A stretch of 64,000 nucleotides of DNA, taken from positions 62,001 through 126,000 of the forward strand of contig NZ_JAAQTL010000001.1 in assembly GCF_011742875.1 (NCBI RefSeq), written 5' to 3'. The notes beneath the pieces are model-generated. The model did no database searches. It was given only the letters and a program-made list of their open reading frames with translations, and was not told the origin of the DNA. Every line of letters starts with the position of its first letter. The stretch's first letter is position 1. A program made the translations under genes and the position numbers. This document shows positions 1 through 64,000 of this stretch, in pieces. The DNA comes from Luteibacter yeojuensis. Lineage in GTDB: Bacteria; Pseudomonadota; Gammaproteobacteria; Xanthomonadales; Rhodanobacteraceae.

Positions 1-686
1 TGAAGGTGTTCGCGGAAGCCCGCCGCCGCCTGCGTCTGGAAGCGTTCGAATTCTTCACGGACAAGGCCCTGCGGTACGTGCTCGCTCACGGTGCGCAGAA
101 GCCCTTCGCGGAAGAACACCCGTTCTACGTCGTCACCGAATTCGATGCCGCGGACGGACAGGCCGAAAACGATACGCTGGCGTTCTTCGAATACTGCGTC
201 GGCGAGGGATGGGTGGTGGACGGCGTCATCGCATCGAGCGAGGCACAGGCCGCTTCCCTGTGGCGGCTGCGCGAAGGCATTACCGAAAGCCTGGCGCCGC
301 ACAAGCCGTACAAGAACGACGTCTCGGTGCGGATTTCCGCCGTACCGGCCTTCATGGACGAGATGCAGACCCTGCTGGACGCCGAATACCCGTATTTCGA
401 GGTGGTCTGGTTCGGCCACATCGGCGACGGCAACCTGCACATCAACGTGCTGAAGCCCGCCGACCTGGACGACGCGGCGTTCGTCGACCAATGCGAGCAC
501 GTGACCACGCTGCTGGTGGAAACGCTGGTCCGCCACGGCGGCAGCATATCGGCCGAGCATGGCATCGGCCTGGTCAAGAAACCCTGGCTGGGGAGCGTGC
601 GCAGCGAGGCGGAAATCGCCCTCATGCGCGGCATCAAGGCGGTTTGGGACCCGAACGGGATCATGAACCCCGGTAAGCTGCTGTAA
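1..686 (+). CDS. FAD-linked oxidase, D-2-hydroxyacid dehydrogenase type (5' partial)
   Basis: This is the C-terminal half of a flavoprotein of the FAD-binding/FAD-linked oxidase C family (D-2-hydroxyglutarate and D-lactate dehydrogenases, glycolate oxidase GlcD). The frame is open to the window edge, so the N-terminal FAD-binding PCMH domain lies outside. The visible part has the family's GHIGDGNLHINV block (metal and substrate site), the SAEHGIGLVK block and the typical MNPGKLL end. Such enzymes oxidise a D-2-hydroxyacid to the 2-oxoacid, usually passing electrons to a quinone or flavoprotein. The substrate cannot be told from this half; D-2-hydroxyglutarate dehydrogenase is the closest pattern. 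A REP-type inverted repeat follows the stop codon. Confidence 0.85.
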   Translation, partial: KVFAEARRRLRLEAFEFFTDKALRYVLAHGAQKPFAEEHPFYVVTEFDAADGQAENDTLAFFEYCVGEGWVVDGVIASSEAQAASLWRLREGITESLAPHKPYKNDVSVRISAVPAFMDEMQTLLDAEYPYFEVVWFGHIGDGNLHINVLKPADLDDAAFVDQCEHVTTLLVETLVRHGGSISAEHGIGLVKKPWLGSVRSEAEIALMRGIKAVWDPNGIMNPGKLL

Positions 687-712
687 CCGATGCCGCGGGG
701 GACACGGAAACG

Positions 713-788
713 GTAGGAGCCGCTATAGCGGCGAGGAAACCTCGCGACATGGCGGCAGGATTCCCCTCGCCGCCATAGCGGCTCCTAC
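713..788. repeat. REP-type inverted repeat pair, class A
   Basis: Two inverted copies of the unit GTAGGAGCCGCTATAGCGGC face each other (GTAGGAGC at the left edge, GCTCCTAC at the right), separated by about 30 bp. The core GCCGCTATAGCGGC is a perfect 14-bp palindrome in the left arm; the right arm has one change (CCGCCATAGCGG). It lies between the oxidase gene and pip and could fold into a long hairpin. Confidence 0.85.
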
Positions 789-823
789 AATAGGCTTCTT
801 TCCTCGCTTCCACAGGATCGCCC

Positions 824-1780
824 ATGCCCCAGGAATCCCCCGCCCTTTACCCGGCCATCGAGCCTTACAACAGCGGCATGCTCCAGGTGTCGCCGCTGCA
901 TACGCTCTATTTCGAGGAAAGCGGAAACCCCAATGGCAAGCCGGTCGTCTTCCTCCACGGGGGCCCCGGCGCCGGTACCAACCCGCGCTGCCGCCGTTTC
1001 TTCGATCCGAAGAAGTACCGCATCGTCCTGTTCGACCAGCGCGGCTGCGGCAAGTCGACGCCGCATGCCGAACTGACCGACAACACCACCTGGGACCTCG
1101 TGGCCGACATCGAGCGCGTGCGCGAGCACCTGGGCATCGATCGCTGGCAGGTCTTCGGCGGTTCCTGGGGCTCGACCCTGGCGCTGGCCTATGCCGAAAC
1201 CCATCCGGACCGCGTCACGGAGCTGGTGCTCCGCGGCATCTTCATGCTCCGCCGCTCGGAGCTGGAATGGTTCTACCAGGCAGGCTGCGATGCGCTGTAT
1301 CCGGACGCCTGGGAAAGCTACCTCGCCGCGATTCCGCAGGCTGAGCACGGCGACCTCATCAGCGCCTACCATCGCCGCCTGACCAGTACCGATCCGGCCG
1401 TGCGCGTCGCGGCGGCGCGCGCATGGTCGGTCTGGGAGGCCGCGACGAGCTACCTCTACCAGGACGAAGGCCACATGGCGTCCAGCGGCGAGGACGAGTT
1501 CGCTCTCGCCTTCGCGCGCATCGAATGCCATTACTTCGTCAACGCGGGTTTCTTCGAGGTCGATGGGCAGCTGCTGCGCGACGTTCGCACGATCCGGCAC
1601 ATCCCCACGGTGATCGTGCAGGGTCGCTACGACGTGGTCTGTCCGGCGCGCAGCGCATGGGACCTGCATCGGGCCTTCCCGGAGGCGGACCTGCGCATCG
1701 TGCAGGATGCCGGCCACTCGGCATTCGAGCCGGGGATCACGCGCGAACTCGTGAAGGCGACCGATCGTTTCGCCGGCTGA
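824..1780 (+). CDS. pip: Proline iminopeptidase (S33 alpha/beta hydrolase)
   Basis: This cytoplasmic serine peptidase releases N-terminal proline from peptides. At 318 residues it has the normal length for the monomeric Pip family (about 310-320). Visible hallmarks are the oxyanion-hole HGGPGAG motif near residue 45, the nucleophile elbow GGSWGS with Ser114, the acid in GRYDVVCP and the catalytic His in DAGHSAFEPG. The family's N-terminal stretch (YFEESGNPNGKP) is intact. It converges with the MBL hydrolase gene, 3 bp away. A REP pair lies just upstream, so it probably has its own promoter in the short gap between the repeat and the ATG. Confidence 0.94.
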   Translation: MPQESPALYPAIEPYNSGMLQVSPLHTLYFEESGNPNGKPVVFLHGGPGAGTNPRCRRFFDPKKYRIVLFDQRGCGKSTPHAELTDNTTWDLVADIERVREHLGIDRWQVFGGSWGSTLALAYAETHPDRVTELVLRGIFMLRRSELEWFYQAGCDALYPDAWESYLAAIPQAEHGDLISAYHRRLTSTDPAVRVAAARAWSVWEAATSYLYQDEGHMASSGEDEFALAFARIECHYFVNAGFFEVDGQLLRDVRTIRHIPTVIVQGRYDVVCPARSAWDLHRAFPEADLRIVQDAGHSAFEPGITRELVKATDRFAG

Positions 1781-1783
1781 GGT

Positions 1784-2740
1784 TCACCGGCCGAGGCCAT
1801 AGCAGTCGAGGTCGTGGGCGACGACCAAAGGGCCCTTGTAATGGACGCGGATGGCGGCGATACCCTCGTTCAGCCTGTCCAGCGAGCGCTTCATGTTGTG
1901 CGCGAGCACGAGCCGGCGGGGAGCGACCTCGCCGGCGAGCTCGCCCAGCGACGTGGGGGAGCGATGCAGGCCGATGGGCTGGCCCGGTCCTTCGGGAATC
2001 ACGTGGTGAACGATCATGAGGTCCGGCTTCTTGCCTGCGAGGCGCGAGGCGAAGGCCTCGCTCTCGTCGTTCTGGTCGCCCGCGAAGACGGCCGTCTTGC
2101 CTTTCGCTTCCACGAGGAAACCCAGGGACGGTGCGTCGCCGTGGTGGACCGGCATCGCGGTCAGGAATATGTCGGACCCGATGGCGAAGCGCTTCGGCGG
2201 ATCGTCCTGCTTGTCCGCCTTCACTTCGCGGATGTCGAGTTGCGTGCTGCCTTCCTCGCCGTCCAGGTAACCGGCCAGGTAGCGCCACGCGCCGTGGTCG
2301 CGCGATACGAGGCCGCGCACGAAATCGGTCGTTCCCGGGAAGCGGCCGGCGCCATTGGGGCCGATCAGCAGCAGGCGCGGACCGAGTTCCTCGAAGGCTC
2401 CCATGTTGAGGATGCCGGGGAGGTCCACGGTATGGTCCGCATGCAGATGGCTGAGGGCGATGCCGTCGAGGGTGGCGACAGTGGCGCCGGCTTCGCCGAA
2501 GCGCAGGAAGGAACCCGGGCCGGCGTCGATCAGCAGGCGCGGCACGCCGTCGATGCGAACGAGGTAGCTGGCGGCTGCGCCGATGCCTTCGGCGATGGGG
2601 CCGCTGGAGCCAAGCACCTGCACGGTGACCGGGTCGGAGGGACAGCGCAGCGGCGCGGCAGGCTTCGGCGCGGCGAGCGCGAAAGCGGGCAGGGTAGCGA
2701 AAAGGGCCAGGCCCATGCGTTGTTTCCAGCGCGACGGCAT
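1784..2740 (-). CDS. Exported MBL-fold metallo-hydrolase
   Basis: This 318-residue protein begins with a Sec-type signal peptide (MPSRWKQRMGLALFATLPAFALA), so it probably acts in the periplasm or outside. The metallo-beta-lactamase fold is shown by SHLHADHTVDLPG, by VHHGDAPSLGF, by the late Asp in FAGDQND and by HHVIPEG. This arrangement resembles ribonuclease Z/arylsulfatase-like MBL enzymes that hydrolyse phosphodiester or sulfate esters. The substrate is unknown. The true start is the ATG at 2740: the open frame runs much further upstream but is antiparallel junk under the next gene. The gene follows the secreted nuclease gene on the same strand, 65 bp away, so both could serve extracellular nucleic acid or phosphoester scavenging; that link is inference. 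Confidence 0.85.
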   Translation of the reverse strand: MPSRWKQRMGLALFATLPAFALAAPKPAAPLRCPSDPVTVQVLGSSGPIAEGIGAAASYLVRIDGVPRLLIDAGPGSFLRFGEAGATVATLDGIALSHLHADHTVDLPGILNMGAFEELGPRLLLIGPNGAGRFPGTTDFVRGLVSRDHGAWRYLAGYLDGEEGSTQLDIREVKADKQDDPPKRFAIGSDIFLTAMPVHHGDAPSLGFLVEAKGKTAVFAGDQNDESEAFASRLAGKKPDLMIVHHVIPEGPGQPIGLHRSPTSLGELAGEVAPRRLVLAHNMKRSLDRLNEGIAAIRVHYKGPLVVAHDLDCYGLGR

Positions 2741-2805
2741 CGCGGGTGCCTCCAGGTTCCGATGATCCGAACGAGGTGCCCGGCGAACCGGGCACCTCGC
2801 CTGTA

Positions 2806-5544
2806 TCAGAACAAGCTTAGCGGAAGCGCCACCATGTCCACCACGAAACCGTCGTGGTCGGACGAACCGATCGCCTTGCGCACGCCCGTGGCGGACGCCG
2901 AGTCGTCGATCGTCTGCACCGGCGCGTCGAGGTTGCCGCGGCCATACTGCATCTTCAGGAACAAGCCGCGCGCGACGGTGTTCAGCAGCGCGTGGTCGAG
3001 CACCTGGTGCGTAGGCACCTGGCGCGGGGACTGGCCCTGGATATTGCCGAAGTTCTCGGTGAACAGGAACGAATAGCGGTCCTGTGCGGGCACCGAGTCC
3101 ACGGCGTTCCACAGTGCCGGCTTCACCAGGTTCCTGCCGAGCTTCAGCAGGTTCTGGCTGTCGTCGTACCTGCCCGAGACCAGGCCCACCACATCGGTGA
3201 AGCCGTCGCTGAACTGGTACGAATTGAAGTCGCCCACTACCAGCAGCGGGGCCAGCAGGTTCTTCCGGTCCGTCTGGATGGCCTGCACCTGCGTCGCCAG
3301 CGACTTGGCCTGGAGGAAGCGCTTCTCGCGATCGCGATCGGCGGCGGGGCCGGTCTTGTCCACGTTCTGCCGCGCCTTCGGATGCACCGAGATCACGTTG
3401 ATGCGCATGCGGCCGACGATCGACGGTACATCGGCGGTCAGCAGCAGCGGCGGGTGGTCGTGCACGAAGGCCGTCTCGCCACCGTCCTGCCAGGTCTCGT
3501 CGGCACCGAGCTGGCGCACGTCGAGCACGCGCACGCGGTCGGTACGGACCAGGAAGCCTACGTTGATGCCGCTCGGGTCGTGACCCGGCTGCAGGATCGC
3601 CTCGTACTGCGCCGGGTAATCGTCGCCCAGCTGCTTGGCGAGACCCTGAAGCACCTGCAGGCTCTTCACTTCCTCCACCGAGAGGATGTCGGGCAGCTTC
3701 AGCACGCTGCCGATATACGCGGACAGGCGCTGCGTCTTCAGCTTCACCTCGTCGGCGGTGGGTTCCGTGTCGCCGCCGCTGCAGGTGAACGTGGTGTTGA
3801 ACTCGGTGTCGCAGAAGCGCTCGGTATTCAGCGCGCCCACGCGCACCGCGTAGAACGGACGCGAATCCACGGCGCGCGGCAGGGGCGCCGCCTTCTTGAT
3901 GTCGATCGTCGTCGGGATGAAGGTGTACATGCCGAACGCGTACGACATCACGCCTTCCGCGCGGAACGTGGTGCCCGCGTTGAACGGCGTGTTCGGGGTG
4001 ACCGCGCCGAAATCGGCGGTGTTCATCTTGAACACCTGCGGGTTGCCCGACCAGTTCGGCAGATTCACGCCCTCCGGCACCGGCACGGTGTAGCGCACCC
4101 CCGGTTCGCGGAGCGAGCGCTTGCCGTTGGCGGTGATGTACACCTCGGCGAAGGGTTCGTTGCTGAAGCGCAGGTTGCCCGTGGTGATCATGCCGTTGTC
4201 GATCGACACGCGCATGCCCACGTAGCACTGAAAGTTCGTTGCGCCGCAGGACAGTGCGTCCGGATCGGACGACGGGATCGTGTCGCCGAACACGACGGCC
4301 TTCGGCAGGCGCACACCGTGCTTCGTAGCGGTGATCCCGGCGTTCTTCAGTTCCGGCAGGTTGAAGTAGTTGTCGACGGTCGCTTCCACGTCGACCATGT
4401 CGCCCACCTTCACCGATGGCGTCGTGCTGGTGAACACGTAAATGCCGTTGGAGGTGAGACGGTCGTCGTCGGCGCGGCTGTCCGGCGTCTGCATCGTGAA
4501 ACCCGCGGGGCCCACGGCCGTGACGATGTTGCCGTGCGTCGTCACGCGCTTGCCGAGCAGCGGCGACACCTGGCCGCGACCGGTGACCTGCCAGATCTCG
4601 GCGGCAACCGGGATCTCGTTGAGGATGGCGCCGACGGCCGAACCCTTGGCGATCGTGACGTCGCCCCCGGTGGCGTCGCTCAGGTTGACGCGGAAGGCCT
4701 TGTCCGGGCCGGCGGTCTTCGCACCGTGCACGGTCACGTCGAGCGTCGTGCTCGTGCTGCCGGCCGGGATGGTCAAGGTGGTGTCCACGGCGTCGTAGTC
4801 GCCGGCGGCCACGGTGGCCGTGTCGTCGGCCGTCGTGGCGTGGACCGTGACGTCTGTCGTGGCGGGCTCGCTCAGCGCGATCGCAAACGGCATGCGCTGG
4901 TCGTCGCCGTTGCGCACGCTCACGGTGGCGTCGGCGATGGACACGCTGAGTCCCTGGACGGTGCAGGGCGACGTGCTGGCGCGCGGCGCGGTGGGGGCTA
5001 CCTTCACCCAGTCGGCCGCGTTGTCGCCGCTGTTCTGCGGCAGGCCGGCGCCGTTCAACTTGCGGCCGTAGCCCTGGTCGCTGTTCGAACTGCCAAGGCT
5101 GGCGAGCGGCGTGCCTTGCTTGTAAGCGGAACCGGAGCTCAGGCCGACCCGGTCGACGATGGCGCCCGAAGCGTTCAGCAGCGCGAGGCCGCCGTCGTCC
5201 GTGATACCGGTGCCGTACTTGAGGTCCGGCGTCACGCTGCCCGAATAACCCGAGGACGCGCCGTTCGCCAGGAGCAGGAAGCAGCCCGGCGCCACCGACG
5301 TACCGGCGGGGAACGTCAGGCGCGTGCCCGTCGTGCCGCTGGCATTGGAAGCATTCAACTTGTAGCCGGAAACGTCCAGGGCGGCCGTGCCGGTGTTTTG
5401 CACTTCCACGAATTCGTCGTTGCCGCCGCTGGGGCCGCGAACGCGGAACTGCGTGATGGAGAGATTCGCCGCCTGCAGCGACGATACGGCCATGAGGCCT
5501 GCCAGCGCCGCCCATGAGGCGCGCCGCGAAGTGGTCAAACGCAT
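2806..5544 (-). CDS. Secreted ExeM/NucH-family endonuclease with lamin-tail and Calx-beta-like domains
   Basis: A 912-residue exported protein. The signal peptide is at residues 1-25 (MRLTTSRRASWAALAG..SLQAA). A lamin-tail domain follows (about 25-150, with DEFVEVQNTG and LNASGAIVDRVGLSSG). Next come a Calx-beta-like segment (about 180-300), an OB-like stretch (EIWQVTGRGQVSPLLGK) and a C-terminal endonuclease/exonuclease/phosphatase domain from about residue 570. The catalytic blocks there are LSVEEV, GDFNSY, LDHALLN and SSDHDGFV. ExeM/NucH proteins are secreted or surface nucleases that degrade extracellular DNA for nutrition or biofilm remodelling. The start at 5544 was chosen because it opens directly into the signal peptide; 15 further in-frame codons upstream do not look like coding. 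Confidence 0.9.
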   Translation of the reverse strand: MRLTTSRRASWAALAGLMAVSSLQAANLSITQFRVRGPSGGNDEFVEVQNTGTAALDVSGYKLNASNASGTTGTRLTFPAGTSVAPGCFLLLANGASSGYSGSVTPDLKYGTGITDDGGLALLNASGAIVDRVGLSSGSAYKQGTPLASLGSSNSDQGYGRKLNGAGLPQNSGDNAADWVKVAPTAPRASTSPCTVQGLSVSIADATVSVRNGDDQRMPFAIALSEPATTDVTVHATTADDTATVAAGDYDAVDTTLTIPAGSTSTTLDVTVHGAKTAGPDKAFRVNLSDATGGDVTIAKGSAVGAILNEIPVAAEIWQVTGRGQVSPLLGKRVTTHGNIVTAVGPAGFTMQTPDSRADDDRLTSNGIYVFTSTTPSVKVGDMVDVEATVDNYFNLPELKNAGITATKHGVRLPKAVVFGDTIPSSDPDALSCGATNFQCYVGMRVSIDNGMITTGNLRFSNEPFAEVYITANGKRSLREPGVRYTVPVPEGVNLPNWSGNPQVFKMNTADFGAVTPNTPFNAGTTFRAEGVMSYAFGMYTFIPTTIDIKKAAPLPRAVDSRPFYAVRVGALNTERFCDTEFNTTFTCSGGDTEPTADEVKLKTQRLSAYIGSVLKLPDILSVEEVKSLQVLQGLAKQLGDDYPAQYEAILQPGHDPSGINVGFLVRTDRVRVLDVRQLGADETWQDGGETAFVHDHPPLLLTADVPSIVGRMRINVISVHPKARQNVDKTGPAADRDREKRFLQAKSLATQVQAIQTDRKNLLAPLLVVGDFNSYQFSDGFTDVVGLVSGRYDDSQNLLKLGRNLVKPALWNAVDSVPAQDRYSFLFTENFGNIQGQSPRQVPTHQVLDHALLNTVARGLFLKMQYGRGNLDAPVQTIDDSASATGVRKAIGSSDHDGFVVDMVALPLSLF

Positions 5545-5700
5545 TCGAATGTCCCTCGAGTCGTTAGGGTAGTGTGCGACCCGAAGCACCCCGCATCCCC
5601 TGCGCGGCGTTTCCCCCTGTCGGGTCCACCGCGCGAGTGTGCGCCGACTTTGTGACAGCGGGATGTGACGAAACCGACGGCTTCGGGGACACGACCCTCT

Positions 5701-5776
5701 GTAGGAGCCGCTATAGCGGCGAGGAAATCTCGCGAGAGCCGGGCAAGATTGCTCTCGCCGCTATAGCGGCTCCTAC
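5701..5776. repeat. REP-type inverted repeat pair, class A
   Basis: Two perfect cores GCCGCTATAGCGGC in inverted orientation, with GTAGGAGC at the left edge and GCTCCTAC at the right. It sits just beyond the upp stop codon, in the gap to the divergent nuclease promoter. Confidence 0.87.
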
Positions 5777-5785
5777 AACGATGGC

Positions 5786-6424
5786 TTAGCCTGGCTTCTG
5801 CTTCGTACCGAAGATCTTGTCCCCGGCATCGCCGAGTCCCGGCAGGATGTAGCCGAGTTCGTTCAGCCGTTCGTCGATCGAGGCCACGTAGATCTCGATA
5901 TCCGGATGCGCCGCCTCGATGCGTTTCAGGCCCTCGGGCGCCGCCACGAGGAACAGGCCCTTGATGCGCTTCGCACCCGCGGCCTTGAGCATGTCCACGG
6001 TGGCGACGAGGGTGCCCGCGGTGGCAAGCATAGGATCGACGATGAGCGCCGTGCGCTCGGCCATGCCGCCGCTGAGTTTCTCGTAGTACGCCACGGGTTC
6101 CAGCGTTTCTTCGTCGCGCTGAATACCCACCACGCTGACCTTCGCCGAAGGGATCAGTTCGAGCACGCCGGAGAGCATGCCCAGCCCGGCACGAAGGATC
6201 GGCACGATGGTGACCTTCTTCCCCTTGATGTGGGTGACCTCGACCGGACCGGCCCAGCCGTCGATCGTCTTGCGCTCCGTCTCCATGTCCGCGGTCGCCT
6301 CATAGGTAAGGAGCGCAGCCACTTCGGAAGCCAGCTCGCGGAATTCCTTCGTGCTGATGCCGGCGCGGCGCATGAGGCCGAGCTTGTGCTGGATGAGGGG
6401 GTGCTGGACTTCGACGATCTTCAT
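5786..6424 (-). CDS. upp: Uracil phosphoribosyltransferase
   Basis: A cytoplasmic pyrimidine-salvage enzyme converting uracil + PRPP to UMP + PPi. The 212-residue length, the opening [16 protein letters not shown], the PILRAGLGM block and the PRPP-binding loop [19 protein letters not shown] are diagnostic. The C-terminal uracil-binding stretch with [17 protein letters not shown] is complete. The start at 6424 is conserved across the family; the open frame continues 48 codons upstream but those codons run through a REP repeat. Flanked by REP repeats on both sides, so it is probably monocistronic. Confidence 0.97.
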
Positions 6425-6488
6425 GGGCACGGGACTTCGGCTGGCGGTGGCCACGATTGTCGCATCTACCTCAGGGAGAAGCGCACTT

Positions 6489-6568
6489 GTGGGAGCCGCT
6501 TCAGCGGCGATCCCGCGGCAGCGGGCAACCCTGGCGCGAGCACCCATCGCCGCTGAAGCGGCTCCCAC
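6489..6568. repeat. REP-type inverted repeat pair, class B
   Basis: A second repeat family: left arm GTGGGAGCCGCTTCAGCGGC and inverted right arm ending GCTCCCAC, about 40 bp apart. The core GCCGCT-TC-AGCGGC is a 6-bp stem with a 2-bp centre, unlike the fully palindromic class A core. It lies between upp and the PsiF-like gene. Confidence 0.85.
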
Positions 6569-6598
6569 AGTGTTCCGGCAGCAGCAGGCCGGGAAGAA

Positions 6599-6910
6599 TC
6601 AATGCTTGAGGCAGCTGCTCATGAAGCTCTTCCGCTCGTCGCCCTTGAGGCCCTTGGCGGAAGCGTCCTTGTTACATGACTTCATTTTTTCCTGCTGCGA
6701 GGTCTTCGCCGGCTGCTCGCCTTTCAGGCAACTGCTCATGAAGGCCTTCCGCTCGTCGCCGGTCTTGCCGGAGGCCTGGGCATTGCAGGTGCTCATCCGC
6801 TGCTGCTGCGGGGTGAGGTCCTTCTTGGCGGGCATCTGCTGCGCGGCGACGGTGCCGGCGGCGAAAAGGGAGAGGGAAACGACGGCAAGGACACGAAGTT
6901 GCGTACGCAT
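6599..6910 (-). CDS. PsiF-repeat periplasmic protein
   Basis: A 103-residue exported protein: signal peptide (MRTQLRVLAVVSLSLFAAGTVAAQ), then two PsiF repeats. Each has a CN..AS start and a GDERK.FMSSCLK end (about residues 39-64 and 75-103). Each repeat has two cysteines, suggesting a disulfide per repeat. PsiF is named from the E. coli phosphate-starvation-induced protein; its biochemical function is not known. No obvious Pho box was noticed upstream. The start at 6910 was taken over upstream in-frame codons because it opens the signal peptide. Confidence 0.85.
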   Translation of the reverse strand: MRTQLRVLAVVSLSLFAAGTVAAQQMPAKKDLTPQQQRMSTCNAQASGKTGDERKAFMSSCLKGEQPAKTSQQEKMKSCNKDASAKGLKGDERKSFMSSCLKH

Positions 6911-6997
6911 GGCGAACCCCAACGTGAAACCGGGCGAATCCGGCGGGTGGAGCTTACCGCGATCCATGGGCAGACGTGCAGTCGTAGACGCGCACTT

Positions 6998-7080
6998 GTA
7001 GGAGCCGCTATAGCGGCGAGAAGCCAACGGAGTGGCGAAGCGGCGAGGCAAGTTCCCCTCGCCGCTATAGCGGCTCCTAC
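6998..7080. repeat. REP-type inverted repeat pair, class A
   Basis: GTAGGAGCCGCTATAGCGGC at the left and its inverse at the right edge, with a slightly longer spacer that includes an extra AAGCGGCGAGG stretch. It separates the PsiF-like gene from the aminotransferase stop codon at 7101. Confidence 0.86.
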
Positions 7081-7100
7081 ACGAAGCGAGGGACGTCGCC

Positions 7101-8597
7101 TCAGGCCGCCTTGGTGGAGGCTCGGCGCGGGCCTTCCTTCAGGGCGTGGCGGATCTCTTCCACGATCAGGTCCACTTCGGCGCTGGTCACGCGGAAATGC
7201 GGGGTGAAGCGCAGCGAGTTGGCGCCGCCGTGGATCACGCCGATGCCGCGCTCCCGCATGTATTCCTCAGTGGAACCTTCACCGTAGCACTTGAATTCCG
7301 GCGCCAGCTCGCAGGAGAACAGCAGGCCGGTGCCCTGTACCTTGGTGATGAGGCCGCCGAGTTCGCTCTTCAGCGCCTCCATCTTCTTCAGGAACTCCTG
7401 GCCCTTTTCGCGGATGTTGGCGCGAACCTCGTCCGACAATTCGTCGAGCGTTGCAAGGGCCACGTCCAGCGCGCGCGGATTGGCAGTCATCGTGTTGCCG
7501 TAGATGCCCTTGCGGTAGAGTCCGGCCACGCGATCGGTCACGGCCAGGACGGACAGCGGGTACTGGCCGGCGTTGAGCGCCTTGGAGAAGGTTTCCATGT
7601 CCGGCGCTTCCATCGACTCGAAGCCCGGGTAGTCCACGATCGACAGCACGCCATGCGCGCGCAGGCCGGCCTGGATCGAATCGACGAGCAACAGCGTGCC
7701 GTGCTCGCGGGTGAGTTCGCGTGCGGCGGCGTAAAACTCCGGCGTGACCGCGCGGCCCGGATCGCCTTCGCCCATCACCGGCTCGAGGAACATCGCCTCG
7801 ATGAACCAGCCCTGGCGGTCGGCTTCGGCGAACGCGGCCTTCAGCTGCGCCACGTTGTACGGATCCACCGTGATCAGGGTGTCCTCGTTGCGGAAGCTGG
7901 CGAGGTGCTGCTGGTAATTACGGCGCGAGGAGTCCGAATAGATGGCGGGGCGTTCGGTGCGGCCGTGGAACGCGCCCTTCACGGCGAGGCGCTTGATCGT
8001 GCGGCCGGCATGGCGCGCACCCGGATCGGTCATCATGCGCGCGTTGACGTCGGCGATGCGGCCGGCCAGCGTCACCGACTCCGAGCCGGAGTTCAGGCAG
8101 AGGAAACGGGCATAGGGACTGCCGCCGCGGGTGTGGCCGAGTTCCTTGCGCAAGGCATTCGAAAGGCGCAGCTGCGACACATTGGCCGTCATCACGTTGG
8201 CCATCACCTGCGGCCGGGACATGGCTTCGAGCACGTGCTCCGGATTGTGGCCGAAGCCGAGCATGCCGTAGCCACCGTTGTCGTGCAGCACCGCACCCTT
8301 GAGCGTGACGATCCAGGGGCCGCGCGCGGCGGCCGGCACGTACGGGTTCACGCCGTCGTCGGGATAGAAGTTGACCAGTCCGGCCTGCGCGCGATGGATC
8401 TGCTCGGATTCGTCCAGGCGAAGGAAGTCGGCCATCTCGTCGCGCAAAGCGCGGTGATAGGCCACGGCATCTTCGATGGCCCTGACCAGGGACGCGTCGG
8501 TCGTCGCGAACCGCGCGATGGTCGCGTCCGGCAAACCCCGGGTACGCGGCGAACCGCCGAAGTCGCGCAACTCACGCAGAAGACCGATGACGTCCAT
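7101..8597 (-). CDS. Class III PLP-dependent aminotransferase
   Basis: A 498-residue fold-type I aminotransferase of class III (family of ornithine, 4-aminobutyrate and lysine-6 transaminases). Visible features are LCLNSGSESVTLA (cofactor phosphate site), KGAFHGRTERPA, the PLP-binding Asp in LLLVDSIQAG and the Schiff-base Lys in TFSKALN. The normal class III signature around that region (DEVQ.G.GRTG) is replaced by DSIQAGLRAHG, so the enzyme belongs to a divergent branch. The amino donor and pathway cannot be assigned. ATG at 8597 was preferred over a GTG ten codons upstream because GAGGA lies 7 bp before it. It stands alone, divergent from the ABC/two-component operon, with a CRP-like site in the shared promoter region. 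Confidence 0.88.
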   Translation of the reverse strand: MDVIGLLRELRDFGGSPRTRGLPDATIARFATTDASLVRAIEDAVAYHRALRDEMADFLRLDESEQIHRAQAGLVNFYPDDGVNPYVPAAARGPWIVTLKGAVLHDNGGYGMLGFGHNPEHVLEAMSRPQVMANVMTANVSQLRLSNALRKELGHTRGGSPYARFLCLNSGSESVTLAGRIADVNARMMTDPGARHAGRTIKRLAVKGAFHGRTERPAIYSDSSRRNYQQHLASFRNEDTLITVDPYNVAQLKAAFAEADRQGWFIEAMFLEPVMGEGDPGRAVTPEFYAAARELTREHGTLLLVDSIQAGLRAHGVLSIVDYPGFESMEAPDMETFSKALNAGQYPLSVLAVTDRVAGLYRKGIYGNTMTANPRALDVALATLDELSDEVRANIREKGQEFLKKMEALKSELGGLITKVQGTGLLFSCELAPEFKCYGEGSTEEYMRERGIGVIHGGANSLRFTPHFRVTSAEVDLIVEEIRHALKEGPRRASTKAA

Positions 8598-8723
8598 AAA
8601 CCATTCCTCGCACAGGTGACGCGGCACTCGCTTGCAACGATCCCTTAAGATGCCGCTAAGTATCTATATGTAAAGGGATTATCAACTCAGCATAGCACGC
8701 GTATTTGGACGGCGTAACCCCCG

Positions 8724-8739
8724 GGTGACGCTTGTCACA
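8724..8739. promoter_or_regulatory. Candidate CRP/Clp-family binding site
   Basis: GGTGA-N6-TCACA fits the CRP-family half-site pattern GTGA-N6-TCAC exactly. It lies 72 bp before the ABC ATPase ATG and about 130 bp before the divergent aminotransferase start, so it could act on either. The assignment rests on consensus match only. Confidence 0.45.
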
Positions 8740-8810
8740 TGCGCACAATGACGCAAGCGACTGTCGCCAATGGCTTGCGCGGGAATATGTTGCGCTGCAA
8801 GGAGGGGAGC

Positions 8811-9719
8811 ATGAACGACACCCGCATCGCCGGCCTCGTAAAGGCCCGTAAAAACTATGCCGCGATCACCGCGCTCGACGGCATCGACCTCGACATCCAT
8901 CGTGGCGAAATCCTGGCCTTGCTTGGCCCCAACGGCGCAGGTAAAAGCACCAGCATCGCCCTGCTGCTGGGCCTGCACCGGCCGGACAGCGGCAACGCCA
9001 CGCTGTTCGACCGGGACCCCCAGGACATCGAGGCACGCCGGCGCATCGGCGTGATGCTGCAGTCGGCCAACCTGCCGGCCACGCTGAAGGTAGGCGAACT
9101 GCTCCGGCTGACGGCCAGCTACTACCCGGAACCGCGCCCCATCGCCGAATGCGCCGAACTGGCTGGCATCGCCGACCTGCTCGGCCGCCGGTACGGCGCC
9201 TTGTCCGGTGGGCAGCAGCGGCGCGTGCAGTTCGCGCTGGCGATGGCGGGCCGACCCGACATCCTGTTCCTCGACGAACCCACGGTGAGCATGGACATCG
9301 ATGCCCGCCAGTCGCTCTGGGCCGCCATCCGTCGGCTGGTGTCCGAGGGCTGCGCGGTCGTGCTCACCACGCATTACCTGGAGGAAGCCGAAGCGCTGGC
9401 CGACCGCGTGTGCGTGATCGCCAAGGGACGCGTGGTGTCCGAAGGCAGCGTGGATGCCTTGCGCGCGCACGTGTCGCTGCGCCGGATCCGCTGTATCACT
9501 TGCGTAAAGATCGAGACCTTGCAGGCATGGCCCGAGGTCGTCTCGGTCGAGACGAAGCAGGATCGTACGATCATCGCTACCGCGCAGGCCGAGACGGTGG
9601 TGAAGCGTCTGCTCGACGCCGACCCCTCGCTTTCCGAACTGGAAGTGCAGCGTGCCGGCCTGGCCGAAGCGTTCCAGGAAATCACCCGCGAAACCGAAGA
9701 CGTCCGGGAGGCCGCATGA
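8811..9719 (+). CDS. ABC exporter ATP-binding protein
   Basis: A 302-residue ATPase of the drug/antibiotic exporter type (CcmA/NatA/DrrA-like). Walker A is GPNGAGKST (39-47), the ABC signature LSGGQ (131-135) and Walker B ILFLDEP (151-157), followed by the H-loop in TTHYLEEAE. A short C-terminal domain after residue 230 is typical of DrrA/NatA-like subunits. The start at 8811 has a near-perfect Shine-Dalgarno (AAGGAGGGG); an in-frame ATG 24 codons earlier does not. The stop overlaps the permease start by 4 bp (ATGA), so the two are made together. The two sensor kinases and regulator downstream suggest the exporter is the output or the sensing partner of that system. Confidence 0.93.
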   Translation: MNDTRIAGLVKARKNYAAITALDGIDLDIHRGEILALLGPNGAGKSTSIALLLGLHRPDSGNATLFDRDPQDIEARRRIGVMLQSANLPATLKVGELLRLTASYYPEPRPIAECAELAGIADLLGRRYGALSGGQQRRVQFALAMAGRPDILFLDEPTVSMDIDARQSLWAAIRRLVSEGCAVVLTTHYLEEAEALADRVCVIAKGRVVSEGSVDALRAHVSLRRIRCITCVKIETLQAWPEVVSVETKQDRTIIATAQAETVVKRLLDADPSLSELEVQRAGLAEAFQEITRETEDVREAA

Positions 9720-10495
9720 CCGCCATCGACAGCACCACCACGCCCGTCATGACGACGGGGCGCGTGGTCAATGCGTACCTGGAGGAAGCGAGGGCGGAAT
9801 GCCTGCGCTACCTGCGCAATCCCGGCTTCCTGCTGCCGACGCTGCTGTTTCCGTCGGTGTTCTACCTCATGTTCGGCATCCTCCTCGGCCATGCGAACGG
9901 TGCCGACGCACCGCGCTACCTGCTGGCTTCGTACGGTACCTTCGGCGTGATGGCGCCCGGCCTGTTCGGTTTCGGCGTATCGCTGGCGCTCGAGCGGGAC
10001 ACGGGGCTGCTCACCTTGAAGCGCGCGTTGCCCATGCCGCCCGGTGCGTACCTTCTCGGCAAGATGTGCATGGCCTTGCTGGTGGCGGCGATCGTTTCGG
10101 TCATCCTGCTCTGCCTGGCCGTCTTCCTCGCCGGGGTGAGCCTGCCGCCGTCGCGCATCGGCATGTTCTTCGCGCTGGAAGTGCTGGGCGTGCTGCCGTT
10201 CGCCGCGCTGGGCCTGCTGGTCGGCACGCTGGTGAAGGGGCAGGGTGCGCCGGGCATCGTCAACCTCATCTACCTGCCCATGGCCTTCCTGTCCGGCCTG
10301 TGGTTCCCGCTGTCGGTCATGCCGGCCTTCCTGCAGTCGATCGCGCCGCTGTGGCCGGCCTACCACCTCAACCGGCTGGCGCTCTCGGCCGTCGGGCTGG
10401 GGCAGGGTGGGGAAGCCTTGCATGCCGCCGTGCTCGCCGGCTTCACCGTCGCCTTCGTGCTGGTCGCCGCGCGTCGCCTGCGCCGACATGGTTGA
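9716..10495 (+). CDS. ABC-2 type transporter permease
   Basis: A 259-residue membrane protein with about six hydrophobic segments and the ABC-2 pattern: an N-terminal segment around FLLPTLLFPSVFYLMFGILL, an amphipathic stretch (LERDTGLLTLKRALPMP) and a late LIYLPMAFLSGLWFPLSVMP block. It pairs with the ATPase just upstream, whose stop codon it overlaps, to make a dimeric exporter. The cargo is unknown; homologous systems export lipids, polyketides or antimicrobial peptides, or modify membranes under stress. The first kinase gene begins 6 bp after its stop. Confidence 0.9.
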   Translation: MTAIDSTTTPVMTTGRVVNAYLEEARAECLRYLRNPGFLLPTLLFPSVFYLMFGILLGHANGADAPRYLLASYGTFGVMAPGLFGFGVSLALERDTGLLTLKRALPMPPGAYLLGKMCMALLVAAIVSVILLCLAVFLAGVSLPPSRIGMFFALEVLGVLPFAALGLLVGTLVKGQGAPGIVNLIYLPMAFLSGLWFPLSVMPAFLQSIAPLWPAYHLNRLALSAVGLGQGGEALHAAVLAGFTVAFVLVAARRLRRHG

Positions 10496-10501
10496 AGTAG
10501 C

Positions 10502-11701
10502 ATGACGGCACGCCTTTCCACGGATATTCCCATGCATCGCTCGTGGTTCCAGCCGACGCCCGATTCGCTTTGGAACCGCTTCCGCGACAGGCCGCGCCTG
10601 CGTATCGCGAGCTTCTTCAATCTCGTATGGGCGGTGTACGTCTTCGGCGACCTCATCTTCTCGCAGACGCTGGGCCCGCACTGGGGCCTGGCCACCGCGA
10701 TCTCGTTTCCGCTCTTCCTGTTCTTCTATGCCATGAGCTACGTGCGCCCGCTGCGCCACCTGCCATGGTTCATCGCCGCCGTCGCGCTGCTCTCGTATGG
10801 CACGCTGCACTTCAATGCCAGCGGCGGCGGCACGTACATCATCTATGCCTGCGCGATGACGAGTTTCGGCGGGGCGCCGAAGAAGTGCCTTGCCGGCATG
10901 GCGATCCTCCTCGGCATCTTCGCGGCCATCGCGTATTTCTCGGCCGGCTGGCCGATCTCCATCATCGCCACGCTGAGCTTCATCGCGTTGTCCGTGGGCA
11001 CCATCAATGTCATCTACCGGTTCAATGCGCAGCGCGACATCGAGCTGCAACTCTCGCACGACGAGATCCGTCGGCTGGCGGCGACAGCGGAGCGTGAGCG
11101 CATCGGTCGCGACCTGCACGATCTGCTCGGGCACACCTTGTCGCTGATCACGCTCAAGCTGGAGCTGTCGCGGCGCCTGCTGGACCGCGACAACGCGGCG
11201 GCACGCCGGGAGATGGAGGAAGCCGAGCAGGTGGCGCGCCATGCGCTGGCGGAAGTGCGCTCGGCGGTCACCGGCATCCGCGCGTCGGGCGTGGTGGCCG
11301 AACTGGCGGCGGCGCGCGTGTTGCTCAACACGGCGATGATCGACTTCGTCTACACCAGCAACGCGCCCGAGTTGCCCACGCGGCTCGACAACCAGCTGGC
11401 CCTCGTCCTGCGCGAAGCGGTGACCAATATCCATCGCCATGCCGGTGCGACCTTCGCCGAGGCCACGGTGACGATGGACGAGCAGATCTGCACAATGACC
11501 ATCGTGGACAACGGGCGTGGCCTCGCCGGTGGCGAAGGCAATGGCATCTGCGGCATGCGCGAACGGGTGCGTGCCCTCGGCGGTACGCTGGCTTTCGAAT
11601 CGAACGTGCAGAAGGGCACGATCGTGCGCATCGAGGTGCCGCTGACGCCGGTCGACCGGCTGCCTGAGCCTTCGACCGAGCCGTCGCGGCTGGCCTCGTG
11701 A
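10502..11701 (+). CDS. DesK/LiaS-type sensor histidine kinase (first of a tandem pair)
   Basis: A 399-residue membrane kinase of the HisKA_3 class. Residues about 36-175 hold roughly five or six hydrophobic helices with almost no periplasmic domain, so it likely senses a membrane-borne cue. The phospho-acceptor is His206 in IGRDLHDLLGH. The ATPase part has the N box (REAVTNIHRHAG), G1 (VDNGRGL) and G2 (GNGICGMRERV). A short tail rich in proline and serine ends the protein. The stop codon shares one base with the next ATG. The next gene encodes a clear paralogue (same RLATxAERERIGRDLHDLLGHTLSLITLK core), which is unusual. An internal ATG ten codons downstream is an alternative start. Confidence 0.92.
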   Translation: MTARLSTDIPMHRSWFQPTPDSLWNRFRDRPRLRIASFFNLVWAVYVFGDLIFSQTLGPHWGLATAISFPLFLFFYAMSYVRPLRHLPWFIAAVALLSYGTLHFNASGGGTYIIYACAMTSFGGAPKKCLAGMAILLGIFAAIAYFSAGWPISIIATLSFIALSVGTINVIYRFNAQRDIELQLSHDEIRRLAATAERERIGRDLHDLLGHTLSLITLKLELSRRLLDRDNAAARREMEEAEQVARHALAEVRSAVTGIRASGVVAELAAARVLLNTAMIDFVYTSNAPELPTRLDNQLALVLREAVTNIHRHAGATFAEATVTMDEQICTMTIVDNGRGLAGGEGNGICGMRERVRALGGTLAFESNVQKGTIVRIEVPLTPVDRLPEPSTEPSRLAS

Positions 11702-12834
11702 TGCGCATTCCCCCGCCACATAAGGATTCCCTCCTTGGCGGGCTGCGTTCGCCGGTCTACCTGCGCTGGCAGGCGGGGCTGCAGGTGTTCTGGCTGATCG
11801 CGCTCATCCAGGCGCCGCTGGCCGTCAAGGGCTTCCACTGGGCCTGGATGGCGCCGACGCTGGCGACCATTCCGGTCTACCTGGTCTGCTACACGGCGGT
11901 GTATGCGGGACCCCTCGCGCGCTTGCCATTCCATGCGGGAGCCATATCGACGCTGGGCTTCGTGCTCTGGCCGGTGAATCCGCTGGCCTTGGGTTACGTG
12001 GTGATCGGCGTGGTGCTGCTGGCCTATGCGAACCGCCTGCCTGTCTGGTTGGGTGGCGTCGCCGTGGCCACGCTGGTCACCCTCGGCTGGGTCTACGCCT
12101 TCGACGTACCCATGATCCACGTGCTGGTCGTATTCGGCGCGGGCCTTGCCGCGGGATTCAGCAATTACCTCTACGTGCGAAGCGCGCGCCGCGATGCCGA
12201 ACTGCGTCTCTCGCAGGCGGAAGTGCGGCGGCTCGCCACGCTGGCCGAGCGCGAGCGCATCGGGCGCGACCTGCACGATCTGCTCGGCCATACGCTTTCG
12301 CTGATCACGCTGAAGTCGGAACTCGCCAGGCGACTCGCGCTGGCCGACCCCTCGCGCGCGCAGCAGGAGATGGAAGAGGTGGAGCGCGTCGCGCGTCATA
12401 CGCTGGCGGAAGTCCGAAGCGCAGTCACCGGGCTGCGTGCGGGCGACCTTTCCAGCGAACTGGTGTCGGCGCGGCTGATGCTGGAATCGTCCGGCATCGC
12501 TTTCGAAGCGGAGCTGCCAGGCCAGCTGGAGTTGCCAGCGCAAGCGGAAGCGACGCTCTGCCTCGTGCTGCGCGAAGCCGTCACCAATATCCATCGTCAT
12601 TCGCGCGCCACCGAGGCGCGTGTGGTCATCACCCGGAACGGACAGGACTTCTCGATGCGAATCACGGACAACGGCTGCGGCGGACTCGCCGCACACGGCA
12701 ACGGCGTTTCCGGCATGCGCGAGCGCGTGCGCCAGATCGGCGGTCGCCTTGCCATCGACTCGCCGGCTCGTCACGGCACCACGCTGGCTATCGACGTGCC
12801 GATGCAGACGGGTCTCATGGAGCGTTTCGCATGA
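11701..12834 (+). CDS. DesK/LiaS-type sensor histidine kinase (second of a tandem pair)
   Basis: A 377-residue paralogue of the preceding kinase. About five membrane helices (roughly residues 25-155) lead into a HisKA_3 domain with His192 in IGRDLHDLLGH. The ATPase domain follows with REAVTNIHRHS, ITDNGCGG and GNGVSGMRERV. The sensory halves of the two kinases differ far more than the kinase cores, so they may sense different signals or form heterodimers that feed the single response regulator. The ATG at 11701 overlaps the previous stop (TGATG); a GTG one codon earlier is possible. The stop overlaps the regulator start by 4 bp. Confidence 0.92.
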   Translation: MRIPPPHKDSLLGGLRSPVYLRWQAGLQVFWLIALIQAPLAVKGFHWAWMAPTLATIPVYLVCYTAVYAGPLARLPFHAGAISTLGFVLWPVNPLALGYVVIGVVLLAYANRLPVWLGGVAVATLVTLGWVYAFDVPMIHVLVVFGAGLAAGFSNYLYVRSARRDAELRLSQAEVRRLATLAERERIGRDLHDLLGHTLSLITLKSELARRLALADPSRAQQEMEEVERVARHTLAEVRSAVTGLRAGDLSSELVSARLMLESSGIAFEAELPGQLELPAQAEATLCLVLREAVTNIHRHSRATEARVVITRNGQDFSMRITDNGCGGLAAHGNGVSGMRERVRQIGGRLAIDSPARHGTTLAIDVPMQTGLMERFA

Positions 12835-13433
12835 TCCGCGTACTGCTTGCCGAAGACCAGGCCATGGTGCGCGGCGCGTTGTCCGCACTGCTGAACCTGG
12901 AATCCGATATCGAGGTGCTCGGTTCCGCTGCCGACGGCGAGAGCGCGTGGCGCGAGTTGCAGCGGCTCAAGCCGGATGTGCTGGTCACCGACATCGAGAT
13001 GCCCGGTCTGACGGGGCTGGAGATCGCCCAACGGGTTCGGCGGCACGAGTTGCCGGTGAAGGTCATCATCGTCACCACGTTCGCTCGCCCGGGCTTCCTC
13101 CGCCGGGCTCTCGACGCCGGTGTCGGCGGGTATCTCCTCAAGGACGCCCCGGCGGAGAACCTTGCCGAGGCCCTGCGTACCGTGCACCGCGGTGGCCGCG
13201 CCATCGACCCGCAGCTGGCGCTCGAAGCCTGGTCCGATGCCGACCCGCTGAACGACCGTGAGCGCCAGGTGCTGCGCCTGGCCGGCGAGGGTCATTCCGC
13301 CAGCGACATCGGCACCCAGCTAAACCTCTCGCACGGCACCGTCCGCAACTACCTGTCCGAGGCCATCGGCAAGCTGGGTGCGGCCAACCGCATCGAGGCC
13401 TACCGCCTGGCGAGGCAGAAAGGCTGGCTCTGA
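12831..13433 (+). CDS. NarL/DesR-family response regulator
   Basis: A 200-residue transcription factor: receiver domain (residues 1-120) with acidic pocket E8-D9, phospho-acceptor Asp54 in VTDIEMPG, and Lys in LLKDAPAENL. The LuxR-type HTH (about 138-195) carries LNDRERQVLRLAGEGHSASDI. It is the only regulator in the five-gene unit, so both upstream kinases are expected to phosphorylate it. By analogy with Bacillus DesR and LiaR it probably controls this same exporter operon and perhaps membrane-lipid genes elsewhere; that is inference. A REP pair follows the stop. Confidence 0.94.
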   Translation: MIRVLLAEDQAMVRGALSALLNLESDIEVLGSAADGESAWRELQRLKPDVLVTDIEMPGLTGLEIAQRVRRHELPVKVIIVTTFARPGFLRRALDAGVGGYLLKDAPAENLAEALRTVHRGGRAIDPQLALEAWSDADPLNDRERQVLRLAGEGHSASDIGTQLNLSHGTVRNYLSEAIGKLGAANRIEAYRLARQKGWL

Positions 13434-13447
13434 AGGACGCTGCCCCT

Positions 13448-13522
13448 GTAGGAGCCGCTATAGCGGCGAGGAAACCTTGCGACCACCCGCCGGTCTTCCC
13501 TCGCCGCTATAGCGGCTCCTAC
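13448..13522. repeat. REP-type inverted repeat pair, class A
   Basis: Two perfect GCCGCTATAGCGGC cores in inverted orientation with GTAGGAGC/GCTCCTAC edges. It lies in the 152-bp gap between the response regulator and queA and leaves about 60 bp for a queA promoter. Confidence 0.87.
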
Positions 13523-13585
13523 AGAAGGACCTGGCCGGGCCGGATAGGCGATAATCCGCTCATCGCTCCATTCCCGGCCGTACCC

Positions 13586-14617
13586 GTGAAGAAATCCGAC
13601 TTCGACTTCGAACTCCCGCCCGACCTCATCGCGCAGGCGCCGCTGGCCCGCCGCTCGGGTAGCCGGCTGCTCGTGGTCGACGTGGGGGCGCACAGCAAGA
13701 AGGACCGCAAGTTCCACGAACTGCCGGAGATGCTCCGCCCCGGCGACCTGCTCGTATTCAACGACACCCGGGTTCTCCCCGCGCGCCTTTACGGTCGCAA
13801 GGAATCGGGCGGTGCAGTGGAAATCCTGATCGAGCGCGTCACCGGTGCCCACGAGGCCCGCGCCCAGCTCGGCGTCAGCAAGAAGCCGAAGGAGGGCGGC
13901 CGTATCGAACTCGCCGACGGCAGCATGATCACCGTGCTCGGCCGCGAAGGCGAATTCTTCGTGCTGCGTTTCGACACCGAGGAACCACTGGAACGCCTGC
14001 TGTCACGCCTGGGCGAGATGCCCCTCCCGCCGTACATCGAGCGAGGCGCCGATACGTCCGACAATGAGCGCTACCAGACCGTGTTCGCCCGCGAACCGGG
14101 CGCGGTCGCGGCGCCCACCGCCGGCCTGCATTTCGACGAGGAATTGCTCGACCGGCTGCGCGAGCGCGGTGTGGACATGGGCTATGTCACGCTGCATGTC
14201 GGCGCGGGCACCTTCCAGCCGATGCGCGCGGACGATGTGCGTGACCATGTGATGCATCGCGAATGGCTCAACGTGGGTGCGGGGCTGGTGGAAAAGATCC
14301 GCGCCACGCGCGAGGCAGGTGGGCGCGTTATCGCCGTGGGTACGACGGTCGTCCGCGCACTGGAAAGCGCCACCGTCGATGGCGTCCTGCGTCCCTTCGC
14401 CGGCGAAACGCAGATCTTCATCTTTCCCGGCTACAAGATCACGAGCATCGACGCGCTGATCACCAACTTTCACTTGCCGCAGTCGACCTTGCTGATGCTT
14501 GTGTCGGCGCTGGCGGGCAAGGAGGCCATTCTGGATGCGTATCGTTACGCGGTGTTGCAACGTTATCGCTTCTTCTCGTACGGCGACGCGATGCTGATCG
14601 TGCCGCCGAAGACGTAG
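13586..14617 (+). CDS. queA: S-adenosylmethionine:tRNA ribosyltransferase-isomerase
   Basis: This enzyme makes epoxyqueuosine in tRNA by transferring and isomerising the ribosyl part of SAM onto preQ1 at the wobble position. At 343 residues it is full length. It has the family blocks FDFELPPDLIAQ.PL, LLVFNDTRVLPARL, GAVAAPTAGLHF, TLHVGAGTFQP and ITNFHLPQSTLLMLV. The start is GTG at 13586, giving MKKSDFDFELPPDLIAQ, the conserved opening. In many gammaproteobacteria tgt, yajC and secDF follow directly; here queA is followed by the convergent IclR gene of the fucose island only 17 bp away, so the usual order is broken. Confidence 0.96.
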   Translation: MKKSDFDFELPPDLIAQAPLARRSGSRLLVVDVGAHSKKDRKFHELPEMLRPGDLLVFNDTRVLPARLYGRKESGGAVEILIERVTGAHEARAQLGVSKKPKEGGRIELADGSMITVLGREGEFFVLRFDTEEPLERLLSRLGEMPLPPYIERGADTSDNERYQTVFAREPGAVAAPTAGLHFDEELLDRLRERGVDMGYVTLHVGAGTFQPMRADDVRDHVMHREWLNVGAGLVEKIRATREAGGRVIAVGTTVVRALESATVDGVLRPFAGETQIFIFPGYKITSIDALITNFHLPQSTLLMLVSALAGKEAILDAYRYAVLQRYRFFSYGDAMLIVPPKT

Positions 14618-14634
14618 CGCCTGGAACGGGGTAC

Positions 14635-15414
14635 TCAGACCATCGCCGCCCCGGGCGCACCATGCGACAGCTCCCGCGACACATCCCCAGCCGCGGCCAT
14701 CAGCAACCGTGCCGTCTCCCTCATGTCGATCTTCGCCCCGCGCCGTTCGATGAACGGCACGGTGAGCGCGCACACCGCATGGTTTCCCTCGATGATCGGC
14801 GCCGACAGATCGGTCACGCCATCGACGACTTCGCTGGGAATCGTCGCAAGGCCCGCCTCGCGGATCTCCTTGATCGACGCCTCGACCCGCGCGCGCTTCA
14901 GCGTCGGCTCGTGCTCCAGCATCGTGCGGAACCAGCGATCCCGGGTTTCCTCGGTCTGCCAAGCGAGCAATACATAACCGGAGGCCGAATGCGAAATGGG
15001 CCGGCGGTGTCCGACACGCACTACAAGACCCGTTTCGCCCGGCGGATCGACGCGCGCGATCACCACGATCTGTTCCTGCGACGGCACCACCAGATGACAG
15101 GACTGGTCGATGTCCTCGGCCAGCCGGTGCATCACCGGCATCGCCGTTTCGACGAGGTTCCGCACCGGCGGCTGTTCCATGCCGAGACGGAACAGGCGCG
15201 GCGTGATCGAGTAGGCGCCGTCGCCGTCGGCGCGAGCGATGTAATCGCGCTCTTCCAGTACCTGGAGCATCCGGAAGATCTCGCCGCGGGAGCGGCCGAC
15301 GCCGTCGGAGATCTCGGCGATGGACAGGGGCTGGGTCGCCTTGGCGAGCAGTTCCAGAATGTCGAGGCCCTTATCGAGGGCGGGGGCGCGATACTTCGGC
15401 GAATCGGAGGACAT
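14635..15414 (-). CDS. IclR-family transcriptional regulator of the L-fucose genes (predicted)
   Basis: A 259-residue IclR protein. The winged HTH lies at about residues 10-75 (LDKGLDILELLAKATQPLSIAEISDGVGRS) and the ligand-binding IclR effector domain at about 85-250 (VVIARVDPPGETGLVVRVG; HSASGYVLLAW; GVTDLSAPIIEG). IclR regulators are usually controlled by a small acid or sugar acid. It is divergent from fucP and shares a 151-bp promoter region with it, so control of fucP and its own gene is the obvious prediction. A sugar acid such as L-fuconate or 2-keto-3-deoxy-L-fuconate would be a sensible effector (inference). The exact 20-bp element at 15474 and 23547 is a candidate binding site. Confidence 0.9.
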   Translation of the reverse strand: MSSDSPKYRAPALDKGLDILELLAKATQPLSIAEISDGVGRSRGEIFRMLQVLEERDYIARADGDGAYSITPRLFRLGMEQPPVRNLVETAMPVMHRLAEDIDQSCHLVVPSQEQIVVIARVDPPGETGLVVRVGHRRPISHSASGYVLLAWQTEETRDRWFRTMLEHEPTLKRARVEASIKEIREAGLATIPSEVVDGVTDLSAPIIEGNHAVCALTVPFIERRGAKIDMRETARLLMAAAGDVSRELSHGAPGAAMV

Positions 15415-15473
15415 GGCATTCCGTGGCGGTGGTTGAATGTCGCGGAAGGAGTCTAGCCTGCGCTAGCCCGGCC

Positions 15474-15493
15474 TCATGTTGCACCGCAGCTTG
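15474..15493 (+). promoter_or_regulatory. 20-bp candidate operator upstream of fucP
   Basis: TCATGTTGCACCGCAGCTTG occurs here and again, without a single mismatch, at 23547-23566 before the TonB-receptor gene. Here its last three bases are the start of the proposed fucP -35 hexamer (TTGTTA). It contains a small dyad, TGC-ACC-GCA. The regulator is not proven; the adjacent IclR protein is the best candidate. Confidence 0.6.
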
Positions 15494-15520
15494 TTATGCT
15501 GGTGAATATTGAGTTCATAT
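15491..15520 (+). promoter_or_regulatory. Possible fucP promoter
   Basis: TTGTTA (15491-15496) is followed after 17-18 bp by TTCATAT (15514-15520), a weak sigma-70-like pair. Its register is the same relative to the 20-bp element as that of the better-formed TonB-receptor promoter. The match is weak on its own. Confidence 0.3.
15493..15511 (-). promoter_or_regulatory. Degenerate copy of the second shared motif (CAAxTTCACC type)
   Basis: Read on the minus strand, CAATATTCACCAGCATAAC resembles the motif at 23503-23521 and 37636-37654 (CAAnTTCACCnnTAAACG) if two one-base gaps are allowed. It lies inside the proposed fucP promoter spacer. Support is weak alone and rests on the other two copies. 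Confidence 0.25.
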
Positions 15521-15565
15521 TTGTACACGTCGGGGCGCGCCGTGTCACGGTGGAGGAGGGCAAGC

Positions 15566-16864
15566 ATGCAGCAACACACGCCGATCGCGGCGCCGGCCAC
15601 GCGCGCCCTCGCGCGTACTCCCCTGATTCCCCTGGTGCTGATCGTAAGCCTGTTCTTCCTCTGGGGCGTGGCGAACAACCTCAACGACGTGCTGGTTGCG
15701 CAGTTCAAGAAGGCCTTTACGCTTTCCGATCTTCAGGCGGGCCTCGTCCAGAGCGCCTTCTACCTTGGCTATTTCCTGCTCGCCATTCCCGCCGGCATCT
15801 TCATGCGCCGCTTCGGGTACAAGGCTGCGGTGGTCTTCGGTCTTCTTCTCTATGGCGCGGGCGCCTTGCTGTTCTGGCCGGCGGCGGCTACGGCGACGTA
15901 TGCCACCTTCCTGCTCGGGCTCTTCGTGATCGCGGCGGGGTTGGCCTTCCTGGAGACCTCGGCCAATCCATGGGTCACGCTGCTGGGTCCGCGCGAATCG
16001 GCGGCGTCGCGCCTGAACCTCGCGCAGGCCTTCAACCCGCTCGGTTCCATCACCGGCGTGCTCATCGGCCAGCATTTCATCTTCACCGGGGTGGAGCGCA
16101 CGCCGGCCGAACTGGCGGGCATGGACGCCATGGCGCGCACCGCCTATATGAAGAGCGAAGCCGCCGCCGTGCAGATGCCTTACCTGGCGATAGGCCTCGG
16201 CGTGATCGCCTGGGCCGTCATCATCGTCGCGACGCGCTTTCCGCGCACAGCGGCCGAAGACGATGGCAGCGACGCCGCGGAACGCGGTGTGCTGGGTCGC
16301 CTGCCACGCGACGGCCGTTTCATGTCCGCGGTGCTCGCGCAGTTCTTCTATGTGGGCGCGCAGGTCGCCATCTTCAGTTACATGATCCGCTACGCGCAGG
16401 CGACGATGCCGGGCACGGCGGACAAGACCGCCGCCAATTTCATTACCGCCGGGTTGCTCTGCTTCATGGCCGGCCGATTCGCCGGTGCCGCGCTCATGAA
16501 ATACCTGCGTCCCGCCCGGGTGCTTGGCACGTTCGCCCTCGTGAACGTCGCGCTGGCGGCGACGGCTGCGATCGTGCCGGGAAGCGTCGGCATCTACGCG
16601 CTGGTGGCTTCGAGCTTCTTCATGTCGATCATGTATCCGACCATTTTCGCGCTGGGGGTCGAAGGACGGAGCGATGCCGAACGCAAGCTCGGTGCCTCGC
16701 TCCTGGTGATGTCGATCGTGGGCGGCGCGGTGATTACCGCAGCGATGGGCGCGACGTCGGACCGTTTCGGCATCGCCCATGCCATGTTGCTGCCGATGTC
16801 GTGTTTCGTCGCGATCTCCCTCTTTGCGTGGCGCCGATCCGGGGGCGGGGAGGCCGTCGCATGA
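15566..16864 (+). CDS. fucP: L-fucose:H+ symporter, MFS family
   Basis: A 432-residue inner-membrane sugar permease with about twelve hydrophobic helices and the FucP/GluP signature: FFLWGVANNLNDVLV in helix 1, FLETSANPWVTLLGP in helix 4 and LNLAQAFNPLGS in helix 5. The last two are typical of the FHS (fucose-galactose-glucose:H+) subfamily. Galactose or glucose could also be carried, but the mutarotase, regulator and oxidative fucose operon next door favour L-fucose. ATG at 15566 has a strong Shine-Dalgarno (GGAGGAGGG); an in-frame start 19 codons earlier does not. The stop overlaps the mutarotase start by 4 bp. Confidence 0.9.
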   Translation: MQQHTPIAAPATRALARTPLIPLVLIVSLFFLWGVANNLNDVLVAQFKKAFTLSDLQAGLVQSAFYLGYFLLAIPAGIFMRRFGYKAAVVFGLLLYGAGALLFWPAAATATYATFLLGLFVIAAGLAFLETSANPWVTLLGPRESAASRLNLAQAFNPLGSITGVLIGQHFIFTGVERTPAELAGMDAMARTAYMKSEAAAVQMPYLAIGLGVIAWAVIIVATRFPRTAAEDDGSDAAERGVLGRLPRDGRFMSAVLAQFFYVGAQVAIFSYMIRYAQATMPGTADKTAANFITAGLLCFMAGRFAGAALMKYLRPARVLGTFALVNVALAATAAIVPGSVGIYALVASSFFMSIMYPTIFALGVEGRSDAERKLGASLLVMSIVGGAVITAAMGATSDRFGIAHAMLLPMSCFVAISLFAWRRSGGGEAVA

Positions 16865-17217
16865 GCTGGCAGTGCCTGGCGCTCGATCTTCGCGACGATC
16901 CCGCGGCCATCGCCGAGTACGAGCGCTGGCATCGCAATGAATTCATCTGGCCGGAAGTGGTGCGTTCGATCCGCGAGGCGGGCATCCTCGACATGCAGAT
17001 CTTCCGCACCGCCAACCGGCTCGTGATGCTGATGCGTGTGGGGCCGGCGTTCGATGCCGGTGCCAAGGCGAAAGCAGATGCGGCGAACGAGCGTGTGCAG
17101 GCGTGGGAAGCCTTGATGTCTCGCTTCCAGCAGCCCTTGCCGTGGGCAGAGGCAGGGCAGAAGTGGGTGCCGATGCAAAGGATTTTCGACCTGGCCGACG
17201 TACCGTCCGCATTGTAG
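16861..17217 (+). CDS. L-fucose/L-rhamnose mutarotase family protein
   Basis: A 118-residue protein of the RhaM/RhaU (L-rhamnose mutarotase) family, recognised by its small single-domain size and the WPEVVRSIREAGILDMQIF and LVMLMRV strands of a dimeric alpha/beta ferredoxin-like barrel. Such enzymes interconvert alpha and beta anomers of 6-deoxyhexoses. The X. campestris fucose pathway includes a mutarotase of this kind that supplies the anomer used by L-fucose dehydrogenase. It is translationally coupled to fucP. Its stop codon TAG is the TAG inside the GTAGGAG edge of a REP repeat, so a repeat has landed exactly at the gene's end. Confidence 0.85.
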   Translation: MSWQCLALDLRDDPAAIAEYERWHRNEFIWPEVVRSIREAGILDMQIFRTANRLVMLMRVGPAFDAGAKAKADAANERVQAWEALMSRFQQPLPWAEAGQKWVPMQRIFDLADVPSAL

Positions 17218-17289
17218 GAGCCGCTATGGCGGCGAGAGCACTCTTGCGAGTACGTCGCGAGATTTCCTCGCCGCTATAGCGCCTCCTAC
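17214..17289. repeat. REP-type inverted repeat pair, class A, overlapping a stop codon
   Basis: The left edge GTAGGAGCCGCTATGGCGGC provides the mutarotase stop codon at 17215-17217. The right arm is slightly degenerate (CTATAGCGCCTCCTAC). Confidence 0.82.
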
Positions 17290-17493
17290 AGAAAAGCGGG
17301 CCCGTTGTGGGAGCCGGTTTTGCCGGCGATCCAGCAGCAGCGGGCAACCTTGCCGCAAGCACCCATCGCCGCTGAAGCGGCTCCCACACAGAGCCTGGCA
17401 GTTCATCGTAGGGGGAGTGTGGGTAGCGCGCTGGTGCGCGGAGGGATTACGGCCTGGCCGTACACGCGCCAGCGCGCTCCCCACAGCAAACGG
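17218..17493. other. Repeat-only gap between two convergent operons
   Basis: The 276 bp between the mutarotase and lldD-like stop codons hold no gene. They contain most of a class A REP pair, a class B pair and an imperfect inverted repeat (17419-17437 against 17465-17484, GTGGGTAGCGCGCTGGTGCG type). Three unrelated hairpins in tandem would act as a bidirectional transcription barrier. Confidence 0.7.
17307..17387. repeat. REP-type inverted repeat pair, class B
   Basis: Left arm GTGGGAGCCGGTTTTGCCGGCGAT (core changed to GCCGG-TTTT-GCCGGC) and right arm the normal class B inverse ending GCTCCCAC. The two arms have diverged but each keeps its own stem. Confidence 0.8.
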
Positions 17494-18636
17494 TCATCCC
17501 TTCCACAGGATGTCTCGCGACACGCGGGTGGCATCCAGCGCGCCGGTGAGGGCCATCGATACGCTCAGTTCCTTGCGGATGAGTTCGATGGCCTGGGTGA
17601 CGCCGGCTTCGCCGTTGGCGCCGAGGCCATAGAGGAAGGCCTTGCCGATGAGGCCGGCGCGGGCGCCGAGGGCGAGTGCCTTGAGCAGGTCCTGACCGCT
17701 GGCGATACCGCTATCGAACAGCACCTCGGTGCCGCCGGCCACTGCATCGACGATGTAGGGCAGCACATCGATGCTGGCCGGCGCACCGTCGAGCTGGCGG
17801 CCGCCATGGTTGGACACCACGATGGCATCCACGCCATGGGCCACGGCCAGCTTTGCATCCTCGGGATCAAGGATGCCCTTGAGGATAAGCTTCCCGGGCC
17901 ATAGCTCGCGAATCCATGCCAGGTCGTCCCAGGTGATGGTCGGATCGAACTGTGCGGCGATCCACTGCGCGAGCGTGGTCAGGCTGTCCGCGCCCTTGAT
18001 GTGGCCGTCGAGGTTGCCGAAGGAACGGCTTGGCGCGCGCAGCACGTTCCACACCCAGCGCGGTTTGCTGGCGATGTCGAACAGGTTTCGCAGCGTGAGC
18101 TTCGGGGGAACCGAGAGTCCGTTCTTGATCTCGCGGTGCCGCTGCCCCTGCACGGTGAGGTCTGCGGTGACCATCAATGCGGAACACTCCGCCGCACGCG
18201 CACGCTGGATGAGCTCCCGGGAAAATCCCCTGTCGCGCATCACGTACACCTGGAACCAGAACGGTACGTCGGTGCCGGCGCGCACCTGTTCGATCGAGCA
18301 GATCGACACGGTGCTGAGGCAGAATGGAATGCCTGCCTTCGCGGCGGCGCGCGCGCCGTGGATCTCGCCGCTGCCGTATTGCAGCCCCGCCATGCCGGTG
18401 GGCGCGATCGCCAGCGGCATGCTCAGCGGCTGCCCGACCACGGTCGTGGCGAGCGAGCGGCGGTCCACGTTCCGCATCACGCGCTGGCGGAAGCGCAGGC
18501 GTTCGAAGGCGCGGCGGTTTTCCCGCAATGTCACTTCGTCGTACGAGCCGCGGTCGGCGTATTCGAAGAAGGCACGCGGTACGCGGCGCCGCGCGAGTTC
18601 GCGCAGGTCGGCGACGTTCGTGACCGGCGTGGCCAT
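17494..18636 (-). CDS. lldD: FMN-dependent L-lactate dehydrogenase / alpha-hydroxyacid oxidase
   Basis: A 380-residue flavoprotein of the LldD/glycolate-oxidase family. Visible are PLAIAPTGMAGLQY (FMN site), the FWFQVYVMRDR strand, the active-site stretch VVSNHGGRQLDG with the catalytic His, and DSGIASGQDLLKALALGA (FMN phosphate). The family oxidises L-lactate to pyruvate with transfer to the quinone pool. It starts 4 bp after the fucD stop and ends the operon. The last fucose-pathway hydrolase yields pyruvate plus L-lactate, so an L-lactate dehydrogenase here would close the pathway to pyruvate only. The lactate assignment draws on this context; other 2-hydroxyacids are possible. Confidence 0.85.
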   Translation of the reverse strand: MATPVTNVADLRELARRRVPRAFFEYADRGSYDEVTLRENRRAFERLRFRQRVMRNVDRRSLATTVVGQPLSMPLAIAPTGMAGLQYGSGEIHGARAAAKAGIPFCLSTVSICSIEQVRAGTDVPFWFQVYVMRDRGFSRELIQRARAAECSALMVTADLTVQGQRHREIKNGLSVPPKLTLRNLFDIASKPRWVWNVLRAPSRSFGNLDGHIKGADSLTTLAQWIAAQFDPTITWDDLAWIRELWPGKLILKGILDPEDAKLAVAHGVDAIVVSNHGGRQLDGAPASIDVLPYIVDAVAGGTEVLFDSGIASGQDLLKALALGARAGLIGKAFLYGLGANGEAGVTQAIELIRKELSVSMALTGALDATRVSRDILWKG

Positions 18637-18640
18637 GACG

Positions 18641-19960
18641 TCAGCGGTCCGCCGCCATGGCCACGCCCTGCCAGACGATGCCGTCGGGATACAGGTGATC
18701 GCGTATCGACGCCGGATGCATCTGCGCCGAGAAGCCGGGCGCGGTGGGTGCCACGTAGCGGCCCTTCACGATGCGCACCGGATCGACGAAGTGCTCGTGC
18801 AGATGGTCCACGAATTCGATGGCGCGGTCTTCCTTCTTGCCCGTGATGGCGACGAAATCGGCCATGGCGAGGTGCTGCACCAGTTCGCACAGGCCCACGC
18901 CTCCCGCATGTGGAAAGACGCGCACGCCGAAGTGCGCCGCAAGCAGCAGGATGGCCAGGTTTTCGTTCACGCCGCCGACGCGCGCGGCGTCGATCTGGAT
19001 CAGGTCCACGGCGCCGGCCTGCAGCAGCTGCTTGAACAGCACGCGGTTCTGGCCGTGCTCGCCGGTGGAGATGGGCGTGGGCGCGACGGCGCGGCGGATA
19101 GCCGCGTGGCCGAGCACATCGTCAGGGCTCGTCGGTTCTTCCACCCATGCGAGGCCGACGCTCTCCAACGGCTTCAGCCACTCGATCGCACTCCCCACGT
19201 CCCAGCGCTGGTTCGCGTCCACGGCGATGGCGATGTCGGGGCCTACCGTGGCGCGGGCGAGCCGGCACCGGCGGATGTCGTCTTCGAGGTGCAGGCCGAC
19301 CTTGAGCTTGATGGTGCGGAAGCCGTCGTCGACAGCCTGGCGGGCGAGGCGCTGCATCTTCTCGTCGGTGTAGCCCAGCCAGCCGGGGGAGGTGGTGTAG
19401 GCGGGGTAGCCTTCCGCCTCCAGTTGGGCGATACGCAGCTTCTTGTGCGGTTCCGCCGCGCGCAGGATCTCCAGTGCGCGGTGGGGCGTCAGCGCGTCGG
19501 TGAGGTAGCGGAAGTCGACCTGGTCGACGATCTGTTCCGGCGTCATGTCGGCGATGAATCGCCATAGCGGCTTCCCGGCGCGCCGCGCCGCGAGATCCCA
19601 GGCGGCGTTGATTACCGCGCCGATGGCCATGTGCATCACCCCCTTTTCGGGGCCGAGCCAGCGCAGCTGCGAGTCGCCGTTGAGCTGGCGCGCGAAGTCG
19701 CCCAGGCGCTCGACGATATCCTCCACGCGCCGGCCGATCACCCTCGGCTCGAGCGCGGCAAGCGCCGCCGTCTGCACGTCGTTTCCGCGTCCGATCGTGA
19801 ACACGAGCCCGTAGCCGGACAGGCCGTCGGGACTGTCCGTGCGCATCACCACATAGGCCGCCGAGTAATCCGGGTCCGGGTTCATCGCATCGGAACCGTC
19901 GTGGTCGATCGAGGTGGGAAAGCGGACGTCGAACGTGTCCAGCGCGGTGATCGTCACCAT
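18641..19960 (-). CDS. fucD: L-fuconate dehydratase (enolase superfamily)
   Basis: This enzyme removes water from L-fuconate to give 2-keto-3-deoxy-L-fuconate. The 439-residue protein keeps all known active-site residues of X. campestris FucD, at the same numbers: Lys218 and Lys220 (TIKLKVG), metal ligands Asp248, Glu274 and Glu301, and base His351 (FPHAGG). The ATG at 19960 gives [17 protein letters not shown], the family opening; the open frame runs upstream without homology. It overlaps the preceding hydrolase gene by 7 bp and is followed 4 bp later by the lldD-like gene, so all are on one mRNA. Confidence 0.96.
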
Positions 19961-20814
19961 GCGTTGCGGTCTCCATAGGCCACGACATCCTGGCGTTGTC
20001 TTCCCAGTCCCTCGATGCCCAGTTCGATCACGTCGCCCGGCTTGAGGTAGGTGGGCGGCTTCAACCCGAGGCCGACGCCGGCGGGCGTGCCCGTGCTGAT
20101 GACGTCGCCCGGCATCAGGGTCATGTAGCGACTGATGTAGCTGACCAGCTGCGCCACGCCGAACACCATCGTTCGCGTGTTGCCGTTCTGGTAGCGATGC
20201 CCGTTCACTTCGAGCCAGAGGGAAAGGTCCTGCGGGTCGGCCACTTCGTCGCGCGTGACCAGCCAGGGGCCGATCGGGCCGAAGGTATCGCAGCTCTTGC
20301 CCTTCACCCACTGGCCGCCGTGCTCGAGCTGGAAGGCGCGCTCGGACAGGTCGTTGATCACGGCGTAGCCGGCCACGTGTTTCAGGGCCGCTTCCACCGG
20401 TACATGGCGCGTCACTTCGCCGATGATCACTCCCAGTTCCACTTCCCAGTCGGTCTTCACCGAATCGAGCGGAATCACCACGGTGTCGTTGGGGCCGCCG
20501 ATGGCCGTCGTGGCCTTCATGAACAGCACGGGCTGTTCGGGCACCGGCGCGCCGGTTTCCGCGGCATGGTCGGCGTAGTTCATGCCGACGCAGATCATCT
20601 TGCCGATGCCAGCCACGGGAGCGCCGTAGCGCGGCGTTCCCGCGACGAGGGGGAGCGTGGCGGGATCGATCGCGGCGAGGCGGCGCAGGCCTTCATTGCC
20701 GATGACATCGCCGGAGAGATCTGGCACGACGCCGGAGAGATCGCGCAGGCGGCCTTCGCCGTCGATGAGTCCAGGCTTCTCCTGGCCAGGGGCGCCGTAG
20801 CGGGCGAGTTTCAT
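19954..20814 (-). CDS. 2,4-diketo-3-deoxy-L-fuconate hydrolase (fumarylacetoacetate hydrolase family)
   Basis: A 286-residue FAH-superfamily enzyme: [15 protein letters not shown] (start of the fold), then [12 protein letters not shown] with metal-ligand glutamates, [17 protein letters not shown] and [19 protein letters not shown]. In the X. campestris-type pathway this enzyme cleaves 2,4-diketo-3-deoxy-L-fuconate to pyruvate and L-lactate. The FAH family alone would allow many substrates; the assignment rests on its position between the SDR and fucD genes. The ATG at 20814 is the start of homology. There is an 11-bp gap to the SDR gene and a 7-bp overlap with fucD. Confidence 0.9.
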
Positions 20815-20825
20815 CGCATGCGTCC

Positions 20826-21596
20826 TCAGTTCGACCAGCCGCCGTCCACGACGTGGACGGTGCCGGTGGTAAACGACGATTCCTCGGAGGCCAGATAGAC
20901 GGCCAGCGCGGCGATTTCGCGCGGATCGCCGAGGCGGCCCATCGGCTGGCGCTCGGTGAATCCACGCCACACGGCTTCCTCGTCACCGCCCATGGCGCGC
21001 ACGCGGTCGGCGAGCGACGGCGTTTTCACCGTGCCGGGACAGATGGCGTTGCAGCGCACGCCGCGCGCCACGACATCGGCGGCGATGGACCGGGTGAGAC
21101 CGATCACCGCGGCCTTGGTGGCTCCGTAGGCGAAGCGGTTGGGCACGCCCTTGATGCTCGACGCCACCGAGGACATGTTCACGATGCTGCCGGTGCCGCG
21201 CTCCAGCATGCCGGGGAGCACCGCGCGGCAGGTATGGAACATGCTGTCCACGTTGATGGCGAAGGATCGGCGCCAGCTCGCCTCGTCCGTGTCGAGGATG
21301 GTGCCCGCATGCACGTATCCCGCGCAGTTGAAGAGGATGTCGACGACGCCGGCTTCCGCGACGAGGGCGGCGATCGCTTCGGGGTCGGTCACATCCAGCA
21401 TGCGCGTCGTCACCGAAGGCTGTTCGGCGGCCAGCGAGGCGAGGCTGGCAGGGTCGATGTCGGTCGCCAGCACCGCCGCGCCTTCGGCGGCGAAGGCCAG
21501 CGCCGTGGCACGGCCGATACCTGCGCCGGCCGCGGTGACAAGGGCCCGCTTGCCTGCGAGACGGCCGCTCGCGCGCGGAACGGGTTGTGGCGTCAT
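20826..21596 (-). CDS. 2-keto-3-deoxy-L-fuconate dehydrogenase (SDR family)
   Basis: A 256-residue short-chain dehydrogenase that oxidises the C4 hydroxyl of 2-keto-3-deoxy-L-fuconate with NAD+. The Rossmann motif reads [10 protein letters not shown] (residues 21-30), where TGxxxGIG is usual. Catalytic Ser143 (NMSS), Tyr157 and Lys161 (YGATK) are present, and ATDIDP indicates an NAD-type acidic residue after strand 2. The ATG at 21596 overlaps the lactonase stop by 4 bp. Substrate is inferred from operon context and similarity to the X. campestris pathway. Confidence 0.92.
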
Positions 21597-22423
21597 GAAG
21601 GAATCCTCGGAAGGGAATAGACGGAGCATGCGTTGCCGCCGAACACGGCGGCTTCCGCCGCGGGCGCGTGGCGAAGGACGAGGTCGCGTGCGCAGGTTTT
21701 CCACGCGCCGTAGCTGGCGTGCGTGGTGAGCACCGGCCAATCGCTGCCCCAGATCAGGCGGTTCGCGCCGAAGGTCTCGAACAGATGCGCGACATATGGC
21801 TCGAGGGTCGAGGCCTCCGCCCCGTTTCCGGTGAGCGTGAGCAGGCCGGAGAGCTTGCAGTACACATCGGGCATCTGCGCGAGCCGTGCGATCGATGTGG
21901 CCCATTCGGCGAAGCTGCCGCCGGCGATGTCCGGCTTCGCGGCATGGTCGATCACCGTGTGCAGCCCCGGGTGCCTGGCCAGGCGCTCGGAAAGCGCGCG
22001 CAGGTGACGCTCGTCGACCAGCGCATCGAAGACCAGTCCGCGGTCGCGTATATGTTCGAAGGCGATGTCGAGCGATGGCGACGCCAGCCATTGCGTATCC
22101 GGAATGTCCTGCACCATCGGGCGGATGCCGCACAGCAGGCCGCCACCGTCCGCGACGAGCCAGTCCAGGCGCGAAGCGACGTCGAGCGCTTGCATGTCGA
22201 CCCACCCGACGACGCCGAGGACGCCCGGGTACCGGCGGGCCAGTTCGAAGAGGAAGCGCGTTTCGCGTTCGTCCGGCGCGGCCTGCACGAGGATGCATGG
22301 ATCGGGGGCGCCCACGAGATCCTCGGGAAGAAAAGCGCGACGCAGCGCATGGGGCGCGGCGGCCAGCCAGTCGTACTTGAGCCGCGCAGGGTCCCAGTAG
22401 TGACGGTGGGCGTCGACGATCAT
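21593..22423 (-). CDS. L-fuconolactonase (amidohydrolase family)
   Basis: A 276-residue metal-dependent hydrolase of the amidohydrolase_2 type that opens L-fucono-lactone to L-fuconate. The motif MIVDAHRHYWDP at the N-terminus carries the first two metal-site histidines; VIDHAAKP and IWGSDWPVLT hold the later His and Asp. The family also contains L-rhamnono- and other sugar lactonases, so the substrate comes from context. The gene overlaps both neighbours by 4 bp (TCAT), which ties it translationally to the dehydrogenase genes on either side. Confidence 0.92.
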   Translation of the reverse strand: MIVDAHRHYWDPARLKYDWLAAAPHALRRAFLPEDLVGAPDPCILVQAAPDERETRFLFELARRYPGVLGVVGWVDMQALDVASRLDWLVADGGGLLCGIRPMVQDIPDTQWLASPSLDIAFEHIRDRGLVFDALVDERHLRALSERLARHPGLHTVIDHAAKPDIAGGSFAEWATSIARLAQMPDVYCKLSGLLTLTGNGAEASTLEPYVAHLFETFGANRLIWGSDWPVLTTHASYGAWKTCARDLVLRHAPAAEAAVFGGNACSVYSLPRIPS

Positions 22424-23445
22424 GGCGTGGGCACCGTCGGATCGATCAGGCCTTCCTCCCGCAGCGCGGTCCAGGTGGCGGCAGGCACGGTCGCGCACCG
22501 GCGATGCATCGCCGCTTCCACCTCGGCCGTCGAGCGCAGTCCGCAAACCACGGCGGACACGGCGGGGTGGGCGAGTGGGAACTGCAAGGCGGCCGCGCCG
22601 ACCTCCGCGCCGGTACGGCGGCAGACATCGTAGTAGCGCCGCGCGCGTGCGAGTACCTCGGCCGACGCGGGGGCGTAGTCGTAAGTGGAACCGGGACCAT
22701 CCGCGCTACCCAGCAGCCCGGAGTTGTACGGCCCGGCGACGAGCACCGAGACGCCGTTCGCGGCCGCCCGCTCCATCACGGCCTTGCTCGCCCCCTGTTC
22801 GAACAGGGTGTAACGGCCCGCGAGCATGATGGCGTCGAGCGGAAAGCGCGGCATCACCTCGAGGCATATCGCTTCCTCGTTCACGCCGATGCCGATGGCG
22901 CCGACGAGGCCTTCGTCGCGCATGCGCGCCATCTCGGGCAATGCGTCGTCCAGCGCCTGAGTCAGTACCCGCGGATGACGGTCTCCGTGGGTGAGGGCAC
23001 CGATGTCGTGCAGGAAGAGGATGTCGATGTATTCGACGCGCAGCCGGCGAAGGCTGGCTTCGAGGCTGCGTCGCACGCCGGCGCGGCTGTAATCGAAGCG
23101 GGCGGCGCGATCGTCCACGGCGAAGCCGTCGTCCCGGCCGCGATGGCCGGTGGCGTCCTCGACGATCCGGCCCACCTTCGTCGACAGCGTATAGCTCGCG
23201 CGCGGCAGGCGGGCCAGCGCATCGCCGATGCGCGTCTCGCTGAGGCCAAATCCGTAGTAGGGCGCCGTGTCGTAGTGGCGGATGCCGCGCTCCCATGCGA
23301 GCCGGATGGCGTTTTCCGCCTCGGCTCCGTGCACCGCGCTGTAGAGATTGCCGACCGGCGCGCCGCCGAACGCCAACGACGAGAGCGGGCCTGGCTTTCG
23401 CCCTTGCGGTGTGACTGGCAACTGGCCGGCATTCGGCGGCGACAT
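22420..23445 (-). CDS. Aldo/keto reductase, predicted L-fucose dehydrogenase
   Basis: A 341-residue AKR of the D-threo-aldose/L-fucose dehydrogenase group, the first gene of the fucose operon. It oxidises the C1 of L-fucose to L-fucono-lactone. The AKR tetrad is visible: Asp in HYDTAPYYGFGLSE and the following Tyr, Lys in LSTKVGR and His in FLHDIGA. The C-terminal cofactor segment is AVVCGLRSTAEVEAA. The open frame continues upstream far beneath the TonB-receptor gene, but homology and composition begin at the ATG at 23445, just downstream of a plausible promoter. All six genes from here to the lldD-like gene overlap or nearly touch. Confidence 0.9.
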   Translation of the reverse strand: MSPPNAGQLPVTPQGRKPGPLSSLAFGGAPVGNLYSAVHGAEAENAIRLAWERGIRHYDTAPYYGFGLSETRIGDALARLPRASYTLSTKVGRIVEDATGHRGRDDGFAVDDRAARFDYSRAGVRRSLEASLRRLRVEYIDILFLHDIGALTHGDRHPRVLTQALDDALPEMARMRDEGLVGAIGIGVNEEAICLEVMPRFPLDAIMLAGRYTLFEQGASKAVMERAAANGVSVLVAGPYNSGLLGSADGPGSTYDYAPASAEVLARARRYYDVCRRTGAEVGAAALQFPLAHPAVSAVVCGLRSTAEVEAAMHRRCATVPAATWTALREEGLIDPTVPTP

Positions 23446-23502
23446 CGAGGCTCCCCAGGCTGCGCCACACGTCGCGTGCGGCACTGAACAGATATGGATA
23501 TT

Positions 23503-23521
23503 ACGTTTATAGGTGAACTTG
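23503..23521 (-). promoter_or_regulatory. Second shared motif, copy at the fucose operon promoter
   Basis: On the minus strand CAAGTTCACCTATAAACGT; it matches CAATTTCACCAGTAAACGT at 37636-37654 in 16 of 19 positions. Both copies lie upstream of minus-strand operons of the same island and overlap the predicted -10 region. It may be an operator or simply an alike core promoter. Confidence 0.45.
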
Positions 23522-23532
23522 TCCAGCGTCAA
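23504..23532 (-). promoter_or_regulatory. Promoter of the L-fucose catabolic operon
   Basis: On the minus strand TTGACG (23532-23527), 17 bp, then TAAACG (23509-23504); TATAAA with a 15-bp spacer overlaps it. The ATG is about 60 bp downstream. Confidence 0.5.
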
Positions 23533-23546
23533 GGCGAGGTTTTTCA

Positions 23547-23566
23547 TCATGTTGCACCGCAGCTTG
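23547..23566 (+). promoter_or_regulatory. 20-bp candidate operator upstream of the TonB-receptor gene
   Basis: Exact second copy of TCATGTTGCACCGCAGCTTG (first at 15474). Its last three bases form the start of the receptor gene's -35 box (TTGAAA), and it lies about 15 bp upstream of the divergent fucose operon -35. A protein bound here could affect both directions. Confidence 0.62.
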
Positions 23567-23592
23567 AAACGCTGAAAACATATCTGAATACT
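23564..23592 (+). promoter_or_regulatory. Promoter of the TonB receptor-GH29-GH18 unit
   Basis: TTGAAA (23564-23569), 17-bp spacer, AATACT (23587-23592): a good sigma-70-type pair abutting the 20-bp element. Confidence 0.5.
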
Positions 23593-23793
23593 CAGTTCGC
23601 CAGTGAACGGGTGCCGGAAACGCGCACTCGAGCGGGGCGAGCCGGTCGGCGAGGGGTCGACCGCCGTCCCTGCACGGATCGCCAAAGTGCCCCGCGCCGC
23701 TGCCAACGGCGCGGTTTTCATACACGCCAAGCATGCGCCGCCCCGACGGGGTCGGGTGCGTGCATCCGGAACCAAGGTTTGGGGAGACCATTC

Positions 23794-26493
23794 ATGACGA
23801 TCAGCAAGACCTTGCTGTGCGCGAGCATCCTGTATGCGCTCGCCGCGGTGGCCCAGGCGCAGGACGCGGCGCCCGCCCAGGCGGACAAACCGAAGACGGC
23901 GCAGCAGAAGGCCGCCGAGAAGCAGGTCCAGGAACTGCAGGAGGTGACCGTCACCGGTTATCGCGGCAGTCTCGAGAAGGCCATCGACATCAAGCGCAAC
24001 GCCAATGCCGTTGTCGACGCGATCAGCGCCACCGACATTGGCAAGTTTCCCGACACCAACGCCGCGGAGTCGCTGTCCCACCTGCCGGGCATCACCGTGG
24101 ATCGCCAGTTCGGCGAGGGCGAGAAGATCAGCGTCAACGGCACCGACGCCGCGCTCAACCGCGTGCTGCTCAACGGCCAGACCATCGCCTCGGGCGACTG
24201 GGGCGGCAATCCCACCGATACCAGCGGCCGCACCTTCAACTACTCGCTGCTCTCTCCCGAGATCATCGGCCGCATGGAGGTCTACAAGTCGCCCGAGGCC
24301 CGCATCGACGAGGGCAGCATCGGCGGCACCGTCATCATCCACACGCGCAAGCCGCTGGACCTCCCGGCGAACACGCTGCGCGGCTCGCTCGGCTACAACT
24401 ACAACGACCGCTCGAAGGAAGGAAATCCGCGTGGCTCCGCGCTGTGGAGCTGGAAGAACGCGGACAGCACGTTCGGCTTCCTGACCAGCGTCACCCACGA
24501 CAAGGAAGACCTGTCCCGCGCCGGCATCGAATTCTTCGGATATACCACTGGCGCGAACATCACGGGCCATCCCAACGTCACGGGCGATCCGAACTACGCC
24601 AACGCAAAGATCCCGGTCGGCATCAACAGTGCGTACTTCCAGCAAGAGCGCGAGCGCAACGGCATCCAGTCGGCGTTGCAATGGCGCCCGGACGAGAAGA
24701 ACGAGTTCAACCTGACCGGCCTGTACGTCAAGGGCAAATACAACAATTTCAGCGAGTCGCGCTATGTCTGTCCGGGCTGCGGCGACCTCAACAAGCTGAC
24801 CGACATCAACGTCAACAACGGCTACATCACCTCGGGCACGGTGTCGTCCACCACTGGCAACGGGCAGCCCTATGCCGAACTGGACGCGAATTACCGGAAG
24901 ACCGAGGTTTCCACCAAGAGCATCAACCTCCGCCACGACTTCAACGGCGATGCGTGGGTGTTCACGAGCCAGGTGGGCTATACCAGCGCCAGCGGCGGCA
25001 AGGACCCCGAATACCTCATGAAGTACCTGCTGAAGAACGGCGGGTACGACTTCGGTTACGACGGCCGCAACACCAGCGTGAACTACCAGAACGGCTCGGC
25101 CGCCAACTGGGGGCTGCCGGGTTCGCCGGCGGGTTCGCCCCCGGGCGACACGTCGCTGCCGGGCCAGAACCAGGCGGGCGGCATCTATTACGAAACCACG
25201 AAGGATCGCGAGCGCTACGCGCAGTTCGATGCGTCCCGCGACGTGGAGTGGGGCCCCATCAAGCAGGTGCAGATGGGCGTGAAGTACACCAACCACTTCA
25301 ACGGCACGAATTCGCGCGGCAACCGAATCAACACCACCGATCCGGTGTCGCTGCTGGACTTCGATCCGGGCAGCACGCCGGGTGGCCTGTTCGACGGCCT
25401 GCACGCCGGCGGCGACCTCACCGATTGGCCGACGGCAAGCAAGGGTGCCGTGGTTTCCTACCTGAACGCGCAGCCGCAGGGCCCGTACACGCTGAATTAC
25501 CCGTCGATGTTCGGCGTGGCGGAGGTCACGAAGGACGCCTATCTCCAGGTGAACTACGAGTCCGGCAAGTGGCGCGGGAACGTGGGCGTGCGCTACGTGG
25601 ACACGAAGGACACGTCGACCTATTACGTGAGCAGCGACAACATCCCCGGCACCTATAACCGGACGACGACCACCACGCACTATTACAAGCCGCTGCCGAC
25701 CTTCAACTTGGCCTACGATCTCGACGAGGACAAGGTGCTGCGCATGTCCGTCGCCAAGGTGATCGCGCGGCCGCGCTACGGCGACCTGGCCGGCGCCACC
25801 TCCCTCAGTGGCGCGAGCACGGGCAACTTCACGGCCAGCGCGGGCAACCCGGACCTGAAGCCTTACCAGTCCACCAACTTCGACGTCTCGGCGGAATGGT
25901 ACTTCGCGCCGGCAAGCCTCTTGTCGCTCGAAGGTTTCGTCCGCAAGATCGACAGCTACATCGTCACCACCACGTCCGAGCGCTCGATCACCGATCCGAC
26001 CACCGGCCAGACCAACCTCTACTCGGTCACTTCGCCGGTGAACGCGTCGAACGCCAAGGTCTCCGGTCTTTCGCTGATCTACCAGCAGGATCTCGGCCTG
26101 GGCTTCGGCATCCAGACGAATTACACCTACAGCAAGGCGACCACGCAGACCAATGCGGCCGGCGACAAGCTCAACCTGCCGTACCTGTCGAAGAACACCA
26201 TCAACATCATCCCGTACTACGAGCATGGCCCATGGTCGGCACGCATCAACTACAGCCGCCGCTCGCCGTACTTCACCCAGGTGGGGCGCCTGAACTCGAA
26301 CGTGTTCGCCGACGCATACAAGGAACTGGACCTCAGCGCCTCGTACCAGATCACGCCGTGGGCCGGCATCACCCTCAGCGCCACCAACCTGCTGGATTCG
26401 ACGTACTACCAGTACGCCGACATCAAGTACGCTCCGATCGGCGAGTACAAGAGTGGCCGGACGTACTCGGTCACGATGAACTTCAAGCTTTAA
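23794..26493 (+). CDS. TonB-dependent outer-membrane receptor for glycan import
   Basis: An 899-residue outer-membrane transporter of the Xanthomonas/Caulobacter TonB-receptor type. Signal peptide is at residues 1-22 (MTISKTLLCASILYALAAVAQA), then a spacer and the TonB-box region (ELQEVTVTGYR). The plug domain follows to about residue 190 (ISATDIGKFPDTNAAESLSHLPGI; VLLNGQTIAS), and then the beta-barrel ending YSVTMNFKL. Receptors of this class beside glycosidases import oligosaccharides. With GH29 and GH18 genes directly downstream and the fucose operon divergent, the likely cargo is a fucosylated oligosaccharide. The start at 23794 opens the signal peptide; the frame is open 100 codons earlier without homology. 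Confidence 0.93.
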   Translation: MTISKTLLCASILYALAAVAQAQDAAPAQADKPKTAQQKAAEKQVQELQEVTVTGYRGSLEKAIDIKRNANAVVDAISATDIGKFPDTNAAESLSHLPGITVDRQFGEGEKISVNGTDAALNRVLLNGQTIASGDWGGNPTDTSGRTFNYSLLSPEIIGRMEVYKSPEARIDEGSIGGTVIIHTRKPLDLPANTLRGSLGYNYNDRSKEGNPRGSALWSWKNADSTFGFLTSVTHDKEDLSRAGIEFFGYTTGANITGHPNVTGDPNYANAKIPVGINSAYFQQERERNGIQSALQWRPDEKNEFNLTGLYVKGKYNNFSESRYVCPGCGDLNKLTDINVNNGYITSGTVSSTTGNGQPYAELDANYRKTEVSTKSINLRHDFNGDAWVFTSQVGYTSASGGKDPEYLMKYLLKNGGYDFGYDGRNTSVNYQNGSAANWGLPGSPAGSPPGDTSLPGQNQAGGIYYETTKDRERYAQFDASRDVEWGPIKQVQMGVKYTNHFNGTNSRGNRINTTDPVSLLDFDPGSTPGGLFDGLHAGGDLTDWPTASKGAVVSYLNAQPQGPYTLNYPSMFGVAEVTKDAYLQVNYESGKWRGNVGVRYVDTKDTSTYYVSSDNIPGTYNRTTTTTHYYKPLPTFNLAYDLDEDKVLRMSVAKVIARPRYGDLAGATSLSGASTGNFTASAGNPDLKPYQSTNFDVSAEWYFAPASLLSLEGFVRKIDSYIVTTTSERSITDPTTGQTNLYSVTSPVNASNAKVSGLSLIYQQDLGLGFGIQTNYTYSKATTQTNAAGDKLNLPYLSKNTINIIPYYEHGPWSARINYSRRSPYFTQVGRLNSNVFADAYKELDLSASYQITPWAGITLSATNLLDSTYYQYADIKYAPIGEYKSGRTYSVTMNFKL

Positions 26494-26562
26494 GCGCGTT
26501 CCGGCGGCGGCCGCCTCCCTGACGGTCCCGCCGGTCTTTTGCCTGGACGAGGAATGTTACCG

Positions 26563-28179
26563 ATGCTTCGACGACTGGCCTGTTTCGCGACGGCGGCACT
26601 GCTGGGCGGCGTCGTCCACGCCGGCCAGCCGACGGCACCTACCGCGGACAGCTTGTCGCCGGAGGCGCAGGATATGGCCTGGCAGAAGGCTGCAGCCAAG
26701 TTCGCGCCGGAGAGGAAGGCGATTCTCGACCACGTCCGTAAAGAGGCGGCCGACGGCCCCTTTCGCCCTGACTGGGCATCGTTGAAGGGATACCGTTCGC
26801 CGGCCTGGTACGACGAGGCGAAATTCGGCATCTTCATCCACTGGGGCGTTTATTCGGTGCCGGCCTTCGGCAGCGAGTGGTACTCGCGCAACATGTACCG
26901 GCAGGGCACGAAGGAGTTCGCCCATCACGTCGCGACCTACGGGCCGCAGTCCCGCTTCGGGTACAAGGACTTCGTGCCGATGTTCAAGGCCGAGCGCTTC
27001 GATGCCGACGCCTGGGCGGCACTGTTCCGCGAAGCGGGCGCCCGCTACGTGGTGCCGGTGGCCGAGCATCACGATGGCTTCGCCATGTACGACTCGAAGC
27101 TCTCGGACTGGACGGCGGTGAAGAAGGGGCCGAAGCGCGACGTCATCGGCCTGCTGGCGAAGGCGGTGCGGGGGCAGGGCATGCATTTCGGCGTGTCGTC
27201 GCATCGCGCCGAGCACGATTGGTTCTTCGACGGCGGACGGCACTTCGATTCGGACGTGAACGACCCGGCCAATGCGGAACTCTACGGACCGGCGGTCGAT
27301 CACCTCAGCGTGCACGACGAGAACCTGGCCGACGACTGGACGTACGTTTCGCAGGCATGGCTGGACGACTGGCTGGCGCGCACGACCGAGCTGGTCGACG
27401 ACTACCACCCCGACCTCATCTACTTCGACTGGTGGATCGGGCATCCCACGTTCCGCAACACCTTGCCGACCCTGCTGTCGTACTACTACAACGACGGCGC
27501 GAAGCGCGACGGCGTGGTGGTCAACTACAAGCTGGGCGACCTGCCCGAGGGCGCGGGCACGCTGGACATCGAGCGCGGCCAGCTCACCGGCATCCACGCC
27601 ACCCACTGGCAGACCGATACCTCGATCAGCAACGACTCCTGGGGCTACGTCGAGCACGACACCTACAAGTCGCCCACGTTCATCATCCACTTGCTGGCGG
27701 ACGTGGTCAGCAAGAACGGCAACCTGATGCTCAACATCGGGCCGAGGGCGGACGGCACGATCCCGCAGGGTGCCCAGGACACCTTGCGCAGCATCGGCCG
27801 CTGGCTGAAGACCAACGGCGAGGCGATCTACGGGAGCAAGCCGTGGCGCGTGTATGGCGAAGGTCCCACCGAAGTGGTGGGCGGCACGTTCCAGGACACC
27901 AAGACCAAGCCATATACCGCCAGGGATTTCCGTTTTACCACCGGTAACGGCAAGCTGTATGCGATCGAGCTGGGCTGGCCCGCGAAGGGTGCCGCCACCG
28001 TGCGCTCGATCAAGCCATCCGACAAGGTGAAACGCGTGGAACTGCTCGCCGACGGGAGCAACGTGCCGTTCACCCAGGACGCCGGCGGTCTGCACCTGCG
28101 CCTTTCCCCCCAACCCGTCGGCAGCGATGCGTACGTGTTTCGCATCACGCTCGCCGGCCCGATCGAGACTACCCCATGA
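26563..28179 (+). CDS. Alpha-L-fucosidase, GH29 (first)
   Basis: A 538-residue exported fucosidase. Signal peptide is at about residues 1-20 (MLRRLACFATAALLGGVVHA). The GH29 barrel shows KFGIFIHWGVYSVPAF, VPVAEHHDGFAMYDS, FGVSSHRAEHDWFF and the nucleophile region LIYFDWWIG with Asp289. A C-terminal beta domain follows from about residue 430. The layout fits GH29 subfamily A (broad-specificity or alpha-1,2/1,3/1,6-fucosidases). The second GH29 at 29311 is subfamily-B-like, so the two likely split linkages. ATG at 26563 has GAGGA 10 bp upstream. It lies 69 bp after the receptor stop; its own stop overlaps the GH18 gene by 4 bp. Confidence 0.93.
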   Translation: MLRRLACFATAALLGGVVHAGQPTAPTADSLSPEAQDMAWQKAAAKFAPERKAILDHVRKEAADGPFRPDWASLKGYRSPAWYDEAKFGIFIHWGVYSVPAFGSEWYSRNMYRQGTKEFAHHVATYGPQSRFGYKDFVPMFKAERFDADAWAALFREAGARYVVPVAEHHDGFAMYDSKLSDWTAVKKGPKRDVIGLLAKAVRGQGMHFGVSSHRAEHDWFFDGGRHFDSDVNDPANAELYGPAVDHLSVHDENLADDWTYVSQAWLDDWLARTTELVDDYHPDLIYFDWWIGHPTFRNTLPTLLSYYYNDGAKRDGVVVNYKLGDLPEGAGTLDIERGQLTGIHATHWQTDTSISNDSWGYVEHDTYKSPTFIIHLLADVVSKNGNLMLNIGPRADGTIPQGAQDTLRSIGRWLKTNGEAIYGSKPWRVYGEGPTEVVGGTFQDTKTKPYTARDFRFTTGNGKLYAIELGWPAKGAATVRSIKPSDKVKRVELLADGSNVPFTQDAGGLHLRLSPQPVGSDAYVFRITLAGPIETTP

Positions 28180-29228
28180 AGCGTTGGTTGTTCGTGCTCG
28201 TCGCCTGCATCCTCTGGGTGCCGGCGGTCTTCGCCAAGGCGCCCGTCGCGCTGTTCTACATGATGAACACGCAGAAATCGATCGCCTCGCTCGAAGCCCA
28301 TGTCGACAAGATCGACCTGCTCGTGCCCACCTGGTACGGCGTGGACGAACACGGCCTGGTGTCGGGCGGCCCGAACGACTATGTGCTGGACCTGGCGAAG
28401 AAGCACCGTCTTCCCGTGATGCCGATCATCTCGGCGGGAGGCGACCGGGCGAAGTTCCATGCGCTGCTCGGCGACGAGACGGCGAAGAAGCACATGATCG
28501 ACTCGATGATCGACGAGGCGAAGGAGCACGGCTATACCGGGTTCCAGTTCGATTTCGAGAACATCGCCTGGACCGATCGCGACGCGCTCACGCTGTTGAC
28601 GAAACAGACTTACGAGGCCCTGCACAAGCACGGTTTGCAGCTGACCATGGCCGTGGTACCGAACGCCCCCGGGCATGCCGGACAGGGCGCCTTCGGCAAG
28701 TGGATGTGGGAATACTGGCGCGGCGCGTACGACCTGAAGGCACTGGCCAAGGTGCTCGACCTGGTCTGCCTCATGACCTACGACCAGCATACGCGCTGGA
28801 CCACGCCGGGCCCGGTCGCGGGTATGCCCTGGGTGATGGACCACCTGAAGTACGCGCTGAAGGCGGTGCCCAAGGAAAAGCTGTCGCTGGGCATCGGCCT
28901 GTACGGTTACCACTGGTTCGCGGGCAACCCTGTGGGGCCGGACGGCAAGGAGAATTCCAACATCTCGGCGGCGTACATCGACGCCGACGAGTCCTTCCCG
29001 CTGGCGAAGCAGTTCAACGTTACGATGCAGTGGGACCCGGTGGAGCACGAGTCATGGTTCTACTTTTACCGTGACCAGATGCGCGAGTGGGTGTTCCTTC
29101 CCGATGCGCATGCCTTCCGCGACCGCTACGACGTGACGAAACAGTACGGCCTGCAGGGATTCTGCGCCTGGGTGCTTGGCGCGGAAGATCCGAAGATCTG
29201 GGACGAGTTGCCGAACGCCGTGCGGTGA
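28176..29228 (+). CDS. Exported GH18-family glycosidase
   Basis: A 350-residue protein: signal peptide (MKRWLFVLVACILWVPAVFA), then a GH18 TIM barrel. The catalytic DxxDxDxE-type motif reads GFQFDFENIAW, with acid/base Glu in DFEN; the later strands LTMAVVPNAP, LDLVCLMTYDQH and GIGLYGYHWF fit the family. GH18 includes chitinases, peptidoglycan-active SleL/YaaH-like enzymes and endo-beta-N-acetylglucosaminidases that cut the chitobiose core of N-glycans. Its 4-bp overlap with a fucosidase gene and the TonB receptor upstream favour an N-glycan or related role, but sequence alone does not decide. No carbohydrate-binding or LysM domain is visible. Confidence 0.87.
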   Translation: MKRWLFVLVACILWVPAVFAKAPVALFYMMNTQKSIASLEAHVDKIDLLVPTWYGVDEHGLVSGGPNDYVLDLAKKHRLPVMPIISAGGDRAKFHALLGDETAKKHMIDSMIDEAKEHGYTGFQFDFENIAWTDRDALTLLTKQTYEALHKHGLQLTMAVVPNAPGHAGQGAFGKWMWEYWRGAYDLKALAKVLDLVCLMTYDQHTRWTTPGPVAGMPWVMDHLKYALKAVPKEKLSLGIGLYGYHWFAGNPVGPDGKENSNISAAYIDADESFPLAKQFNVTMQWDPVEHESWFYFYRDQMREWVFLPDAHAFRDRYDVTKQYGLQGFCAWVLGAEDPKIWDELPNAVR

Positions 29229-29240
29229 GGCGGGATTTTC

Positions 29241-29300
29241 CCGCCGCTATAGCGGCTCCTGCGGTGCATGCAGTTGTAGGAGCCGCTATAGCGGCGAGGG
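29241..29300. repeat. REP-type pair, class A, in reversed (outward) order
   Basis: Here the arm CCGCCGCTATAGCGGCTCCTGC comes first and the arm starting GTAGGAGCCGCTATAGCGGC second, the reverse of every other class A pair in the window. It sits between the convergent GH18 and GH29 genes. Confidence 0.82.
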
Positions 29301-29310
29301 AACCCTGGCC

Positions 29311-30681
29311 TCAGTGCCCCACGTCGAACAGCTTGAACTCACGAATACGCGCCGTGCCCACCGACGACAGGATATTCAGGCGCACCTTGCGCGCCGTCAC
29401 CGCCGGAAAGCGATCGATCTTCATGTGCCCGATCGCTTCCGCCCGGGCGACCGTTTTCCACGCGCGGCCATCCCACACCTGCACGGCATAGCCGCGCACG
29501 TTCTGCCCGTCGTCCAGCCGCTCCATGCTCATCGCATGGTCGAACGTCACGTCCCGGCCGAGATCGATCTCCAGCATGGCGTTGGCCGAGCCGGCCGGCG
29601 CAGACCAGAAGGTGGACGGATCGTTGTCGAGCGCCGCGGCGACGTTCTCGTCCGCCGGCGCGTGCTTCGCGGCGAGGTTGGCCTCGTCGCCATAGCGCGC
29701 CTTCAACGCCTTGCCGAACTCCGCGAGGCGTTTCACGTCCGCTTCCGGCAGCAGTCCGTGCCGATCCGGCGCGATGCCGAGCATCAGCTGTCCGCCCTTG
29801 CCGACACTGCTCTCCCAGTTATCCATGATCTCGTCCACGCTCTTCAGCGAGGTGGCGAAGTCGGGCTTGGAGCTGTAGAACCAATGGAGCTTGTGCAGCG
29901 GGGTATCCACCTCCAGCGGACGCCAGCGCAGCTGGCCATGGCGGTCGATGACGTTCCAGTTCTCGCCCTGCACCACGCCCTTCTCATTGCCCACCCAGCG
30001 GATGTCGCCGTAGTCGAAGAGGGCGACGTCGGCGAACACCATGGTGTTGGGCTGGTAAGTGCGGAGCGTCTCGATGTACTTCGCGAAGTCGTAGACGTGG
30101 CCGGCGCTGCCGGCGCCGTCCAGCCACCATTCCGTGAGCGGCCCGTAGTTCTGCACGAGCTCCTCCATCATCGACAGGTAGTACTTGTCGTAGGCGGCGC
30201 TGTCCTTATAGCGCGGGTCGTGCCGGTCCCACGGCGAGAGGTACACGCCGAAGCCGAGCCCGTTCTTCCTGGCCGCCTCGGACGCCATCTTCACGAGGTC
30301 GCCCTTGCCGCCCATCCACGGGCTGGCCTTCACCGAGTAGTCGGTCTGCCCGGTCGGCCATAGCGCGAAACCGTCGTGGTGCTTCGCCACCAGCACCATG
30401 TAGCGCACGCCGGCCGCCTTCACCGCACGGGCCCACTGGTCCGGATCGACCTTGTCCGGATTGAAAACCGAAGGCGGGGCGGTGCCGTCGCCCCATTCGC
30501 GGTCGAGGAAGGTGTTGGTGCCGAAATGCACGATCACCCCGAATTCGAGGTCCTGCCACGCGACCTGTTGCGGCGATGGCTTCACGTCGGCGAACGACTC
30601 GGCCTGCGTGACGACGGGCAGTGTCGCCAGCAGGGCGGTGGCGATGGCGATCTTCAGGCGGCGGAAGGCAGGTTGCGGCAT
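29311..30681 (-). CDS. Alpha-L-fucosidase, GH29 subfamily-B-like (alpha-1,3/4), with C-terminal discoidin-type domain
   Basis: A 456-residue exported enzyme. Signal peptide is at residues 1-28 (MPQPAFRRLKIAIATALLATLPVV..). The GH29 barrel has LEFGVIVHFGTNTF, LVAKHHDGFALWPT, GFGVYLSPWDRH and the nucleophile Asp188 in EWWLDGAG. The C-terminal part (about 345-456; DNDPSTFWSAPA, VTARKVRLNIL) looks like an F5/8-type-C carbohydrate-binding domain. Subfamily B enzymes need a branched Gal/GlcNAc context and act on Lewis-a/x alpha-1,3/4-fucose. It is the last gene of the GH20-GH3-GH35-GH29 operon, 28 bp after GH35. Confidence 0.9.
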   Translation of the reverse strand: MPQPAFRRLKIAIATALLATLPVVTQAESFADVKPSPQQVAWQDLEFGVIVHFGTNTFLDREWGDGTAPPSVFNPDKVDPDQWARAVKAAGVRYMVLVAKHHDGFALWPTGQTDYSVKASPWMGGKGDLVKMASEAARKNGLGFGVYLSPWDRHDPRYKDSAAYDKYYLSMMEELVQNYGPLTEWWLDGAGSAGHVYDFAKYIETLRTYQPNTMVFADVALFDYGDIRWVGNEKGVVQGENWNVIDRHGQLRWRPLEVDTPLHKLHWFYSSKPDFATSLKSVDEIMDNWESSVGKGGQLMLGIAPDRHGLLPEADVKRLAEFGKALKARYGDEANLAAKHAPADENVAAALDNDPSTFWSAPAGSANAMLEIDLGRDVTFDHAMSMERLDDGQNVRGYAVQVWDGRAWKTVARAEAIGHMKIDRFPAVTARKVRLNILSSVGTARIREFKLFDVGH

Positions 30682-30709
30682 CGATGGAAGTCCTTGGGGG
30701 GAGGGGTGT

Positions 30710-32545
30710 TCAGGGCGTCGACGCGGGGTCCGACCAGAGGCGCCGGTCGACGCCCTGCATTGCCGGCGCATCGCGCGTCTCGAAGTCGAACACCACCACG
30801 GTGTTCTTGCCGCGGTGGAACCACGGCGCCGGTGCATAGAGGTCGTGCTGCGGCCCGATCGACCAGATCCGGCCGAGGTTCACGCCATTGAGCCAGGCGG
30901 CGCCCTTGCCAAAGGCGCGCGTGTCGAGGAAGGTGTCGGCCGGCGTGTCCACAGCGACGATACCGCGGTGGAACGCCGGGCCTTCGACAGTCGCCGTGGT
31001 CCAGCCGCGCAATGCGCCCGTCGAGGTCATCGGCAGCGGGAATACCTGCCAGCCGTGCAGGACCCGCTGGCCCAGCATCACGGGATCGACGATGCCGGCA
31101 CGGCCGTCCGCCATGTGCGGACCGTAGTTCACGCGGCCGGTGTTTTCCACGAGCACATCCAACGTATGCCCGCCGGGGCCGAATTCCACCTCGGTGGACA
31201 CCTGCTTGAGCCGACGGTCCACGGTACCGCTGGGTCGACGATCGAGGTACACGGCGGCGTAGTCGCGCACGTCGCCCAGGTAAAGCGTGCCGCGGAACGG
31301 ACCGCGCACTCTCGTGCGATAGAGGATGTAACCGTAGGCCTGGCCATACGCCTCCATCGGCTGCGGCTTGTCGGACGCACGCGGCGAAGGCAGGTTGTCC
31401 CACAACGAGGCGGATTCGTTCAGCACGAACGCTGGCAAGGTACGTACGGCCGTAGACGCCGGCACGGGAGGCGGCGTCCGCCCCGTGGCCTTCGCGATCG
31501 CGTCGCGGAACAGCGTGTACTTGGCCGTGGGACGGCCGGCCTCGTCCAGCGCCGCGTCGTAGTCGTAGCTGGTGGTCTGCGGCGCGTAGTGGTCGGAAGG
31601 ATTGCCCTGGTAGTTCGCACCGTTCATGAAGCCGAAGCTGGTGCCGCCATGAACGAGGTAGACGTTCACCGAGTAGCCTTGCTGGAGCATCCAGGCGATC
31701 TCGTCGGCCTCGCGTTTCGCGTCGGTCTTCGCGTGCTTGCCGCCCCATTGGTCGAACCAGCCGGCCCAGTACTCGCCGGCCATGCGCGGCGCACGGGGGC
31801 GGAAGCGTTCGAGCAGATCGAAGCTTTTCTTCGCCTCGCCTGGCGCGAAGTCGATCACGGCGGTCACGCCCGGCAAGCTGCCGTTGGCGAGAAGATCGGG
31901 GCCGTCGTAGGTCAGCAGCAGGTCGTCGGCCAGGCCGGCGTTCTGCAATTCCTCGCGAATGGCCTCGAGGTAGTCCCTGTCGTTGTCGTACGAACCGTAT
32001 TCGTTCTCGAGTTCGGTCGCGACGATCGGGCCGCCGCGGCTCGCCATCAGCGGTGCGAGTTCCCTGCCGAGGCGTTGCAGGTAACGGTCCGCCGCCGCGA
32101 GGAAGCGCGGATCGCGCGAGCGCACGCGCATGCCGGGCACCGCGAATAGCCACGCCGGATAACCGCCCGCGTCCCATTCGCCGCAGATATACGGCCCGGG
32201 ACGCAAGATCACATTCAACCCTTCGGCCTGCGCCGCTCTCACGAACGCCGCCACGTCGTTGTTCCCGCCGAAATCGAACTGCCCCGGCTTCGGTTCCAGG
32301 AGGTTCCAGAACACGTAGGTGGTGATCGTGTTCAGTCCCATCGCCCGGGCCTTGCGCAGGCGGTCCGTCCAGTACGCACGCGGCACGCGCTGGAAGTGCA
32401 TGTCGCCGGAAACGATCTGGTAGGGCTTGCCATCGCGCATGAAATGCGCGCCGGAGACGCTGATCGGCGAATTGGCGGACGTCGCCGGCGCCGCGAGCGC
32501 GGCGGCGACAGCGAGGGCCAGCGAAGCGAGGGCGGCGTGTCTCAT
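30710..32545 (-). CDS. Beta-galactosidase, GH35
   Basis: A 611-residue exported GH35 enzyme: signal peptide (MRHAALASLALAVAAALAAPATS). The TIM barrel contains FQRVPRAYWTDRLRKARAMGLNT and RPGPYICGEWDAGG. The acid/base is Glu182 in ELENEYG and the nucleophile Glu258 in MAGEYWAGWFDQWGG. Two C-terminal jelly-roll segments follow (GTLYLGDVRDYAAVYLD and GAAWLNGVNLGRIWSIGPQ), as in family members active on beta-1,3-galactosides. Removing Gal beta-1,3 from a Lewis-a antenna would fit with the GH29 partner downstream. The start at 32545 opens the signal peptide; GH3 ends 47 bp upstream. Confidence 0.93.
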   Translation of the reverse strand: MRHAALASLALAVAAALAAPATSANSPISVSGAHFMRDGKPYQIVSGDMHFQRVPRAYWTDRLRKARAMGLNTITTYVFWNLLEPKPGQFDFGGNNDVAAFVRAAQAEGLNVILRPGPYICGEWDAGGYPAWLFAVPGMRVRSRDPRFLAAADRYLQRLGRELAPLMASRGGPIVATELENEYGSYDNDRDYLEAIREELQNAGLADDLLLTYDGPDLLANGSLPGVTAVIDFAPGEAKKSFDLLERFRPRAPRMAGEYWAGWFDQWGGKHAKTDAKREADEIAWMLQQGYSVNVYLVHGGTSFGFMNGANYQGNPSDHYAPQTTSYDYDAALDEAGRPTAKYTLFRDAIAKATGRTPPPVPASTAVRTLPAFVLNESASLWDNLPSPRASDKPQPMEAYGQAYGYILYRTRVRGPFRGTLYLGDVRDYAAVYLDRRPSGTVDRRLKQVSTEVEFGPGGHTLDVLVENTGRVNYGPHMADGRAGIVDPVMLGQRVLHGWQVFPLPMTSTGALRGWTTATVEGPAFHRGIVAVDTPADTFLDTRAFGKGAAWLNGVNLGRIWSIGPQHDLYAPAPWFHRGKNTVVVFDFETRDAPAMQGVDRRLWSDPASTP

Positions 32546-32592
32546 GCGGTTTCCAGGGGGCTTCCATACGGAACGTCGTCGTCTTGAGACGC

Positions 32593-35181
32593 TCATCGCG
32601 GCAGTGCCTGCCGGCCGTCGATCGCAAAGTCGACGCGCTGCCCGGGCGCATCGCCCGGCTGCCCACCGCCGATGAACAGGCTGTAGTTGCCGGCAACCAC
32701 GGCACGCTTACCGGAAGCGTCCACCGAGCTCAGCCGCCGCGGATCGAGGGGAAAGCTCACGGTGCGCGATTCGCCGGCGACGAGATGGACGCGTTGGATG
32801 CCGACGAGGTTGCGTACCGGTGCCAGCGTGTCCGTCGCCGGATAGCTCACATAGGCCTGCACGACTTCATCGCCCGCGCGGGGACCGCTGTTGCGAACCG
32901 TCACGCTCGCCGTCACCGTCTGTCCGGCATCCACCGTCTTGGCGGACACGCGTGCATCGGTGTAGGCGAAGCTTGTGTAACTCAGGCCGTGGCCGAAGGG
33001 ATAGAGCGGCGTGCCCTTGAAATAACGATAGGTGCGTCCCTTCATCTGGTAGCTCGCGAACGGTGGCAGGTCGAGCACCGAGCGATAGAACGTGACCGGC
33101 AGGCGGCCTGCCGGGTTGTAATCGCCGGCGAGTATCTGGGCGATGGCGGTGCCGCCGTCCTCGCCCGGGTACCACGCGGCGACGATGGCGGAGGCGTGGG
33201 CCTGCGCCCAGTTGAGCGCCACGGCGCTGCCGGACATCAGCACCACGACCAGCGGCTTTCCGCCGGCAGTAGCCCTTTCGAGCAGGGCCTGTTGCGCGGC
33301 GGGCAGGCCGATGTCGGTACGGTCGCCGCCGTCGAAGCCGGGCACGTCGACATGCAGCTCCTCGCCCTCCACATCGGGAGAGAGGCCGACGAACGCCACG
33401 GCGATGTCGGCCGCCGCGACGGTGCGTTCGGCCTCCGCGAGCTGCGCCTCTGCGGGTGGCAGCCACTGCAGGCGGACGCCCTGGTCCTCGCCGCTGTGCA
33501 CGTAGTCCAGGCGCAGGTCGTGTGCGCGCGCATCGTCGAAGTGCAGCGTGGCCTGGACGTCCTTGTCGTCGCCCTTGTCGTCGATCACCGGTTTGCCGTC
33601 GACGAAGAGACGCACCGGATCGTGGCCCGCGCAGTCGAAACAGCGCTCCACGTGTACCGCGAGCGTGTAGTCGCCGGGGCCGGGTGGAACCAGCGTACCG
33701 GTCCAGCGTACGGCATAGCGGCCGTCGGGCAATCCGGCGGGGGTGACGTGGTCCCAGTCGAAGTCGACGGTACGATCGACACGGGTGGCGAGAGGCTTTC
33801 CGTCGAAGCGGGTGTTGGCGAAGTAGCTTCCGGCAAGGCCGGTGCCCGCATCGCTGCCGTGGTCGGTGCGCAAGGCCGTTTCGGGTATCGGCACGGGCAC
33901 GCCGCCCGCCACCGGCGAGCCCTGCGCATAGCTCACGCGCTCGGTGCCGAAGCGCGCGCGCAGGCCCAGCAAGGGCGTGACGGGCGCGCGTGGCGTGGCA
34001 TGGTAGTTGGCTTCCAGCGTCTCGACCGTGTCCGCGTTCGGCCCGATCACGGCGATGCGCGGCGTGCCGCGCAGCGGCAGCGTGCCGTGTTCGTTCTTGA
34101 GCAACACCATCGATTCGAGCGCGGCACGCAGCGATAGCGCCGAATGCGCTTTCGTGTCCACCGGCTTCGGCTTCACGGCCGGGGCGCCGATCTCGCCGAG
34201 CCGGTAGCGCGCGGCGAAAAGACGGACCAGCGAGGTGTCCAGCACCGACTCGGCGACATCGCCGCGACGCAACGCCTCGGCCAGGTCGGCATAGGCGAAA
34301 CCGCAATCCAGGTCGGTGCCCGCGGCGATGGCCGCGGCCGACGAACCCGCGTTGTCCGGGCGGTAATAGTGGAACTTCGTCATGTCGTCGATCGCATCGC
34401 AATCGGATACGACATAGCCCCGGAACCCCCAGTCCTTGCGCAGGATCCCGCCGAGCAACGCGGCGTCGGCACAGACCGGCGTACCGTGAAGCGCGTTATA
34501 GGCGCACATGACGGAACCCGCATGGCCTTCGGTCACGGCCGCACGGAAAGCGGGCAGGAACGTGGCCTCGAGGTCGTGCGGCGATACGTCGATGTCGAAG
34601 CCATGGCGTCCGGCCTCCGGGCCGCTGTGCACGGCGAAGTGCTTGGGCGTGGCGATGGCGCGCGGATGGGCGGGGTCCGGTCCCTGGATACCCTCGACGA
34701 AACCGACGGCGAGGCGGCCGGTGAGGTAAGGGTCCTCGCCATAGGTTTCCTGGCCGCGGCCCCAGCGTGGATCGCGGAAGATGTTCACGTTGGGCGACCA
34801 GATGGTCAGGCCCTCATAGCGGCCGTGGTCGCGGCCCGCGCCGATGGCGTCGAAACGGGCTCGCGCTTCCCTCGATACCGCGTCGCCGACCCGCCGGAGC
34901 AGGTCTGGATCCCATGTGGCCGCGAGGCCGATGGCCTGCGGGAACACCGTGGCGTAACCCGCGCGCGCCGCACCGTGCAAGCCCTCGTTCCACCATTCGT
35001 AAGCGGGAATGCCCAGGCGCGGAAGCGCTGGCGCGGCACTCTGCAACTGGGCCACCTTCTCCGCCAGGCTCATGCGTGCGACGAGGTCCGCCGCCCTCCG
35101 TTCCGGCGTGGCGGGCGTCGCGGCCGTGGCGCTCCCCACAAGGGCGATGGCAAGGGGAAGAAGGAAGTACCGGTACGTCAT
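32593..35181 (-). CDS. GH3 beta-xylosidase/beta-glucosidase with inserted PA14 domain
   Basis: An 862-residue exported GH3 enzyme. After the signal peptide (MTYRYFLLPLAIALVGSATA) comes the TIM-barrel domain with YEWWNEGLHGAAR, the GRGQETYGEDPYLTG stretch, KHFAVHSGPE and nucleophile Asp260 (GYVVSDCDAI). A PA14 domain (about 445-575) is inserted in the alpha/beta sandwich, and a fibronectin-III-like domain ends the protein (GDEVVQAYVSYP). The YEWWNEGLHG type is common in beta-xylosidases. In this locus removal of the core beta-1,2-xylose of plant N-glycans is attractive, but beta-glucosidase or arabinosidase activity is possible. It overlaps the GH20 stop by 4 bp. Confidence 0.91.
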   Translation of the reverse strand: MTYRYFLLPLAIALVGSATAATPATPERRAADLVARMSLAEKVAQLQSAAPALPRLGIPAYEWWNEGLHGAARAGYATVFPQAIGLAATWDPDLLRRVGDAVSREARARFDAIGAGRDHGRYEGLTIWSPNVNIFRDPRWGRGQETYGEDPYLTGRLAVGFVEGIQGPDPAHPRAIATPKHFAVHSGPEAGRHGFDIDVSPHDLEATFLPAFRAAVTEGHAGSVMCAYNALHGTPVCADAALLGGILRKDWGFRGYVVSDCDAIDDMTKFHYYRPDNAGSSAAAIAAGTDLDCGFAYADLAEALRRGDVAESVLDTSLVRLFAARYRLGEIGAPAVKPKPVDTKAHSALSLRAALESMVLLKNEHGTLPLRGTPRIAVIGPNADTVETLEANYHATPRAPVTPLLGLRARFGTERVSYAQGSPVAGGVPVPIPETALRTDHGSDAGTGLAGSYFANTRFDGKPLATRVDRTVDFDWDHVTPAGLPDGRYAVRWTGTLVPPGPGDYTLAVHVERCFDCAGHDPVRLFVDGKPVIDDKGDDKDVQATLHFDDARAHDLRLDYVHSGEDQGVRLQWLPPAEAQLAEAERTVAAADIAVAFVGLSPDVEGEELHVDVPGFDGGDRTDIGLPAAQQALLERATAGGKPLVVVLMSGSAVALNWAQAHASAIVAAWYPGEDGGTAIAQILAGDYNPAGRLPVTFYRSVLDLPPFASYQMKGRTYRYFKGTPLYPFGHGLSYTSFAYTDARVSAKTVDAGQTVTASVTVRNSGPRAGDEVVQAYVSYPATDTLAPVRNLVGIQRVHLVAGESRTVSFPLDPRRLSSVDASGKRAVVAGNYSLFIGGGQPGDAPGQRVDFAIDGRQALPR

Positions 35182-37514
35182 CGTGTCTTCTTTGCGGCCG
35201 AATCGAGGAGCTGCACTTTGCCGAGACCGTAAAGCGGACCGTCGATCGGCGCGGTCACGCGAAGGCAGAGATCGTGCTCGCCGCCGGTGCGGGGCAGGGC
35301 GCCGTCGAGGGCGAATCGCTCGCCCAGCGCCTTGCCGGGCGGCAGCGCCAGGCTGGCGAGCAGCGGACCGGTGCAGGTGTCCTGGTGCACTTCCAGCTCG
35401 CCGTACGCCGTCTTCTTTGGATAGGACACCACTTTGGACTGGTCGTGGGCCAGGCCGTAATTGCGTGCGAGCCGCGCCATGTCGACTTGGATACCGGCGA
35501 TGCCGTCCAGCGGCGCCTTCGGATAGAGCCAGCAGGAATGGAAGAGGTCCACGTCGTACACCGGCGTGTCCATCGCGCCAAGGTCGGGCAGCAACGGCAT
35601 GCGCAGGCCAAGACCGCCGTCCGGGCACTTGGTGAATTCGCCGTTGGCGCGGGTGAGCAGGTTGGCGCGGTCGATCGTGCGGGAACGCACGGCGGCGAGC
35701 GGCGTGCCGTCCGGCGCGAAGGTCGTTGCCCGCACTGTCGCGGGCAGGGTTACCTTGAACGCGGCGGTATACGCGGTCGCATTCGCGCCGGGCGCACTGC
35801 CGTCGGTCGTGTAACGCAGCGTGCCGAAGTTCGTCTGGTTGTCGATCCTCACGGTGGCCGTGCCTGACTTGAGGATCGCCGACACCGCCTCGTCCACGTG
35901 AATGGCCGGCGCGAAGGCTGTGTCCGATGCGGCGATGCCCAAGGCCGCATAGCGCCGGAACTGCGCAGGCAGGCGCTGCAGGAAGCCGTTCCAGTTGCGC
36001 GCTTCCTTAGGCGACCACGCGATCTCGGACATGGCGTCCACGCGCGGAAAGAGCGCATGCTGCACGTGTGCGGGCGAGGGGATGAACTCGGCCCATAGCG
36101 TCGCTTCGGTACCGAGCACATGGCCGGCCTGTTCGGGCGTCAGCGAGGCGTCCACCGGCTCGAAACCATAGACACGCTCCAGCGCCAGCACGGACAGCCG
36201 CCCATTGGGCTCGTCCGCGCGATCGCTTTGCAGGTTGTCGAAGTACATCCAGCCGGCCGGGGCGAGCACGACGTCGTGATCCTTCTTCGCGGCGTCGATG
36301 GCGCCCTGGACGCCGCGCCAGGACATCACGGATGCCGTGCGGGGGAGACCGCCCTCGAGGATCTCATCCCAGCCGATGAGGCGCCGGCCATGCTTGCCGA
36401 GGTAATCGCCGAGGCGGTCGGTGAACCAACTCTGCAACGCGTTCTCGTCGGCGATGCCCAGCGATTTCATCTTCGCCTGCACTGCCGGCGAGTTCTTCCA
36501 CTGGTCCTTCACCGCCTCGTCGCCGCCGAGGTGGATGTATGTGGACGGGAACAGGGCCATCACCTCGTCGAGCACGTTCTCGATGAAGGCGAAGCTCTTG
36601 TCGTCCACGTTGTAGAGGTAGGGATTGACGCCCCAGTCCACCGAGACCTTCGGGCGGTCGCCCGTCACGCCGACGATCTCGGGATAGGCGGCCACCGCGG
36701 CCTGGGCGTGGCCCGGCATGTCGAGTTCGGGCACCACCGTGATGTGCCGCATGGCGGCATAGGCCACGACCTCGCGGATCTGCGCCTGCGTATAGAAGCC
36801 GCCGTAGCGCTGCGGCTCGCCGTGCGTGTCCGCGCCGGGAGGGGTCCGCCAGCCGCCCACGCCGGTGAGCTTGGGATAGCGCTTGATCTCGATGCGCCAA
36901 CCCTGGTCGTCGGTGAGGTGCCAATGGAAGACGTTGAGCTTGTGCTCGGCCATCGTGTCGAGTACGTGCTTCACCGTCGCCACGTCGCGGAAGTGTCGCG
37001 CCACGTCGAGCATCAGACCTCGCCATGCGAAGCGCGGCCAGTCGCGGATGGCGACGTCGTGGATGCGGGTGGCACCCCGTTTTCCGTCCGCGGTCGCCAG
37101 CTGCCATAGCGTGACCGCGCCGTAGAACAGGCCGGCGTCGTCGCGTGACGATACCTGCACGCCCTTGTCGTCGACATCCAGCGTGTAGCCCTCGGCCTTG
37201 TCGACCGCCGCGCCGGTGTCGGTGCGGAAAACGATCGCGTGGCCGGCCACCTTGGTCGACGGCATCACGGCGAGGCTCAGGCCACGGCTGCGACGGAGTT
37301 CCGACGCCAGATAGTCCGCCGCGGCCTTCGCGCCCTTGTCGCCGGGCGGATATGCGATCGCCGTGTGCGCATCGATCGCCAGCGAACCCGACATCGGCCT
37401 CACTTCCGCGGGTAGAGGTATCAATGGCACCGCGCTTTCGGCATGCACGGCCACCGTGCCCGCGAGGAACGAGATACCTTGCAGGCACAGGCCCACGAGC
37501 AGGCTACGCTTCAT
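35178..37514 (-). CDS. Beta-N-acetylhexosaminidase, GH20
   Basis: A 778-residue exported hexosaminidase, the first gene of the four-gene glycosidase operon. Signal peptide is at 1-26 (MKRSLLVGLCLQGISFLAG..). The GH20b domain runs to about residue 155. The catalytic barrel shows FAWRGLMLDVARHF, HWHLTDDQGWRIEI, PELDMPGHA and the catalytic pair Asp332-Glu333 in YIHLGGDEA. After the barrel are a chitobiase-type Fn3-like domain (about 555-630) and a further C-terminal beta domain. Removal of terminal GlcNAc from N-glycan antennae or chitooligosaccharides is the expected activity. The ATG at 37514 was chosen over in-frame codons upstream because it opens the signal peptide. Confidence 0.94.
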   Translation of the reverse strand: MKRSLLVGLCLQGISFLAGTVAVHAESAVPLIPLPAEVRPMSGSLAIDAHTAIAYPPGDKGAKAAADYLASELRRSRGLSLAVMPSTKVAGHAIVFRTDTGAAVDKAEGYTLDVDDKGVQVSSRDDAGLFYGAVTLWQLATADGKRGATRIHDVAIRDWPRFAWRGLMLDVARHFRDVATVKHVLDTMAEHKLNVFHWHLTDDQGWRIEIKRYPKLTGVGGWRTPPGADTHGEPQRYGGFYTQAQIREVVAYAAMRHITVVPELDMPGHAQAAVAAYPEIVGVTGDRPKVSVDWGVNPYLYNVDDKSFAFIENVLDEVMALFPSTYIHLGGDEAVKDQWKNSPAVQAKMKSLGIADENALQSWFTDRLGDYLGKHGRRLIGWDEILEGGLPRTASVMSWRGVQGAIDAAKKDHDVVLAPAGWMYFDNLQSDRADEPNGRLSVLALERVYGFEPVDASLTPEQAGHVLGTEATLWAEFIPSPAHVQHALFPRVDAMSEIAWSPKEARNWNGFLQRLPAQFRRYAALGIAASDTAFAPAIHVDEAVSAILKSGTATVRIDNQTNFGTLRYTTDGSAPGANATAYTAAFKVTLPATVRATTFAPDGTPLAAVRSRTIDRANLLTRANGEFTKCPDGGLGLRMPLLPDLGAMDTPVYDVDLFHSCWLYPKAPLDGIAGIQVDMARLARNYGLAHDQSKVVSYPKKTAYGELEVHQDTCTGPLLASLALPPGKALGERFALDGALPRTGGEHDLCLRVTAPIDGPLYGLGKVQLLDSAAKKTR

Positions 37515-37814
37515 CGAAACTCCCATCACTGGAACGTGTACCGCGGATCGCATCGCGCGGGGACGAACGCGTCTCATCGAGCGCTAAAGCGGGTCGAGTC
37601 TTTCCCACGTATGACAGTGTGTCAATATGAATACGACGTTTACTGGTGAAATTGAGTAAAGATCATAGTTGATTCCGCCTGATTTCGTCATCTGGATGTC
37701 GCTCTAAGGTTGCGCAACTTCCTGCCGATGACGTGCCTGAAGAGTCGGGCCGCGGCACTCGAGATGGAAGCGCATTGAAATTGAAGCTCCCCCTTTTGAA
37801 TCATTGAGCTAGCG
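37515..37814. other. Divergent intergenic region before the GH20 operon
   Basis: 300 bp without a gene; the base composition drops from G+C-rich to A+T-rich around 37615. It holds a perfect 13-bp palindrome TGACA-GTG-TGTCA (37612-37624), the second shared motif (37636-37654) and a 10-bp palindrome GTTGCGCAAC (37709-37718). The last resembles the TTGC..GCA heart of the 20-bp fucose element, but the match is loose. Confidence 0.6.
37636..37654 (-). promoter_or_regulatory. Second shared motif, copy before the GH20 operon
   Basis: On the minus strand CAATTTCACCAGTAAACGT, matching 16 of 19 positions of the copy at 23503-23521. The nearby CTGGTGAA..ATTGAG string (plus strand, 37643-37656) also occurs with one extra base at 15499-15513 before fucP. 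The start codon is about 120 bp downstream. Confidence 0.45.
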
Positions 37815-38282
37815 ATGAATAGACCTACCCTGCAGGCAATACAAGATCGCTTATATGTACTCTGCTTTGACGACTACTCGGCGGAGACATTTACGAGCGG
37901 GCTTGTGCCCGGAGCCGACACTTCCGTCAGATGGCAGGCGGCGGTCGATACTTTGTATCGATTGGCTGTTTGTGGGCTCATCTGGTCTCCTTCGCTCCCA
38001 GATTGTCAGGGCGAAGGAGAAGGGCTGGTTGCATACATTGATGAGCTTTCCAAGGTTGACCCATTCCCTCCCGGGGACTTAGCGGATGCATGGTTGGGCC
38101 TGGACGTACTAGCGACGAAACTCTCTACAGACCTAATGAGTAAATATGGCGTTATGGAAAGCAAGGGCGCTCCGAATGAGGCTTTGGGTCGTGCGCTCCA
38201 GTCAATATTTTCGGACCACGGTGTTTCATACGAGATCTACCCCGTGAAGGGCATAACATTAGCGGCAGATCTTCGCCTTTAA
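37815..38282 (+). CDS. Protein of unknown function, lower G+C
   Basis: A 155-residue soluble-looking protein starting MNRPTLQAIQDRLYVLCFDDY. No signal peptide, membrane helix or family was recognised. It is acidic, has two cysteines in its first half (positions 17 and 53), and includes an alpha-helical middle section (YRLAVCGLIW; LATKLSTDLMSKYG). Its base composition and codon choice (ATA, TTA, AGT codons) differ sharply from the neighbours, suggesting transfer. The size and composition resemble small immunity-type proteins, but no toxin gene is next to it, so this is only a thought. It ends 33 bp before an IS end, so it may have come in with, or been cut from, a larger cassette. Confidence 0.6.
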   Translation: MNRPTLQAIQDRLYVLCFDDYSAETFTSGLVPGADTSVRWQAAVDTLYRLAVCGLIWSPSLPDCQGEGEGLVAYIDELSKVDPFPPGDLADAWLGLDVLATKLSTDLMSKYGVMESKGAPNEALGRALQSIFSDHGVSYEIYPVKGITLAADLRL

Positions 38283-38315
38283 GCGGTCAGGCCCGCGTCG
38301 GGTCTTGGCATGATC

Positions 38316-38356
38316 TGGAATGGCCCCCTGATATCGAGGACACCGCGACACGCTTA
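38316..38356. repeat. Terminal inverted repeat (one end only) of the IS2-like element
   Basis: Begins TGGAATGGCCCC, with spaced ATAT, GACA and CACGCTTAA blocks matching the pattern of IS2 ends. The orfB stop codon (TAA, minus strand) lies at its inner edge. The partner end is lost. Confidence 0.6.
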
Positions 38357-39167
38357 AGGTGATGAACCCACACGACGCCTGAACTCCCGAGGCGAACGAT
38401 AGTTCAGGGCGCTGTGAGGATGGTGCTCGTTGTAGTGCTCGAAGACTTCTTCCAGATGCCGCATGGCAGTCGGGGCATCGGGCTTGGGCATGTGTGCGAT
38501 GTAATCGCGCTTTAGCGTTCTGACGAACGACCCGGCCATGCCGTTGCTCTGCGGAGAGCATACCGGCGTGGTCAACGGATCGAGTTCGATCTGGCGTGCA
38601 AACGCCCGTGTCTGGTGAGCGATGTAGAGCGAGCCATTGTCGGTCAGCCGCTCGATGGGGCGATCGGGCAGCGTTGCCCCGAAGCGCTTCTCCACCGCCG
38701 CCAGCATGACATCGCGCATGATGTCGCCCGTTTGACCGCCCGTCGTCGCCGCCCAGCTCAAGGCCTCCCGGTCGCAGCAATCCAGGGCAAAGGTGCCGCG
38801 TACCGATTCGCCCTTATCGCAGCGAAACTCGAAGCCGTTCGAGCACCATCGCTGATTGCTGGTATCGACGGCGACTCGCCCTTCGTGGCGACGCGACCGC
38901 CGAGGCCAGGCAGAGGAACGAACCAGCATCAGCCCGTGTGTGCGCATGATGCGATACACGCGCTTACGATTCACCGGCAAGGCATCACGTGCCTCGCGGT
39001 CGCGGCGTAGCAGCGCCCACGCCCGCCGATAACCGTAACTGGGCAAATGGGCAACGGCCTGACGAATCTCCTGAACCAGGTCAGGATCGCCTGGGGGAGC
39101 GGACACCGACCGGTGCCTTCACTGCCGCCGTGCGCGACACACCGCGGACGTCACAAACCCGCTTCAT
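38354..39167 (-). pseudogene. IS2-like orfB transposase, frameshifted and active-site mutated
   Basis: The integrase-core part (38354-39106) is long and recognisable: [55 protein letters not shown]. The DDE triad is broken. The first Asp is Asn (RWCSNGFEF where IS2 has WCSDGFEF) and the catalytic Glu is Gly (SNGMAGSF where IS2 has SNGIAESF); only the Asp in LTDNGS remains. The expected start ([14 protein letters not shown] at 39167, overlapping the orfA stop) is in another frame and runs into a stop, with a deletion around 39085-39110. This copy cannot transpose. Confidence 0.85.
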
Positions 39168-39457
39168 GGGCCGTCCTCTGGCAGCAAGGGTGCGTGCGCA
39201 ATCCATTTTTTTGACCGGCCGTACTCCACCGCTTCGCGGAGAATCTCGTTCTCCATGGTCTTCTTGCCCAGCAGGCGTTGCAGGGCCTGAATCTCCTTCA
39301 GCGCCGCGGCGAACTGCGACGCCGGCACCACATCCTCGTCCGCCTGAACCGCTGTCAGGCTGCCATCCTGATACAGCTTGCGCCACCGGAACAGCTGGTT
39401 GGCGTTCACTCCGTGCTGGCGGGCCACCAGCGATACCGTCTTCCCAGGCTCGTACAC
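39164..39457 (-). pseudogene. IS2-like orfA, 5'-truncated
   Basis: 97 residues matching most of IS2-type OrfA (InsC): [21 protein letters not shown], an HTH, then the leucine-zipper part [20 protein letters not shown] and the end [15 protein letters not shown]. About 20-25 N-terminal residues are missing and replaced by the fragment of another IS. Its stop overlaps the former orfB start, the arrangement used for programmed frameshifting in this family. Confidence 0.82.
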
Positions 39458-39612
39458 TTCAGAGCCTCGATGTCCAGATGGGCCTCTGCGAGCAGACGCT
39501 TAAGCCGACCGTTCTCGGACTCCAACTCCTTCAGTCGCTTGGCGTCCTCAGCCTCCATGCCGCCGTACTTGGCTCGCCAGGCGTAGAAGCTCGCGGGGCT
39601 GAAGCCAGCCAA
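39458..39612 (-). pseudogene. IS407/IS476-like orfA fragment
   Basis: About 50 residues, GFSPASFYAWRAKYGGM followed by [30 protein letters not shown], are the centre of an IS407-group OrfA (HTH end and zipper). Both ends are missing. The match stops exactly where the IS2-like orfA begins. Confidence 0.75.
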
Positions 39613-39690
39613 ACTGCTACTGTAAAATGCATCGTCGATCCGCTACACGCTCACGACAGCCGTCGATCGGGGAAGGCTAACCCACACCCC

Positions 39691-39717
39691 TAAAGCTTTC
39701 CCCCACCAAGCCGATAA
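39691..39717 (+). promoter_or_regulatory. FliA (sigma-28) promoter of the chemotaxis operon
   Basis: TAAAGCTT (39691-39698), 11-bp spacer, GCCGATAA (39710-39717). This matches the flagellar sigma-28 consensus TAAAGTTT-N11-GCCGATAA in 15 of 16 bases with the right spacing. Transcription would start near 39725, about 48 bp before the first ATG. It ties the whole che operon to the flagellar regulon. Confidence 0.88.
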
Positions 39718-39772
39718 GCCCATCGAACGACCCCCCGGGCGATGTGCGCCAAGGGTCCCAACGGTACGGACG

Positions 39773-40090
39773 ATGGCGAAGAAATCTCCCAAAGACGCCC
39801 CCCGCGCCCCGCTGGCGCTGGATGCCGACCTGCGCATCGGCGCGGCGCCCGCGCTTCGCGATAGGCTGCTGGGTGTCCTGGCGGCCGGCGAGCCCATCGA
39901 ACTCGATGGCGCGGTCGTGGCCCAGGTCGATACGGCGGCCCTGCAGGTCCTCGCGGCGTTTTCCCGCGATGCCCGCGCGGCGGGCCTTCCGGTCGCCTGG
40001 TCCGGTGTCAGCGACCCTCTCCGACGCGGCGTGTCCGTGCTGGGCCTCCATGCTTTGATCGAACTGCCGGCCGACGCCGGCGTGAACTGA
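39773..40090 (+). CDS. STAS-domain protein (first of the che operon)
   Basis: A 105-residue cytoplasmic protein of the STAS fold (anti-sigma-antagonist/MlaB-like): LALDADLRIGAAPALRDRLLGVLAAGEPIELDGAVVAQVDTAALQVLAAFSRDA. The usual phospho-Ser site is replaced by the stretch VDTAALQ, with Thr as the possible acceptor. It is the first gene behind the FliA promoter and 10 bp before cheY. A second STAS gene closes the operon. STAS proteins sit in several che clusters, but their exact job is not established; a scaffold or phosphatase-related role is possible. Confidence 0.8.
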   Translation: MAKKSPKDAPRAPLALDADLRIGAAPALRDRLLGVLAAGEPIELDGAVVAQVDTAALQVLAAFSRDARAAGLPVAWSGVSDPLRRGVSVLGLHALIELPADAGVN

Positions 40091-40100
40091 AGGTGCTCCG

Positions 40101-40463
40101 ATGGCGAAGATTCTTGCGGTAGACGACTCGGCCTCCATGCGCAGCATGGTGGCCTTCACCCTGCGTGGCGCGGGCCATGACGTGGACGAGGCCGACAACG
40201 GCCAGGCCGCGCTGGATACGGCGCGCGGCACGAAGTTCGACCTGGTCCTGGCCGACGTGAACATGCCGGTGATGGACGGTATTTCCATGGTCCGCGAGAT
40301 GCGCACGATGGCCGGCTACAGCGGCGTGCCCATCCTCATGCTCACCACCGAGTCGAACCCGGAAAAGAAGATGGAAGGCAAGGCCGCCGGCGCCACCGGC
40401 TGGCTGGTGAAGCCGTTCGACCCCGACCAGCTGCTGGCCACTGTGGCCCGCGTGCTCGGTTAA
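40101..40463 (+). CDS. cheY: Chemotaxis response regulator CheY
   Basis: A stand-alone 120-residue receiver domain: acidic pocket VDDS (Asp8-Asp9), phospho-acceptor Asp52 in VLADVNMPVMDG, Thr in LMLTTES and Lys in GWLVKPFDPDQL. There is no output domain, so it should signal by binding the flagellar switch or act as a phosphate sink for CheA. It is followed 38 bp later by cheA. Confidence 0.93.
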   Translation: MAKILAVDDSASMRSMVAFTLRGAGHDVDEADNGQAALDTARGTKFDLVLADVNMPVMDGISMVREMRTMAGYSGVPILMLTTESNPEKKMEGKAAGATGWLVKPFDPDQLLATVARVLG

Positions 40464-40501
40464 TCCGTTCCAAGACGTTCCGGCAATCCAGGATCCACCC
40501 C

Positions 40502-42469
40502 ATGTCCAAAGTCGATCTGGCGCAATTCCACAAGGCGTTCCACGAGGAAAGCCTCGATGGCCTCGACGCCATGGAGCAGGCGCTCCTCGCCCTGGACGAG
40601 GGTGCCGACGACCCGGAACTGATCAACGTCGTGTTCCGTGCCGCCCACTCGATCAAGGGCGGCGCGGCCACGTTCGGTTTCACCGACGTGGCGGCCTTCA
40701 CCCACGTGGCCGAGAACCTGATGGAGGAGGTCCGCAGCGGCCGCCGTCCGATGGAGAAGGCCGTGGTGGAGCTGCTGCTCCGCTCGGGCGACACCGTGCG
40801 CGACATGCTGGCCCTGTCGATGGCCGGCAAGTCGGCGGCGACGGCCGACAGCCAGGTCCTGCTGGCCGAGCTGTCGGCGATGGTGTCCGGCGGCACGGCC
40901 GCTGCCCCGGCGGCGGCGAAGGTCGCCGCGCCGGCCGAGGCCATCGAGGGCTGGGACATCGCGTTCCGCCCGTTCGATTACCTGCTGAAGACCGGCAACG
41001 ATCCGGCGCGCATGTTCCGCGAACTCGGCGCCCTGGGTCCGCTGCGCGTCGAATGCGACGCCGGCAAGCTTCCCGCGCTGGCCGACATGGACGCCTCCTC
41101 GTCCTATCTCGGCTGGACGCTCCACCTCGACGCCGGCGCCAAGCGCGCTGCCGTCGAAGGTGTGTTCGACTGGGTGGACGGCGATTGCGACCTCAGCCTG
41201 ACGCCGCGTGTCGCCGCGCCGGTACCGGTCGCCGCCGCTCCGACGGCCCCGTCCGCGCCGCGTGCCGTGCGCGACGTGACCGCGAACAGCGAATCCAGTT
41301 CCGTCCGCGTCGGCATCGAGAAGATCGATACCTTGATCAACCTCGTGGGCGAACTGGTCATCACCCAATCGATGCTCAGCCAGTTCCACGACGGCGTGGA
41401 TGCGTCGCAGTTGGAAATGCTGCGCCACGGGCTCGCCCAACTGAGCCGCCATACGCGCGAGCTGCAGGAAAGCGTCATGAGCATCCGCATGCTGCCCATC
41501 AGCACGGTGTTCAACCGTTTTCCGCGCCTGGTCCGCGACCTGGCGCAGAAGCTGGACAAAAAGGTGGTGCTCGACCTGCGCGGAGAGACCACCGAACTCG
41601 ACAAGACCGTGCTTGAGAAGATCGGCGATCCGCTGGTCCACCTTGTGCGCAATGCCATCGACCATGGCCTGGAAGGTCCGGCCAGGCGCCTCGCCGCCGG
41701 CAAATCGGACACGGGCACGCTGCGCATGGAGGCCTTCCACCGCGGCGGTTCCATCGTGGTCGAAGTGGCCGACGACGGTGCGGGCCTGAACCGCGACGCC
41801 ATCGTGGCGAAGGCCGTGCAGCGCGGCATCATCACGTCGGGCGACGGCATGTCCGACGAGGCGGTGGCCGAACTGATCTTCGAGGCCGGGTTCTCCACGG
41901 CCGCCGCCACCACCGACCTTTCGGGCCGTGGCGTGGGCATGGACGTGGTGCGCCGTAACGTCATGGACCTCGGCGGCACGGTCGGCATCCGCAGCACCCA
42001 GGGCAGCGGCACCACCTTCACGATCACGCTGCCGCTCACGCTCGCGATCATCGACGGCCTCACGGCCGCGGTGGGCGAGGAGACCTACATCGTGCCGCTG
42101 GTGTCCATCGTGGAATCGGTGCAGGTGAAACCGGATGCCATCCGCAGCGTGGCCGGCGGCGGCGAGCTGTTCCGCTTCCGCGACCATTGGCTGCCGATCG
42201 TCCGCTTGTTCGACGTGTTCGGCTGTGATGGCCGCCGCCTGGCGATCGACGAGGGCATCGTGATCGTCGTGGAAGGCGAGGGCACCCGCATCGGCCTGTT
42301 CGTGGACGAACTGATCGGCCAGCAGCAGGCGGTGGTGAAGTCGCTGGAAGCCAACTACCGCCGTGTGGCGGGGATTTCCGGAGCGACCATCCTGGCCGAC
42401 GGCTCGGTGGCGCTGATTGCGGATGTGACCGGCCTTGTCCGGATGCAGGGCCGGAAGAAGGCGGCCTGA
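40502..42469 (+). CDS. cheA: Chemotaxis histidine kinase CheA
   Basis: A 655-residue soluble kinase with all CheA domains. P1/Hpt is at about 1-105 with His49 (AAHSIKGGAATFG), and a P2-like CheY-binding stretch at about 138-225. P3 dimerisation follows (RVGIEKIDTLINLVGELVITQSML). The P4 ATPase has HLVRNAIDHGLEGP, VADDGAGLN and GRGVGMDVV. The P5 CheW-like regulatory domain (from about 520) carries VPLVSIVESV and LGLFVDEL-type strands. It phosphorylates CheY and CheB. There is a 208-bp gap with a REP pair before cheW. Confidence 0.96.
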   Translation: MSKVDLAQFHKAFHEESLDGLDAMEQALLALDEGADDPELINVVFRAAHSIKGGAATFGFTDVAAFTHVAENLMEEVRSGRRPMEKAVVELLLRSGDTVRDMLALSMAGKSAATADSQVLLAELSAMVSGGTAAAPAAAKVAAPAEAIEGWDIAFRPFDYLLKTGNDPARMFRELGALGPLRVECDAGKLPALADMDASSSYLGWTLHLDAGAKRAAVEGVFDWVDGDCDLSLTPRVAAPVPVAAAPTAPSAPRAVRDVTANSESSSVRVGIEKIDTLINLVGELVITQSMLSQFHDGVDASQLEMLRHGLAQLSRHTRELQESVMSIRMLPISTVFNRFPRLVRDLAQKLDKKVVLDLRGETTELDKTVLEKIGDPLVHLVRNAIDHGLEGPARRLAAGKSDTGTLRMEAFHRGGSIVVEVADDGAGLNRDAIVAKAVQRGIITSGDGMSDEAVAELIFEAGFSTAAATTDLSGRGVGMDVVRRNVMDLGGTVGIRSTQGSGTTFTITLPLTLAIIDGLTAAVGEETYIVPLVSIVESVQVKPDAIRSVAGGGELFRFRDHWLPIVRLFDVFGCDGRRLAIDEGIVIVVEGEGTRIGLFVDELIGQQQAVVKSLEANYRRVAGISGATILADGSVALIADVTGLVRMQGRKKAA

Positions 42470-42499
42470 TCCCGCCTGGGCTTCAGCGATGCCCTACCT

Positions 42500-42574
42500 G
42501 TAGGAGCCGCTATGGCGGCGAGGAGATCTCGCGACACCGCGGCAGAGTGCTCTCGCCGCTATAGCGGCTCCTAC
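42500..42574. repeat. REP-type inverted repeat pair, class A
   Basis: Left arm GTAGGAGCCGCTATGGCGGC (one change in the core) and perfect right arm ending GCTCCTAC. This is the only REP pair inside the chemotaxis operon; it lies between cheA and cheW and could lower expression of the downstream genes or mark a processing point. Confidence 0.85.
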
Positions 42575-42677
42575 AACGGCTCCAGGCCGGACATTCCCCC
42601 TCAAGTTCCAACGGCCGCGGCCGATACCCCTTGGGAAGGGGTCCCGAACCGCCGATCCGATCCGCCGTGGGAACGAC

Positions 42678-43193
42678 ATGAACGAGCAAGCCAGCACCGC
42701 CAGCGCCGCGTCCGACGAGGCCGCGCAGTACCTCACCGTCAACCTCGGGAACGAGGAATACGGCGTCGACATCCTCGCCGTCCGTGAAATCCGTGGCTGG
42801 ACACCGGTCACCCGCATTCCGCAGGCGCCGTCCTACGTCCTCGGCGTGCTGAACCTCCGTGGTGCCATCGTTCCTGTGCTGGACCTGCGTCTCCGCTTCG
42901 GCCTCGCCCGCGAGGAATACACGGCCACTACCGTCTGCGTGATCGTGATGGTCGCCGGCCGGCAGTTCGGCGTGGTGGTGGATGCGGTGTCCGACGTCGT
43001 CGACGTCGCCCCGGGTGCCGTTCGTCCGGTGCCGGATATGGGCACCACCGTCGATACCGAATACCTGAAGGGCCTGACTTCCGTCGGCGAGCGCATGGTG
43101 CTGCTCCTCGACGTGGATCGCCTGCTCCAGCCGCAGGATGCCCAGATGCTCGAGGCGGCCCTCGCCTCGCCGGAAGTGAAAGCCGTCGCCTGA
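42678..43193 (+). CDS. cheW: Chemotaxis coupling protein CheW
   Basis: A 171-residue CheW: YLTVNLGNEEYGVDILAVREIRGWTPVTRIPQAPSYVLGVLNLRGAIVPVLDLRLRFG is the complete N-terminal barrel, followed by VIVMVAGRQFGVVVDAVSDV. It bridges the MCP tips and CheA. The C-terminus (LEAALASPEVKAVA) is slightly extended. It is followed by the MCP gene, so receptor and adaptor are made together. Confidence 0.95.
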   Translation: MNEQASTASAASDEAAQYLTVNLGNEEYGVDILAVREIRGWTPVTRIPQAPSYVLGVLNLRGAIVPVLDLRLRFGLAREEYTATTVCVIVMVAGRQFGVVVDAVSDVVDVAPGAVRPVPDMGTTVDTEYLKGLTSVGERMVLLLDVDRLLQPQDAQMLEAALASPEVKAVA

Positions 43194-43276
43194 GCGTACG
43201 AACGCCGGGAGGCCGCAAGGCCTGCCCGCCGTGATGCCTGGTTTGCCCTTGCCGCACCTTGCCGATTGGAACCGCA

Positions 43277-44989
43277 ATGAAGAAGTTCAAGTTCAAAATG
43301 CCCGCCCTGACCATCCGCGGACGCCTGTACGGCGTGCTCGGCCTGCTCACGCTCATGCTGATCGGCGGCGCGGCCGTCGGCCTCGGTGCCATGCACTTCC
43401 AGAACGAAGGCATGCGCAAGATCTATGAGGAAGAGCTGGCGCCGTCGGAGATGCTCGCGCGGATCAACACGAACTCGCTCATGTCCTTCGTTGTCCTCGG
43501 CGAGGCCGCCTCCAAGGTCGGCAAGCCGGACCAGGTGAAGCAGAAGGTCGCGGAATTCCAGAAGTACCAGACCGAAATGGATGCGGTGAAGGCGCAGTTC
43601 AGCAAGGTCCCGATGTCCGCCGACATCAAGAAGTACTACGACAAGTGGCAGGCCACCAACGAGGAGTACACCCAGGGCAAGAGCGACATGCTCGATGCGC
43701 TGAACCAGGGCGACGAAGGTGCCACCGACATCCTCGAACTCCAGGTGCGTCCGCTGCTGATGGATCGCCAGGAACAGCTGCAGAAACTCATGGAAGGCAA
43801 GCGCATCGAGGCCGAGGCCATCTTCGCCAAGGAATCCGCGCAGTACAAGACGATCCGCACGCTGAGCGTCATCGCGCTGGTCCTGGGTCTTGGTATCAGC
43901 CTGCTGATCGCCGTCCTGGTCATCCGCTCGATCATCCGCACGCTGTCGCAGACGGTCGCCGTCGCCCACCTCATCGCCGAGGGCAAGCTCGGCCATGACG
44001 TGAAGGTCACGCGCAACGACGAACTGGGCCAGTTGCAGGCCGCGTTCCGCGCCATGGACGAGCGCCTGAGCGCCATCGTCTCCGAAGTACGCCATGGCGC
44101 CGGCTCGGTCAGCACTGCCGCGCAGCAGATCTCGCGCGGCAACGACGACCTCTCGCAGCGCACGCAGGAACAGGCTTCCAGCCTCGAGGAAACCGCCTCG
44201 TCGATGGAGGAAATGACTTCCACGGTGAAGCAGAACGCCGAGAACGCCAGCCACGCCAACCAGTTGGCCCGCGGTGCCCGCGAGCAGGCCGAGAAGGGCG
44301 GCGATGTGGTCGCCCAGACGGTCGTCGCGATGCGCGAGATCAACTCCTCCAGCAAGAAGATCTCCGACATCGTCAGCCTCATCGACGAAATCGCCTTCCA
44401 GACCAACCTGCTGGCGCTCAACGCCGCGGTGGAAGCCGCGCGTGCCGGCGAGCAAGGCCGCGGCTTCGCGGTGGTGGCGACGGAAGTTCGCAACCTCGCC
44501 GGGCGTTCCGCCAATGCGGCTAAGGAGATCAAGGGCCTCATCAACGACAGTGCCGACAAGGTCCGCGCCGGCTCGGAACTGGTCGACCAGTCGGGCAGGG
44601 CGCTGGCCGAGATCGTCGACAGCGTGAAGAAGGTGACCGACATCGTCGCCGAGATCGCCGCCGCCAGCTCCGAGCAGTCCGCCGGCATCGACCAGGTGAA
44701 CCATGCGGTGCTGCAGATGGACGAGATGACCCAGCAGAATGCCGCGCTGGTCGAGGAATCGGCCGCCGCCGCCCGCGCCATGCACGAGCAGGCCACCGAA
44801 CTCAGCCGCCAGGTCTCGTTCTTCCAGATCACCGGCAACGCCTCCGCCACGCCGTTGGCCAAGGCGAAGAAGAAGGACGCCGCGCAGGAAGAGATGGAAA
44901 CCGTGTTCGCCGCCGTGCGCAGTGCGCCGGCACCGCGCGCCCCGCGTTCGGCGGAGCCCGCCGACGCCGGAGTGTGGAAGGAGTTCTGA
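43277..44989 (+). CDS. Methyl-accepting chemotaxis protein with C-terminal pentapeptide
   Basis: A 570-residue receptor. TM1 is at about 17-38, then a roughly 150-residue periplasmic 4-helix-bundle domain (MRKIYEEELAPSEMLARINTNSLM), TM2 at about 195-215, a HAMP linker and the signalling domain. The hairpin tip is [38 protein letters not shown]. The very end is VWKEF, fitting the xWxxF pentapeptide (NWETF in E. coli Tar/Tsr) that tethers CheR and CheB. The genes for both follow directly. The ligand is unknown; the domain resembles those for small polar solutes. ATG at 43277 precedes the cytoplasmic Lys-rich start; a TTG six codons upstream is less likely. Confidence 0.93.
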   Translation: MKKFKFKMPALTIRGRLYGVLGLLTLMLIGGAAVGLGAMHFQNEGMRKIYEEELAPSEMLARINTNSLMSFVVLGEAASKVGKPDQVKQKVAEFQKYQTEMDAVKAQFSKVPMSADIKKYYDKWQATNEEYTQGKSDMLDALNQGDEGATDILELQVRPLLMDRQEQLQKLMEGKRIEAEAIFAKESAQYKTIRTLSVIALVLGLGISLLIAVLVIRSIIRTLSQTVAVAHLIAEGKLGHDVKVTRNDELGQLQAAFRAMDERLSAIVSEVRHGAGSVSTAAQQISRGNDDLSQRTQEQASSLEETASSMEEMTSTVKQNAENASHANQLARGAREQAEKGGDVVAQTVVAMREINSSSKKISDIVSLIDEIAFQTNLLALNAAVEAARAGEQGRGFAVVATEVRNLAGRSANAAKEIKGLINDSADKVRAGSELVDQSGRALAEIVDSVKKVTDIVAEIAAASSEQSAGIDQVNHAVLQMDEMTQQNAALVEESAAAARAMHEQATELSRQVSFFQITGNASATPLAKAKKKDAAQEEMETVFAAVRSAPAPRAPRSAEPADAGVWKEF

Positions 44990-44992
44990 TCG

Positions 44993-45868
44993 ATGAACGC
45001 GCTCGTCGACAGCGGTGATGCCGTCGGCCCGGCGGGCGCGGCCGGTCCGAGTCTCGGGGAAGCCGATTTCGCCTTCCTTCGCGAGTTCGTGCTGCAGCAC
45101 TGCGGCATCTCGCTCGGGGACCACAAGCGCCAGCTCGTGCAGGGGCGCCTCCTGCGCCGCCTCCGCGCGCTGGCCCTCCCTGGCTTCGCCGCGTATTGCG
45201 ACCTGCTGCGGCGCGATCCGGAGTCGGAGCTAGGCGAGCTGGCGAGCTGCATCAGTACGAACGTCACGTCGTTCTTCCGCGAGATGCACCACTACGACAT
45301 GCTCGTGGACGAACTGCTGCCGCGCTGGCTCGAAGCGAAGCGCGCCGGCGGCCGCCTGCGGATCTGGTCGGCAGGCTGTTCCACCGGCGAGGAGCCGTAC
45401 GCCATCGCCATGGTATTGGCGGAAGCACTGGGGCGCATCGGCACCGACGTGGACGCGAAGATCCTCGCCACCGATCTCTCGCCGCAGGCGCTCGCGACGG
45501 CGCGCAAGGGTGTCTATCCGGTCGATCGCCTTGGCGGCGTCAGCGAGGCGCGGCGCAAGCGTTGGTTCCTGCGTGGCGAAGGCAGCTTCGACGGTTACGC
45601 CCAGGTCCATCCGCGCCTGCGCGAACTGGTGACGATCCAGCCGCTGAACCTGCTCCACGAATGGCCCATGCAGGGGAAGTTCGATGCGATCTTCTGCCGC
45701 AACGTGGTCATCTATTTCGACAAGCCCACGAAGCAGCGCTTGTTCGCCCGTTATGCCGGCATGCTGGAAAGCCGCGGCTACCTGTTCCTCGGTCATTCGG
45801 AGTCCATGTACGGATTGTCCGAGGACTTCGACCTGATCGGCCGCACGGTCTACCGGAAGCGCTCATGA
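44993..45868 (+). CDS. cheR: Chemotaxis methyltransferase CheR
   Basis: A 291-residue S-adenosylmethionine-dependent methyltransferase that methylates MCP glutamates. It has the N-terminal helical domain (FLREFVLQHCGISLGDHKRQLVQGRLLRRL), TNVTSFFRE, the SAM-binding WSAGCSTGEEPYAIAM block and the IFCRNVVIYFD strand. The start is 3 bp after the MCP stop; the stop overlaps cheD by 4 bp. The pentapeptide on the preceding receptor is a ready docking site. Confidence 0.95.
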   Translation: MNALVDSGDAVGPAGAAGPSLGEADFAFLREFVLQHCGISLGDHKRQLVQGRLLRRLRALALPGFAAYCDLLRRDPESELGELASCISTNVTSFFREMHHYDMLVDELLPRWLEAKRAGGRLRIWSAGCSTGEEPYAIAMVLAEALGRIGTDVDAKILATDLSPQALATARKGVYPVDRLGGVSEARRKRWFLRGEGSFDGYAQVHPRLRELVTIQPLNLLHEWPMQGKFDAIFCRNVVIYFDKPTKQRLFARYAGMLESRGYLFLGHSESMYGLSEDFDLIGRTVYRKRS

Positions 45869-46524
45869 GCGATGCGTTCGTCCTGCAGCCGAGGACCTTC
45901 GCCGGCTTCGACCCCAAGAGCGTGCTGCCGGGCTTCGAGCACGTGCGCCGCTTCTGGGATCCGGCCCAGGAAGTGGTCACGGTCAAGATCCTCCCTGGCG
46001 AGTACTACGTCAGCGTGCAGGAGGAAATGATCTCCACCGTGTTGGGTTCCTGCGTGTCGGCGTGCGTGCGCGACGCGCGGCGGCGCATCGGCGGCATGAA
46101 CCACTTCATGCTCCCCGAGCCCACGGGCGAGCGCGATAGTTGGAGTTCCACCATCGGCCGTGCGGCCCGCTACGGCAACGACGCCATGGAGCAGCTCATC
46201 AACGCGATCCTCAAGGCCGGCGGCAAGCGCGACGATCTCGAGGTGAAGATTTTCGGCGGCGGCCGCGTGCTCGCCACCATGACCGACATCGGTCAGCGCA
46301 ACATCGCCTTCGTGCAGCGGTACATCGCCACGGAGAAGCTGAAGCTCTGCGCCGCCGACGTGGGTGACATCTACCCCCGCCAGGTCCAGTTCTTTCCCGT
46401 GAGCGGCAAGGTGCGCGTGCGCCAGATGCGCTCCATGCACGACCAAAGCCTGGCCGATCGCGAGAAGCGGTACCTCAAGCGATTGGCCGACGATCCGATA
46501 AAGGGAGAGGTGGAGCTGTTCTGA
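45865..46524 (+). CDS. cheD: Chemoreceptor glutamine deamidase CheD
   Basis: A 219-residue deamidase. The catalytic Cys63 ([14 protein letters not shown]) and His80 (GGMNHFMLP) are 17 residues apart as in Thermotoga CheD, and a Thr nearby (STV) completes the site. It converts Gln to Glu on MCPs so that they can be methylated. The N-terminal ~35 residues and the C-terminal ~35 residues ([16 protein letters not shown]) extend beyond the core. ATG overlaps the cheR stop (ATGA). Confidence 0.93.
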
Positions 46525-46582
46525 CGTCCCCGTCAGGCCGCCTGCCTCGTCACCGTTTCCGCCACCCGAGCCGCCAGAGCCC

Positions 46583-47680
46583 ATGCAGAAAGTACGCGTT
46601 CTTATCGTCGACGATTCGGCCCTGGTGCGTAAGGTGCTGACCGCCATGCTCGAGTCCGATCCGGGCATCGAGGTGGTGGGCACCGCCGCGGACCCGCTGA
46701 TCGCGCGCGACAAGATCAAGCAGCTCGATCCCGACGTGCTCACGCTCGACGTCGAGATGCCGCGCATGGACGGCCTGACCTTCCTCGACAACCTCATGCG
46801 CCTGCGTCCCATGCCGGTGGTGATGGTATCCACGCTCACCGAGAAGGGGGCCGACGTCACGCTTCGCGCGCTGGAACTGGGAGCGGTGGATTTCTTCACG
46901 AAGCCCGCGGCCGACCTGGCGAACACCTTCATGGAGCACGCACCGGAAATCTGCGCGAAGGTGCGCCTCGCCGCCGGCGCCAAGCCGCGCGAGCGTGCCA
47001 CGGTGACCCGGCTGGACGTAGCGCCGCGCCTGAGCGCCGACGCGGTGCTGCCGCGCGCACAGACGGCGGGTAGCCGCGGCGGCACGCGCATCATCGCCAT
47101 TGGCGCCTCCACCGGCGGTACCGAAGCCATTCGCGTGGTGCTCGAGGCGATGCCGCCCACGGCGCCACCCATCGTCATCACACAACATATTCCCGCCGCC
47201 TTCAGCGGTCCGTTCGCCGCCCGCATGGATTCCTGCTCGGCCATGCGTGTGTGCGAAGCGCGCGACGGCCAGCCGATCCAGCCGGGCCACGCCTATATCG
47301 CCCCAGGCAGCCAGCACCTGCTGGTGATGTGGGATGGCGCTCGCCACGTGTGCCGCCTGCACGACGGCCCGCCGGTGAACCGCCACAAGCCGGCGGTGGA
47401 CGTGCTGTTCCGTTCCATGGCCGCCAGCGTCGGCGCCGCGACCATTGGCTGCCTGCTTACCGGCATGGGCGACGATGGTGCGCGCGGCCTTGGCGAACTG
47501 AAAGAGATCGGCGCCCACACCCTTGTGCAGGATGAGGCCAGCTCCGTGGTCTGGGGCATGCCGGGCGCCGCCTGGAAAGCGGGTGCCGCCGGGGAAATGC
47601 TTCCCCTCGATGCCATCGCGGCACGCCTGCTTGCGCTTGCCAACACCCCCGTGCCCGTCGCCGCGCGCGTCGGCACCTGA
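46583..47680 (+). CDS. cheB: Chemotaxis methylesterase CheB
   Basis: A 365-residue two-domain protein. The receiver domain has phospho-acceptor Asp56 ([11 protein letters not shown]); the C-terminal methylesterase has the triad Ser176 (GASTGGTEA), His202 ([10 protein letters not shown]) and Asp298 (GMGDDGA). All three sit 12 residues later than in Salmonella CheB. It removes methyl groups from MCPs as the adaptation feedback from CheA. The gap to cheD is 58 bp and to the next MCP gene 16 bp. Confidence 0.96.
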
Positions 47681-47696
47681 TTAACGAGACGTCATC

Positions 47697-48875
47697 ATGC
47701 TGATCCCAAAAAACGAACACAGCATCGGCTTCACCGCCAGCGCCGTCGCGCTGGTGCTGGTGCTGGTGTTCCACTCGGCCTGGGTCGCCCCGGTCGTGGT
47801 GGCCCTGCTGACGGCGACCTGGATCGCTGTCAGCCTGCGCACCGAGCGATTGCCCGAGGTGGAGGTGGTTCTCAGTGCCGCGACCAGCGACGAGGCCTCC
47901 GTGCGCGAGGCGATGGAAGACGTCCGCAGCGCCATCGTCGACGAACTCGGTCACGCCAGCCGCGAACTCAACCAGGCACTGGAGCTGCTGCGCGATGCGG
48001 TCGCCGAACTCGGTGGCGGCTTCAACGGCCTGTCGCACAAGACCGGCAAGCAGCAAAAGCTGCTCAGCGAGATCATCGAGGCGGGTGGCAAGGGCATTTC
48101 GGTCCAGGACTTTGCGGATCGCACCGCCAGCCTGCTCGAGCACTTCGTCGGTCTCATCGTGCAGCTTTCCCGCGAGAGCCTGCGTATCGTCTACCGCATC
48201 GACGGCATGGCGAAGGAAATGGACGCCGTGTTCGCACTGCTGAAGAACGTGAACACCATCGCCGAGGAAACCAACCTGCTGGCGCTCAATGCCGCCATCG
48301 AAGCGGCGCGTGCGGGCGAATCCGGCCGAGGCTTCGCGGTCGTCGCGGGCGAAATCCGTAACCTGGCCCAGCACAGCAACCAGTTCAACGAGAAGATCGG
48401 CAGCCACGTGGAGCGGTCGCGCACGGCGATGGAGAGCTTGCGCGAGCTCGTCGGCCACATGGCCTCGCAGGACATGAACGTGGCGCTGTCCACCAAGGGC
48501 GGCATCGACGAGATGATGGCCACGATCACCGAGTCCAACGCGCGCACCAGCGCGGCCGCGGACGAAGCCGCCTCGATCAACCGCGGCCTGGGCAATGACG
48601 TGTCCACCACCATTCGCTCCCTGCAGTTCGAGGATATCCTCAGCCAGCTGCTCCACCAGACCCGCTCGCGCCTTGTGGAACTGCAGGAGATCACCGCCGA
48701 CTGCACGCGCGACATCGAAGAGCTGGCCTGTGCGCCGGCCGATGCTTCCGAACTCGGCGCGCGCGCGCAGCGCGTGCGTGCCCGCCTGGCCGAGCAGCGT
48801 GAGCGCGCCCGCCTGCGTTCCCGCGGCCCGGCCCTCCAGCAGTCGATGGCTGCCGGCGACATCGACCTGTTCTGA
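47697..48875 (+). CDS. Short HAMP-less methyl-accepting chemotaxis-type protein
   Basis: A 392-residue receptor with two closely spaced N-terminal membrane helices (about 10-27 and 29-46) and almost nothing outside the membrane. A cytoplasmic helical region (45-195) follows without a HAMP linker, then the MCP tip [42 protein letters not shown]. The C-terminal coil includes [12 protein letters not shown]. The basic, Arg-rich tail ([17 protein letters not shown]) ends GDIDLF and has no pentapeptide. It may respond to membrane state or an internal cue. It is similar in plan to short receptors associated with che2-type or surface-sensing clusters. Confidence 0.87.
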
Positions 48876-48886
48876 GGAAAGTATCC

Positions 48887-49192
48887 ATGGCCATCACCGT
48901 CCACAACGATTCCGAACAGGGTTGCCTCACCCTCCACCTGGGCGAGCGCTTCGACTTCTCGATCCATCGCGCCTTCCACGACGCCTGCCTCGGCGACGTG
49001 CCCGCCGCACGCAGTTATGTGCTCGACCTGGAGCAGGTCGAAGGCATGGACAGCTCCGCCTTGGGCATGCTCATGCTGCTTCGCGAACACGCCGGCGGCG
49101 ACCGCGCGGAAATCCGCATCGTCAACGCCAGCGCCGACCTGCGCAACACGCTGCGCATCGCGGGCTTCGACAAGCTTTTCACCGTGCACTGA
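48887..49192 (+). CDS. STAS-domain protein (last of the che operon)
   Basis: A 101-residue anti-sigma-factor-antagonist-type protein: MAITVHNDSEQGCLTLHLGERFDFSIHRAFHDAC, then VLDLEQVEGMDSSALGMLMLLREHAG. The motif MDSSALGML keeps the phosphorylatable Ser pair of SpoIIAA-like proteins, unlike the first STAS protein of the operon. That suggests phosphorylation control here. It begins 11 bp after the MCP gene and is the last gene before the terminator. Confidence 0.87.
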   Translation: MAITVHNDSEQGCLTLHLGERFDFSIHRAFHDACLGDVPAARSYVLDLEQVEGMDSSALGMLMLLREHAGGDRAEIRIVNASADLRNTLRIAGFDKLFTVH

Positions 49193-49223
49193 TACGGCAT
49201 TTCGACCGATACGGTTTCACGGA

Positions 49224-49251
49224 ACGCCCCGGCCCACCGGGGCGTTTTTTT
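49224..49251 (+). terminator. Rho-independent terminator of the chemotaxis operon
   Basis: A perfect 9-bp stem, ACGCCCCGG/CCGGGGCGT, with a CCCA loop followed by six T. It starts 31 bp after the last STAS stop codon and is the clearest intrinsic terminator in the window. Confidence 0.92.
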
Positions 49252-49394
49252 CGTGCGAAATCCACGCACCGCATGGCCCGGTCTTCACCTGTGTGACGAA
49301 GGCGCACACATTTGGCCGAAATGGCATGCCATTAGCCGCCTTGGTGGCCGAATTTGCGCAACGTGGCAAAACCACTCCGCGTCTCATGGAACCA

Positions 49395-49416
49395 GGCCGT
49401 GATGCAGGTCACGGCC
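49395..49416. promoter_or_regulatory. Perfect CRP/Clp-like palindrome
   Basis: GGCCGTGA-TGCAGG-TCACGGCC: 8-bp arms with a 6-bp spacer, containing GTGA-N6-TCAC. It lies 64 bp before the lipoprotein ATG, a position typical of class I/II activation. In Xanthomonas the CRP homologue Clp (c-di-GMP-responsive) controls surface and secreted factors; which protein binds here is inference. Confidence 0.6.
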
Positions 49417-49479
49417 CATGTTCCGCTCCCACTGGCAGGGGGCAACGCCCACGGGCATCGTCGTAGGAGTCGAAGCATC

Positions 49480-50988
49480 ATGACCGAGAAACGTTCAGGA
49501 ACAGTCCTCACCCGCACCTTGCTGGCGACGTGCATCGCCGCCGCGGCTGTATCGATGGCCGCCTGCAGCGGGCATGGTTCCACTCATTCAGGTGGCGGGT
49601 CGGGCGGTACCGTGCAGCCTGGCGGATCGGGAGATACCGGGGGTGGCGGTAACGATGGTGGCGGTGGCTCGGGGACCGGTGGCTCCGGAACGGGCGGCTC
49701 CGGGACAGGCGGAGGCACCGGTGGCGGCAGTGGTGGGACCGGTGGCGGCGATAACGGGGGAGGTGGCGACAACGGTGGTGGCGACAATGGAGGCGGCGAC
49801 GGTGGCACCGGTGGCACGCCCGCACCGAGCAATGCGGTCGGCTCGGTAGCCACCGGCGCCGGCAATATCGTCTCCGCCGTCGGTGGGACCGTATCCGGCA
49901 TCGGTACGCAACTTCCCGCGACCACGGTGCTCGGTGGTACGGGTGGTCTGGCCGAGGGTGCGGGCAACGCCGTCGACGATCTCGGCAATGCGATCACCAC
50001 CGTGGGCAATGGCCTCAGCGACGGCCTGGGCCAGACCGGCAATATCGATAACCCGGTCGGCACGACCACGGACAGTCTCGGCAACGCAGTGACGCAGGTC
50101 GGTGGCGCGGTGAACGACTTGGGCGAGGGCGTGAGTACCGTGGGTGCGGGTACGCCCATCACTCCGATCACGGCCGTCGTGGGCACGGCGGTGTCCATGG
50201 TCGGCACAGGCGTCGAACAGGTCGGTACGCGGCTCGACGGCGCCCTCGAATCGTCGGGCGTGGACACGCTGACCCAGGCGGCCAGCGATGTGGTGACCCC
50301 GCTCGCGGGTGCGTTGGGCGATAGCTCGTCGCCGATCAATTCCGGCAACCTCGTCCAGGCTGTCGGCAACGGAGCGGGAGGCCTTGTCGGCGGTGGCAGC
50401 ACCGCCGTGGCCAGCCTCGGCGCAAACATCGCCGGGGCGCCTGTGCCGGGTGCGGCGGGCGGTCTGACCGCTTCCCTCGGCACGACGGTGCAGAGCGCCG
50501 GCAATGCCCTCGCGCCTCTGGGTGCGGGGTTGCACAGCGGCATCGGAACCGCGGCTCCCGGTGCGGGCGACGTCGTGAGCACGACGCTCGTCGGGGCCAC
50601 GAACACGGTGGCCGGGCTGGGCAATACCGTCTCCGGCGCCGCGTCCGGTCCGCTCGCGCCCCTCTCGCCGCTCACCTCGGCGATTGGAAATACGGTGACG
50701 GGTGTCGGTAACGGCGCGACGGCCGCGGTCGGTTCGGGCGGCGCGCTTTCGGGCGTGACCGGCACCGTCAGCACGGTGGTCAACGGTGTCGCCGGCGCGA
50801 CGGGCACGGGCGGTGCCGCGAGTGGCGGTAGCAGCGGCACCGGCGGCACCGGCGCGGGCGTCGGCGGTGTCGTCGCGGGCGTGACCAACACGGTGGGCGG
50901 CCTCGTCGGCGGCCTTGTGGGTGGCGTCACCGGTGGAGCGGAAACGGACAACCAGCCTCTCAAGGGGCTGTTGGGTTCGCGTCGCTAA
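49480..50988 (+). CDS. Gly-rich low-complexity lipoprotein, partner of the TpsB transporter
   Basis: A 502-residue exported protein. A signal peptide of lipoprotein type ends at about Cys28 (VSMAACSGHGS), so it should be lipid-anchored. Residues about 30-110 are Gly/Ser/Thr/Asp-rich (GGSGTGG and GGDNGGG repeats). Residues about 110-480 consist of an imperfect repeat of about 15-20 residues rich in G, N, T, V and A (G-x-x-VxxVGxxV type), predicted to form a repetitive beta or fibrous structure. Databases often call such proteins collagen-like. No TPS secretion domain is seen. The start has AGGAG 11 bp upstream. It is followed 69 bp later by the TpsB-type gene, and the two probably form one operon. 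Confidence 0.75.
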   Translation: MTEKRSGTVLTRTLLATCIAAAAVSMAACSGHGSTHSGGGSGGTVQPGGSGDTGGGGNDGGGGSGTGGSGTGGSGTGGGTGGGSGGTGGGDNGGGGDNGGGDNGGGDGGTGGTPAPSNAVGSVATGAGNIVSAVGGTVSGIGTQLPATTVLGGTGGLAEGAGNAVDDLGNAITTVGNGLSDGLGQTGNIDNPVGTTTDSLGNAVTQVGGAVNDLGEGVSTVGAGTPITPITAVVGTAVSMVGTGVEQVGTRLDGALESSGVDTLTQAASDVVTPLAGALGDSSSPINSGNLVQAVGNGAGGLVGGGSTAVASLGANIAGAPVPGAAGGLTASLGTTVQSAGNALAPLGAGLHSGIGTAAPGAGDVVSTTLVGATNTVAGLGNTVSGAASGPLAPLSPLTSAIGNTVTGVGNGATAAVGSGGALSGVTGTVSTVVNGVAGATGTGGAASGGSSGTGGTGAGVGGVVAGVTNTVGGLVGGLVGGVTGGAETDNQPLKGLLGSRR

Positions 50989-51000
50989 GCCGGCAAGGGC

Positions 51001-51026
51001 GAGGGTGGCGCAGGTGCGCCACCCTC
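51001..51026. promoter_or_regulatory. Strong hairpin between the lipoprotein and TpsB genes
   Basis: Perfect 12-bp arms GAGGGTGGCGCA/TGCGCCACCCTC with only GG between; the top pairs must open to form a loop. No T-run follows, so it is not an ordinary terminator. It could stabilise the upstream mRNA or reduce read-through into the transporter gene. Confidence 0.5.
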
Positions 51027-51057
51027 ACCGTTCTCGCGTCAATCACAAGGAGAGTTC

Positions 51058-52722
51058 ATGTACCGATGGCTCGGTTGCCTCCTGGGCATGACCGTCGTTT
51101 GTTCCGCATCGGCGCAGGTCCGCGCCCCCGCCAATCCCCTGCAGACACTTCCCCGCACCGAGACGCCGCGGCAGGCACCGTCGGTAAAGGTCAACGTGCA
51201 GGCACCGAATCGCGCCTTGGAAGCGCTGCTGGCGCGGCATATCACGCCGTCGCGCTTCGACGTCACCGGCGTGAGGTCGGTTCCGTTCGCCGACGTGGCG
51301 GCCTTTTTTGCGCCGTTGCGCGGGAAAGACACGACCGTCCGCGAACTCGTCGCGGCGGCGGACCGTGTCACCGCTCTCTACAAGGCGAGCGGCTACGCGC
51401 TGTCGTTCGCGTTCGTGCCCAACCAGACGCTTGCGGACGGTGTGGTGAAGATCCAAGTGGTCGAGGGTTACGTGACCGGCGTCGACGTTCGTGGCGATGC
51501 CGGCAACCTCGCGCCGCGCATCGAGGCGATGGCCGCGCACATCGTCGGCGAGCGGCCGTTACGCCAGGAGACTTTCGAGCGCTACACGCAACTCCTTGGC
51601 CAACTGCCCGGCCTGAAGGTGGCGGCGAACGTGCCTCCGCCCACCACGACCGACGGTGCGACGCGGCTCGCTCTCGACGTATCGCGACAGCGCTACGACA
51701 TGAGTTACGGCCTCGACCTGAATCACCCGGGCGCGCAGGGCGTGTTCACCTTGCTGGAAAACGGAGCGACGCCGCTCGGCGAGCAGCTGAGCGTATCCAC
51801 GCTATTTCCCAACGGTGGCGGACAGCGCTTCTATTCGGCCGCCTATGTGCAACCCTTCGGGTCGCGCGGATGGCAGGGCAAGCTGGATGCCAGCCGCTAT
51901 TGGGGTCAGCCGGATACGGATGAGCAGTTGCCTTCGTACCTCGACCATCGGCTGACGCAGGAACGCCTGGCGCTCACGGCGACGTATCCGCTGGTGCTCG
52001 GCAATACGCGCCGGTTGAACCTCGCGATGGGCATGTATGCATCGAGGCAGGACGACCGTTATCGCAACGTGCTCACGGGTGCGATGGTCGCACTGAAGTC
52101 CAGCGTGCGCGTACTCGATGCGGAGCTTTCGTGGTTGTCGGTGGACGACCGGCGCACTCGCCAGTTCGCCATCGCCGTCGCGCACGGGTTCGACGGGCTG
52201 GGTGCCTACTCGCGCTCCGTGAGCAACCTCGGCGTCCTGGGCATCGCGGTGCCGGACGTCGCTTTCACCCGGTACACCGCCAACCTGACCTGGGCGCAAC
52301 AATGGGCACGTAAGCTCGGTACGGTGTTTCGGGCCACTGGCCAGTACAGCGGCGACGCCTTGCCATCGACGGAGCAGATCAACTTCGGCGGACCGAGCTT
52401 CGCGTATGCCTACGATCCGGGCGACGCGGCGGGCGACAGCGGCTGGGCCGCGTCCGCCGAACTCAACCGGAGTTTCGTCCCGGAGGCGAAGTGGATCAAG
52501 TCCGTGGTGCCTTATGTCGCGTACCAGGCGGCACGCGTCTACCTCAACGGCGCACGGCCGTTCATCGACCGTCTCGACTCGGCGGCGCTCGGCGTGCGTG
52601 CCTCGGACAACAGGCATTACTCGATCGACTTCGCCCTGGCCTGGCCCACGGGCGATAAGCCGCCGGAGAGCGAGGACCGCGACATGCGCTGGAATCTCAC
52701 CTTCAGCTACAAGCTCATGTGA
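51058..52722 (+). CDS. TpsB/ShlB-family two-partner secretion outer-membrane transporter
   Basis: A 554-residue outer-membrane protein. Signal peptide is at 1-20 (MYRWLGCLLGMTVVCSASAQ), followed by a Pro-rich linker. A POTRA-2 domain lies at about 62-140 (FDVTGVRSVPFADVAAFFAPLRGK; YALSFAFVPNQTLADGVVKIQVVEGYV) and a second POTRA stretch runs to about 205. The 16-strand barrel ends with NLTFSYKLM. The conserved strand motif FNFGGP-like INFGGPSFAYAYDPGDAAGDSGWA is present. TpsB proteins export a TpsA exoprotein across the outer membrane. No TpsA with a haemagglutination-activity domain is nearby; the Gly-rich lipoprotein upstream is the only candidate partner. Shine-Dalgarno AAGGAGA is 5 bp upstream. 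Confidence 0.9.
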   Translation: MYRWLGCLLGMTVVCSASAQVRAPANPLQTLPRTETPRQAPSVKVNVQAPNRALEALLARHITPSRFDVTGVRSVPFADVAAFFAPLRGKDTTVRELVAAADRVTALYKASGYALSFAFVPNQTLADGVVKIQVVEGYVTGVDVRGDAGNLAPRIEAMAAHIVGERPLRQETFERYTQLLGQLPGLKVAANVPPPTTTDGATRLALDVSRQRYDMSYGLDLNHPGAQGVFTLLENGATPLGEQLSVSTLFPNGGGQRFYSAAYVQPFGSRGWQGKLDASRYWGQPDTDEQLPSYLDHRLTQERLALTATYPLVLGNTRRLNLAMGMYASRQDDRYRNVLTGAMVALKSSVRVLDAELSWLSVDDRRTRQFAIAVAHGFDGLGAYSRSVSNLGVLGIAVPDVAFTRYTANLTWAQQWARKLGTVFRATGQYSGDALPSTEQINFGGPSFAYAYDPGDAAGDSGWAASAELNRSFVPEAKWIKSVVPYVAYQAARVYLNGARPFIDRLDSAALGVRASDNRHYSIDFALAWPTGDKPPESEDRDMRWNLTFSYKLM

Positions 52723-52788
52723 CGCATGTGACCGGCTCTTCACGGTCGCGGCGGCAAGATCCTGCGACCGCCAGCGCCGAGTCCCGCC

Positions 52789-53895
52789 ATGCCCCTGTCC
52801 CTGCACCCGCCGCCGATCCGCTTCGACGAGTCGCTGGAACGCATCGAGCCGGATGAGACCGAGACCGTGGAACAGCTGATCGAGACGCTGACCCGGATCA
52901 ACCAGACCACGCTCGAGCACGAGAAGCATGCGCATCGCTCGGTGCATGCCAAGAGCCATGCGCTGCTGACCGGGGAACTGCTCGTTCCGGCCGACCTCCC
53001 GCGCGAGCTGGCGCAAGGCCTTTTCGCGCGGGAGGGCAGGTATCCGCTGGTGATGAGGCTGTCGACGGTGCCGGGCGACCTGCTGGACGACAGCGTGTCC
53101 ACGCCGCGCGGCATGGCGCTCAAGGTGATCGGGGTGGAGGGCGAGCGACTGGCCGGCAGCGACAATGACGTTACCCAGGATTTCGTACTGGTGAACGGCC
53201 CGGTCTTTTCCGCGCCGAACGCGAAGCGCTTTGCCGCCGCGCTGAAGCTGGTGGCCGCGACCACCGATCGCGCGGAGGGGGCGAAGAAGGCCTTGTCGGC
53301 CGTATTGCGCGGCACCGAACGGGTGATCGAGGCTTTCGGCGGCAGGAGCGCCACGCTGTTGAACCTGGGTGGCCAGCCGGAAACCCACCCCCTGGGCGAT
53401 ACGTATTACAGCCAGGCACCCCTGCGCTTCGGCGATTACGTGGTGAAGCTGTCAGTGGCGCCACGCTCGCCGAACCTGACCGCGCTTACCGATGCCGAGC
53501 TCAACGTCAACGGCAAGCCGAACGGTTTGCGCGAGGCGATGGTGAATCATTTCGCGGCGGAAGGCGGCGAGTGGGATCTGCGGGTGCAGTTCTGCACCGA
53601 TCCCGAATCCATGCCGATCGAGGATGCATCGGTCGCCTGGCCGGAGGAGAAAAGCCCCTACATCGACGTCGCCCGCATCGTCGTGCCTGCGCAACCCGCC
53701 TGGAACGCGGCCCGCCGCGCGGCCATCGACGACGGCATGGCGTTCAGCCCCTGGCATGGCCTGGCGGCCCATCGGCCTTTGGGTTCGGTGATGCGCGCAC
53801 GTCGCGTCGCCTACAAGGTGATGGCCAAGTTCCGCGCGCACCACAACCACGTGACGATTACCGAACCCCGCTCGATGAACGAACTGAAGCTGTGA
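52789..53895 (+). CDS. Catalase-family haem peroxidase-like protein
   Basis: A 368-residue protein of the minimal catalase-like family (SrpA/KatE-core type without the usual N-terminal and C-terminal parts). Visible are the distal His region (HRSVHAKSHALLTGEL), TQDFVLVNGPVFS (containing the distal Asn-like position) and the proximal end MAFSPWHGLAAHRPLGSVMRARRVAYKVMAKFR with Arg and the probable haem-ligand Tyr. It is shorter than true catalases (about 480-700). Related small proteins use organic peroxides or act as peroxygenases. No signal peptide is seen. It is 66 bp after the TpsB gene, but a functional link is not evident. Confidence 0.82.
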   Translation: MPLSLHPPPIRFDESLERIEPDETETVEQLIETLTRINQTTLEHEKHAHRSVHAKSHALLTGELLVPADLPRELAQGLFAREGRYPLVMRLSTVPGDLLDDSVSTPRGMALKVIGVEGERLAGSDNDVTQDFVLVNGPVFSAPNAKRFAAALKLVAATTDRAEGAKKALSAVLRGTERVIEAFGGRSATLLNLGGQPETHPLGDTYYSQAPLRFGDYVVKLSVAPRSPNLTALTDAELNVNGKPNGLREAMVNHFAAEGGEWDLRVQFCTDPESMPIEDASVAWPEEKSPYIDVARIVVPAQPAWNAARRAAIDDGMAFSPWHGLAAHRPLGSVMRARRVAYKVMAKFRAHHNHVTITEPRSMNELKL

Positions 53896-53909
53896 ACTCG
53901 CACACGCCT

Positions 53910-53992
53910 GCAGGAGCCGCTATAGCGGCGAGGGAAACCTGCCTTACCACTTCATGGCTCCATTGGCTTCTCGCCGCTATAGCGGCTCCTAC
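53910..53992. repeat. REP-type inverted repeat pair, class A
   Basis: GCAGGAGCCGCTATAGCGGC at the left (one change at the edge) and perfect inverse ending GCTCCTAC, about 40 bp apart. It separates the convergent catalase-like and phbB genes. Confidence 0.86.
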
Positions 53993-53998
53993 AGGGTA

Positions 53999-54739
53999 TT
54001 ACCAACCCATGTAGTGACCGCCGTTGATGGCCAGGTTGGAGCCAGTGATCCAGCTGGATTCCTCGGCGGTGAGGAACGCCACGGCGTGCGCGATTTCCTC
54101 GGGCCGTCCAAGCCGACCCACGGGAATCTGCGCGATGATCTTGGCGCGGATGTCCTCGGGCACGGCCATGACGAGATCGGTGCCGACATAGCCCGGCGAT
54201 ACCGTGTTCACGGTGATACCGAAACGCGCGTTCTCCTGCGCGAGGGAAATGGTGAACCCGTGTACGCCGGCCTTGGCGGCCGCGTAGTTGGCCTGGCCGT
54301 ACTGGCCCTTCTGTCCGTTGATCGAGCTGATCTGGACGATACGGCCCCATTGTCGCGAACGCATGCCCTCGATCACCGGGCGGGTGACGTTGAAGCAGGC
54401 GTTGAGGTTGGTGTTCACCACCTCGGTCCATTGCTGGTAGTCCATCTTGTGGAACGTGGTGTCGCGCGTGATGCCGGCGTTGTTGACCAGGATTTCCACA
54501 GGCCCGGCCAGCTCCTCCACCGCACGGACCATCGACTCCGCCGAGACGGGGTCGGAGACGTCACCGGGCACCATGACCACGTCGATACCGTCGCGGATCA
54601 TGTCCTCGCGCCATGCGGCGGCGCGGGCCTCGTCGCGGAAGTTGGTGGCGACCCGGTGACCCTGGCGGGCAAGGTAGCGCACGATCGCCGTACCGATGCC
54701 GCCCGTGCCGCCGGTCACCAGTGCCGTTCGCTGCGTCAT
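53999..54739 (-). CDS. phbB: Acetoacetyl-CoA reductase
   Basis: A 246-residue NADPH-dependent SDR that reduces acetoacetyl-CoA to (R)-3-hydroxybutyryl-CoA for polyhydroxyalkanoate synthesis. The opening MTQRTALVTGGTGGIGTAI, the substrate loop QISSINGQKGQYGQANYAAAKAG (catalytic Ser, Tyr and Lys) and NTVSPGYVGTDLV match Ralstonia PhaB closely, also in total length. The ATG at 54739 is preferred; an ATG four codons upstream (54751) sits immediately after GAGG, too close for initiation. No phaA or phaC is in the window, so the pathway partners lie elsewhere. Confidence 0.93.
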   Translation of the reverse strand: MTQRTALVTGGTGGIGTAIVRYLARQGHRVATNFRDEARAAAWREDMIRDGIDVVMVPGDVSDPVSAESMVRAVEELAGPVEILVNNAGITRDTTFHKMDYQQWTEVVNTNLNACFNVTRPVIEGMRSRQWGRIVQISSINGQKGQYGQANYAAAKAGVHGFTISLAQENARFGITVNTVSPGYVGTDLVMAVPEDIRAKIIAQIPVGRLGRPEEIAHAVAFLTAEESSWITGSNLAINGGHYMGW

Positions 54740-54796
54740 ACCTTGCTTCATCCTCGTTCGATTCCCGTGGGTAACCCGTCGCCGGGCAAACGGTTC

Positions 54797-55681
54797 TTAT
54801 AGCGTCGCCGTGGCGCCAAGACTACTGCGGCGAAGCGACGCAGGTGCGAATCCGTGCAGCGCGTCGCGCAGCAGGGTTTCCGGTGTGCCCGCGGTAGACG
54901 GGGACAAGACACCCAGCCGGTCCAGCGCCGCGCGCAGCGCGGGCAGGGGATCGGCGGCATCCACCGGGAGGGCGGCGGTGGACTTGGAGAGCTTCCTGCC
55001 TTCCGCGTCGAGCACCAGCGGGAGGTGCAGGTAACCGGGCGTGGGCAGCGCCAGGAGCCGCTGGAGGTGGATCTGACGGGCGGTGGAATCGAGCAGGTCG
55101 GCTCCCCGGACCACATGGGTGATGCCCTGGTCGGCATCGTCGACCACACAGGCCAGCTGGTAGGACCAGAGGCCCTCCACGCGACGGATGACGAAGTCGC
55201 CCGCCATTTCGCGCAGGTTCTCCGACTGGGCGCCTTGCAGGTCGTCCTCCCAGTGGAGGCTCAGGTCCGGCGCACGCACGCGCCAGGCGTGCGGGCGGGA
55301 AGGGTCCGCGGCGGCCACGCAATGCCCGTCGCGATGGATGCCACCCTGGGACGCCAGGTCCGAGCGGCTGCACCAGCAAGGAAACACCTGGCCGCTTTCG
55401 CGCAGCCCCTCGAAGGCGGCGGCGTACGCTTCCTGCCGTTGCGACTGATAGACAGGAGGCTGGTCCGGAGAAAGGCCGAAGGCGTCCAGCGTGGCCAGGA
55501 TCGTCGCGGCCGACCCGGGAACCTCCCGAGGCGGATCGATGTCTTCGATGCGCACGAGCCATTGGCCCTCGGCGTGCCGGGCTACCAGCCAGCTGCCCAC
55601 CGCCGCCACGAGGGAGCCGAAGTGCAGGGCGCCGGTGGGGGAGGGCGCAAATCGTCCGCGGTAGCGAGGAAGGGCTGTCAT
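54797..55681 (-). CDS. gluQRS: Glutamyl-Q tRNA(Asp) synthetase
   Basis: A 294-residue truncated GluRS-like enzyme lacking an anticodon-binding domain; it attaches glutamate to queuosine 34 of tRNA(Asp). Seen are RFAPSPTGALHFGS (the HIGH-type motif), IEDIDPPREVPG, the zinc-site cysteines in FPCWCSRSDL and the KLSKST motif. The function depends on queuosine and so links to queA earlier in the window. The ATG at 55681 was chosen; a TTG eight codons upstream (55705) is possible. Confidence 0.94.
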   Translation of the reverse strand: MTALPRYRGRFAPSPTGALHFGSLVAAVGSWLVARHAEGQWLVRIEDIDPPREVPGSAATILATLDAFGLSPDQPPVYQSQRQEAYAAAFEGLRESGQVFPCWCSRSDLASQGGIHRDGHCVAAADPSRPHAWRVRAPDLSLHWEDDLQGAQSENLREMAGDFVIRRVEGLWSYQLACVVDDADQGITHVVRGADLLDSTARQIHLQRLLALPTPGYLHLPLVLDAEGRKLSKSTAALPVDAADPLPALRAALDRLGVLSPSTAGTPETLLRDALHGFAPASLRRSSLGATATL

Positions 55682-55828
55682 GGGCTGATTTGAGAGGATT
55701 CTCAAAGGCGTCTAGCCTGGAAACCGACAAGTGTAGGCGATGCCCAGACAGCGGAGCCGCGCCGGACCGGCTTCCCCCGCGCCGACGGGCTTTCCGCCAT
55801 TGAATCGTTCACGCTCCGCCCCGAAAAC

Positions 55829-55847
55829 TTGGCACAGGCGGTGCCAA
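55829..55847. promoter_or_regulatory. Dyad / sigma-54-like element before htpX
   Basis: TTGGCAC-AGGCG-GTGCCAA is a perfect 7-bp inverted repeat. It also fits the sigma-54 pattern TGGCAC-N5-TTGC with one mismatch (GTGC) and correct GG-GC spacing. It ends 28 bp before the ATG. Operator or promoter cannot be told apart by sequence. Confidence 0.4.
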
Positions 55848-55875
55848 TCGCCAGCCGCCATGAGAGAGACAGATC

Positions 55876-56766
55876 ATGTTCAAACGCATTGCCTTGTTCG
55901 TCGCGACCAACCTCGCCGTCATCCTCCTCCTGACCTCTGTCTGCCACGTCCTGGGTATCGACCAGTGGGCGGCCCAGCGTGGCATGGGGATCGGCGGGCT
56001 CATCGTCTTCGCCTCGGTCTTCGGTATGGGCGGCGCCTTCATTTCGCTGGCCATTTCCAAGTGGACGGCGAAGATATCCACCGGCGCGAAGGTGATCACC
56101 GAGCCGCGTAACGAGTCCGAGCGCTGGCTGCTCGACACCGTGCGCCGGCATGCCGAGAAGGCAGGCATCGGCATGCCCGAGGTCGCCGTCTACGACGCCC
56201 CCGAAATGAACGCCTTCGCTACCGGCATGACGCGCAACAACGCCCTGGTCGCGGTAAGCACGGGCTTGCTCCAGCAGATGGACCGCGAGCAGGTATCGGC
56301 CGTGCTTGGCCACGAGATCGGCCACGTTGCCAACGGCGACATGGTGACGCTCACCCTGATCCAGGGCGTGCTGAACACACTGGTCATCGTGCTGGCCCGC
56401 CTCGTCGGCCGCGTGGTCGACAGCTGGCTCAGCGGTGGCCGCGAGCGCGACGGCGAGGGCGGTATCGGTTACTTCGTCGTGGTGATGGTCCTGCAGATCG
56501 TCTTCGGCCTGTTCGCCTCCATGATCGTCATGTGGTTCTCCCGCTGGCGCGAATTCCGGGCCGACGCCGCCGGCGCCAGCCTTGCCGGCCGCGCCTCGAT
56601 GATCTCGGCCCTGCAGCGCCTGTCGGGCAACCACGGCGATACGAGCCTGCCGCAATCCATCCAGGCCTTCGGTATCTCCGGCCACCTGGCCTCGGGCCTC
56701 AAGCGCCTGTTCATGAGCCACCCGCCGATCGAAGAGCGCATCGCCGCCCTCCAGGCCGCCCGCTAG
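55876..56766 (+). CDS. htpX: Membrane zinc protease HtpX
   Basis: A 296-residue inner-membrane metalloprotease of quality control. Two N-terminal helices (about 5-25 and 38-60) precede the cytoplasmic HEIGH motif (His146, Glu147, His150). Two further helices (about 155-180 and 192-215) and the third ligand Glu in FSRWREFRADAAGA follow. It ends SHPPIEERIAALQ, as in the family. It is one of three heat-shock-type genes in this stretch, with htpG and hslR. Confidence 0.95.
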   Translation: MFKRIALFVATNLAVILLLTSVCHVLGIDQWAAQRGMGIGGLIVFASVFGMGGAFISLAISKWTAKISTGAKVITEPRNESERWLLDTVRRHAEKAGIGMPEVAVYDAPEMNAFATGMTRNNALVAVSTGLLQQMDREQVSAVLGHEIGHVANGDMVTLTLIQGVLNTLVIVLARLVGRVVDSWLSGGRERDGEGGIGYFVVVMVLQIVFGLFASMIVMWFSRWREFRADAAGASLAGRASMISALQRLSGNHGDTSLPQSIQAFGISGHLASGLKRLFMSHPPIEERIAALQAAR

Positions 56767-56794
56767 AGGGTGTTGCCCCAGGTGAGGGTTTTCT

Positions 56795-56874
56795 GTGGGA
56801 GCCGCTTCAGCGGCGAAGGGTGCTCGCGGCAGGCTTGTCCGCTGCCGCGGGATCGCCGCCGGAGCGGCTCCCAC
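56795..56874. repeat. REP-type inverted repeat pair, class B
   Basis: Left arm GTGGGAGCCGCTTCAGCGGC; right arm GCCGCCGGAGCGGCTCCCAC, with two changes in the core. It lies between htpX and the htpG promoter. Confidence 0.83.
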
Positions 56875-56897
56875 AAGGTCATCCGCTTGGCGGGGGA

Positions 56898-56926
56898 CTT
56901 TTTTCGCCGACCGCCTGTCCCCATAC
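56898..56926 (+). promoter_or_regulatory. Heat-shock (sigma-32-like) promoter of htpG
   Basis: CTTTTTT (56898-56904), 14-bp spacer, CCCCATAC (56919-56926). The -10 half fits the sigma-32 consensus CCCCATnT in seven of eight bases; the -35 half is weaker than CTTGAAA. It starts 63 bp before the GTG, and htpG is a known sigma-32 target in E. coli. Confidence 0.55.
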
Positions 56927-56960
56927 TCCGGTGCCTGTCCCACCTTGAAGGAACGGCACC

Positions 56961-58826
56961 GTGAGCCAGGAAACCCGTAAGTTCGAAGCCGAGGTCGCCC
57001 AGGTCCTGCACCTGGTGACCCATTCCCTCTACTCGCACAAGGAAATCTTCCTGCGCGAGCTGATTTCCAACGCGTCGGATGCTTGCGACAAGCTGCGTTT
57101 CGAAGCGCTGGCCGACCCCTCCCTGACCGATGGCGATGCCGACCTGCGCATCCAGGTCACGTGGGATCCGGAGGCGCGCACCATCAGCGTGCGCGACAAC
57201 GGCATCGGCATGAGCCGCGACGAAGTGGTCGCCAACATCGGCACCATCGCCAGTTCCGGCACGCGCCGCTACCTCGAGGCGCTGTCAGGCGAGCACAAGG
57301 CGGACGCCCGCCTCATCGGCCAGTTCGGCGTGGGTTTTTATTCGGCTTTCGTCGTCGCCGACAAGGTCACCGTGATCACCCGCCGCGCGGGCCAGCCGGA
57401 AGTGGCCGGCGTGCGCTGGGAAAGCGACGGCAAGGGCGAGTACACCCTTGAGGACGCCAATGTCACCGAGCGCGGCACCACGGTCGTGCTGCACCTCAAG
57501 GCCGACGAAGACGAGTTCCTGAGGTCCTGGACGCTGCGCGGCGCGATCACCAAGTACTCCGACCACGTGGCCTTCCCGATCCGCATGCCGGCCGACAAGG
57601 ACGGCAAGCCCGACCCGACGGAATGGACGACGGTGAATTCCGCGTCCGCGCTCTGGTCGCGCGCGAAGAGCGAGATCAGCGACGAGGAATACCAGAACTT
57701 CTACAAGGCGCTCGGCCACGACTTCAACGACGCACTGGCCTGGACGCACAACCGCGTCGAGGGCAGCCAGAGCTTCACCACGCTGCTTTACGTCCCGGAA
57801 CAGCCGCCCTTCGACCTGATGATGGGCGGCCGCGACGAGCGGAAGGGGCTGAAGCTCTACATCAAGCGCGTCTTCATCATGGACGCGGCCGAGGAACTGC
57901 TGCCGAACTACCTGCGCTTCGTGCGGGGCGTGGTCGATGCCGACGATCTGCCGTTGAACGTGAGCCGCGAGATCCTCCAGCACAACCGCCAGCTCGAGCA
58001 GATCAAGGCGCGCTGCGTAAAGGGCGTGCTCGACCTGCTCGAGCGCATCGCGCGCGACGAACCGGAGAAGTTCGCCACGTTCCTTGCCGGCTTCGGCAAT
58101 ACGCTGAAGGAAGGCATCGTGGAGGACGCGACGAACCGCGAGCGCATCGCGAAGCTGCTGCGCTTCGCCTCCACGAAGGGCGAGGGTGCGGCAAAGACGG
58201 TCTCGTTCGACGATTATATCGGCCGTATGGCCGTGGGCCAGGACACCATCTGGTATGTCACCGCGGACAGCTATGCCGCCGCGGCGGGTAGCCCGCAGCT
58301 GGAAGCGCTGAAGGCCAAGGACATCGAAGTCCTGCTGATGTCCGACCGCGTGGACGAATGGATGCTCGGTTACCTCACCGAGTACGCAGGCAAGCGGCTG
58401 CGCAACGTCGCAAAGGGCGACTTCCCGCTGGACGAGGCGGACAAGGCGAAGCAGGAAGCCGCCGCCACGGCCGCCGCGCCGCTGCTCGAGCGAGCGAAGG
58501 CGTTGTTGGGCGATCGCGTGAAGGAAGTGCGTGTGTCGGCGCGGTTGACCGATTCGCCGTCGTGCCTCGCCCTGGCCGATTTCGACATGGCGCCGCATCT
58601 TGCCCGCCTGCTGCGCGAAGCGGGTCAGGACGTACCGGATGCGAAGCCGGTGCTGGAACTCAATCCTGAACACGCGCTGGTGAAGCGCCTGGCCGCGGAA
58701 ACGGACGACGCGAAGGCCGGCGATCTTGCGAGCCTGCTGTTCGAGCAGGCGGAAATCACCGCCGGTGCGCAGCTGGCCGATCCGGCGGGCTTCGTGCAGC
58801 GGATGAACCGCGTGTTGCTGGGCTGA
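56961..58826 (+). CDS. htpG: Molecular chaperone HtpG (Hsp90)
   Basis: A 621-residue cytoplasmic ATP-dependent chaperone. The GHKL ATPase domain (1-215) shows LRELISNASDACDKLRFEA, VRDNGIGMSRDEV, IGQFGVGFYSAFVVAD and GTTVVLHLK. The middle domain has LYIKRVFIMD, LPNYLRFVRGVVD and LPLNVSREILQ; the dimerisation domain follows to the end. The start is GTG at 56961 with AAGGA 9 bp before it, giving MSQETRKFEAEV, the conserved opening. Confidence 0.96.
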   Translation: MSQETRKFEAEVAQVLHLVTHSLYSHKEIFLRELISNASDACDKLRFEALADPSLTDGDADLRIQVTWDPEARTISVRDNGIGMSRDEVVANIGTIASSGTRRYLEALSGEHKADARLIGQFGVGFYSAFVVADKVTVITRRAGQPEVAGVRWESDGKGEYTLEDANVTERGTTVVLHLKADEDEFLRSWTLRGAITKYSDHVAFPIRMPADKDGKPDPTEWTTVNSASALWSRAKSEISDEEYQNFYKALGHDFNDALAWTHNRVEGSQSFTTLLYVPEQPPFDLMMGGRDERKGLKLYIKRVFIMDAAEELLPNYLRFVRGVVDADDLPLNVSREILQHNRQLEQIKARCVKGVLDLLERIARDEPEKFATFLAGFGNTLKEGIVEDATNRERIAKLLRFASTKGEGAAKTVSFDDYIGRMAVGQDTIWYVTADSYAAAAGSPQLEALKAKDIEVLLMSDRVDEWMLGYLTEYAGKRLRNVAKGDFPLDEADKAKQEAAATAAAPLLERAKALLGDRVKEVRVSARLTDSPSCLALADFDMAPHLARLLREAGQDVPDAKPVLELNPEHALVKRLAAETDDAKAGDLASLLFEQAEITAGAQLADPAGFVQRMNRVLLG

Positions 58827-58839
58827 GGCGATAGTCGTC

Positions 58840-58867
58840 GGGTTCCTGCCTGCGCAGGCAGGAACCC
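58840..58867. repeat. 28-bp perfect palindrome repeat
   Basis: The sequence starts GGGTTCCTGCCTGC and is followed at once by its exact inverse. It resembles the widespread CCTGCCTGCGCAGGCAGG intergenic repeat of many gammaproteobacteria and may act as a weak terminator for htpG. No T-run follows. Confidence 0.75.
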
Positions 58868-58934
58868 AGCGACTCACCTACCCTCGCAAGGCAGCCCGTG
58901 ACCTCCCGGTTCACCCGCTGTTATCGTCGTCCCC

Positions 58935-59840
58935 ATGTCCGCGCTCCTCATCCTGTTCCTCTGCCTCGCCCTCGGCATCCTCTGTCGCCGCTACGCGCCG
59001 CTGCCCGAAGGCATCGTGCCGGGCATCAACTGGTGGGTGTTGAACATCGCGTTGCCGGCCCTCGTGCTGGCGCTGGTGCCGCATGTGCGGATCGATACGC
59101 GGCTCTGGTTCCCCGTGGTCGGCATGTACGTCACCTTTTTCGGTGCGTGGGCGCTGTTCGCGTCTCTCGGCAAGGTCTTTGACTGGTCGCCGCGGCGGGT
59201 GGGATGCCTCGCCCTCGTCTGCGGACTGGGGAACACGTCGTTCATGGGCTATCCGCTGGTCGAGGCCCTGCATGGCAAGGAAGGCCTGTCCATCGCGGTG
59301 ATCGCCGACCAGTTGGGCTGTTTCCCGATGCTCGCCGCCGGTGGCATCGTCGTGGCGTCGTTGTATTCGGGACGGGGAGCCGGCGCTTCCGCGATCGTTC
59401 GCCGCCTGCTTACCTTCCCGGCGTTCATCGCGATGCTGGCGGGCGTAGCCATCGGCTTCGCCGGCGGCATGCCGCCGGCGCTGGAGAAGCCCTTGCTGCA
59501 GATCGGCCAGACCCTGACGCCACTGGCGCTGTTCTCGGTCGGCCTGCAATTCCGTCTGCACCTGCGCCGCGAACAGGTCGGCGCGCTGGCGGCGGGTCTC
59601 GGGTGGAAGCTGCTGCTGGCACCGCTCGCGGTGTTCGGCATGGGCATCGCCGCCGGCGTGGGTGGCCTGACCCTCACGGTAGGCGTGTTGCAGGCCGCCA
59701 TGGCGCCCATGATTTCGGCGGCCATCCTCGCCGACCAGTACGACCTGGAACCCAGGCTGGCCAATACGGTCCTCGGCGCCGGCATCCTCCTTTCCCTCGT
59801 GACGATCCCCTTGGGTAACATGCTCCTGCCCGCGGCATGA
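58935..59840 (+). CDS. AEC-family (auxin efflux carrier type) transporter
   Basis: A 301-residue inner-membrane protein with about ten hydrophobic helices in two halves: LILFLCLALGILCRRYAPLP at the start, the VCGLGNTSFMGYPLVEALHG block in the middle and VGVLQAAMAPMISAAILADQYDLEP near the end. The two conserved glycine/asparagine crossover segments are typical of AEC transporters (malonate MdcF, YfdV). Substrates are usually carboxylates or amino acids; no neighbour hints at which. It is followed 37 bp later by hslR. Confidence 0.88.
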   Translation: MSALLILFLCLALGILCRRYAPLPEGIVPGINWWVLNIALPALVLALVPHVRIDTRLWFPVVGMYVTFFGAWALFASLGKVFDWSPRRVGCLALVCGLGNTSFMGYPLVEALHGKEGLSIAVIADQLGCFPMLAAGGIVVASLYSGRGAGASAIVRRLLTFPAFIAMLAGVAIGFAGGMPPALEKPLLQIGQTLTPLALFSVGLQFRLHLRREQVGALAAGLGWKLLLAPLAVFGMGIAAGVGGLTLTVGVLQAAMAPMISAAILADQYDLEPRLANTVLGAGILLSLVTIPLGNMLLPAA

Positions 59841-59877
59841 CCTTGGTATTCAACAGTACGCCTGCATCCTCCCTCAC

Positions 59878-60276
59878 ATGACCGATACCACGACGCATCC
59901 CGGCGTACGCGCCGACGTGTGGCTTTGGGCCGCACGCTTCTTCAAGACCCGCAGTCTCGCCAAGCAGGCGATCGACGGCGGCAAGGTCGAACTCAACGAG
60001 GCGGCCTGCAAGCCGGCAAAGTCGGTGCACGTGGGCGATACGCTCCGGATCACTCGTGGCGAAGAGCGGATCGCGTGTGTGGTGGCGGCGCTTTCCGAAA
60101 AGCGCGGACCGGCGCCTGAAGCGCGCAAGCTTTACACGGAAACGGACGAAAGCATCGCCGAACGCGAACGGCGCCTCGAGGACCGCCGCCTCACCGGCGG
60201 CGCGCTGTTGCGTCCCGACTCCCGCCCCGACAAGCACGCCCGCCGGCTGATCCAGGACCTGAAGAAGACCCTTTGA
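59878..60276 (+). CDS. hslR: Heat-shock protein 15, S4-domain RNA-binding protein
   Basis: A 132-residue protein: S4 RNA-binding domain at residues 8-75 (VRADVWLWAARFFKTRSLAKQAIDGGKVELNEAACKPAKSVHVGD) and a basic C-terminal helix with ERERRLEDRRLTGGALLRPDSRPDKHARRLI. Hsp15 binds 50S subunits carrying nascent chains and recycles stalled ribosomes in heat shock. It completes a heat-shock group with htpX and htpG. Confidence 0.92.
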   Translation: MTDTTTHPGVRADVWLWAARFFKTRSLAKQAIDGGKVELNEAACKPAKSVHVGDTLRITRGEERIACVVAALSEKRGPAPEARKLYTETDESIAERERRLEDRRLTGGALLRPDSRPDKHARRLIQDLKKTL

Positions 60277-60287
60277 TCCCGCACTCT

Positions 60288-60363
60288 GTAGGAGCCGCTA
60301 TAGCGGCGAGAGCACTCTTGCCGACATGTCGCGAGATTCCCTCGCCGCTATAGCGGCTCCTAC
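60288..60363. repeat. REP-type inverted repeat pair, class A
   Basis: Two perfect cores GCCGCTATAGCGGC with GTAGGAGC and GCTCCTAC edges, in the 100-bp gap between the convergent hslR and mutS genes. Confidence 0.87.
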
Positions 60364-60376
60364 AAGAGCCCCGGTT

Positions 60377-62980
60377 TCAGCGCAGCATCTTTCGTAGCTT
60401 GTAGAGTTGCTCCAGCGCCTCGCGCGGCGCGAGGTCGTCCGGGTCCAGCGCTCGTAGCGCTTCTTCCACCGGGGAGGGTAGAGGGGGCGCGAACAATCCC
60501 ATCTGTGGCGCCGCCACGGCAGGTGCGGCCACGGCGGCGGTGACCTCGTGCCCTTGCTCCAGCGCGGCGAGGTAACGGCGCGCATCGGCGATCACCGTCT
60601 TCGGCAAACCGGCCAGCGCAGCCACCTGCAAACCGAAGCTTCGGTTGGCGGGGCCGTCCTTCACCGTATGCATGAAGACGAGCTGGTCGCCGTACTCGAC
60701 GGCATCCAGGTGCACGTTCGCGATCGTCGGAAATTCGCCGGCAAGCTCGGTCAGCTCGAAGTAATGCGTGGCGAAGAGGGTGAACGCGCAACTGGTGGCG
60801 GCAAGGTGCACCGCGGCCGCGCGTGCCAGCGAAAGACCATCGTACGTGCTGGTGCCGCGACCCACCTCGTCCATCAGCACGAGGCTGCAATCGGTGGCGT
60901 TATGCAGGATGTTCGCCGTTTCGCTCATCTCCACCATGAAGGTGGACTGGCCGCGCGACAGGTCGTCGCCGGCGCCGATGCGGGTGAAGATGCGGTCGAT
61001 GGGCCCGATGGTGGCGGCCGACGCCGGCACGTAGCTGCCGATGTGCGCGAGGAGCACGATCAACGCGTTCTGCCGCATGTAGGTGGACTTGCCGCCCATG
61101 TTCGGGCCGGTGATCACCAGCATCCGCCGGCTCTTGTCGAGCCCGAGGTCGTTGGGTTCGAACGGTTCCTCGCGGACCTTCTCGACCACCGGATGGCGGC
61201 CACGCTCGATGTGGATGCCCGGCGCGTCGGTGAGTTGTGGCGCAGTCCAATCCAGCGCCTCGGCGCGCTCGGCGAGATTGGACAGTACGTCGAGTTCGGC
61301 CATTGCCGCCGCGGCGACCTTCAGTTCCGGAAGGCGCTCGATCAGCTTGTCCAGCAGCAGTTCGTAGAGTGCGCGCTCGCGCATCAGCGAGCGTTCCTTC
61401 GCGGAAAGGACCTTGTCCTCGAACTGCTTCAGTTCTTCGGTGATGTAGCGCTCGGCGTTCTTCGTGGTCTGCCGGCGGGTGTAGTGCTGGGGCGCCTTGT
61501 CGGCCTGGGCCTTGGTGATCTCGATGTAATAGCCGTGCACGCGGTTGTAGCCGACCTTCAAGGTCGGAATGCCGCTGGCGGCCTTCTCGCGTTCTTCCAT
61601 GTCGACGAGGAACTGGTCCGCGTTGGTGGAAAGACGGCGCAGCTCGTCGAGTTCCTCGTCGTAACCCTCGGCAAGCACGCCGCCGTCGCGCAGCAGCACC
61701 GGCGGCTGGGAAACGACGGCGGTAGCGAGCCATGCCGCCGTGTCGGCATGGTCGCCGATGCGTTCCACCAGGGCGTGGATCAACGGACTGTCGAGGCCCT
61801 CGATGTCCTGGCGCAGGTTAGGGGCCGCGGCAAGGCCGTCGCGCAGCGTGGAAAGGTCGCGCGGCCGCGCGGAACGCAGTGCCACGCGGGCAAGGATGCG
61901 TTCCAGGTCGCCGACGCCTCGCAGGCGCTCGCGCAGGCTCGTATGCCGGCGCGAATCGATGAGGCTGCCGATGGCCTGGTGGCGACCGCGCAGCACCTGC
62001 CGGTCGCGCAACGGACGATTGAGCCAGCGTCGCAGAAGGCGCGCACCCATCGGCGTCACGGTTTCGTCGAGGACGCCCAACAAGGTATTGTCGACGTTGC
62101 CGCTCTGGTGCGTGTCGATCTCGAGGTTGCGCCGCGTCGCCGCATCCATCGCGATCGTCTCGCCGGCGTTCTCCACGGCCAGGCCGGTGAGATGGGGCAG
62201 GGCGCTCTTCTGGGTTTCTTCCACGTAGCCGAGCAGGCAGCCGGCGGCCGCGATCGCCAGCGGCATGCCTTCGACGCCGAACCCGAGCAGGTCGCGCGTC
62301 TTGAAGAAGCGGCACAGTTCGCGGGTGGCCGTGTCGCCGTCGAAATGCCAGGGCTGACGCTTGCGCAGGCCGGGCAGGGACGAGACCAGCTTCGGCCAGG
62401 CCACGTCTTCGCCGACCAGCGTCTCCGCCGGTTGCAGGCGGGCCAGTTCGGCAGCCAGGCCTTCCGCCGTGGTCACTTCGGTGAGCAGGAAGCGGCCGGT
62501 GGACAGATCCACCCAAGCCAGGCCGTAGCCCTTGGGACCGGCGGCGATGGAAAGCAGCAGGTTGTCGCGCCGTTCTTCCATCAGCGCGGCGTCGGTCACC
62601 GTGCCGGGGGTGACGATGCGCACGACCTCGCGCTTCACCGGTCCCTTGGACGTGGCGGGGTCGCCGATCTGTTCGCACAGCGCCACGGATTCGCCCAGCT
62701 TCACCAGGCGGGCCAGGTAGTTCTCCACGGCGTGATAGGGCACGCCGGCCATGGGAATCGGGGCACCCGCCGACTGGCCGCGCTGGGTCAGCGTGATGTC
62801 GAGCAGCCGCGCCGCCTTGCGCGCGTCGTCGTAGAACAGCTCGTAGAAATCGCCCATCCGGAAGAACAAGAGGATGTCCGGGTGCTCCGCCTTCGCCGCC
62901 AGGTACTGGCGCATGAAAGGGGTGTGCCCGGCGGCGGCCGAGATGTCTTCTGCCAAAGCCATGATTTTTCGAGATTCCAT
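60377..62980 (-). CDS. mutS: DNA mismatch repair protein MutS
   Basis: An 867-residue mismatch-recognition ATPase. The N-terminal mismatch-binding domain carries [15 protein letters not shown] (the Phe-x-Glu wedge) and [15 protein letters not shown]. Connector, lever and clamp follow, then the ATPase with Walker [11 protein letters not shown], the signature [12 protein letters not shown], Walker [13 protein letters not shown] and [10 protein letters not shown]. The C-terminal beta-clamp-binding QMGLFAPP motif lies near residue 810. Two starts are possible, ATG at 62980 and ATG at 62962; neither has a strong Shine-Dalgarno. It is complete and presumably functional. Confidence 0.95.
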
Positions 62981-63079
62981 GCCGAAGGCGTGCCACCTGC
63001 GGCACGCCGGTCGGACATGATAACGGATGGGCGGGCACCTCCGTCCGGGGGCCTGTTCCCGTGGCGGCTGCGGGGTCCC

Positions 63080-64000
63080 TTAGGGCAGGAATCGGAAAAT
63101 GCTAATGTGGTTGCCTGAGGAATTCGATGTTTGCCCGGTCACTACGTACTTGCCGTCCTCTTGAATCCGTAGCCCGGACAAGAGAACGGAGTAGTTTCCT
63201 TCAGGAGCGATCTCTACGACGCCGTCCTGTCCAAAATCCGTGTCCGGGCTACCGTCGGGCAGAAAGCGTCTTAGCATGCCCAAGCTGGGCACGCCAAACG
63301 TAAAGCCAACAGAAAGAATCTTTCCATCCGGCAGCTGAAGTGCAGATCTCTCATGGGTGCTTACCCTGTCTTCCCTCCAGGGGAGAAGGAGCGGCTGGCC
63401 CTTGTTGAAGCCACTGTCGAGGCCTGATGCCTTCGCATCCAAGCGCGCGATGAAGGCGACAGCGGTAAAGTCGCCCGTCTGTCCAACGACGAGGATTTTG
63501 CCGTTACTTTGTACCGTCGCATTTGAGATCTCGTCATAGCCAGATGTCATCGGCAGATAAAAATGTCCGTCATAGCCAAAGCTTCGGTCAACGCTGCCAT
63601 CTGGCTCGCAGCGGGAAATCATCCCGCCTTCGTTTGAGCCGCCGTTCAACAAGATTTTCCCGTCAGGAAGGATTTGCAATCCGTAGAGACCGTTCCTCGG
63701 AAAGTCGTAGGCAAATCCATTCGTTCCAAACCCTTTATCCAAGGTGCCGTCGACGTGCAAGCGAAAGAGTAATTTGCCGTTCTTGTTGGGATCGCTCCAC
63801 GTTATGCTGGCGAGTACGACTATCTTTCCATCGCTTTGGAGGCCTGCCGAGTGCAGGTCGCGAAAACGGCCAGGCAAGTCATCGATAGCCGCACGCCCAC
63901 CGACTCCGAAACTGCCGTCGAGTTGACCCTGCGGTGTCAGGCGCACGTAGCAAATGTAAAGCGGTGTCTCGCTCCGGTATACAACGCCGCCGATGAGGAC
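63080..64000 (-). CDS. Delta-60-repeat protein (5' partial)
   Basis: The frame is open to the window end, so only the last 306 residues are seen. They contain tandem repeats of about 45-60 residues with DGxxDxxFGxxG (DGTLDKGFGTNG, DGSVDRSFGYDG, DGSPDTDFGQDG) followed by LQxDGKIxVxG. This is the delta-60/beta-propeller-like repeat of secreted or surface proteins of unknown function. The G+C content is clearly lower than in neighbouring genes (more TTT, AAA, AAT codons), suggesting transfer. Lacking the N-terminus, export signals cannot be judged. It follows mutS divergently upstream but on the same strand. Confidence 0.8.
   Translation of the reverse strand, partial: VLIGGVVYRSETPLYICYVRLTPQGQLDGSFGVGGRAAIDDLPGRFRDLHSAGLQSDGKIVVLASITWSDPNKNGKLLFRLHVDGTLDKGFGTNGFAYDFPRNGLYGLQILPDGKILLNGGSNEGGMISRCEPDGSVDRSFGYDGHFYLPMTSGYDEISNATVQSNGKILVVGQTGDFTAVAFIARLDAKASGLDSGFNKGQPLLLPWREDRVSTHERSALQLPDGKILSVGFTFGVPSLGMLRRFLPDGSPDTDFGQDGVVEIAPEGNYSVLLSGLRIQEDGKYVVTGQTSNSSGNHISIFRFLP

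What the first reader, a model, noticed from the sequence alone, without database searches (positions are those of the whole stretch)
15474..23566. Exact 20-bp element at two fucose-island promoters, abutting the -35 box each time
TCATGTTGCACCGCAGCTTG occurs at 15474-15493 (fucP) and 23547-23566 (TonB receptor) without mismatch. In both cases its final TTG is the first half of a -35 hexamer. An exact 20-mer in two noncoding regions 8 kb apart in G+C-rich DNA is far beyond chance and indicates a shared operator. The divergent IclR gene is the natural candidate regulator. Such a site touching the -35 could be repression or class II activation.
Basis: partly seen in the sequence, partly recalled or inferred. 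Interest (0 to 1): 0.75.

Follow-up and report, generated by a model that had tools for sequence, protein, structure and literature searches.

The report
Storage-sensor box at fucose-uptake promoters
The repeated 20-letter DNA element is real and conserved, but it is most likely the docking site of PhaR, a protein that senses the carbon-storage polymer PHB, rather than of the neighbouring fucose regulator, which would tie sugar uptake to the cell's carbon reserves.

Summary
In detail: TCATGTTGCACCGCAGCTTG stands at 15474-15493 (fucP) and 23547-23566 (TonB receptor), far beyond chance. With up to 3 mismatches the genome (nearest named relatives: Luteibacter) has two more copies, both before TonB receptors, one shared with a divergent GH95 fucosidase gene. 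The element is a 17-bp odd palindrome ending in the -35, conserved before fucose and galactose uptake genes in several genera.

The proposed regulator is not supported. Twelve of 37 element-bearing genomes lack the IclR; 24 of 24 Xanthomonas loci keep IclR and fucP without the element there. IclR has its own candidate three-box operator beside each copy.

The best match is the published palindrome of PhaR (AniA), the PHB-sensing regulator: both sites fit 21 of 21 positions, and no other place in the window does. The genome encodes PhaR, and in two other genomes the element precedes a PHB-depolymerase-family esterase gene. Binding is untested; repression (favoured) or activation is open. If true, PHB status and sugar-specific repressors jointly control glycan uptake: a new regulon for a known regulator.

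The parts
15474..15494 (+). PhaR-type palindromic box at fucP (20-mer plus one base; palindrome core 15476-15492); its TTG starts the -35
   Evidence: fits WNWDDNYGCRNYGCRNHHWNW 21 of 21
23547..23567 (+). PhaR-type palindromic box between the fucose catabolic operon (-) and the TonB receptor (+)
15503..15526 (+). candidate IclR three-box operator over the fucP spacer and -10
   Evidence: TGAAY-N5-GTTCR-N4-TGMAC, 1 mismatch; conserved in relatives
23585..23608 (+). candidate IclR three-box operator over the -10 of the TonB-receptor promoter
   Evidence: 0 mismatches
23495..23518 (+). candidate IclR three-box operator over the -10 of the catabolic-operon promoter
   Evidence: 2 mismatches; overlaps TAATAT 23503-23498
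37628..37651 (+). candidate IclR three-box operator upstream of the GH20-GH3-GH35-GH29 genes (no -10 assigned)
   Evidence: 2 mismatches; gene order
15491..15521 (+). putative fucP promoter: TTGTTA, 19-bp spacer, CATATT
   Evidence: sequence; below the scanner's threshold
23564..23592 (+). putative TonB-receptor promoter: TTGAAA, 17 bp, AATACT
23498..23525 (-). putative fucose catabolic-operon promoter: TGGACA, 16 bp, TAATAT
14635..15414 (-). IclR-family regulator of the fucose island
   Evidence: PF09339, PF01614
15566..16864 (+). fucP, L-fucose:H+ symporter
   Evidence: TIGR00885 above cut-off
16861..17217 (+). rhaM-type mutarotase
   Evidence: PF05336
17494..23448 (-). fucose catabolic genes: FMN dehydrogenase, enolase-superfamily dehydratase, FAA hydrolase, SDR, amidohydrolase, aldo/keto reductase
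23794..26493 (+). TonB-dependent receptor (TBDR1)
   Evidence: PF00593, PF07715
26563..28179 (+). GH29 alpha-L-fucosidase
   Evidence: PF01120
29311..37514 (-). GH20-GH3-GH35-GH29 genes (read from the 37514 end)

Best explanation
The 20-mer is a binding site (box) for PhaR (AniA), the regulator that senses the storage polymer PHB. A PhaR dimer would sit on the 17-bp palindrome at about -42, overlapping the first bases of the -35, and keep fucP and the TonB receptor (perhaps also the divergent catabolic operon) down until PHB granules titrate it away. Separately, the divergent IclR binds a three-box site over the -10 and releases it when the fucose pathway's inducer is present. The same PhaR-type box works with other local repressors at galactose genes. 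Shown: the element, its palindrome, its spread, the motif match, a PhaR gene in the genome, dissociation from IclR. Inferred: binding by PhaR, promoter use, the sign of regulation (repression about 60:40 over activation), PHB as the signal here.
For: The S. meliloti PhaR palindrome WNWDDNYGCRNYGCRNHHWNW, taken from PMC12542648, fits both sites at 21 of 21 positions and has no other exact place in the window (2 matches, 0.26 +- 0.48 expected). In 543,802 bases of the genome it matches at 3 places, all element sites (fucP, TBDR1, GH95|TBDR3), against 0 for a complement-type control. The genome encodes PhaR with PF07879 and PF05233, 59% identical to a plasmid-borne Pseudomonas PhaR over 107 residues. 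Two of 17 order-level element sites, found before PhaR was considered, lie upstream of a PHB-depolymerase-family esterase gene (PF10503; L341, L347). A PhaR-repressed S. meliloti gene, ppa, has TCATGTTGCATCGCGGCATGT 39 nt from its start site, 18 of 21 letters the same as the fucP site by eye. Xanthomonas, a genus with phaR (X. oryzae and others, PMC6304360), has the element before the fucose catabolic operon in 20 of 21 loci; the commonest form equals two EMSA-bound S. meliloti sites at 18 of 21 letters.
Against: No binding or expression data. PhaR presence was shown only in this genome and, from a paper, in Xanthomonas; the capped searches could not test it in Dyella or the other genera. No exact PhaR box beside a PHB gene was seen in the 544 kb scanned here. 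Allowing 1 mismatch, the published motif is no more frequent in the window than chance (5 against 5.05). Two further element sites of this genome (TBDR4, galM) miss the AT-rich arms (no exact match in L005 or L140), and the Xanthomonas catabolic-operon regions fit the published 21-mer only at 1 (5), 2 (15) or 3 (1) mismatches of 21 loci, where 2 is common in shuffles. The steady place at about -42 would also suit an activator.
Confidence: 0.72

Rival explanations
1. The 20-mer is the operator of the divergent IclR.
For: IclR is divergent from fucP and both copies lie in the fucose island; of 30 IclR loci examined (65 genomes of the family have an IclR), 29 have the element, at 3 or fewer mismatches, before fucP.
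Against: 12 of 37 element genomes have no IclR; 0 of 24 Xanthomonas IclR-fucP promoters have the element; no IclR-type boxes in the 20-mer, while a conserved three-box site lies beside it.
Confidence: 0.05
2. Another, unidentified activator or repressor with a PhaR-like motif binds the element (a LysR, XRE or second IclR-type protein).
For: The element pairs with several unrelated local regulators, and odd palindromes are known in other families (recalled).
Against: The independent PhaR motif picks exactly these sites in the window. A dgo-linked LysR was tested and is missing from 20 of 37 element genomes (24 of 233 genomes have it at E up to 1e-60, 10 candidates scored per genome). GntR4 has its own operator, which occurs without the element.
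Confidence: 0.2
3. PhaR binds but activates (class II, centre about -42) rather than represses, so that PHB build-up shuts uptake down.
For: Same place relative to the -35 at unrelated promoters, on both sides of the palindrome at GH95|TBDR3; box-to-three-box distance is 27 in 32 of 38 loci; 47 of 93 sites have a -10-like hexamer 15-19 bp after the -35, 8.0 +- 2.7 in shuffles, most often at a poor 19 bp. In S. meliloti 30% of the genes activated by PhaR in rich medium are transport genes.
Against: S. meliloti genes with boxes 35-47 nt from the start are repressed (phaP1, phaP2, ppa, manX, SMc01834; SMc02374 at 38 is listed as not regulated).
Confidence: 0.3

Closest known systems
PhaR/AniA boxes of Sinorhizobium meliloti (PMC12542648)
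   Same: Palindrome YGCRNYGCR with AT-rich arms; several boxes 35-47 nt from the start site; PF07879 + PF05233 regulator.
   Different: Known targets are PHB, exopolysaccharide and central-carbon genes (plus a weakly bound rha site); here the targets are TonB receptors, fucP, galactosidases and fucosidases, next to local repressor operators.
IclR-family three-box operators (PMC8222616)
   Same: Three boxes of alternating direction, as in the site just downstream of each 20-mer.
   Different: This describes the neighbouring site, not the 20-mer.
DgoR (GntR/FadR) operators of E. coli (PMC12288454)
   Same: AATTGTAGTA half-sites near the -10 at galactose promoters that also carry the element.
   Different: A separate site; similar sites occur without the element upstream of GntR4 genes.

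Membership tests
PhaR (AniA) binding site | Palindrome WNWDDNYGCRNYGCRNHHWNW | tested here: met
   21 of 21 at both window sites; not met exactly at TBDR4 and galM
PhaR (AniA) binding site | PhaR encoded in the same genome | tested here: met
   G000:C1:645091-645591, PF07879 and PF05233
PhaR (AniA) binding site | PhaR present in all genomes that carry the element | not tested
PhaR (AniA) binding site | Boxes also at phasin or PHB depolymerase genes | tested here: inconclusive
   none among the 3 exact places in 543,802 of 4,221,433 bases of this genome; in two other genomes of the order the element lies upstream of an Esterase_PHB (PF10503) gene
PhaR (AniA) binding site | Direct binding, relieved by PHB | not testable with these tools
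   -
IclR operator | TGRAACAN1-2TGTTYCA or GKTYCRYW3-4RYGRAMC boxes in the 20-mer | tested here: not met
   by inspection against PMC8222616; a separate three-box site is present
IclR operator | Element co-occurs with the IclR | tested here: not met
   12 of 37 element genomes lack it; 0 of 24 Xanthomonas fucP promoters carry the element
GntR/DgoR operator | GT...AC palindrome (TTTGTNNTACAAA) | tested here: not met
   absent from the 20-mer; such sites (up to 1 mismatch) occur in 9 of 12 GntR4 loci, none of which has the element at 2 or fewer mismatches
dgo-linked LysR operator | LysR present wherever the element is | tested here: not met
   LysR in 17 of 37 element genomes

The most novel reading that the evidence does not exclude
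Across Lysobacterales, PhaR is a storage-status master input on glycan import: one PhaR box at the -35 is placed before TonB receptors, sugar permeases and fucosidases or galactosidases, and paired with a different sugar-specific repressor at the -10 (IclR for fucose, DgoR-like GntR for galactose, others elsewhere), so that outer-membrane glycan uptake needs both the sugar and the right PHB state.
Probability: 0.45. Interest if true: 0.78.

Novelty: new variant of a known kind. Interest (0 to 1): 0.62.

Why it matters
It would give a direct, DNA-encoded link from an internal carbon-storage polymer to the choice of external glycans eaten, and a testable reason for part of the pleiotropy of a phaR mutant reported in Xanthomonas. 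It also separates two operators that an exact-repeat reading fuses into one, and yields concrete candidate regulons: PhaR (fucP, TBDR1, GH95|TBDR3, and more weakly TBDR4 and galM) and IclR (four sites in the window).

Tried and rejected
IclR as binder: rejected on co-occurrence and motif. GntR4, the DgoR-like galactose regulator: it or its roughly 60% paralog is present in all 37 element genomes (G013 has only the paralog at that level), but its own TTTGTNNTACAAA-like site occurs without the element. LysR beside dgoK, suggested by GamR of Xanthomonas (PMC8245568, passages; also passages of PMC6965072 and PMC7831014): missing from 20 of 37 element genomes; the GamR paper itself is not held (nothing seen). 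A second IclR (IclR2) whose Xanthomonadaceae-like promoter carries the element: no relative above 30% identity among the 3.1 Mb of loci held then, and its promoter shows separate CGAAA/TTTCG boxes by eye. Mobile repeat: rejected. RNA element: no Rfam match; a weak terminator-like stem at 15478-15490 was not pursued. Degenerate copies: pooled matches at up to 3 mismatches are background (174 against 485 for the reversed control). Plasmid similarity search: unhelpful. Element sites in four genomes of one genus (G225, G227, G230, G231) were set aside as chance: unrelated contexts were seen for three and assumed for G231. Of 17 order-level places fetched: 4 before IclR2-MFS-DHDPS, 1 before the fucose operon, 2 before cytochrome/porin genes, 2 before PHB-esterase genes, 8 with no clear sugar or PHB context, three of them inside called genes.
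Full report
Observation. The 20-mer occurs exactly at 15474-15493 and 23547-23566 and nowhere else in the window with up to 3 mismatches (0 expected). In the 4.22-Mb genome up to 3 mismatches gives four places, the two plus C1:735720 (2 mismatches) and C1:216465 (3 mismatches), against 3 for the reversed pattern. The third lies between divergent GH95 and TonB-receptor genes, the fourth between a GntR gene and a TonB receptor. A fifth, weaker copy stands between a second GntR gene and an aldose (galactose-type) epimerase gene. More degenerate copies are background.

Anatomy. Aligned, the sites form a 17-bp odd palindrome, AWGYTGCRNYGCARCWT, whose last two bases begin the -35. At GH95|TBDR3 this holds on both sides: toward GH95 the -35 reads ATGACA, with TAGATT 18 bp on in this genome and 17 bp on in L037 (sequence). 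At the TonB receptor of the window the promoter is TTGAAA-17-AATACT; the catabolic operon on the other strand has TGGACA-16-TAATAT. The fucP promoter is below the scanner's threshold. Over 93 non-redundant sites out of 160 distinct ones, 47 have a -10-like hexamer 15-19 bp after the -35, against 8.0 +- 2.7 in single-base shuffles, most often at 19 bp; spacings of 6, 11, 13, 14 and 32 are enriched too. That set was gathered with a pattern and includes chance sites, so its symmetry is not independent evidence.

Spread. In the genus the element (up to 1 mismatch) is in 14 of 23 genomes, the reversed control in 1; in the family ATGYTGCRNCGCARCTTG is in 41 of 233, against 2 of 233 for the reversed control. 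Named relatives with it before fucP include Luteibacter, Dyella, Rhodanobacter and Fulvimonas. The sites precede fucP, TonB receptors (often followed by GH35 and GH27 genes), GH95, GH27-type and galactose-epimerase genes. Four genomes of one genus were left out as chance, giving 37 (contexts of three seen).

Not IclR. IclR is in 6 of 23 genus and 65 of 233 family genomes; 12 of the 37 element genomes lack it. Of 80 named IclR loci (the best 80 of 143 found), 38 of 56 non-Xanthomonas loci have the element 25-28 bases before the three-box at fucP (27 in 32), and 0 of 24 Xanthomonas loci do. In Xanthomonas the element (2 or fewer mismatches, last bases CKTG allowed) instead precedes the catabolic operon, in 20 of 21 loci where that gene was seen (12 of 43 in the others; reversed control 0 of 64).

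The IclR site. Just downstream of each 20-mer lies TGAAY-N5-GTTCR-N4-TGMAC: 15503-15526 (1 mismatch) and 23585-23608 (0), plus 23495-23518 (2, catabolic operon) and 37628-37651 (2, before the GH20-GH3-GH35-GH29 genes): 4 matches, 0.46 +- 0.74 expected, 1 of 100 shuffles reaching 4. The pattern was built from the first two and relatives, so only the other two test it. It resembles the three-box sites that PMC8222616 describes for IclR proteins (passages). In 71 of 80 loci its second base pair reads G-C 38, A-T 22, mixed 11 times, as paired half-sites would; 20 of the 22 A-T cases are Xanthomonas, so these are sequences, not independent events, and there the site has 3-4 mismatches.

Not GntR4 and not the dgo LysR. 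GntR4 or its close paralog is in all 37 element genomes and heads dgoK-dgoA-dgoD clusters in other genera. Its TTTGTNNTACAAA-like site, close to the E. coli DgoR repeat AATTGTAGTACAA (PMC12288454, passages) and to the GntR consensus (PMC4494728, passages), is present in 9 of 12 loci; none of the 12 has the element at 2 or fewer mismatches, one (L191) has 3-mismatch hits. The LysR beside dgoK is in 24 of 233 genomes and missing from 20 of 37 element genomes, G013 among them.

PhaR. Searching the paper library for four forms of the palindrome gave 2 papers; one is PMC12542648 on PhaR/AniA of S. meliloti (passages and the first part of section 18 read). Its palindrome WNWDDNYGCRNYGCRNHHWNW fits both window sites fully and has no other exact match in the window (2 against 0.26 +- 0.48, 2 of 100 shuffles reaching 2). 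In 543,802 bases of this genome it has 3 exact places, fucP, TBDR1 and GH95|TBDR3. That stretch includes the known loci, so the force of the result is that no other place appeared. With one mismatch the motif is no better than chance. The genome encodes PhaR at C1:645091-645591 with both PHB_acc domains. Two of the 17 order-level element sites, fetched before PhaR was considered, lie between genes 127 and 258 bases upstream of the called start of a PF10503 PHB-depolymerase-family esterase gene, in two genera (L341, L347); no -10 is evident there. Xanthomonas oryzae has phaR, and its deletion is pleiotropic (PMC6304360, abstract and passages). Among IclR-fucP intergenic regions the best match to the published motif has 0 or 1 mismatch in 34 of 56 non-Xanthomonas loci and 0 of 24 Xanthomonas loci (14 of 400 shuffles); upstream of the catabolic operon it is 6 of 43 and 5 of 21.

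Mechanism. PhaR represses most of its motif-bearing S. meliloti targets and is drawn off by PHB granules; repressed genes there have boxes 35-47 nt from the start (phaP1, phaP2, ppa, manX, SMc01834), the same place as here. I therefore favour repression by PhaR at the -35 together with repression by IclR (fucose) or a DgoR-like GntR (galactose) at the -10. Activation at -42 remains open. Neither binding nor sign is shown.

Known or new. In ten library searches I saw no listing that ties PhaR to fucose, galactose or TonB receptors in Lysobacterales. None of the ten paired PhaR by name with these words, and the library holds only open-licence papers, so this is a weak statement; one S. meliloti siderophore receptor (rhtA) is among PhaR-affected proteins. 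Two fucose papers with IclR regulators (PMC12566272, PMC5507952; passages) gave no such site.

Noticed in passing
window 37628-37651: Fourth three-box site, upstream of GH20-GH3-GH35-GH29 genes, suggesting that the IclR also controls a fucosylated-glycan degradation cluster.
   Followed up: partly
window 17214-17480: Extragenic repeat-like stretch with TAGGAGCCGCTATGGCGGCGAG and inverted copies between the mutarotase gene and the FMN dehydrogenase gene.
   Followed up: no
L341 6313-6330, L347 6241-6258: In two order-level genomes the element lies upstream of a PHB-depolymerase-family (PF10503) esterase gene.
   Followed up: partly
L170 4178-4350 and 6512: In another Luteibacter-genus genome, element copies precede a 2-hydroxyacid dehydrogenase/RraA/kinase operon beside a different FCD-GntR, and a lactonase-like gene, each followed by ATCTAAGATATCAGTT.
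   Followed up: partly
L335-L338: In four order-level genomes the element precedes a second IclR-MFS-DHDPS operon, followed by CGAAA/TTTCG boxes.
   Followed up: partly
L339, L344: In two order-level genomes the element lies between a TetR gene and genes for a multiheme cytochrome and an MtrB/PioB porin (domains tested in L344 only).
   Followed up: partly
L167, L178, L201: A further TonB receptor in Luteibacter and Dyella-like genomes has the element and, farther downstream, a three-box-like site such as TGAACATATAGTTCGTATATGCAC.
   Followed up: partly
L174, L183: A similar palindrome without CTTG lies beside a LysR gene near aromatic-pathway-like genes in two genomes; perhaps a different regulator.
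   Followed up: no
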